Part shown: positions 1-32,943 of the stretch, in pieces | Numbering within the stretch: position 1 is the stretch's first letter | Layout: each line of letters opens with the position of its first letter | NCBI GenBank assembly: GCA_001983475.1 | Contig: LJHD01000283.1 | Coordinates: 1-32,943, forward strand | Length of the DNA: 32,943 bases | Origin: Candidatus Epulonipiscium fishelsonii | Lineage (GTDB): Bacteria > Bacillota > Clostridia > Lachnospirales > Cellulosilyticaceae | Reading direction: 5' to 3' | Translations under genes and position numbers: made by a program | The notes under the pieces: generated by a model | What the model saw: only the letters and a program-made list of their open reading frames with translations | Database searches by the model: none | What the model was told of the DNA's origin: nothing

Positions 1-106
1 AGAAGTAAATAGAACTTTAATAGGAGATATTGCGTCGATACATTTTGCACCTACTCTTTTTTCAAAATAAATATAACTTGTTTATTTTTTGTAAAATAAT
101 ATAAAA

Positions 107-890
107 ATTTGCCAGATAAATCCAATTAGGTAATATAATAATTTCCATTTTTCTAAATCTAAAATGAGCCAAATCTGCATGGATCAAATTTTCAATTTAG
201 CAATATAAGGAAGATAATGAAGATAAAAAAAATAAAAGATTTCTCGAATACTTTACAATAAATGGGATTTAGTTATGTTTAGAAATATCAAAGTTAGAAT
301 ACTATCCTTTATATAGTGATTCAGAATAAAGTTCATGTTTGAATCTCCGCACCCTAAAAAATACTTTAACTTATAATTACAACTAATTTATTCAACGACC
401 TAGGTAAATATAATTTTTTACTTACAATAATAACTATAAACAAATATTCCACTACTTTTAATATTCCCCAATAATTTTCTATTAGAGTTGGCTGAAGAAA
501 AAAATTATATTTACAGCTAACTTTGATAATCTTTCAGACGCTTTAATACATTCTTTTAATTTTCGTTGAGTATACAATAATTGCCATTTTTCCAAAATGT
601 ACTAAATCTGTCTGGGTTAAATTTTCAATTTAACAATATAAAGGAAGATAACGAAATTTATAAACACACAAAAGTTGGAGTACTATCCTTTATATAGTGA
701 TTTCGGATGAAATTTATATTTGGACTCTCGCACTAAAAAATACTTTAGCTTATAATTATGATTAATTTATTCAATAGCCTAAGTAAATATAATTTCACAA
801 AAAAAAATCAGTAGGCCTATCCACTGATTTTTTTATTAACAATAATAATTGAAAACAAATATTCCACTACTTTTTGCATCCCAATAACTG
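107..890. repeat. Diverged tandem duplication, copy A about 107-480 and copy B about 530-890
   Basis: Shared ordered blocks in both copies: 'aaattttcaatttaRcaatataa(a)ggaagata', 'actatcctttatatagtgatt', 'ctaaaaaatactttaRcttataatta', 'taatttattcaa', 'aaacaaatattccactacttt'. Confidence 0.8.
800..835 (-). terminator. Rho-independent terminator downstream of accDA
   Basis: Inverted repeat AAAATCAGT...ACTGATTTTTTT followed by a T-run, just past the accDA stop. Confidence 0.85.
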
Positions 891-2603
891 CTAATATGTC
901 ATATCTCCATATTTTCTAAACCGTTCATATCTCTTATTAACAATTTCGTCATCTGATAACATATCCAGTTCTTGAATTTTTTCAAGTAAATAATTTTTTA
1001 AAATCATAGCTGCAAGATCAGGGTCTTTATGTGCCCCACCTGAAGGTTCTTTTATAATATCATCGATGATACCAAATTTTAAAAGATCTGTTGGTGTTAT
1101 CTTCATAATCTTAGAAGCCTTTTCAGCTAACTTACTGTCTTTCCATAAAATGCTTGCAAACCCTTCGGGCGATAAAATTGAATAAGTAGTATTTTGTTGC
1201 ATAAATACAAAGTCTGCAACACCTAAAGCCAATGCACCACCACTTCCACCTTCACCAATAATTCCTGCTATAATTGGTGTTTTTAGTCTAGACATTTCCA
1301 TAAGATTTCTAGCAATTGCCTCACCTTGACCACGCTCTTCAGCTCCAAGCCCACAATATGCCCCAGGAGTATCAATAAAACAAATAATTGGCCTATGAAA
1401 TTTTTCCGCTTGTTTCATTAATCTAAAAGATTTTCTATATCCTTCTGGATGTGGCATACCAAAGTTATATTCAATATTTTCTTTTGAAGTCTTTCCTTTA
1501 TTTTGAGCAATCACAGTTACAACATTACCTTCAAATTTTCCAATTCCACCAATAATAGCCCTGTCATCTGCAAAAACTCTATCTCCATGTAGCTCTATAA
1601 ATTCATCAAATATATGCTCAATATAAAATTTACTTCTAGGTCTATCTATTTGTCTTGCAATATTAATTTTTTCCCAAGGTGAAATTTCTTTTTCTGGTTC
1701 AATAAGATAGTTCACTTCATTAAAATGGTTTAATTTAGCACTAGGTTTAGCATGCCATTTTAGTAACAGGCCTAAGATTTTTCCAAAATCCTTTCTTTCA
1801 ACAATTTTATCAATCATTCCATGTTCCAATAAAAATTCTGCTTTTTGAAATCCATTAGGAAGCTTTTGGCCTATTGTTTGTTCAATAACACGTGGGCCAG
1901 CAAAGCCAATAAGAGCCTGTGGTTCTGATAAGATTATATCACCAAGCATTGCAAAGCTTGCTGTAACCCCTCCAGTAGTTGGATGAGTTAATACACTGAT
2001 ATATAAAAGTCCTGCATCATCATGTTTAGCTAAAGCTGCACTAGTTTTTGCCATTTGCATAAGGGAAAATATCCCTTCTTGCATTCTTGCTCCGCCTGAT
2101 GCACAAAAAATAATAACAGGAAGTTTGTTTTCTGTTGCATATTCAATTGCACGAGTAATTTTTTCACCAACTACTTCTCCCATGCTCCCCATCATAAATC
2201 TGGAATCCATAACAGCAATTATACAATCATTATTGTTTATTTTTGCCATACCAGTTAAAACTGCTTCTTTTTCACTAGTCCTAACCATATAGCTTTCAAG
2301 TTTAAGGCCATAATCTTTAAAATTCAAAGGATTTTTACTTTCTAAATCTTTATCAAATTCAATAAAACTATCTTTATCCGCAATGTTATTTATCCGCATT
2401 CTTGCAGAAATAGGAAAATATCCCTCACAACTGGTACAAACACCAATTGTATCATCTAAATCTTTTATATAGATGCTTTTTTTGCAATGAGGACATTTTG
2501 CATACATTCCAGCAGGAATTTCAACTTTCTTTTGAGAGTCTTCTGATTGAACATTATCAACTTTGCCATATTTTTTTCTGTTCATTAAACTTTGAAACAT
2601 CAT
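891..2603 (-). CDS. accDA: Acetyl-CoA carboxylase carboxyltransferase, fused beta (AccD) and alpha (AccA)
   Basis: 570 aa ORF. N-terminal zinc ribbon CPHCKKS...CTSCEGY plus AccD core, then SPWEKINIARQIDRPRS and AccA core FGMPHPEGYRKSFRLMKQAEKF. Confidence 0.95.
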   Translation of the reverse strand: MMFQSLMNRKKYGKVDNVQSEDSQKKVEIPAGMYAKCPHCKKSIYIKDLDDTIGVCTSCEGYFPISARMRINNIADKDSFIEFDKDLESKNPLNFKDYGLKLESYMVRTSEKEAVLTGMAKINNNDCIIAVMDSRFMMGSMGEVVGEKITRAIEYATENKLPVIIFCASGGARMQEGIFSLMQMAKTSAALAKHDDAGLLYISVLTHPTTGGVTASFAMLGDIILSEPQALIGFAGPRVIEQTIGQKLPNGFQKAEFLLEHGMIDKIVERKDFGKILGLLLKWHAKPSAKLNHFNEVNYLIEPEKEISPWEKINIARQIDRPRSKFYIEHIFDEFIELHGDRVFADDRAIIGGIGKFEGNVVTVIAQNKGKTSKENIEYNFGMPHPEGYRKSFRLMKQAEKFHRPIICFIDTPGAYCGLGAEERGQGEAIARNLMEMSRLKTPIIAGIIGEGGSGGALALGVADFVFMQQNTTYSILSPEGFASILWKDSKLAEKASKIMKITPTDLLKFGIIDDIIKEPSGGAHKDPDLAAMILKNYLLEKIQELDMLSDDEIVNKRYERFRKYGDMTY

Positions 2604-3976
2604 TCATCACCTCCAACACCTAATATTTGATCAAGATTGGTTTCAATATAAGTTGTATCAAATTTACCTGTTTCAAAAGCAGTAGTATAAAGTAAATCTA
2701 ATTGAAATTCAATATTATTGCTAATACCTTCAACTACAGTTTCGCTTAAAGCACGCTTCATAATAGCAATAGCTTCTTGTCTATCTTCTCCCCAAGTAAT
2801 AATTTTTGCAATCATAGAATCATATGTTGGAGGAATTACATACCCTGCATAAATACTTGACTCAATTCTAACACCTCGCCCACCTGGCAGGTATAGCTCT
2901 GTTATTTTTCCAGCTGCTGGTCTAAAATTCAAAAGAGGATTTTCAGCATTAATTCTACATTCAATCGCATGCCCTCTTAATTTTATATCATCTTGGGTAA
3001 ACTTTAGTTTTTCTCCAAAAGCAATTTTTATCTGTTCTTTTATAAGGTCAATATTTGATACCATTTCGGTAACAGGATGCTCAACTTGAATTCTAGTATT
3101 CATCTCTATAAAGTAGTGGTTATTATCCTTATCAATAATAAACTCTATTGTGCCCGCATTTTCATAACTAACCGCTTTAGCTGCTAAAATGGCATGTTCA
3201 CCCATTATTTTGCGCTTTTCTTCACTCATATTTGGCGATGGTGATTCTTCAATTAATTTTTGATGTCTTCTTTGCATAGTGCAATCACGCTCACCAATAT
3301 GGACTATATTCCCAAACTTGTCTCCTAAAATTTGAAATTCAATATGTCTGGGAGTTTGTATGTATTTTTCTATATACATACTTCCGTCTCCAAAAGCAGT
3401 CAATGCCTCTTGGCTTGCAGTTAAAAAAGCATTTTTCAGCTCGGCTTCCTCCCAAACAAGCCTCATTCCGCGGCCCCCCCCACCCGCAACTGCTTTAATG
3501 ATTATAGGATAACCTATCTTCTTTACTACATGTCTGGCTCCTCTTAAATCCTTAACTACGCCATCAGAGCCAGGAACTACAGGAACTCCCGCTTTAACCA
3601 TCATCTCTCTTGCTTTTGCCTTGTCCCCCATTTTTCTAATCATTCTTGAAGTTGGTCCAATAAACTTAATTTGACAGTCCTCACAAATTCCAGCAAACTT
3701 TGCACTTTCTGAAAGAAATCCAAACCCAGGGTGAATTGCATCTGCTTTTGTACCAATAGCAGCACTTATAATGTTTTCAATATTTAAATAGCTATCCTTT
3801 GGCAAAGCTTTACCAATGCAAATTGCTTCATCTGCAAAATTTACATGTAAGGAATCTTTGTCCATCTGAGAATATATTGCAACAGTTTGTATATCCATTT
3901 CTTTGCAAGCTCGTATAATTCTTAGGGCAATTTCTCCTCTGTTTGCAACAAGAATTTTATTAAACATTAGCATCAC
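2600..3976 (-). CDS. accC: Acetyl-CoA carboxylase biotin carboxylase subunit
   Basis: [26 protein letters not shown]-grasp [23 protein letters not shown]. Confidence 0.97.
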
Positions 3977-4394
3977 CTACCGCAAATTTTAATTCCGCAG
4001 TAGCAACTTTTTTTCCATTCACTGAGGCAACTGCCTCTGCTACTCCAATTGGACCTTTTTGTTTAACCATTCTACATTCTAACTTTAATACATCTCCAGG
4101 AACAACTTTTTGTTTAAATTTTGCTTTATCTATACCAGCTAAAAAACCAATTTTACCTTTATATTCTTCTTGATTAAGTAAAGCAATCGCTCCAACTTGT
4201 GCCATAGCTTCAACAATCAATACCCCAGGCATAACGGGCATAATTGGAAAATGTCCTTTAAAAAATGGCTCATTTATAGTAACATTTTTGTATCCAACGG
4301 CCCCCTTTCCGTCTTCGTCTATTTCTGCTTTATCTACCAATAAAAAAGGATATCTATGTGGTAATATTTTCATTATTTCTTCTACGTTTAACAT
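3960..4394 (-). CDS. fabZ: 3-hydroxyacyl-ACP dehydratase FabZ
   Basis: [13 protein letters not shown]...[20 protein letters not shown]. Confidence 0.97.
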
Positions 4395-4408
4395 TTGTTT
4401 TCCCCTCT

Positions 4409-4843
4409 CTATTCAATCACAAATAAAGGTGTGCCAAATTCAACTAGTTCACCATTTTCAACTAAAATTTCTTTAACAATTCCATCTTGATCTGCTTCTA
4501 CTTCATTCATCAACTTCATTGCCTCTATAATGCACACTATGTCACCTTTTGTTACTCTACTTCCAATATTTACAAATGGCTTGGATTTTGGAGAATTAGC
4601 TGAATAAAATGTGCCTACCATTGGCGAATTAATAGTAATTTGTTCTTTAACTATACCTTGATTGTTTATAGCATTAAAATTTGGAATAAATTCTACTTGC
4701 TGAGCAATATCTGCATATTCTCTTTCTAAAATTAAATTAAATTCTGAGGATGTAAATCTTAACTTAGTTAAATTTGTTGAGTTAAATTCTTTAATTAACT
4801 CTTTAACACTACCTGTTACACTCATTTTCATTCCCCTTTCCAT
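4409..4843 (-). CDS. accB: Biotin carboxyl carrier protein of ACC
   Basis: C-terminal biotinyl motif [14 protein letters not shown]; start is probably the internal MKMSVTG after GGGG-type RBS. Confidence 0.95.
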
Positions 4844-6063
4844 TTTTTAAAAATAAGAGTTGCATTATGTCCCCCAAATCCCAACGAATTACTTAATGCA
4901 TATTCTAAATCTTGTTTTCTACCTTTATTTGGTACATAATCTAAATTACACTCTGGGTCAGGCTCAAGATAGCCAATCGTTGGAGGAATAAATCCTTCTT
5001 CTAAAGCTTTTACACAAATAATCGCTTCTATTGCTCCAGCAGCACCAAGCAAATGCCCTGTCATAGATTTAGTGGAACTTATTGGAACTTTTGTGTCTTC
5101 ACCAAATACAGTTTTTATAGCTTGAGTTTCCAATCTATCATTATAATCTGTACTTGTTCCATGTGCATTTATATAATCAATTTCAAGAGAAGCTAAGTTT
5201 GCATCATTCAAGGCTTGTTGCATAGCTCTTGCTCCACCTTCACCTTTTGGCGGTGGTGTAGTGATGTGGTATGCATCTCCAGTTGCACCATATCCAACTA
5301 TTTCGGCCCATATATGTGCTCCTCTTTTTTGTGCATGTTCAAGCGTTTCTAAAACCAAAATTCCTGATCCTTCTCCCATTATAAAACCATTTCTTTCTTT
5401 ATCAAAAGGAATAGAAGCACGTTTTGGATCACTTGAAGTTGATAGTGCAGTTAATGCTTGAAAACCAGCTACACAAATTGGAGAAATAGTAGCTTCTGCC
5501 CCACCAGCAAAAATTATATCATGATTACCTTGTTGAAGAAGCTTGAACGCATCTCCAATACTATTCGTTCCAGAAGCACAAGCTGTTGCAACTGAAGTAC
5601 ATACCCCTTTAGCTCCAAGATAAATAGAAATGTTTCCCGCTCCCATATTTGAAATAGACATAGGGATACAGAATGGAGAAACTCTTTTTGCACCTTTTTC
5701 ATTCAATGTCAATACATATTTTTCTATAGTTTCGATTCCACCAATACCAGAGCCAACAATAACCCCTACTCTAGTTGCATCTTCTTTTTCCATGTCAATA
5801 TGTGCATTTACCATGGCTTCTTTTGCTGCATATACTGCAAATTGAGTATATCTATCTAATCGTCTTGCATCCTTTTTTGATATATATTTTTCACTATCAA
5901 AATCTTTAACTTCTGCTGCTAAACTAACTTTATAATCTTCATCTAATTCAAAACGAGTAATTGGTCCAATTCCATTTACCCCATTCTTTATGTTGTTCCA
6001 AAATAAATCAATTGAATTTCCTAAAGGAGACACAACTCCCGCTCCAGTAATAACAACTCTCAT
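4828..6063 (-). CDS. fabF: Beta-ketoacyl-ACP synthase II
   Basis: [30 protein letters not shown]; start placed at 6063 after AAAGGAG; ORF track extends to 6108. Confidence 0.97.
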
Positions 6064-6125
6064 ATTTTCATCTCCTTTATTTCTTATAACGATGGATATC
6101 TGCAGCACATAGATGTTTACACCAC

Positions 6126-6869
6126 TTACATAATCATTCCACCATCTACACGTATTATTTCACCTGTTACATAACTTGCTAAATTACTTGCTAAAAATAA
6201 GGCTACATTTGCAACTTCTTCTACGCTACCCATTCTTTTTAAAGGTATATTTTTATTTATCTCTTTTTTTAATTCATCAGTCAATCCCTGAGTCATTTCA
6301 GTATCAATAAATCCTGGAGCAATAGCATTTACACGAATGTTTTTCTTTGCAAATTCTTTAGCGGTTGATTTTGTTAGTCCAACTAGTCCAGCTTTAGCAG
6401 CAGAATAATTCACTTGACCAGCATTTCCAGAAAGCCCAGATACAGATGTCATGTTTATAATGCTACCACCAGATTTCATCATAGGTCTAACAGCATGCTT
6501 AGTACAGTTAAATGCTCCTTTTAAGTTTACATTAATTACATCATCAAATTCTTGTTCTGTCATTCTAAGCAACAACATATCTCTTGTAATACCCGCATTG
6601 TTTACTAAAATATCTATTTTGCCAAATTTCTCAATAGTCATATCAATTAATTTTTTTGACTCCTCAAAATTAGCTATATTTGCCACAACTGCAATTGCCT
6701 CTCCACCAAGAGCTATTATTTCATTTACTACTTCGTTTGCTGCATCTAAAAAATTTTCATAGGGACAATTTATTACTACTTTAGCTCCTTGCTTTGCAAA
6801 TGTTAATGCAATAGTTCTTCCAATTCCTCTATTACTACCAGTTATAACAGCTACTTTTTCTTTAAGCAT
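6126..6869 (-). CDS. fabG: 3-oxoacyl-ACP reductase
   Basis: SDR fold: [35 protein letters not shown]. Confidence 0.96.
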
Positions 6870-6895
6870 ATTTTTCTCCTATTATCACTTTTTAA

Positions 6896-7831
6896 TTAAT
6901 ATTCCATTGAAGCCAATGTTTTATCCAAAGACTTCTTATCTTCAACATTAAAAATCTTAACATTCTTTGAAATCTTGCCTACAAAATTTGCTAATGTTTT
7001 CTTTACTCCAATTTCTATAAATATATCAAAACCATCATTTATAAGTCTTTCAACACTTTCTCTAAAGCATACTCCCTGCATAGTCTGAATAGGTATGTTT
7101 TTTCTGGCCTCTTCACCATCCATATAATCAGCCGTTACATTACTTACAATTGGAATTTTTGGGTCATTAAAATTTAAATTTGCTACATATTTTTCCAATT
7201 TTTCACTAGCTACTTGCATTAATGGGCTATGGAATGCTCCACTAACATTTAAAGGTATTATTCTTTTTGCACCAACTTTTTTTAATTTCTCGCTGGCAAG
7301 TTCTATCCCTTCCTTTGTTCCCGAAATAACTAATTGTCCAGGACAATTATCATTTGCTACACATACCAAGTTTCCTTCACTAGTTACCTCTTCACAAACT
7401 TTTTTTATAATTTCTTTATCTAATCCTAAAACTGCACTCATAGCTCCTTTATTTAATTTTGTTGCCTCTGACATATATTTTGAACGTAGCTCAACTAATT
7501 GTAATGCATCTTCAAAATTCAAAATTCCACTAGCTACCAGTGCACTATACTCTCCTAAACTATATCCAATTATAGCATCTGGTTCAATTCCAGCCTTTTT
7601 TACTGCTTCATAAACTGCTAAATTAGTTGTAAATAACGCTACTTGAGTGTACTCTGTTTGATTTATCACTGCATTTGGGTCCTCAAAACAAACTTCTTTA
7701 ATATCCCACTGTTCAAACAATTCATTTGCTTTATTAAATAAATTTCTACTTTCTTCATAGTTTTCAAATATATCTTTTCCCATTCCAGCATATTGTACTC
7801 CTTGCCCAGAAAATAAAAATGCTATTTTCAA
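6896..7831 (-). CDS. fabD: Malonyl-CoA:ACP transacylase
   Basis: FLFSGQGVQYAGMGKD; GYSLGEYSALVASG. Confidence 0.96.
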   Translation of the reverse strand: MKIAFLFSGQGVQYAGMGKDIFENYEESRNLFNKANELFEQWDIKEVCFEDPNAVINQTEYTQVALFTTNLAVYEAVKKAGIEPDAIIGYSLGEYSALVASGILNFEDALQLVELRSKYMSEATKLNKGAMSAVLGLDKEIIKKVCEEVTSEGNLVCVANDNCPGQLVISGTKEGIELASEKLKKVGAKRIIPLNVSGAFHSPLMQVASEKLEKYVANLNFNDPKIPIVSNVTADYMDGEEARKNIPIQTMQGVCFRESVERLINDGFDIFIEIGVKKTLANFVGKISKNVKIFNVEDKKSLDKTLASMEY

Positions 7832-7877
7832 TTTATCACCATTGCCAATACTATTATAAAACCTTAAGTTTTATATC

Positions 7878-7975
7878 GTTGCTAGTTTTGACATATTCCT
7901 TTCCAGTTTTATACATCTTATGTTTAATATACGTTGCAACCTACGCAAATTTTTTCTAAATTTTACTGTTTTTAC
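7878..7975. repeat. Dispersed intergenic repeat, copy 1 (fabK-fabD spacer)
   Basis: gttgctagttttgacatattcctttcca...acgttgcaacctacgcaaattttttcta; second copy at 18834. Confidence 0.75.
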
Positions 7976-8100
7976 ATCTATGTTTATTATTTTTTTAGCC
8001 CTAACCATAGAACAATGCTTCATTTGCCTACTAAATTAAAAAAACTCTAAAATAGCACAATAGCACTATAAAGGATAGTACTCTAATTTTTCAAATCCAA

Positions 8101-8135
8101 AATACTATTATTTGGGCGATTTTAATCGCCCTTAT
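8101..8135 (-). terminator. Hairpin in fabK-fabD spacer (weak terminator or processing stem)
   Basis: GGGCGATTTTAATCGCCC perfect stem just after the fabK stop; only a weak U-tract. Confidence 0.4.
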
Positions 8136-8142
8136 TATGTTA

Positions 8143-8643
8143 TTAAAAATCCAATTTACTTTTACCATTAGCTATTAAGTCTTTTGCTTCACTTACAAAT
8201 TCATCAATTATTTCTTGTGCATTTTGTTCCTTGTTAAGCATTCCTGCAATTTGACCAGCCATAACAGATCCACGGGTAATATCACCTTCAACAACTGCTC
8301 GTCTAAGGCTATCTGCACCTAATTTTTCAAGTTCTTCAGGTGTAGCTCCATTTTTTTCTAACTTTAAGTACTCTCTTGTTAAATGATTTCGTATGCTACG
8401 AATAGGATGTCCTGTACTTCTTCCAGTTACAACAGCATCAATATCATTCGCTTTTATAACTCTATCTTTATAGTTTTGATGAATATCGCATTCTTTAGCT
8501 AATACAAATCTTGTTCCAACTTGCACTCCTTCTGCTCCAAGCATAAGGGCTGCTACAAATCCTCTTCCATCACCAATGCCTCCTGCTGCAATAACAGGTA
8601 TTTTTAACGCATCAACAACTTGAGGAACAATAACCATTGTAGT
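8143..8643 (-). CDS. fabK: Enoyl-ACP reductase II FabK, exon 2
   Basis: Reads TTMVIVPQVVDALKIPVIAAGGIGDGRG, in phase with exon 1 ...GHIGEL. ORF track starts at the internal ATG 8637. Confidence 0.93.
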   Translation of the reverse strand, partial: TTMVIVPQVVDALKIPVIAAGGIGDGRGFVAALMLGAEGVQVGTRFVLAKECDIHQNYKDRVIKANDIDAVVTGRSTGHPIRSIRNHLTREYLKLEKNGATPEELEKLGADSLRRAVVEGDITRGSVMAGQIAGMLNKEQNAQEIIDEFVSEAKDLIANGKSKLDF

Positions 8644-8705
8644 ATAGGATAAGAACCCGACGCCTTACTACATTACTGTAGTAGGTTTCCTTGAACTCTC
8701 CCCCA

Positions 8706-8739
8706 GAACCGTACTTACACCTCTCAATGTATACGGCTC
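8706..8739 (-). ncRNA. Group II intron domain V (intron 1)
   Basis: GAGCCGTATACATTGAGAGGTGTAAGTACGGTTC. Confidence 0.95.
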
Positions 8740-8747
8740 ACCGTCTA

Positions 8748-8816
8748 TCAATCTAGTTCTCCATTGTGTATCTTTCTATGACATTCTACACATAAAGTTA
8801 TAGTTTTTCTTTGCCT
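8748..8816 (-). pseudogene. HNH endonuclease C-terminal remnant of the intron 1 encoded protein
   Basis: Out-of-frame 23 codons read RQRKTITLCVECHRKIHNGELD*, the typical end of group II intron HNH domains. Confidence 0.85.
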
Positions 8817-8857
8817 TTACATCATATACTCTTATTTCTTTTAGGTTTTTATATAAT

Positions 8858-10360
8858 TCATGTATTTTCTTTCTCATGCCATTCACAAACTTCTATCTTT
8901 AATTTTGTGCTTGGGTGCATTTCTATGTCTTTCCAGTTACTACCTGTTTTATTTCTTGCAAAACCTTCATCATAATAATAGCATATTTCAGGTCCATTTT
9001 TAGTCATATACTTTATGCCTAATTTCCCATCTATTGTATATTTATCAAATATTTTCCTTATAGATGTTTTATACTTATGGCCCATAGTTTTGACAAAACT
9101 ATATTTCATAATATAATTATAAGAATTTAGACTATTCACATTCATAGCTAATCTATAATAATTATATAAACTTCTGATTTCTGCATTATAGGTTTTTATT
9201 ATTTCCAAATCGTCATTATTTATTAAATAAGTTCTATGAGTTGGTTCCCATATTTCTTTTCCTTTTTTATTAATAACATTAACAGCGCCATGTTCTTTTA
9301 ATTTTGTTATCCAAGCTTCTTTTGGCATATACACTTTTGTTTGCCCATAAGTTCTTTTTTTTACCGTATCATTTTGTTTTACTCTTTTTATTTCTTGAGA
9401 CCTTACAGTAATTTCATAACCTAAGAATTTAGCCCTATCTTTGCTACTGGTTATTAAAGTTTTTTCCTCTGACAATTCTAGTTCAAGTTTTTCTTTCAAG
9501 AAGTTTTTTATATTCTCTTTTATTTTTTTCGTATCCTCTTTGTTCCCTATTACACCTATTATAAAGGTATCAGCATATCTAACATAGTATAATCTTTTAA
9601 ATTCTGTATCCATAGAATAGTTAATTTTAGTTCTTTCTTTACCCTCTTCAAAGCTTAATCTAACGCCATCCACATATTTATCAAATTCATTTAAGTATAT
9701 GTTTGATAAAATAGGACTTATTATTCCTCCTTGAGGTATTCCAGAGTAAGTGTTATTATACTTCCATTCTTCTAAATATCCTGCTCTAAGAAATTTCCAA
9801 ATCAAATTTATAAATTTTTCATCTTTAATTTTTTTTCTTAAAATATCTATTAATCTATGATGATTAATGTTATCAAAGAAACATTTAATGTCTCCTTTTA
9901 TATACCATTGAGTACCTTTTTGTTTACTTATTTGGTCTATAGCTGTATGACAACTTCTTTTTGGTCTATAACCATGAGAATTTACTGAAAAATTATTTTC
10001 ATATATACTTTCTAGTATACTTCTTATTATTTCTTGAACTATTTTATCATCTATTGACGGTATTCCTAGTAATATTTTCTTTCCATTCTTTTTTGGAATA
10101 TAAACTCCTTGAGCGGGATACGGTTTGTAACTCTCATCTTTAATTTCATTGATTAATTTATCCACTCGCTCTTTCATTCTGTCAATAGAATCTGTATCAC
10201 TTATCATATTTTCTTTAGAACTTAAATTTTTATAAGCAATATAATAAAATTCTTCATTATAGAGATTTCTATATAGCCTTTTAAATTGACAATTTTCCTT
10301 TAATGCTACTTCAGCTAGACTGTTTAAAACAATCATTGGATTTCTCATGTGCACTCGCAC
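8858..10360 (-). CDS. Group II intron encoded RT/maturase with altered catalytic motif (YADT)
   Basis: LGIPSIDDK, GDIKCFFDNINHH, SGIPQGGIISPILSNIYLNEFD, YVRYADTF, X domain THRTYLINNDDLEII...YNYYRLA; truncated at CEWHEKENT*. Confidence 0.95.
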   Translation of the reverse strand: MRVHMRNPMIVLNSLAEVALKENCQFKRLYRNLYNEEFYYIAYKNLSSKENMISDTDSIDRMKERVDKLINEIKDESYKPYPAQGVYIPKKNGKKILLGIPSIDDKIVQEIIRSILESIYENNFSVNSHGYRPKRSCHTAIDQISKQKGTQWYIKGDIKCFFDNINHHRLIDILRKKIKDEKFINLIWKFLRAGYLEEWKYNNTYSGIPQGGIISPILSNIYLNEFDKYVDGVRLSFEEGKERTKINYSMDTEFKRLYYVRYADTFIIGVIGNKEDTKKIKENIKNFLKEKLELELSEEKTLITSSKDRAKFLGYEITVRSQEIKRVKQNDTVKKRTYGQTKVYMPKEAWITKLKEHGAVNVINKKGKEIWEPTHRTYLINNDDLEIIKTYNAEIRSLYNYYRLAMNVNSLNSYNYIMKYSFVKTMGHKYKTSIRKIFDKYTIDGKLGIKYMTKNGPEICYYYDEGFARNKTGSNWKDIEMHPSTKLKIEVCEWHEKENT

Positions 10361-10649
10361 CTTCCTTTTCTTATTTTAAACCGATAGACTAACACCCTTC
10401 GCCATGTACTAGGCTTTCCCCAGCTCAGACTACTATGATGTTTCTGTTACCTTATGAACCTTCATCTTTCTCTACCTATATACGACTATTACCTCGCTTG
10501 TATCAAAGATATATTTAGTTATACTAAAACGTTCCACTTAGGTAATCTCCGTTTAGATTATAATTAATAGCTTTGTATAATGTCGGATAGAACTTTCAAT
10601 CTTTACTACTTATTGTAGTTGAATATCTTGTGGTCTTACTATATGTATA

Positions 10650-10655
10650 GAACTT
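10650..10655 (-). other. Candidate EBS1 of intron 1
   Basis: AAGTTC in the loop of a TATGTATA/TATACATA stem, complementary to the fabK exon end GAACTT. Confidence 0.75.
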
Positions 10656-11000
10656 ACTTATACATATAATCCTGTAAAGCTATTGTAGCTTACTTTAAGA
10701 TACATATCGTTTCACTAGCTTTCGATATGGCAATCGGTCGTACTTCTCGATTTATTCTTCACGCAATCCAGCATTTATCCTCGTTTATACTTCTTACTTC
10801 GGCTCTCAGTCTTAACTTTAGCTATTTAGTTAACTTGAGCCTTTATATAACCATGCTACACTCTCCCATTTTCCTTTCGGTCAGGGATAAGGTTATTAGT
10901 AATAGGAGTATTGATTTAGACCTTTCTCCTAGTGTATTGCCATCTACACAATTAACTATAATCCTCGATAAGTTATAACAAGCTTATCTTACGGACGCAC

Positions 11001-11441
11001 AAGTTCACCTATATGTCCACCTGCTTCACAACCTTCAACTATAACTGCATCCACGCCAGAATTTTCCATACGTTTTGCAATTGCTACAGAAGGTACCACA
11101 GGAATTACTTTTATTCCATTTGATTGCCACATTTCAAGATATTTCCCCGGACTGCCTGCTCCTGTTGTCAGAATTTTGACGCCTTCTTCAACAACAACTT
11201 CCGCTACTTCTTCAGCATAAGGGCTTAACAACATAATGTTAACGCCAAATGGTTTATCCGTTTTCTCTTTACACTTTCTTATTTCTTGTCTAAGCCATTC
11301 TGCTGGTGCATTTCCACCTGCAATTATACCCAATCCTCCTGCCTGTGAGACAGCAGCGGCAATAGAATGGTTTGCTACCCATGCCATTGCCCCTTGGAAA
11401 ATAGGATATTGAATGCCCAGCATACTACACACTCGGTTCAT
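11001..11441 (-). CDS. fabK: Enoyl-ACP reductase II FabK, exon 1
   Basis: MNRVCSMLGIQYPIFQGAMAWVA...VEGCEAGGHIGEL, then the intron boundary. ORF call stops artificially at 10989. Confidence 0.95.
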
Positions 11442-11463
11442 AATCCTTTACTCCTTTAAATAA

Positions 11464-11691
11464 TTATTGTCTGTCTTCAATGTACTTAACAGCATCACTA
11501 ACAGTTTTTATATCTTCTAAGTCTTCATTTTGAATGGTTACACCAAATTCATCTTCAAGACTCATAATAATTTCATAAAGATCTAAAGAGTCTGCCTCTA
11601 AATCATCTTTGAAATTTGATTGCATTGTTACTTCACTTTCATCCACACTTAGTTTGTCTGCAATAATTTCTTGCAATTTTTTAAATACCAT
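11464..11691 (-). CDS. acpP: Acyl carrier protein
   Basis: 75 aa with the ADSLDLYEIIMSLE phosphopantetheine site. Confidence 0.96.
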   Translation of the reverse strand: MVFKKLQEIIADKLSVDESEVTMQSNFKDDLEADSLDLYEIIMSLEDEFGVTIQNEDLEDIKTVSDAVKYIEDRQ

Positions 11692-11750
11692 CTTTTTATT
11701 ACCTCCAAAATTTTAATTTAATTTATCTTAAGGGAAAATCCCATTAAGAG

Positions 11751-12707
11751 CTACCATTGAGCAACCATACTTCCCCAAGTTAGTCCTCCACCAAAACCTG
11801 CTAAAACAATTTTATCTCCATTTTTCAATTTACCTTTTGCCTCATGCAAAGCTATAGGCACACTTGCTCCAGAGGTGTTTCCATACTTATCAAGGTTTTT
11901 AAAAAATAAATTTATATCTACACCTAAATTCTTTGCTACACTGCTTATTATTCGTTCATTTGCCTGGTGCAAAACAAATAATTTTATTTCATCTATATTA
12001 ACTTGTGCTTTTTCTAGTGCTTTTGTTATACTTTTTGGTACAACATTAACTGCAAATCTATAAACTGCTCTTCCATCCATTTTAATAAAAGATGGAGAAT
12101 ATTCATTCTTCACAAAAAGATTATTTATTGGTTGATTTTCTAAAACCAAGGTTTGTCCTAGATTTCCATCACTGCCCACATCAAAAGCTAGAATTTTATT
12201 TTCATCTGTTTCTCCATATAAAACAGCTCCTGAACCATCACCAAAAAGTATGCATGTACCTCTATCATTCCAATCAACTACTTTGCTAAATATTTCTGCC
12301 CCAATAACCAAAGCTTTTTTTGCACTACCACAATTTATTGCTTCTATTGCTATCTTTGAAGCATATATAAATCCGCTACATGCTGCACTTATATCAAATG
12401 CTATTGCATTTGTTGCCCCAATTTCAGCTTGTACACTACAGGCTGTACTTGGCATCATTTGGTCTGGTGATACTGTTCCAACTATAATAAGATCTATTTC
12501 TAGTGGATCAATGTCTTTTATTGCCTCTTTAGCTGCATTTGTTGCTAAACTGACAGTTGTTTCATCCGTAACAATTCTTCTTTCTCTAATTCCTGTCCTT
12601 TGGACAATCCATTCATCAGATGTATCTATAAAAGTTGATATTTTTTCATTTGTTAGTTTATATTTTGGCACGCACATCCCTGTGCTCAATATTTTTACTC
12701 CTCGCAT
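11751..12707 (-). CDS. fabH: Beta-ketoacyl-ACP synthase III
   Basis: MRGVKILSTGMCVPKYKLTN; DISAACSGFIYA; HQANERI; start refined to 12707 (ORF track 12791 overlaps the promoter). Confidence 0.95.
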   Translation of the reverse strand: MRGVKILSTGMCVPKYKLTNEKISTFIDTSDEWIVQRTGIRERRIVTDETTVSLATNAAKEAIKDIDPLEIDLIIVGTVSPDQMMPSTACSVQAEIGATNAIAFDISAACSGFIYASKIAIEAINCGSAKKALVIGAEIFSKVVDWNDRGTCILFGDGSGAVLYGETDENKILAFDVGSDGNLGQTLVLENQPINNLFVKNEYSPSFIKMDGRAVYRFAVNVVPKSITKALEKAQVNIDEIKLFVLHQANERIISSVAKNLGVDINLFFKNLDKYGNTSGASVPIALHEAKGKLKNGDKIVLAGFGGGLTWGSMVAQW

Positions 12708-12759
12708 TTTCTTATCCCTTAAAATTTTGACCTCCCCTAATACATAGGGTGTTAGGTAA

Positions 12760-12788
12760 AGTATACATTGCTCTAATTTTACTGTCAA
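12760..12788 (-). promoter_or_regulatory. Sigma70-type promoter of the FAS operon
   Basis: TTGACA (12783-12788), 17-nt spacer, TATACT (12760-12765) upstream of fabH. Confidence 0.8.
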
Positions 12789-12980
12789 CATATAATTAGT
12801 ATATTTTCAGTATAAAGGTATGAATATATAAAATCTTTATACTAATTTAATAAAATATAACATTAAATTCAATAAAATTTTTCCATTATTAAGGAGTGAA
12901 CTTTACCTCTATCAAAACATAATTGTACATTTCTTCTAAGTATATTTTAACCAAAAAATGTTAATATTTTAATTATAGAG

Positions 12981-13322
12981 GTGATACAAAAAATGTTTAG
13001 CGCACGAATATTAAAAGGAAAAATTGTTTTTTTATATTTACTTAATGTTTTTGATATAATTTTTACTTTAATGCTATTAGAAACTTCACATTTTAAAGAA
13101 ATAAATATACTAATGCAATCAATAGTAACAAATAATATTCTATCAATTTTTATAAAAATTATTCTTCCAGCAGTAATTATGCTTTATATTTTATACTTAA
13201 TAGAACAATGTAACATAAAAAAATTAATTTTTTGTAACATAGTTATTAGCATAGCGATTATATTTTATATTTTAGTTAATCTTAACCATATATATTTAAG
13301 TTTAAACTATTTTTTTATATAA
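12981..13322 (+). CDS. Small multi-TM protein, DUF5658-like
   Basis: 113 aa, about 3-4 hydrophobic helices; FLYLLNVFDIIFTLMLLE; preceded by an AGAGGTG RBS. Confidence 0.65.
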   Translation: MIQKMFSARILKGKIVFLYLLNVFDIIFTLMLLETSHFKEINILMQSIVTNNILSIFIKIILPAVIMLYILYLIEQCNIKKLIFCNIVISIAIIFYILVNLNHIYLSLNYFFI

Positions 13323-13494
13323 TTATACAGCTTGTGCTAGTTAATTATATTATAGTAACTAAATTCACATTGGTACAGGAGCGACGCTCCTGTTTAGAAC
13401 TCTCACAACTAAGTACATCTAATAGAATACAATTAAAATCCATAACTTACCTATATAATAAGCATAAACTTCAATTGTAACTTATGGCTAATAA

Positions 13495-13985
13495 ACAAAA
13501 TCTCCCTACAATAAAAAGGATGCTATCATTAAAAAATAAGTATCTTAATAAATTTAATGTTATATAAGTAAAACTGCTAGTTATGTTGTACACTATAGTA
13601 TAACCAATAATATTGAAACTTTAGTAGTTGGCTATATACCAGCTTTTAATTATAATGCCATTTCCGCAAAAGCTGTCTTTCAACACTATTGCTTTGAAGC
13701 CTTAAGAACACACTTGAAACATATTTGCCAAAAAAATTAAGTATTTGGAACAATAAGAAAGTTATACTTCAAAGGCTAGTTTTTTAGGCAATGATTACGT
13801 TCCAGTTTTTGATCCAAAAAATTCTATTAAATATACTTTTAGTGGTAAACGTATCCAGCGTGGAATGTACCCTTCAAAAAATGGTATACTTATAAATGGT
13901 GCATGTAAAAAAAGCAACCAAACTTTTGATTTTGAAGTATTGTGTAAAAGACTTTCATTTGGCCCCCAACGAATACACATTTGTT
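13495..13985 (+). pseudogene. IS200/IS605-type TnpB relic
   Basis: Plus-strand fragments SLKNKYLNKFN, ASYVVHYSITNNIETLVVGYIPAFN and SYTSKASFLGNDYVPVFDPKNSIKYTFSGKRIQRGMYPSKNGILINGACKK; stops and frameshifts; NADxNGA replaced by NGACKKS. Confidence 0.8.
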
Positions 13986-14168
13986 AAAAATCTGATTTTA
14001 GCCTTTATAACTTGTCATAACTCCTAGAAACTCTATAGTATATAAGAATCTATAAGTTTTGTTAAATTTTTTTACTATATAGAAATTGCTTTATTAAAGA
14101 TTATAGAAATAAATTTTTATAGTGTGAGGTCTAAGACCGCGGGCCTATATTGGAAAGGAGTAAAGAAA

Positions 14169-15098
14169 TTGAAAATTTATAAAACCAGTGAAGACGGAAA
14201 GCAAAAAAAAATAAAAACTATCGAGGATGGTTGTTGGATTAATTTATGTTCACCCAGTAAATCTGATATTGAACTAGTTTCAAAGATGTGTCAAATTGAA
14301 GAAGCTGATATTATGTTAGGACTTGACGAAGAAGAAAAGGCTCATATTGCAGTTGAAGACAATTATACTATAATTGTAGTGGACGCTCCTATAAAAGATA
14401 GTGAAGGATTACATGAATTTATAACAATTCCCCTAGAAATTATAATCGCAAATAGTTTTATTATGACAATTTGTATATATCCTATTGATTTATTGCAAGA
14501 TTTTATAGAAGGAAGGGTTAAAGGTTTCTATACCTATAAAAGAACACGATTTATACTGCAACTTCTTTATAAAAATTCTTCCTACTTTTTACACTACTTA
14601 AGATATATTGATAGAGTAAGCAACAAAGTTGAACGTGAACTTGAAATAAATATGAAAAATAAGGATTTATTATACTTACTAGAGCTAGAAAAAAGTTTAG
14701 TTTATTTTTCAACCGCTTTACGTGCAAATGAAATTGTTCTGGAAAAAATGTTAAGAATGGATAAAATTAAACAATATCAAGAAGACAAAGAATTACTTGA
14801 AGATGTAATTGTGGAAAATAAGCAAGCGATGGAAATGGCCAGCGTATACAGTAGCATCCTAGGAGAAACAAGAGATGCATTTGCTTCTATAATTTCAAAC
14901 AATCTTAACACCATAATGCAACGACTTACTTCCATAACTATAATATTAGCTTTGCCAACCATGATTTTTAGCCTTTTTGGTATGAATGTTCCTCTTCCTT
15001 TTATAAATCAACCTTATGCAATTATATACATTTTAATAATTTCAATTATTTTTGTTATAATTGGATTTATAATTATGGTAAAGAAAAAAATGTTTTAA
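14169..15098 (+). CDS. corA: CorA-family divalent cation transporter
   Basis: C-terminal two TM helices with FSLFGMNVPLP; TTG start at 14169 after AAAGGAG, in frame with the ORF from 14124. Confidence 0.88.
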   Translation: MKIYKTSEDGKQKKIKTIEDGCWINLCSPSKSDIELVSKMCQIEEADIMLGLDEEEKAHIAVEDNYTIIVVDAPIKDSEGLHEFITIPLEIIIANSFIMTICIYPIDLLQDFIEGRVKGFYTYKRTRFILQLLYKNSSYFLHYLRYIDRVSNKVERELEINMKNKDLLYLLELEKSLVYFSTALRANEIVLEKMLRMDKIKQYQEDKELLEDVIVENKQAMEMASVYSSILGETRDAFASIISNNLNTIMQRLTSITIILALPTMIFSLFGMNVPLPFINQPYAIIYILIISIIFVIIGFIIMVKKKMF

Positions 15099-15170
15099 TC
15101 TTTTTCATGTTGTAAAAAATCAAATAATTAAATATAATAAAATTATACACAAAAAAAAAGAGGGTGTCAT

Positions 15171-17297
15171 ATGAAAAGAGTTAATAATACCAATTTAGTA
15201 AAACGATTAACAATTACAATTGGAGGAGTCGTTACTTTAATATTACTATCTTTAATATTTATAGTAATTGCACAAGTTTACAGTTCCAGTGTAAAAGATA
15301 CACATGTTACTTTTGAAACCAAAGCAGAACTTAATGCAAATAAGGTTCAAGAAGTAATTTCAGTTGTAGATAGCGTTGCCAAAAATTTACAATCTTATAT
15401 CAAAAAAAATTTTAACAATTTAAAGTTAGTTTTAGACCGTACAAATGGTTTAAACTCAAAAGTCAAATTTAGTATGGTATATGGAACGCTAATTGATGAA
15501 AGCAAAATTGAAATAGAAAGTTACATTTTAAACACAGCTTGGGCTGCTTTAGAAACTAACAAGAACATTGGTGTATTAGCCGTATACCTTGAACCTTATG
15601 TATTTGATTCAACCTTATTTACTTATGGTGTAGAAGTTTCTCAAGAAAATCTTAAGTCAAAAACTATAACTCCTATATTTTCATATGATAAATATGCACA
15701 TGAAGAATTTTATTTAATTCCCCAGCAAACACTTAAGCCGCATACAACTAACCCTATAATAGACGAAAACGGAAATATAGCTTATTATATATCCTATCCC
15801 ATTATACATAAAGATGAATTCAAAGGAGTTATCGTTACAAATATTTTATCCTCTAGTTTTGATGATATTATACCCGAAAATACCACCTATAGCACTTTAT
15901 TTTCCTCCATTTTTAATCAAAATTGGGACACAATTTATGATTCTGTTCACCCTGAATTAATCAATACCAATATATCTGAAATAATTGTACCAAAAGATAT
16001 GGCCAAATGGCAAAAATTAGGAGAACAAAAAGAACCATTTTATGTTAAAACTCAATCAATTGATGGAAAAAAATACGAAAGATATTTATACCCAATTGGA
16101 GTTACAGATACTACCTGGTGGGCTCATATATCTGTAGAAAGTAAAGAATTTTACTCCAAAATTTGGACATTAATTATGCTAATATCCTCAGTTTCAATAG
16201 TTTCATTGTTAATACTAATATTCGTAACTAGACATGTTTTAACCAAAGCATTAAAACCTCTTAATCAAGTTGTTTCAGCAGCAACCCAAATATCCCATGG
16301 AAATTTGGATATTTCTTTAAATTTACCATATCAAGACGAAATTGGAGTTTTGGGTCAAGAATTTAAAAATACTTCTCATTCATTAAAAGAAATTATATTT
16401 GATATTGAACAAGTACTTGACCAAATGGCACAAGGAGATTTTACTGCAACTAGAAATATTAAGGCAAATTATACAGGAGCATTTCATCCAATAAAAATAT
16501 CCCTAATACAAATTAGCGAAAAGCTAAGCGAAACACTATCTAATATTATAAGTGTATCTAAAAAAGTAAGCAGAGGAGCAGAAAATATTGCAAAAGGGTC
16601 AATTGAGCTTGCAAATGGAACTATTGAGCAAAGTGCAATTGTTCAAAATTTTAAGGGTATAACTGAAGAAATCGAGCAAGGTATAAATATAACGGTAAAC
16701 CAAGCAAAAGAAACCAGTAAAATCTCTATTGAAGCAAAGCAAAAAGCATCTCACGGCACTGCTGAAATGGAAAACATGTTATTATCAATGAGCGAAATCA
16801 ACAAATCTAGTCAAATAATTTCCGATGTATTAAAAACTGTATCAGATATTTCAACTCAAACAAATTTATTAGCATTGAATGCTTCTATTGAAGCTGCACG
16901 TGCAGGTGAAAACGGAAAGGGATTCGCTGTTGTAGCTGATGAAATAAGAAATCTTGCTATCCGTAGTAACGAAACTGTACAAGAAATCGAAAAAATATTA
17001 AAGAAAAGCATGAGTGATATATCTAAGGGTCAAGATATGGCTAATAACACCGCCTTAAGTCTACAAGCAATTGTAGCTACTATAGAAAAAACAACCTTAG
17101 TCTCAGAAGAATTATTAAAAACCAGTAATTCCCAAAAATATACTCTAGAAAATTTAGTATCAGGTACAAACCAAATTTCTGCACTTATTCAAACAAATAC
17201 ATCCACATCACAAGAAGCTGCTGCTATAAGCGAAGAGCTTGCAAAACAAGCCGAATATTTATTTAATCTAATACACTACTTCAAAATACTAAAATAA
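15171..17297 (+). CDS. Methyl-accepting chemotaxis protein
   Basis: N-terminal TM, large extracellular sensor, HAMP, signalling tip [37 protein letters not shown]. Confidence 0.95.
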
Positions 17298-17330
17298 TAA
17301 ATCATCTTAATACAATTCATTACATCAATA

Positions 17331-17367
17331 GGCGTAAATCCCACTCTTTTAGGGACAGGAGTTTCAG
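17331..17367 (+). repeat. Solo IS200/IS605-type right-end-like hairpin
   Basis: ggcgtaaatcccactcttttagggacaggagtttcag; related inverted copy at 18626..18668. Confidence 0.55.
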
Positions 17368-17387
17368 AATAAACATTATTTCATTAC

Positions 17388-17490
17388 AAAAAGTAGAGTA
17401 CTATCCTTTTGTATAGTGCTCTACTTTTTCTCTTATTCCTGAATCACAGATTTAGAAATAACGTGACTAAATCTGTGATTTTTTCGCACG
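17388..17490. terminator. Bipartite convergent terminator, member of a dispersed repeat
   Basis: AAAAAGTAGAGTACTAT/ATAGTGCTCTACTTTTT, then AATCACAGATTTAG/CTAAATCTGTGATTTTTT, between convergent genes. Confidence 0.8.
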
Positions 17491-17498
17491 TAATAATC

Positions 17499-18551
17499 TC
17501 AGAATCCCGAAATTGCATCTGCATTTAATCTTTTAATAATCTTTTTTGCAAGGTCTATACTATTTTGAAGGTCACTTATCGAAGAAATTCCATAATGTGT
17601 ATGTGCATAACGCACTGGAATTCCAATAACAATTACTGGAACTCCCATATTTGAAATGTGAATTGAACCTCCATTTGTTGCCCCACCTGTTCTCACAGCT
17701 TGTTGAACTGGTATACCATATTCTTTTGCTATGTCCAATGCAAATTTTTGAAAACGTGGATTTGTAATCATTTTGATATCTATATGTCTAAGCATTGGCC
17801 CTTTGTGTACTGCTGTTTGAATTAAATGTTCATTTTCAAATGTGTCATCAGCTGGACACCCCTCAAAAACAATAGCAATATCAGGTTTTACTTTATTTGC
17901 CCCAACTATAGCTCCACGTGTACCAACTTCTTCTTGAGAAGAAATTAAACCTACAATATCAACATCTAATTCATACTGTTTCAATACTTTTAAAGTTTCA
18001 AGCAAAGCAACACAACCTAAACGACAATCAAACGCTTTTCCAATCATAGTGCCATTTTTATCATTAAACGAAAACGTAGCCTCTGGAATAATTGGTGCAC
18101 CAATATTTATTTTGTATTTTTCCAATACTTCTGTATAGCTGTTTGCTCCAATGTCTATGTTCATGTTATCAATTGACAACTTTTCATTGTCTTGCATGTA
18201 GTGAGGTGGCTTCGAAGCAACAACTCCCATAACTGGCTCTCCATCAGTATTAATAATTCTTACTAAATGTGCTGGAATATTACTTTCAACCCATCCCCCT
18301 ATCTTAATAAATTGAATTAACCCATTTGGCTTTATTCTTCGTACCATAAATCCTACTTCATCACTATGTGCATCAAGCATAACAATAGGTTTTTCACCAG
18401 TATTAGTATTCGGTTTTAAATACAAGTTCCTTATGCTATCTTCACTTACTTCACAATGCTCTGGTGCATGTTTACGGATAACTTTTAACACATCATCTTC
18501 AAATCCAGATATTCCATTGACATTTGATAACTCTTCTACTATTTTTAACAT
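17499..18551 (-). CDS. M42 family metallopeptidase (aminopeptidase/endoglucanase-like)
   Basis: DAHSDEVGFMVRRI, DCRLGCVALLETL, SSQEEVGTRGA, GGATNGGSIH. Confidence 0.92.
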   Translation of the reverse strand: MLKIVEELSNVNGISGFEDDVLKVIRKHAPEHCEVSEDSIRNLYLKPNTNTGEKPIVMLDAHSDEVGFMVRRIKPNGLIQFIKIGGWVESNIPAHLVRIINTDGEPVMGVVASKPPHYMQDNEKLSIDNMNIDIGANSYTEVLEKYKINIGAPIIPEATFSFNDKNGTMIGKAFDCRLGCVALLETLKVLKQYELDVDIVGLISSQEEVGTRGAIVGANKVKPDIAIVFEGCPADDTFENEHLIQTAVHKGPMLRHIDIKMITNPRFQKFALDIAKEYGIPVQQAVRTGGATNGGSIHISNMGVPVIVIGIPVRYAHTHYGISSISDLQNSIDLAKKIIKRLNADAISGF

Positions 18552-18625
18552 TATACATTGTTGCCAAAACCTTATAAAACTTTATAAGATATTTATTGAT
18601 TTTGCAGTCCCAAGGTTTAACTTCC

Positions 18626-18668
18626 CATATGAACCTCCCACACCTAAAGGAGTGGATTTTACGCCCTT
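18626..18668 (-). repeat. Solo IS200/IS605-type right-end-like hairpin
   Basis: Minus: gggcgtaaaatccactcctttaggtgtgggaggttcat. Confidence 0.55.
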
Positions 18669-18833
18669 ATTCTATAACTTTTAACCTTCTTTGTAGTTGT
18701 AAAAATTTATACTTTCATTTATATATTTTTAGGCCACATTCTTCAAATTTATATGTTCTTTCTGCAAATATGATTTAGTCTTATTTTTACAAGTTTTATA
18801 AATAATAGTCTTATTTTTTTCTAGTTTTATAAT

Positions 18834-18950
18834 GTTGCTAGTTTTGACATACTCCTCTCCATTTATATTTATTTAAGATTTTACGTTGCAACCGACGTAA
18901 TCTTTTTTTTCTACTTTCTTACTATCTCTGTTTTACATTTTTACTATTTA
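18834..18950. repeat. Dispersed intergenic repeat, copy 2
   Basis: gttgctagttttgacatactcctctcca...acgttgcaaccgacgtaatctttttttt; matches 7878..7975. Confidence 0.75.
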
Positions 18951-19177
18951 TTACTGCAGCTAACATTTTTTTCATAGATATATTTTGTATATCAAATCAA
19001 GTTATCAAAATCAAATAAAGTTCGCTATAGCAAAAGATAATTTATAACTGTTTTTAAATTTGGCATACTCTTTTTATAATCCATCTTAACAGGGAATTTC
19101 CCCGCTATTATCCTATAATAAGATGTTTATACAAAGTTATATAGTTTTATAAGCCGTTATTTATCTTCCATAATATT

Positions 19178-19783
19178 TTAACCTATGTATCTTATTTTTT
19201 CCACTAATTTATACCATTTTTTAAATATTTTTAAAATTCTAAAGATAATATACCCAAAAACAATCCCTACTGTGTTTAAAATTAAATCATCAATATCAAC
19301 TGCTCTATTTAAAAATATTTGTAAACTTTCTATGCCAAAAGTAATCAAAAATCCCATTAATATCTCAACCATAAAATAATCTAGCTTTTTCCATAACAAA
19401 GCAAAGAAAAATCCAAACGGAGAAAATAATATTGTGTTTCCTAAAATATTAAATGTAGATATTATAAATCTTTCAACGCTCAAATTTGAACTTCTTAAAT
19501 AATTTCTTATAGTTTTAAAAGGCTCTAAATTTATTCTAATGTAATCCGTTCTTAAATCAAAGAAAATACTTCCGTCTATTATTTCCCACTTTGGTATTAT
19601 AGTTTGAGAAAACATTCCTATCATATATGCCACAAACATAACTAATGTTACTTCCCGATGCATATTTACTACTCTACAATTCTTTTTTAAGTAGTTTCTT
19701 CTAAAAATAATATATACCGGTGTAAAGATTATACTGTACATAAACATACTTAATAAATACTTTATAATTAATTGCATAAACAT
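19178..19783 (-). CDS. VanZ-like family membrane protein
   Basis: INLEPFKTIRNYL, NILGNTILFSPFGFFFALL, FGIESLQIFLNRAVDIDDLILNTVGIVFGY. Confidence 0.85.
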   Translation of the reverse strand: MFMQLIIKYLLSMFMYSIIFTPVYIIFRRNYLKKNCRVVNMHREVTLVMFVAYMIGMFSQTIIPKWEIIDGSIFFDLRTDYIRINLEPFKTIRNYLRSSNLSVERFIISTFNILGNTILFSPFGFFFALLWKKLDYFMVEILMGFLITFGIESLQIFLNRAVDIDDLILNTVGIVFGYIIFRILKIFKKWYKLVEKIRYIG

Positions 19784-20170
19784 GCCTCTCTTTCTGTTTT
19801 TATAGTGTGCTTTGAAATAATTTGATTATATTGGTGCAGTAATGAAGTGCCTATTGTAACTTTCAAAAAAAACATTTCAGCTTATAGATACATTTAGCCT
19901 AAACATAGTCCATAATTATACTTTAATTTGTACTAGTTATACTGCAAACTATATTTAAGTATAGTCTAAAATAAGATTACTTAAACGTATTTTATAGAAA
20001 TTTTGTTACTTATTTTATATTTTTCATAATTAAGCTGCTGAACAATTAATTTTTATCTAAAAATAGCAAGAATACTCACCCCTCTATAGGAGATGAGATG
20101 AATTGTTATAATTTATTGAATATATTAATCTAATATATTATATTCCGTAATAACATTAGGAAGATATCAT

Positions 20171-20568
20171 TAAATGGATTTATACACAAACAATCATTCC
20201 AGTTTTTAATTTAAACTATCACTTAATATTAGTGATAAAATATCGACAATAGGTATTAAATACAGATATATCTAATAGATTAAAAAAATATTTGAATATA
20301 TTTCACCAAATTATACTATTATGCTAAATGAAGGTGAACACGATAAAGACTATATACATGCATTATTTAAAGCTCATCCAAATAGCGAACTATCAAAGTT
20401 CATCAATGCCTATAAAATTGCTAGTAGTAGATTGGTAAAAAAGGAATTTCCTATAATTAAACAAAACTTATGGAAAGAATATTTTGGACGAGAAGTTATT
20501 GTTTAATCACTACAGGGGGAGTTGCTATTGATATAATAAAAAAATATATTGAAAATCAAGAAAAGTAA
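20171..20568 (+). pseudogene. IS200/IS605 Y1 transposase (TnpA) relic
   Basis: Fragments LNYHLILVIKYR, EHDKDYIHALFKAHPNSELSKFINAYKIASSRLVKKEFP, then after a frameshift FWTRSYCLITTGGVAIDIIKKYIENQEK*. Confidence 0.9.
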
Positions 20569-20581
20569 GGTAAAAGATAGA

Positions 20582-20647
20582 GGATGCAGATGTGGATATA
20601 GAAATCATAGAAATTTATTAGATGAGATAAATATAAGTCGAACCTAG
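20582..20647 (+). pseudogene. TnpB C-terminal remnant
   Basis: GCRCGYRNHRNLLDEINISRT*, resembling the TnpB zinc-finger/RuvC-III end. Confidence 0.65.
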
Positions 20648-20760
20648 GATATAAGATAAAATTATATCAGCCAACTATAATGTTCTGCCCGTCAATAGCA
20701 GGCACTAAACTAAAGGTCATATTGGACTAGCAGAAATGAATTCGTCCTTTAATCACTTTA

Positions 20761-20794
20761 GAATCCCCCAATTTTATACATGTGGAGTGTCAAT
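20761..20794 (+). repeat. IS605-family right-end hairpin of the decayed element
   Basis: gaatcccccaattttatacatgtggagtgtcaat. Confidence 0.6.
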
Positions 20795-20965
20795 GGTTGT
20801 ATTTTATTAGATATATACTTTAATAGTTAAGACATGTGAAAAAAAACAAGTAGCAGACACTAACAATCATAAAAAACTAAAATAACAGATTTAGTCACGT
20901 TATTAATAAGTCCGTGTATTATGAATAAGATAAAAGACCCTTTGGTCTTCTTCCATGATTCAGGA

Positions 20966-20998
20966 ATAAAAAAAGAGAGCACATAGTACTCTCTTTTT
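20966..20998 (-). terminator. Terminator downstream of cvpA, dispersed repeat member
   Basis: AAAAAAGAGAGcacATAGTactCTCTTTTT palindrome at the cvpA stop. Confidence 0.8.
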
Positions 20999-21695
20999 AA
21001 CTAGTCATATTGTGTAATACATTCTCAATTAAATAATCAAGAATAATATTGTTATCATATAAATAGTTCACTACTATACTCTGTTCCCAGATATCTCTAA
21101 AATCACTAAATCCATCCATAGTAATAATAAGCGGAACTATCAAACATATTACCCAAATAATTATAAATCCTTTTATCACTCCTAATCCAGCTCCTGCTAA
21201 CCTATTAAAAAAACCAATCACAGGTATATTGGCAAGAAAGTTTAAAAGCTTAAAAATTCTATTTAAAAGTACTCTTGCTATAATCCAAACAATCAATATC
21301 GATGTACCATTTACAATAATTTTTGTTAGATAGCTTGAGATATATTCCGCAAAGTTATTTGCATTAAATAACTCATATGCTTCAGAGTTATTGTTAAGTA
21401 TTATAGTATTTTGCAAAGCCTCTGGTATAAAACTTAAGTATTGTTGCAAAATATTAGCCTGATTTTGCAATCCTTGAACTATTTCCATTCCAGAGATATA
21501 TGTAAATATAGAAGTTCCTAATATTATTTCTAAATCCATCATTCCTAAAACTCCAGTAAAAATAGGATACAGTATAAATGCAATTACTAGAGCTAACACT
21601 GTTGACCCCAGCTCATATATAGTCATAACAAAGCCTTTTTTATAAGATAACCCTGCCATTACTAACATAAAGCTTAAAAATATTAAATCTATCAA
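20997..21695 (-). CDS. CvpA family membrane protein
   Basis: MIDLIFLSFMLVMAGLSYKKGFVMTIYELGSTVLALVIAFILYP; TTG start. Confidence 0.85.
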   Translation of the reverse strand: MIDLIFLSFMLVMAGLSYKKGFVMTIYELGSTVLALVIAFILYPIFTGVLGMMDLEIILGTSIFTYISGMEIVQGLQNQANILQQYLSFIPEALQNTIILNNNSEAYELFNANNFAEYISSYLTKIIVNGTSILIVWIIARVLLNRIFKLLNFLANIPVIGFFNRLAGAGLGVIKGFIIIWVICLIVPLIITMDGFSDFRDIWEQSIVVNYLYDNNIILDYLIENVLHNMTS

Positions 21696-21715
21696 TGTTC
21701 TTCACTTCCTTCTTA

Positions 21716-21771
21716 CTAAACAAGCCATAAAGCCCCTAGCTTTAGCTATGGGGATATACGGCTATTTAAGA
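21716..21771 (+). repeat. Solo IS605-type right-end-like hairpin, near-identical copy inside intron 2
   Basis: ttactaaacaagccataaagcccctagctttagctatggggatatacggctatttaag; copy at 28826..28884. Confidence 0.7.
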
Positions 21772-21817
21772 TATTTCCATTGTTATGAGCACCTATCTTA
21801 ATTCCTCACAGTATTTC

Positions 21818-22969
21818 TTATCTCTTTCTTAATCGGATTACACTATCTTTTTTCACTGCTATAACAAAATTACCTTCTTCATTATAAATTACTTTTTTTA
21901 CGTCTCCAATTGCATTATATTCAAAAAATTGTGCTCCTAATTTATTATATCCTTTAAAGTTATGTCCATCTCCTACTATAACCCCTTTATCATTAGCATA
22001 CATAAATTCCACTGGTCTATCAAAATCTAACTTTATCTTTAATTCCTCATTTGGTGTCATAATGTCTAGTTCTTCTGACCTAATTACAGTATCTTCATTT
22101 TCACTCATTAATACAGGTAAATATCCACCCGCCTTGGCTTGCTTGTTAAGATATGGCGTAAATAAAGTATATGTACTATCATATTGAACAATCATGTTAC
22201 CCAAAATATCATAAAAAGTAATAAATCTATCACCAATACTTGCCCATACTTCATCCGACACAAACTCAATCTCATATACAAGATTTTCTTTTTCCACATT
22301 TGCATACAGCATTGGGTCCAATCTCTCTATTTCTGGCTTGTTAATAGCAATTGCTCCAACAACTGATTCCAAACTCACTCCACCAACATAAAGATAACTT
22401 ACCATTATAAATTTATTGTTTGGAGAAACTTCCACCGAAACGGGATATGTTCCACTAGAAATAAAGCTGCCACTTTGTACATTAAGAAATCTTCCATTCT
22501 CGTTATATGCAGATATAATATGTCCTTTTTCAATTTCTTCAATTATAGCAACATTTCCAGATTGATTAATAGAAAAGTTCGCAATTGGATTTTGTACTAA
22601 TATATCAGCTTGTTTTCCTTTTTCATTAAATATAGTTATTTTTTTACTACCTTTACTTCCAATCGCAAAATAAGGATCTTTTTGTGAAAATCTCATTTCC
22701 TTTAAATTTAATGTATCAGACCAAATTTCATCCCCATTTACATCGTATGCAATTATACCATCATTTGTAATATGAATAATTTGTCCAGCATTAACTCCTA
22801 TATATTCTGTTTTAATTGGGTCAAATTCAAAAATCAACTCTCCTGATTCATATTTCTCAAATTGGTATATACTAGTTTTAAACTGAAATATAAGTATATA
22901 TCCTATAATAATAAATGTTATGGTAATGAAAATAATAGGTGTCAATTTTAATTGTTGTCTATGTGCCAT
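21818..22969 (-). CDS. DUF5711-like membrane-anchored beta-propeller protein
   Basis: N-terminal TM then repeated ITNDGIIAYDVNGDEIW-like blades. Confidence 0.75.
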   Translation of the reverse strand: MAHRQQLKLTPIIFITITFIIIGYILIFQFKTSIYQFEKYESGELIFEFDPIKTEYIGVNAGQIIHITNDGIIAYDVNGDEIWSDTLNLKEMRFSQKDPYFAIGSKGSKKITIFNEKGKQADILVQNPIANFSINQSGNVAIIEEIEKGHIISAYNENGRFLNVQSGSFISSGTYPVSVEVSPNNKFIMVSYLYVGGVSLESVVGAIAINKPEIERLDPMLYANVEKENLVYEIEFVSDEVWASIGDRFITFYDILGNMIVQYDSTYTLFTPYLNKQAKAGGYLPVLMSENEDTVIRSEELDIMTPNEELKIKLDFDRPVEFMYANDKGVIVGDGHNFKGYNKLGAQFFEYNAIGDVKKVIYNEEGNFVIAVKKDSVIRLRKR

Positions 22970-23027
22970 ATTTTTTCCTCCCCAGTACTTATAAGGTCTT
23001 GTTAATTTATATCAAAGGCACTTTATT

Positions 23028-23080
23028 TTGCTTGGGGGTTCATGGGCGCAACCACTGATGTGGTCTCCGCCCCCATAAAA
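23028..23080 (-). other. GC-rich nested hairpin, candidate TnpB-associated guide-RNA scaffold relic
   Basis: Minus: ttttATGGGGGCGgagACCACatcaGTGGTtgCGCCCATgaacccccaagc; strong GC contrast with surroundings. Confidence 0.4.
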
Positions 23081-23143
23081 CTTACTCCTATAATTTTTAA
23101 CAATTTTTTTATTTTAACTTAACAGCTCTCTTTATAATGAACT

Positions 23144-23167
23144 ACTCCCACTTGTAAAAGTGTGAGT
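23144..23167 (-). repeat. IS605-family right-end hairpin
   Basis: Minus: ACTCACACTTTTACAAGTGGGAGTAGTTCA downstream of the TnpB remnant. Confidence 0.6.
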
Positions 23168-23225
23168 TTCCCAGTCAATAGTAGTATTCTACTAAATATC
23201 CCTGAGCTATCCCCATAGTTGTTCA

Positions 23226-23417
23226 CTACTCTATAACTAACTTTAACAAATTAGAGGCGACATTAATGTCTCTATCATTGTTTGTCTTACATTTTGGACA
23301 TATCCATTCTCTAATATTTAAATCTTTCATCTTAACATTTATATATTGTTTTATTATGTCAATAGCCACTACCCCTGTAGTAATTAAACAATATAACAAA
23401 TAAGGGAAAAAGCTCAA
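23226..23417 (-). pseudogene. TnpA/TnpB fusion relic of an IS605 element
   Basis: YCLITTGVVAIDIIKQYI (TnpA C-terminus) joined to MKDLNIREWICPKCKTNNDRDINVASNLLKL (TnpB C-terminus). Confidence 0.85.
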
Positions 23418-23433
23418 AGGGCTTTTTCCCTTA
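23401..23433. terminator. Perfect inverted repeat, terminator-like
   Basis: TAAGGGAAAAAGC/GCTTTTTCCCTTA, 7-nt loop. Confidence 0.55.
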
Positions 23434-23496
23434 TCAGGATAACATATTTAGTCATATTATTTCTAAATTCGTTATCCTTAATAAAATTCCCTAGAG

Positions 23497-23525
23497 AAAA
23501 AGAGGCTTATCGCCTCTTTGTTTTT
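23497..23525 (-). terminator. Rho-independent terminator downstream of glgA
   Basis: AAAGAGGCgataAGCCTCTTTTTCTC on the minus strand. Confidence 0.8.
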
Positions 23526-23623
23526 AGTAACGAATAATAACCTATTGTTCTGTTACTCATTATTGTGAATAAGAAAGTTCAAACTCCCTTATTAGTTTGT
23601 GTTAAAATAATAAAAATTAAACA

Positions 23624-25192
23624 CTATTTATTATTATTTATATAATTTCCTAAATCTACTTTTACTTTATAAATTTTTTCAGCACATTCTTTCCATATAT
23701 TACTTACATCTAAATTAGCTTGGTTCCATAAAGCTGATATTTCTAAAACTGATTTATATAAATTAATATACTTTTTAGCAGATTCATTCCAGCCATATGA
23801 TTTTTCCATTCCATTTTTCATAATTTGTTTAAAATCTTCATGATCGTAATTATAGCAGTCATATGCTTCTTTTATTTTTTGGTATAACCAATACCCTGAA
23901 TACTCTTCAAATTCAAATCCTGTTCCTTCTTTAGTTTGATAGTTATAGTGGATAACAGTATCTTTTAGTCCACCCGTTTTTCTTACAATTGGAACAGTTC
24001 CATATCTCATTGCTATCAATTGGCCCAGTCCACATGGTTCAAATGCTGAAGGCATCAAAAATACATCGCATGCAGCATATATTTTTTGTGCTAACTCTTC
24101 ATTAAAATCTAAAAATACTCTAGCTCTATCTCCATAAACATAACTAAAGTGCTTAAACATATTTTCATATTCATATTCCCCAGTTCCAAGTAATACAAAT
24201 TGAACGTTAAGATCCATTAGTTTATCCAAGAACCATCTTCCGTCAATAGTTTGTTTCATAAGATCAAAACCTTTTTGATCTGTTATTCTTGATATAATAC
24301 CTATCATCATTGAGCGACTATTTTGTTTTAACCCAAACTCTTTTTGAAATTCTAATTTGTTCTTTTCTTTATTCCAAAGGTGATCTACATCATATGTTTC
24401 ATATATAAAAGGATCATCTGATGGGTCATATTTTTCTGTATCAATTCCGTTCAATATTCCAACCATACGAGTTGCAACTGTGTCTCTTAAAAGTCCATCC
24501 AATCCACATCCATATTCCCAAGTCTTTAATTCCTCTACATAAGACGGACTAACTGTTGTAACAAAATCGGCATAAACTAATCCTGCTTTTAAAAAGCTTA
24601 TTCCTCCATTAAACTCAATTTTATCAGCAGCTTTATATTCGCTTCCAAGCCCAAGTGTATCTAAAGCATAGTCTCCAAATAATCCTTGAAACTTCATATT
24701 ATGAATTGTAAAGATACTTCTTATATTTTCATATCTTTTATCCCATTTATATTTATCTTTTAAAAGCAAACATATTGGCCCAGTTTGCCAATCATTACAG
24801 TGAATTATATCTGGTATAAAACCTATATGTTGAATTGAGTCCAAAACTGCTTTGCAGAAAAAAGCAAATCTTTCATAGTCATCATCATACCCATATAATC
24901 CACCTCTATAGTAAAAATGATCATTTTTGAAAAAGTAAGTTGGTACAATTTTATCATCATAAAAAACTGAAACAGGATGCTGTTTCCAGCCTAAAAATAC
25001 ATCAAAGTTTATAGGCTCTTGGGCACTATCGTCAAAAAATCTCCCTTGCATCGATCCATAATATGGCATTGCAATCCTTACATCTACTCCTTGTGCCCTT
25101 AACTCTTTTGGTAGTGCACCAGCAACATCAGCAAGCCCTCCTGTTTTTGCGTATGGGGCTACCTCTGTTGATACAAATAAACATTTTAACAT
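23624..25192 (-). CDS. glgA: Glycogen synthase (GT5)
   Basis: MLKCLFVSTEVAPYAKTGGLADVAGALPKEL; PSAFEPCGLGQLIAMRYGTVPIVRKTGGL. Confidence 0.97.
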   Translation of the reverse strand: MLKCLFVSTEVAPYAKTGGLADVAGALPKELRAQGVDVRIAMPYYGSMQGRFFDDSAQEPINFDVFLGWKQHPVSVFYDDKIVPTYFFKNDHFYYRGGLYGYDDDYERFAFFCKAVLDSIQHIGFIPDIIHCNDWQTGPICLLLKDKYKWDKRYENIRSIFTIHNMKFQGLFGDYALDTLGLGSEYKAADKIEFNGGISFLKAGLVYADFVTTVSPSYVEELKTWEYGCGLDGLLRDTVATRMVGILNGIDTEKYDPSDDPFIYETYDVDHLWNKEKNKLEFQKEFGLKQNSRSMMIGIISRITDQKGFDLMKQTIDGRWFLDKLMDLNVQFVLLGTGEYEYENMFKHFSYVYGDRARVFLDFNEELAQKIYAACDVFLMPSAFEPCGLGQLIAMRYGTVPIVRKTGGLKDTVIHYNYQTKEGTGFEFEEYSGYWLYQKIKEAYDCYNYDHEDFKQIMKNGMEKSYGWNESAKKYINLYKSVLEISALWNQANLDVSNIWKECAEKIYKVKVDLGNYINNNK

Positions 25193-25250
25193 ATAATCTT
25201 TACACTCCTTTTATTATTATTTACCAAAGAATTCTTTTTAACAGTCTTCT

Positions 25251-26600
25251 TTATTCATTTAAAATTTTTAATTTTTGACCAACGAAGATTTTATCTCCAT
25301 CTTCAACCGCCATGTCATTCCATTCTAAAATATCAAGAACTCTTCCTTCTGAATTAAAATGTTTTTTACTAATACCTCTTAACGTATCGCCTTGTTCCAC
25401 AGAGTATATAATGTAGTCATCATTTTCTGTTACATCTTCTGATATAGCTTCTGTTGCTTTTTCTTCAGGTTCTTCTTCAACTTCTTCATTCACTTCAACT
25501 GTTACAGGTTGCAATTCTTCTTCAACTATTACAGGTTGTTCCTCACCCAATATTGTCGGATTTTGTGGAACGATTTCTTGCTGTTTAATTTCATTAAGTA
25601 TATTTACTGGAGCTTCTTCTTTTATAATATACTTTACACCATTTATTTCTTCTGTTTGTTGATTAAAATCTTCACTTTCGTTAAACACTGCTTGTGCTGG
25701 TGTAGTGATCAAGTTTGTATCTTGTGGAGTCCTTGTTAAAATAGCTCCCATTGCTAATAATCCCAAGCAAGCTGCAACAACCGAAAAATTAGTTTTTTGT
25801 TTTGTTTGATATTCTTGTTTACGACGAGAACCAATCTCTCTAAATTGTTTTACCACTTCATCCGGGTCTTCCTCTTTTTGACTTACAATAAACGGATTAT
25901 CAAGCATAAATTGTTGCATACAAGGATTTTTATCATAGTATAAATAAAAGCCAGTTTGTTCTTGTAATGAGTTCCCATTATAAACATAGAATGTTTCAAT
26001 TTTATTCAATGGATCAACTAGTAATAAAATTGTTTCCTTTTGGTCAAATATTTCTCGGTGAGCTTTAATCTCTGTTGATGTTAACATTGTACCATATCCT
26101 GGCTGCATATGTAACCACCCTAAAATTTCAGTATTAGGAAAATACTGCTCTTTTTTCTCAAGAATTGCTTGAACAGCTGGTATACTTATCCACGTTTCCC
26201 CTGGACCAAGTAAGTCTTCATCTATAGGAATTATCCCCGAAATAATATTTTCTTGCGTATCTGGATAATATTCTCCCACTAAAATAGCGGCTTTTTCTTT
26301 TGTTAAATCTGTTTTTGCATATTGATATAAGTAAGTATAAGCATAATCCTCAAGATACATTATGTATTCACAGTCTGTATCTCCAATTGGTCTTACAGAA
26401 TCTATGTTAGATAAAAGTTTTTCATATCTATCGCTGGGGTTCTCATAAAAATCATATTCCATCCCAGTCTGGTTTTGTACTTTAACATCTTCAACTTCTC
26501 TTTCTATTTTAATATTTTTCTTAGGTTGTATATTCTCTTGTTCTATTTTTTCATTATTTTTTTCAGAATTTTTTCGTGGATCATATATCATTTTCCCCAT
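25251..26600 (-). CDS. MPN/JAMM-like domain, TM helix and C-terminal LysM protein
   Basis: ILGWLHMQPGYGTMLTSTEI resembles GWYHSHPGFGCWLSGVD; TM FSVVAACLGLLAMGAIL; LysM YSVEQGDTLRGISKKHF...GQKLKIL. Confidence 0.8.
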   Translation of the reverse strand: MGKMIYDPRKNSEKNNEKIEQENIQPKKNIKIEREVEDVKVQNQTGMEYDFYENPSDRYEKLLSNIDSVRPIGDTDCEYIMYLEDYAYTYLYQYAKTDLTKEKAAILVGEYYPDTQENIISGIIPIDEDLLGPGETWISIPAVQAILEKKEQYFPNTEILGWLHMQPGYGTMLTSTEIKAHREIFDQKETILLLVDPLNKIETFYVYNGNSLQEQTGFYLYYDKNPCMQQFMLDNPFIVSQKEEDPDEVVKQFREIGSRRKQEYQTKQKTNFSVVAACLGLLAMGAILTRTPQDTNLITTPAQAVFNESEDFNQQTEEINGVKYIIKEEAPVNILNEIKQQEIVPQNPTILGEEQPVIVEEELQPVTVEVNEEVEEEPEEKATEAISEDVTENDDYIIYSVEQGDTLRGISKKHFNSEGRVLDILEWNDMAVEDGDKIFVGQKLKILNE

Positions 26601-26817
26601 TTGTATATTCGCCTCCTATTAAATTTATCTGTATCTCTGCATCCTAAAATTTATCCGTATCTTTAGAATACTACATTATTTGTAAAATTTTTAATCTTTT
26701 ATGTCATATTAGAAAATTTTTTTATTATATTTTTTTACATTTTTTTCACTTATGGAAAAATTTACCATTTTAAAATATAAATATTTTTTGTCAAATTGGT
26801 AAATTATATTAATAAAG

Positions 26818-27483
26818 GTGGTGTTAACCATGTTAAAAAATGGATTACTCAAACATCCAGCATATATTGATGCATATGCTCCTCACAATTTTCGTGATTT
26901 TTGTTGCACACTTTCTTACTATTTAGATTTGTATTTACCTATGTATCAGAATGAACTTGTTTTAGTTTGCATCGGTAGTGATAGATTAATGGGTGATAGC
27001 CTTGGGCCTTTAATTGGGTATAAATTAATGAATATTCAACATGCGAACTTAAAGGTTTACGGAACACTCGACAATCCTGTTCATGCAAAAAATCTTAAAG
27101 ATACATTAGATCATATAAATGCCGAACATCCTTCGGCCTTAATTATTTCCATTGATGCTTGTTTAGGAAATAAAGAAAATATTGGTTGTGTAGTTATTAA
27201 AGAAGGTTCTATAAAGCCAGGCATTGGTGTGGATAAAGATTTGCCACCTGTAGGACATCTTCATATTCTTGGAATTGTTAATTTAAGTTCTAGAATTAAA
27301 TCAAATAGCATAAATAAAATTAATGAGCCAGTTAGTTTAAGTGGCTTAATTCATCTAGATATTTTACAAAAAACTAGATTGTCTTTAGTCATGAAAATGG
27401 CTGATTTAATTTCTGCAGGCATTAGACATTGTAATTGGTTATATAATTATAAAAACAAATTACAACAAAATAGCCAATTATAA
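26818..27483 (+). CDS. yyaC: Spore protease YyaC-like
   Basis: VCIGSDRLMGDSLGPLIGYKL; ALIISIDACLGNKENIGCVVIKEGSIKPGIGVDKDLPPVGHLHILGIVN. Confidence 0.85.
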   Translation: MVLTMLKNGLLKHPAYIDAYAPHNFRDFCCTLSYYLDLYLPMYQNELVLVCIGSDRLMGDSLGPLIGYKLMNIQHANLKVYGTLDNPVHAKNLKDTLDHINAEHPSALIISIDACLGNKENIGCVVIKEGSIKPGIGVDKDLPPVGHLHILGIVNLSSRIKSNSINKINEPVSLSGLIHLDILQKTRLSLVMKMADLISAGIRHCNWLYNYKNKLQQNSQL

Positions 27484-28032
27484 CATATCCAAACAGAATT
27501 GTGATGTTCTATCTTAAATTTTAAAAATAACTATATTTTATTTATGCCAAATAACAAAGTAATATTTTATTTACATTACTATTAACTAAAAATTCAACCA
27601 TATTTATTTTCAATTATATAATATAATAACATTTTCTTATTTAAATTAATATTATTATATTATACCTAAAATTTAATAAAAATATAGGTACTTTTTTTTA
27701 AGATAAACAAAACTATCAATACAAATGACACTAACTATTTTATTATTCAACACAGTCAACTACATCAATAATTCAAGTTTTTAAAAACTAAGTTATCTAT
27801 TAAATATTACACATAAACGTTAATCTTTAATACACAATCAACTTAAGTTTAAAATTTACTATTAAACAAATTATCTTTTATGATGTAAACCATAGTTATT
27901 TGATTAAAATTACTTGTTTTTTTGCATATAAAATAGCAGTACAAATAAATGAAGATAGAACTTTATCACGGGACTTAGTATTAATCACAAAAAAACTTTT
28001 AAACAAGGAAATTTATAAGGGGGATATTTTAA

Positions 28033-28455
28033 ATGAATACAAAAAAATCAATTATAGTTACAGGACATGCGGATTTCGCTAAAGGGTTTAAAAATGCAAT
28101 TAAAATTTTACTTGGGGAAATCAGCCAAGCACATTTTATCGATTTACAGGATGACTTTTCGTCATATAAAATTGAACTAGAAAATTTAATTCAGGAATTA
28201 AGTGCTAATACTGATAAAGTTTTTATTTTTACGGATTTAGCAAATGGTTCACCTTTTAGTGTAGCTTCTAATATTTCTACAGATTTGCCAAATGTTAAAG
28301 TTTTTGGTGGTAGCAATTTAGCCATGGTACTTGAAACAATTACACAAATTTTATATGGTATTGAAAAAATTAATACAGATGAAATTTTGTTAGTAGGAAA
28401 AGAATCTGTTACTCTATTTGAAGCAGATAGATTATCCACAATTCTTAACGATTAA
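28033..28455 (+). CDS. PTS EIIA-Man/AgaF-type domain protein
   Basis: IIVTGHADFAKGFKNAIKILLG; FTDLANGSPFSVAS; GGSNLAMVLE; RBS AAGGGGG. Confidence 0.88.
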   Translation: MNTKKSIIVTGHADFAKGFKNAIKILLGEISQAHFIDLQDDFSSYKIELENLIQELSANTDKVFIFTDLANGSPFSVASNISTDLPNVKVFGGSNLAMVLETITQILYGIEKINTDEILLVGKESVTLFEADRLSTILND

Positions 28456-28479
28456 TATATATTTATATAAAATTTAAAG

Positions 28480-28514
28480 AAAAACCACTATCCATTTGGA
28501 ATAGTGGTTTTTTA
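28480..28514 (+). terminator. Rho-independent terminator after EIIA gene
   Basis: AAAACCACTATccatttggaATAGTGGTTTTTT. Confidence 0.85.
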
Positions 28515-28552
28515 TTAAGTCTAAACAATTTTGTTAAATTATTCTAACTAAT

Positions 28553-28651
28553 CTATTTTTTGCATTCTGCAGAATTTGTGCTAGAAGAGTTTATTCTATT
28601 TTCTAATTCTTTTTTCAAATCTTCATATCCAGATTTACCTAAAAGTGCAAA
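28553..28651 (-). CDS. pgi: Glucose-6-phosphate isomerase, exon 2 (C-terminal 32 residues)
   Basis: FALLGKSGYEDLKKELENRINSSSTNSAECKK*, the expected Pgi C-terminal continuation after YKRNM. Confidence 0.93.
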   Translation of the reverse strand, partial: FALLGKSGYEDLKKELENRINSSSTNSAECKK

Positions 28652-28709
28652 GTAGGATAAGCATTCAACGCCTTACTATATCTAGCAGGTTTTCAAATAC
28701 TCTCCCCAA

Positions 28710-28743
28710 GAACCGTACGTACACCTCTCAGCGTATACGGCTC
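28710..28743 (-). ncRNA. Group II intron domain V (intron 2)
   Basis: GAGCCGTATACGCTGAGAGGTGTACGTACGGTTC. Confidence 0.96.
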
Positions 28744-28825
28744 ACAATCTATCAATCTGTATTGCCATTGTGTAAATGTTACCTTCATGCTATAAGTTGG
28801 TGACACGAGCTTTAAATAAAGATTT

Positions 28826-28884
28826 AATAGCCTTATATCCCCATAAGCTAAAGCTAGGGGCTTTACGGCTTGTTTAGTAAAAGT
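28826..28884 (-). repeat. Solo IS605-type right-end-like hairpin inside intron 2
   Basis: Minus: tactaaacaagccgtaaagcccctagctttagcttatggggatataaggctatta; matches 21716..21771. Confidence 0.7.
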
Positions 28885-28991
28885 ACTTTGAAATAGTAGC
28901 AACTAAATTTTATTATAGTAAGGAACCATAACAGCAGCTCTCCCTTTGAAAGTTGTGTACTTTTTTATTCATGATAGAGAAACCAAAAATT

Positions 28992-30383
28992 TTATAGATT
29001 TGGTTGATTATCTATTTCTTCATCACTTTTTTTTAAATTTCTTTTAAACCCTTCATTATAAAAATAATATATTTTTGTACCTTTTTTTGTTTCATATCGA
29101 ATTGCTAAATTTCCATCAATATTAAACTTTTGTATTATTTTTGGTACTGATGTTTTATATTTATTTCCCAACGTCTTAATAAAACTATATCGCATTATAT
29201 GGTAAAATTTATTTAATACACTTACATCTTTGGCCAATCTATAATAATTATATAGACCTTTTATTTCAGCATTATATCTTTTAAATATCGCTAAATCATC
29301 ATTATCTTTTAGATAGGTCCTATGGCAAGAAACCCATTCTTCTTTCCCATTTTTCATTACAATTTTTAAAGCATTATATTCTTTTAATTTTTTTATCCAA
29401 ATTTCTTGTGGAACTCTTAAAACAACACTTTTTTGTAATTTTTTATTGTCCATTTTATACAATGCAGCTTTTGACGAATTTTCTACACTAATATTATATC
29501 CTAAAAATCTAACTTTATTTTCAGCATAAGTAATAAAAGTTTTTTCTTCTGATAGTTCTAGTTTAAGATTATTTTCTAAATATATTTTTAAATTGCTTTT
29601 AATTGCTTTAGCATCTTCTTTGCTTCCTATAATACCTATCAAAAAGCTATTTGCATATCTAGTATAACTTATTCGTTGCTCTAGGTTTACTTTATTAATA
29701 TATTCTTCCACATATTTATCAAATTCATTTAAATAAATGTTAGCTAATATAGAACTAATTATTCCGCCTTTTGGACTTCCAGAATAAGTTTTATTAAATA
29801 CCCAATCTTCTAAATATCCTGCTTTTATAAATTTCCAAATAAGATTTATAAATTTTTCATCTTTAATAGTTTTTCTCAGAATATTTATTAGTATATGATG
29901 GTCCAGATTATAAAATTTAATATTACCATCTAAATACCACTTTACTCCATTGTAATTTGAAATTTGTTGTAATGCTGTATGACAAGTTCTTTTCACTCTA
30001 AAGCTATGAGAACTATTTGAAAACTTTCTTTCATATATTGCTTCTAATAAACTTCTTATTATTTCTTGTATCAATCTGTCCTCTAGTAAATATATTCCAG
30101 ATGATTTTTTCACTAAACTTGGTTGATAACTTTCAGCTCTCATCTTTTCAATCAAGTTTTCAATCGCAACATCTATATCTTCTGCTGCATTGCCTTCTTT
30201 ATTAAGTTTATATGCCATATAATAGAATTCTTTATTGTAAAAATTTCTATATAATCTTTCATAATGATAATTTTCTTTTAATGCTTCTTTTTCCAGACTG
30301 TCTAATACTGCCTTTGGAGTTCTAATGTGCCTCACGCACCTTCCTAATTTTGTATTGACTGATAGACTATTCCCCTTCGCCAT
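28992..30383 (-). CDS. Degenerate group II intron RT/maturase
   Basis: Homologous to the intron 1 protein; GNIKFYNLDHH, SGSPKGGIISSILANIYLNEFD, YTRYANSF; X domain CHRTYLKDNDDLAIFKRYNAEIKGLYNYYRLA. Real start probably GTG inside the ORF. Confidence 0.92.
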   Translation of the reverse strand: MAKGNSLSVNTKLGRCVRHIRTPKAVLDSLEKEALKENYHYERLYRNFYNKEFYYMAYKLNKEGNAAEDIDVAIENLIEKMRAESYQPSLVKKSSGIYLLEDRLIQEIIRSLLEAIYERKFSNSSHSFRVKRTCHTALQQISNYNGVKWYLDGNIKFYNLDHHILINILRKTIKDEKFINLIWKFIKAGYLEDWVFNKTYSGSPKGGIISSILANIYLNEFDKYVEEYINKVNLEQRISYTRYANSFLIGIIGSKEDAKAIKSNLKIYLENNLKLELSEEKTFITYAENKVRFLGYNISVENSSKAALYKMDNKKLQKSVVLRVPQEIWIKKLKEYNALKIVMKNGKEEWVSCHRTYLKDNDDLAIFKRYNAEIKGLYNYYRLAKDVSVLNKFYHIMRYSFIKTLGNKYKTSVPKIIQKFNIDGNLAIRYETKKGTKIYYFYNEGFKRNLKKSDEEIDNQPNL

Positions 30384-30647
30384 GTACCAAGTTTTCCTTG
30401 GCTCGGACTACTATGGGAATTCCGTTACCATATCACCCTTCATTTCTCTCAACATATATAAAGAAATTACCCAATTTGTATCAGAAATATATCTATAATA
30501 GAATGTGTGACTTAGGCAATCACAGTTTAGTATAAAATAACTTGCTATTCATTGTAATGTCGGATAGAACTTTCAACCTTTTCTGCTATTGCAGCTAGAC
30601 GTTTTGTGACACTAATTAGCTTGGTTATCTAATTTTATATAATCTCA

Positions 30648-30653
30648 AATATG
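30648..30653 (-). other. Candidate EBS1 of intron 2
   Basis: CATATT in the loop of a TATAATCT/AGATTATA stem, complementary to the pgi exon end AATATG. Confidence 0.75.
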
Positions 30654-30980
30654 TTATAGATTATATACAAAACGTGTATCGTTTCAATGGCTTTCGATAC
30701 AAGGAAACTTAACCTTCTTCAGTCTATTCTTCACGCAGTTTAGCATTTATCCTCGTTTACAATTTTTACCTTGCCATTCAGTCGTGACTTTACCATTAAT
30801 CAACTTATGACTTTATAACCATGCTACACTCCCCCATTCTTTTCAGTTTGGGATAAGGTTATTGGTAACAAGAGCATTACTTCTAGTGTCTCTCTCTTGA
30901 GGTGTTGCAATTCACCTATTTATTTTTATACCACGATAAACTTTAACAAATTATGCTACAAGCTTATCTGACTGTCGCAC

Positions 30981-32258
30981 CATATTGCGTTTATATTCTT
31001 CAACTCCTGGTTGATCAAATGGGTTTACTCTTAGAAGATATCCACTTATACCACAAGCTTTTTCAAAGAAATAAACTAATTTTCCAAAAGTAAATGCATC
31101 TAGTTGTTCTATATTTATTACGATATTTGGTACCCCACCATCAACATGAGCTAATAAAGTTCCTTCAAAGGCTTTTTTATTTACAAAGTCCATTGTTTTT
31201 CCAGCAAGATAATTTAATCCATCTAAATCATTTTCTGCTGCTTCAAGAGTACGTTCGAATTTGGGTTTTTTAACATTTAAAATTGTTTCAAATATAAAAC
31301 GTCCACCATCTTGAATATATTGTCCAATTGAATGTAAATCTGTTGAAAAATTGGCTGAAGCTGGGAAAATTCCTTTTTTATCTTTTCCTTCACTTTCCGC
31401 ATAAAGTTGTTTCCACCATTCTGCGAAATATTGCAAACAAGGTTCATAGTTAACTATGATTTCAGTATTTTTGTTTTTAGCTAATAGTATATTTCTTATG
31501 ATAGCATATTTATAAGCTGGATTTTCACAAACATCGTCTGTACCATATTCTGTACGACCTTCAGCTGCACCTGCCATTAACTCATCAATGTTAATTCCTG
31601 CAGCTGCAATTGGTAAAAGACCAACAGCTGTAAGAACAGAGAAACGACCACCAACATCATCAGGAATAATAAAAGTTTCATATCCTTCATTTTTTGCCAT
31701 AGTTAATAAAGCACCTCTTGCTTTATCAGTAGTAGCAAATATACGATTTTTTGCTTCTTCTTTACCATATTTGTCTTCAAGATATTTTTTAAACACTCTA
31801 AAAGCAATAGCTGGCTCAGTAGTAGTTCCTGATTTTGAAATTACATTTACACTTATATCTTTGCCTTTACATACATCTAATAGGTTTTCCATATAAGTGC
31901 TTGAAATATTGTTTCCAACAAAATATATTTCTGGTGTTTTTCTTTGCTCCTTTGTCAAGGAATTATAAAATTGATGTGTTAAAGCTTCTATACAAGCTCT
32001 TGCTCCAAGGTATGATCCACCTATTCCTATAACAATCAGCACATCACTGTTTTGTTGTATTTTTTCAGCTGCTTTTTTTATTCTATAAAACTCTTCTTTG
32101 TCATAATTTACTGGTAAATCAATCCATCCCAAGAAGTCTGAACCTGCACCTGTTTTTTCATTTAACATTTGATGTGCTAACTTTACTGAAGGTATGATAT
32201 TTTGGATCTCTTTGCAACCAACACCTGCATTTGAAAAATCAATTCCTATATTGCTCAT
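30981..32258 (-). CDS. pgi: Glucose-6-phosphate isomerase, exon 1
   Basis: [12 protein letters not shown]...[17 protein letters not shown]...[14 protein letters not shown]...GVEEYKRNM, then the intron boundary; start refined to 32258 after AGGTGAGG. Confidence 0.96.
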
Positions 32259-32329
32259 TTTTTCTAAACACCTCACCTTTTAATTTAAGACAATAAGCTT
32301 CTTGCTTACTGTTTAGAACAAATAAATTA

Positions 32330-32941
32330 TTATTTATCTGCACTACGGAAGTATTTTACCATTATTTTGAAAATGATGTCAACCCGCTTTTCAACTTCTA
32401 TTTTTCCATCAACAGCAAATATAGGGTCTTGATTTTGTTTTATCAATAGTTTATAGCCTTCTTGAACTTTTTTATGAAATTCTTTTTGTTCAAAATCAAA
32501 TCTGTTAGTATCCTTTGCACCCCTCTTTCTTTCAAGACACACTTCTATAGGAGTATCTATAAAGATATTTATATCTGGATATACATCACATACAAAATTA
32601 TTTAAATTACGTACCTCTTTCATCCCTAAACCTCTAGCATATCCTTGATATACAATGGAGCTTAAAAAAAATCTATCACAAAGGACAATATATCCTTGTT
32701 TAAGATATGGAATAACATTGCTTAAAATATTTTCTCTTCTTGCTGCAAGATATAATAGCAATTCTGTTTTAGGGTCAATATTATAATCCATTATAGTGTT
32801 TCTTATAGCTTCAGCAGAAGGAAGCCCTCCTGGTTCTCTTGTTAAAATTACTTTATAGTTATTATTTTCCAACTTTTTTTTCAGTTTAGTTATAGTAAGA
32901 GATTTTCCCGATCCATCAAGTCCTTCTAAAGCAATAAACAA
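32330..32941 (-). CDS. tmk: dTMP kinase
   Basis: MFIALEGLDGSGKSLTITKL, LTREPGG, DRFFLSSIVYQGYARGLG. Confidence 0.95.
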   Translation of the reverse strand: MFIALEGLDGSGKSLTITKLKKKLENNNYKVILTREPGGLPSAEAIRNTIMDYNIDPKTELLLYLAARRENILSNVIPYLKQGYIVLCDRFFLSSIVYQGYARGLGMKEVRNLNNFVCDVYPDINIFIDTPIEVCLERKRGAKDTNRFDFEQKEFHKKVQEGYKLLIKQNQDPIFAVDGKIEVEKRVDIIFKIMVKYFRSADK

Positions 32942-32943
32942 TC

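Follow-up and report, generated by a model that had tools for sequence, protein, structure and literature searches.

Does a group II intron whose reverse transcriptase (RT) has lost a catalytic residue remain a mobile element, or can it persist as an intron that only splices? The question is raised by an interrupted fatty-acid gene, fabK, in Candidatus Epulonipiscium fishelsonii (GenBank assembly GCA_001983475.1, contig LJHD01000283.1; the 32,943-nt stretch analysed, positions 1 to 32,943, is referred to here as the window). The interrupting element (intron 1, Table 1) has the domain V, GTGCG 5' end and AY 3' end of a group IIA (ML-class) intron and encodes an LtrA-like RT with a domain X; its excision joins GEL to TTM and yields a 313-aa FabK. 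In a genome of the same genus (G001), fabK is uninterrupted, with 92% protein identity and the exact empty site. The synonymous divergence (dS) of fabK between the two genomes is 0.41, and the pattern fits either a gain in the lineage of the window or a loss in G001.

Translation of the intron ORF, which includes ...LYYVRYADTFIIG..., gave YADT where YADD is expected, with the codons TAT GCT GAT ACC located at exactly 9577..9566 of the reverse strand. The first-pass annotation, which had reported this replacement of the second catalytic Asp alongside intact GDIKCFFDN, SGIPQGG and X/thumb regions, agrees with the translation on each point: SGIPQGG is unaltered, both remaining catalytic Asp residues (D157 and D264) are retained, and the protein matches Pfam RVT_1 (E 4e-37) and Intron_maturas2 (E 1e-15). 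Translation probably starts at the inner ATG at 10348 (MRNP...), which matches the relatives. The nearest PDB match by sequence is LtrA (5g2x, E 8e-113), and an AF2 model (pLDDT 82) has 8h2h_D, the Ll.LtrB RT, as its top Foldseek match (TMq 0.80); the match to NCBIfam TIGR04416 reaches 264 bits, below the 300-bit cut-off. Two points go beyond this entry of the annotation, namely the state of the endonuclease and a second, more decayed intron (below). The HNH endonuclease (En) domain, usual in the ML class but dispensable in some group II classes, is disrupted, as the ORF ends at CEWHEKENT and an out-of-frame remnant follows. Intron 1 thus has neither the intact YxDD nor the intact HNH of a mobile group II retroelement, and its intron-encoded protein (IEP) is RT-degenerate, with a catalytic RT residue gone and the ORF intact.

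Table 1 Features of the two introns and their host genes in the window (position 1 is its first letter)
Feature	Start	End	Strand	Details
fabK 3' exon	8143	8643	-	
Intron 1, in fabK	8644	11000	-	Group IIA / ML class, 2357 nt; 5' GTGCG at 11000, 3' ...CCTAT at 8644
Domain V of intron 1	8705	8739	-	Rfam RF00029, 56 bits; conserved in all five introns
Out-of-frame HNH (En) remnant	8748	8816	-	RQRKTITLCVECHRKIHNGELD; intact C-terminus of L060 and L061 used for comparison
Intron 1 encoded protein	8858	10360	-	500 aa ORF
Thumb / X (maturase) domain	8951	9358	-	aa 335-470; 18/21 family-invariant columns kept; Pfam Intron_maturas2
YADT for YADD	9566	9577	-	Second Asp D265 to Thr, codon ACC
Motif A	9869	9895	-	GDIKCFFDN, intact (D157)
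EBS1 of intron 1	10650	10655	-	AAGTTC, in hairpin loop; preceding T is delta
IBS1 of intron 1	11001	11006	-	GAACTT, final six bases of fabK 5' exon
fabK 5' exon	11001	11441	-	
pgi 3' exon	28553	28651	-	
Intron 2, in pgi	28652	30980	-	Same clade as intron 1; 2329 nt; between RNM and FALL, near the 3' end of the gene
Domain V of intron 2	28709	28743	-	Rfam RF00029, 58 bits
Intron 2 encoded protein	28992	30383	-	463 aa, without En domain
YANS for YADD	29646	29657	-	In intron 2 protein
EBS1 of intron 2	30648	30653	-	CATATT; pairs with IBS1 AATATG at 30981-30986
pgi 5' exon	30981	32276	-	

The window contains a second such intron, in pgi, and Pgi reaches its normal C-terminus once this intron is removed. 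Motif A of its protein is altered as well (GNIKFYN), marking a decay further advanced than that of intron 1. The pgi intron is absent from the other genomes with readable pgi, including G001 (94% protein identity). A stretch of ~45 nt in another locus (L190, 2913-2957) is 87% identical to the sequence preceding domain V of intron 2.

Three more introns of the intron 1 type were found in kin genomes of Epulopiscium-related gut bacteria, which belong to the same family as the genome of the window. Two of them occupy one thyA site in Epulopiscium sp. Nuni2H_MBin003 and MBin001 (L006/L059 and L007/L112), with the active sites YADN (L059) and YADK, and the third lies in mutS of another genome (L009) and reads YKNK. 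The second Asp is therefore absent from all five members of the group, across four genomes. Removal of the introns restores the frames of FabK, Pgi, ThyA (twice) and MutS, with Pfam as a check of the products. Conservation of domain V and of most of the 5' core extends across the group. In each of the five introns EBS1 sits in a hairpin loop and pairs with IBS1 at 6/6 positions, and delta pairs with base +1 of the 3' exon (T-A in fabK, A-T in the other four). The guides of the two thyA introns (ATCGCT/AGCGAT versus ATTGCA/TGCAAT) have diverged together, two differences in IBS1 being matched by changes in EBS1.

The loss is rare outside this group. Of 80 ML-class loci in a genome-contig scan, two are from Epulopiscium and the other 78 all keep YxDD ([YF]xDD); samples at order, phylum and class level added ~50 further ML loci with YxDD in all but two, L213 and L218. 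The five Epulopiscium-family proteins form one clade (support 100/99), corresponding to one change on the tree, and L213 and L218 fall outside it. Their placement elsewhere implies at least three losses, on a second tree that was a quick build in which the rows of these two proteins are long.

We consider it likely from these sequences that the introns of the clade are splicing-only, kept in place by the host gene's need for the maturase. Intron 1, a group IIA (ML-class) intron, would be fixed in fabK and no longer a retroelement; with the second Asp and the intact endonuclease lost, cDNA synthesis and target-strand cutting would most likely be gone, while the protein, still LtrA-like in fold, would bind and splice its own intron. 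As fabK would be readable only after intron removal, selection would preserve the maturase, and the same scheme would hold for intron 2 in pgi and for the three kin introns, two in thyA and one in mutS. We infer an RT that is inactive, a maturase active in cis and a host dependent on splicing. Two published precedents lend support: in TeI4h, which carries YAGD, mobility was 2.5e-5% versus 3.4% with YADD, about 100,000-fold lower (PMC2882425), and in published work a YAAA variant abolished RT activity while splicing continued. These loss-of-function data cover YAGD and YAAA, variants other than YADT. The proposal of the first-pass annotation that DNA synthesis is abolished or strongly reduced while maturase function may remain is supported, the retained thumb/X region, the restored frame, the EBS1-IBS1 and delta-delta' pairings, the constraint on the thyA proteins (below) and the four kin introns all pointing the same way.

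How far the proteins have decayed was scored on columns with 95% or higher conservation among 61 outgroup proteins. Of the catalytic palm Asp residues, only the second is missing in all five clade proteins, and an intact HNH/En domain is found in none. D157 and D264 survive in intron 1 and L059; further motifs, including RT1 stretches, are lost from intron 2, L112 and L009. Between 17 and 21 of the 21 thumb/X columns are kept across the five proteins. Over the clade, intron length drops from 2357 to 1729 nt and the IEPs from 500 to 380 aa. The annotation had placed intron 1 at an early stage of conversion to a maturase-only protein, which fits the extent of its decay, with D157 and D264 in place, but not its age: the loss of the second Asp is probably old, because its absence is common to the whole clade and the En domain is broken too.

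The codons at the second Asp in the five introns (ACC, AGC, AAT, AAG and AAA) each lie one step from Asn (AAY), and those other than Asn lie two or more steps from Asp, which suggests that an Asp-to-Asn change had occurred in the common ancestor of the clade, giving YADN. The introns are spread over four genes, and relatives have empty fabK and pgi sites; this spread is not easily explained by a dead ancestor. It would fit any of three histories: a YADN element that was still mobile, insertions before the loss with relatives losing their introns, or parallel changes. On one account, possible but unlikely in our estimation, a YADN ancestor using its own RT or an RT in trans spread into fabK, pgi, thyA and mutS, Asn being workable, and drift to Thr, Ser or Lys after fixation later made the introns splicing-only.

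Slightly less probable again is that the RT is still partly active, with Asn (perhaps also Thr) at the second position permitting slow DNA synthesis, by which the lineage spread. The possible YADN ancestry indicated by the codons would suit this account, as would L059, which reads YADN and has all its remaining RT catalytic Asp residues intact, the dispersal over four genes with matching EBS1, and the low-rate movement of wild-type YAGD TeI4h. Against it stand the lack of an intact En domain in every clade member, the loss of further catalytic residues or RT1 in three of the five, and the copy number, as each genome has just one or two divergent copies and no recent expansion. An Rfam domain V search of six genomes found no other IIA/ML domain V, the remaining matches being of other classes. 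These genomes thus offer neither an obvious donor of intact RT nor ORF-less IIA/ML introns as partners. One genome (G000) has 12 domain V matches but four RT matches, and its locus L190 (G000:C290) carries three other-class domain V matches within 1.3 kb (614-1907), possibly nested or tandem introns.

We return to the splicing-only reading, which predicts that the proteins are maintained by selection. In the thyA pair, the IEPs gave dN 0.165, dS about 1.45 and omega about 0.11 (approximate, as dS is near saturation), and the ThyA exons gave dN 0.171; simulated neutral drift of the thyA IEP ORF produced stop codons in every run. By these rates, constraint on the two thyA maturases resembles that on ThyA, and since neither carrier has the second Asp, retention of the protein seems to have continued beyond RT loss. 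Domain X is conserved across the clade, and purifying selection is read from the thyA pair, intron 1 having no close pair. In a ThyA tree the two intron carriers are near each other but apart, with weak support, and the shared thyA intron may reflect either vertical descent or transfer. A second thyA-like copy (G008:C1:909833-910656) was matched as two pieces around residue 148-151.

That the ORF is a decaying pseudogene within a ribozyme that splices unaided is very improbable: domain V and the core are conserved and the IEPs shrink together with the intron, which would suit it, but the five ORFs are intact, the thyA omega is low with a dN resembling that of ThyA, and thumb/X is the most retained part. 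A sequencing or assembly error, for which one could cite the source MAG (76% complete, 316 contigs), was rejected as scarcely credible, since both Asp codons are two or more substitutions away from ACC, which excludes a single base-calling error, the same residue is absent in four related introns on separate contigs and genomes, and the reading frame of the intron 1 protein is intact.

The two RT-defective loci outside the clade are both ML introns. L213 (G866; ORF 1471-2910) reads YADT with an altered motif A and lies in dinB between ESW and VDVT; L218 (G798; ORF 1474-3018, reverse strand) reads YAEE and lies within the Walker A motif of soj/parA, between KGGVG and KTTT. All seven RT-defective introns have long intact ORFs and conserved chromosomal genes as hosts (7/7, versus roughly 17/58 intact introns; Fisher p 5e-4), a comparison in which the 17/58 were assigned mostly by eye, using Pfam on representatives, and the seven introns amount to three origins; we take an association of RT loss with the kind of host gene as suggestive only. 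ML introns bearing YxDD also occur in housekeeping genes, such as those of NAD-dependent DNA ligase (L066) and phosphoglycerate mutase (L178).

Splicing-only introns as a kind are already known, with one or two earlier bacterial cases. A 2015 review describes the persistence of non-mobile group II introns in bacteria as rare and names O.i.I2 of Oceanobacillus iheyensis as the sole known bacterial intron with an RT-degenerate IEP (PMC4424553). Like members of the clade, O.i.I2 (ML class, in radC) encodes an IEP lacking YADD and other motifs, with the ORF intact and the host gene interrupted (PMC4424553); it is a single intron, compared here by description only, whereas we describe five related introns in four genes and two separate cases. 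In TeI4h of Thermosynechococcus elongatus, too, one YADD Asp is replaced, and the intron lies in a needed tRNA gene (PMC2882425), but there the first Asp is altered rather than the second. The IEP of TeI4h is part of a proliferating set that includes ORF-less introns; introns of that sort were not seen here. The plant MatK protein and its chloroplast trnK intron share with intron 1 the IIA class, an essential host gene and a kept domain X with RT motifs lost (PMC4424553); MatK is organellar and serves several introns, whereas the intron 1 protein keeps most RT motifs and is probably self-acting. Ll.LtrB and LtrA share class, fold, EBS1, delta-delta' and X-domain layout with intron 1 but differ in mobility and in the YADD and intact HNH domain of LtrA. 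A literature search, which was not exhaustive, found no paper on Epulopiscium group II introns, and a bacterial clade of RT-degenerate introns at graded stages of decay appears to be new.

These findings would make the five introns in four housekeeping genes, together with the two independent Clostridia cases, a bacterial parallel to organelle introns. The clade allows the order of loss to be studied, with the second Asp and the endonuclease going first, other RT motifs later and domain X last, and its compact proteins of 380-500 aa make maturase-only function testable.

Follow-up and report, generated by a model that had tools for sequence, protein, structure and literature searches.

In Candidatus Epulonipiscium fishelsonii, a group IIA/ML intron splits the glucose-6-phosphate isomerase gene (pgi), and the open reading frame of this intron very probably encodes a splicing-only maturase, dead as a reverse transcriptase (RT). 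The intron lies on the minus strand of the window, the whole 32,943-nucleotide stretch analyzed here, which belongs to a draft genome of 316 contigs that is 76% complete (contig C283). The intron-encoded protein (IEP) has lost the RT catalytic residues, while its frame remains open and its X domain is kept. It has neither the motif A Asp and YADD of a competent RT nor the endonuclease (D/En) of the ML class. The features of pgi and its intron are as follows.

28553..28651, minus strand: downstream exon of pgi, beginning FALLGKSGYEDLKKELENRIN, with a 3' extension
28652..30980, minus strand: group IIA/ML intron in pgi, 2329 nt, from an RF00029 match at its 3' end and an exact in-frame junction
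30980 and 28652, minus strand: intron ends, 5' GTGCGAC and 3' TTATCCTAC, respectively
28652..28745, minus strand: intron domains V and VI (RF00029, 58.4 bits)
28752..28778, minus strand: fossilized end of the endonuclease, HLHNGNTD*, immediately ahead of domain V (its C-terminus in intact relatives reads LHNGKLD*)
28800..28926, minus strand: two dispersed genomic repeats in the former D/En region, with about 40 further genomic occurrences
28992..30383, minus strand: ORF of the putative RT-dead maturase, 463 aa (Pfam RVT_1 and Intron_maturas2)
29043..29489 (approximate limits), minus strand: X/thumb (maturase) domain with NYY motif (Intron_maturas2)
29646..29657, minus strand: motif C remnant YANS, replacing YADD
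29916..29927, minus strand: what remains of motif A, GNIK, with Asn in place of the catalytic Asp and two residues deleted after it, from alignment with 20 intact ML proteins
30648..30653, minus strand: EBS1, CATATT, with the delta A just before it; 6/6 Watson-Crick pairs with IBS1, and delta A pairs with exon T
30981..30986, minus strand: IBS1, AATATG, the final six bases of the upstream exon
30981..32258, minus strand: upstream exon of pgi (NF010697, glucose-6-phosphate isomerase, 705 bits), beginning MSNIG

The intron sits near the 3' end of pgi, and its junction is exact: excising GTGCGAC...TTATCCTAC fuses ...EEYKRNM with FALLGKSGYEDLKKELENRIN... in frame. Upstream, the exon frame runs on to a GTG at 32276. 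The downstream exon is identical in 21 of 21 residues to that of an intronless congener (G013), with three synonymous changes in 63 nt; since only synonymous changes have accumulated, the PGI made from the spliced product still appears to be under selection. The GTGCGAC start, domains V and VI, and conserved blocks common to six introns place the intron in the IIA/ML type. Its protein likewise clusters with ML proteins, and LtrA is its top match in the PDB. The PGI of this genome also carries a C-terminal extension, SSSTNSAECKK (28553-28588), while that of the congener ends after NK. The repeats within the intron belong to two short families of about 80 and 45 bases, with copies in the window at 28800-28926 and 21713-21769. 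One family has an inverted-repeat core, CCCCTAGCTTTAGCTTATGGGG, which we take to recall the ends of IS200/IS605 elements.

Aligning the pgi IEP to 20 intact ML proteins of other bacteria shows what it has lost. All three catalytic Asp residues are absent (GDIK to GNIK, YADD to YANS), motif B reads PKGG instead of PQGG, and the RT-4a insertion is missing, with 59 codons gone. The D/En domain is nearly erased, with 1 of 17 invariant positions remaining. The protein still aligns over RT1-7 and retains 71% of otherwise invariant positions in RT1-4, 88% in RT5-7, and 77% in X. RT5-7 is thus preserved as well as X, which indicates that the RT scaffold still matters. The match to TIGR04416 reaches 182 bits, far under the cut-off of 300. 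Predicted structures of the IEP, modeled by itself and together with three relatives, had mean pLDDT values of 33 and 40 and were set aside, and a scan of viral contigs found no relative. The first-pass annotation of this DNA had already described GNIK, PKGG, a deletion of the segment YIPKKNGKK..LGIPS, a frame open over more than 460 codons, and a conserved thumb/X region. All of these are borne out, the deleted segment appearing in the alignment as loss of the RT-1 motif. That annotation had also set YANS against a YADD in the protein of a first intron in the window, which it used as its standard of comparison. YANS is present, but the other protein reads YADT and is itself degenerate, with an endonuclease truncated and out of frame, so it was dropped as an intact reference. 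This other intron interrupts fabK.

8644..11000, minus strand: ML intron in fabK, 2357 nt (RF00029), with an exact junction joining GHIGEL to TTMVIV and FabK exons matching TIGR03151
8748..8795, minus strand: out-of-frame endonuclease remnant, LCVECHRKIHNGELD*
8858..10360, minus strand: IEP with YADT and a truncated endonuclease

Both IEPs of the window are degenerate and differ in degree. They are about 50% identical. The endonuclease of the fabK protein breaks off at CEWHEKENT*, the out-of-frame remnant lying further down, and the protein retains parts of RT-4a that are absent from the other ML IEPs of the family. As read from the exon junctions, splicing would give full-length PGI and FabK.

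These losses are not confined to the window. A survey of 24 genomes of the family yielded five ML-type IEPs: those in pgi and fabK, two in thyA (G010 and G022), and one in mutS (G014, locus L009). For the last, miaB was rejected as the interrupted gene, being the upstream neighbor of mutS. The two thyA introns come from different genera and occupy the same site. YADD is kept in none of the five, which read YANS, YADT, YADN, YADK, and YKNK, whereas both Asp residues are kept in all but one of about 47 ML IEPs sampled elsewhere (Fisher p ~2.6e-6); those that keep them are the 20 intact proteins plus 26 loci of ML type in other Lachnospirales families, a few being near-duplicates or cut by contig ends. 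Non-ML classes of IEP within the family mostly keep YADD. Recurrence of the losses, with open frames, in independent genomes led to assembly error being dropped as their cause. In the protein tree, the five family ML IEPs stand apart from the remaining 21 proteins, a split that is moderately supported (97/75), and the mutS IEP forms a long branch. A sixth degenerate ML IEP, with YADT and no endonuclease, lies in dinB in another Clostridia family (L041). It nests inside the intact set, which indicates that its functions were lost separately.

The remnants themselves suggest how the losses arose. Of the endonuclease, the pgi intron keeps only HLHNGNTD* before domain V, with repeats between, while fabK has its out-of-frame remnant; the thyA protein of G022 terminates ..MLD*, perhaps the fused last residues of the endonuclease. 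Because these fossils are unlike one another and only fabK has parts of RT-4a, several separate losses are favored over one. A single shared loss of the endonuclease and RT-4a is disfavored by the fabK remnants of both and by the fossil that pgi has of its own. It is also possible that RT function was lost in common and that trimming then proceeded separately. The mutS IEP has 41-42% of invariant RT positions left versus 77% of those in X. Among these relatives, it alone has lost the palm in the manner of MatK while retaining X.

Distribution among relatives is patchy. Neither the pgi nor the fabK intron is present in the congener, whose PGI and FabK are 94% and 92% identical to those of this genome, or in any other family genome that covers the sites. 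Four other genomes in the genus of G010 lack the thyA intron. The fourfold-site distance between this genome and its congener is 0.28, yet the IEPs have diverged strongly from each other, with dS saturated. Either the introns are old and have often been lost cleanly, or already diverged introns arrived separately.

The ribozyme is intact. All six introns can be aligned in domain V and in their conserved 5' blocks, domain VI being shorter in the thyA intron of G022 and in mutS. A scan finds EBS1-IBS1 pairing at 6/6 positions in four introns (pgi, fabK, and the two in thyA), and the pairing can be read from the alignment in mutS (ATGTTT with AAACAT) and dinB (AGTTGG with CCAACT). EBS2-IBS2 forms 5/6 pairs in pgi and is not resolved in the other introns. 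Where the exons at the two thyA introns differ by two synonymous substitutions (ATC GCT to ATT GCA), EBS1 has changed at two matching positions, from AGCGAT to TGCAAT. Continued splicing in place would predict such covariation, although separate insertions would match too.

Open frames, low dN/dS, retention of X and RT-0, a preserved ribozyme with its EBS1-IBS1 pairing, and a conserved exon together are best read as selection for splicing without RT, as the first-pass annotation had proposed. The model is as follows. The pgi pre-mRNA is interrupted by the intron, whose removal would be needed for full-length PGI. The IEP would be translated from within domain IV and would probably bind the intron that encodes it, by way of RT-0, X/thumb, and what is left of the RT fold. 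Bound in this way, it would stabilize the ribozyme and promote its splicing, which is presumably maturase-dependent, with EBS1 and delta choosing the exon junctions. Reverse transcription and cleavage of target DNA are probably gone: with the catalytic Asp residues, the RT-1 motif, RT-4a, and D/En lost, the intron should be unable to retrohome by itself and would persist because the host gene needs splicing. Splicing without RT is possible, since RT active-site mutants splice elsewhere. The YAHH mutant of the RmInt1 IEP has 0.3% RT activity with normal splicing and lariat formation, while its X-domain mutant YYAA does not splice, and both RT and maturase residues contact the intron RNA (PMC5037169). 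A YAAA mutant likewise serves as the RT-dead control in splicing assays (PMC12590461).

It is unlikely that the pgi intron is instead a recent insertion, with an IEP decaying to a pseudogene and splicing carried out by the ribozyme alone or by other factors. Its absence from so close a congener would allow it to be young, and measured dN/dS may be dominated by evolution that predates RT loss. Relative to the intact set, however, there are seven deletions in the pgi IEP and 37 over the six degenerate IEPs, all with open frames, while intact ML proteins have no deletions in RT motifs. The in-frame character of the deletions is partly circular, being read from open frames, so that the evidence lies in the frames remaining open. 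When drift was simulated in the absence of selection, about 6 stops arose at 0.05 substitutions per site and about 15 at 0.14, and none of 400 runs at 0.14 stayed open; in DNA as AT-rich as this, drift should introduce stops fast. The pgi protein has nonetheless kept 463 open codons despite its deletions and its three lost Asp residues, and the same pattern recurs at separate sites. The caveat that constraint may predate RT loss is best answered by the mutS IEP, which holds X after its palm has gone: its end branch measures 2.4 in RT versus 0.58 in X. The degenerate proteins also keep NYY (TYY in mutS) and most of RT-0. The first-pass annotation had expected an X domain under purifying selection and a relaxed palm. 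This contrast shows up weakly. For the thyA pair, omega is 0.046 in RT and 0.040 in X, with dS saturated and part of the constraint possibly predating RT loss, and the RT/X rate ratio is modestly raised in degenerate IEPs (one-sided p=0.012, on branches that are not fully independent). The RT scaffold is thus not clearly relaxed, and the RT fold may still have some residual role.

Two further accounts keep the protein functional but widen its role, and both are less probable still. The intron could remain mobile with RT supplied in trans by another element, its own IEP providing splicing, reverse splicing, and target recognition. The patchy pgi, fabK, and thyA introns suggest gain or loss since the species split, and the genome encodes two other group II IEPs with YADD. 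This account is very improbable, as those two belong to other classes (38-39% identical along part of their length), one of them lacks the motif A Asp, the draft genome yielded no intact ML IEP, and D/En is lost too. It is hardly to be expected that the IEP has become a general maturase like MatK, acting additionally or chiefly on other introns in the genome, ORF-less ones among them. Domain V matches do outnumber IEPs, 12 to 4 in this genome and 3 to one degenerate IEP in G022, and an ORF-less intron occurs in a histidine kinase gene of G022. Against this, the ORF-less introns examined differ in domain V (GAACGCCGTATGAGG versus GTGAGCCGTATAC) and carry fragments of another endonuclease family, and the assemblies behind the counts are incomplete. 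A splicing-only maturase acting on its own intron remains the preferred reading of the pgi protein.

A comparison with known systems shows both precedent and difference. Ll.LtrB with its protein LtrA (PDB 5g2x, ML) is the closest solved relative (E 1.5e-83) and has the ribozyme type and exon recognition by EBS1 and delta in common with the pgi intron. LtrA, however, has GDIK, YADD, RT-4a, and D/En and is mobile, while the pgi IEP lacks all of these. Intact ML introns on Priestia, Cytobacillus, and Metabacillus plasmids encode proteins about 48-50% identical to the pgi IEP over most of its length; unlike it, the IEPs sampled from these genera are complete in active site and endonuclease. MatK, the maturase of the chloroplast trnK intron (IIA), and the degenerate IEPs of plant mitochondria resemble the pgi IEP in having lost RT and kept X, in residing in introns of housekeeping genes, and in their presumed loss of mobility (PMC4424553). 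The likeness to MatK-type maturases drawn in the first-pass annotation therefore holds for lost RT function and retained X, but not for the extent of reduction. RT motifs 0-4 of MatK are unalignable and it serves several introns, whereas the pgi IEP is less reduced because its RT scaffold is also conserved; the mutS IEP is the nearer parallel. Nor is the pattern as unusual for a bacterium as that annotation implied, since other introns of the family share it and the Oceanobacillus iheyensis radC intron O.i.I2, described in 2015 as the sole degenerate IEP known from bacteria, is a precedent (PMC4424553). O.i.I2, compared here by description, is bacterial, of ML class, and without YADD and other motifs, yet it has an open frame, interrupts a host gene, and has an inferred maturase function. 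It is a single case, while here at least five IEPs in one family and one elsewhere (pgi, fabK, thyA, mutS, dinB) form a graded set. The RT-dead maturase is thus a known kind, from organelles and O.i.I2, and its recurrence within one bacterial family is the interesting part. A search of the open-access literature found no paper on Epulopiscium group II introns.

The transition from a mobile group II intron to a host-dependent, splicing-only one is usually inferred from organelles and in models of spliceosome origin. The pgi intron parallels the path seen in chloroplasts and plant mitochondria, as do at least five relatives. With at least five graded degenerate IEPs in one family, intact relatives elsewhere, a thyA site shared by two genera, and intronless relatives, this transition could be studied in bacteria, and the graded IEPs would show which parts of the RT a maturase needs. 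More tentatively, the housekeeping-gene introns of the Epulopiscium family as a whole may be undergoing an organelle-like reduction, in which endonuclease and RT are lost repeatedly and separately, IEPs shrink (the mutS palm is nearly gone), ORF-less introns exist alongside, and maturases possibly serve other introns.

A second, non-ML lineage of IEPs in the family also has active-site losses. Its member in a pcrA/uvrD-like helicase gene (L003, G000:C242) reads GNFK at motif A, is missing residues ahead of PQGG, and lacks the endonuclease, while a close relative (L039/L196, G009:C52) reads YAND and keeps the endonuclease. The genome holding the window has its twelve domain V matches but few IEPs (contigs C242, C290, C246, C103, C72, C225, and C251; L004, L097-L102). 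Several of these matches lie in or beside housekeeping genes (helicase, two; DNA replication protein, three; gyrB/parE-like; def), and some may be tandem introns or twintrons. In G022, whose single IEP found is of the degenerate ML type, the ORF-less intron of the histidine kinase gene (L092, G022:C86, ~1180-2560, minus strand) carries an endonuclease fragment only. The dinB intron (L041/L105, G112:C1) interrupts the gene for DNA polymerase IV in a complete single-contig genome, and its protein, which reads AQGPG besides YADT, is perhaps the easiest of the degenerate IEPs to test.
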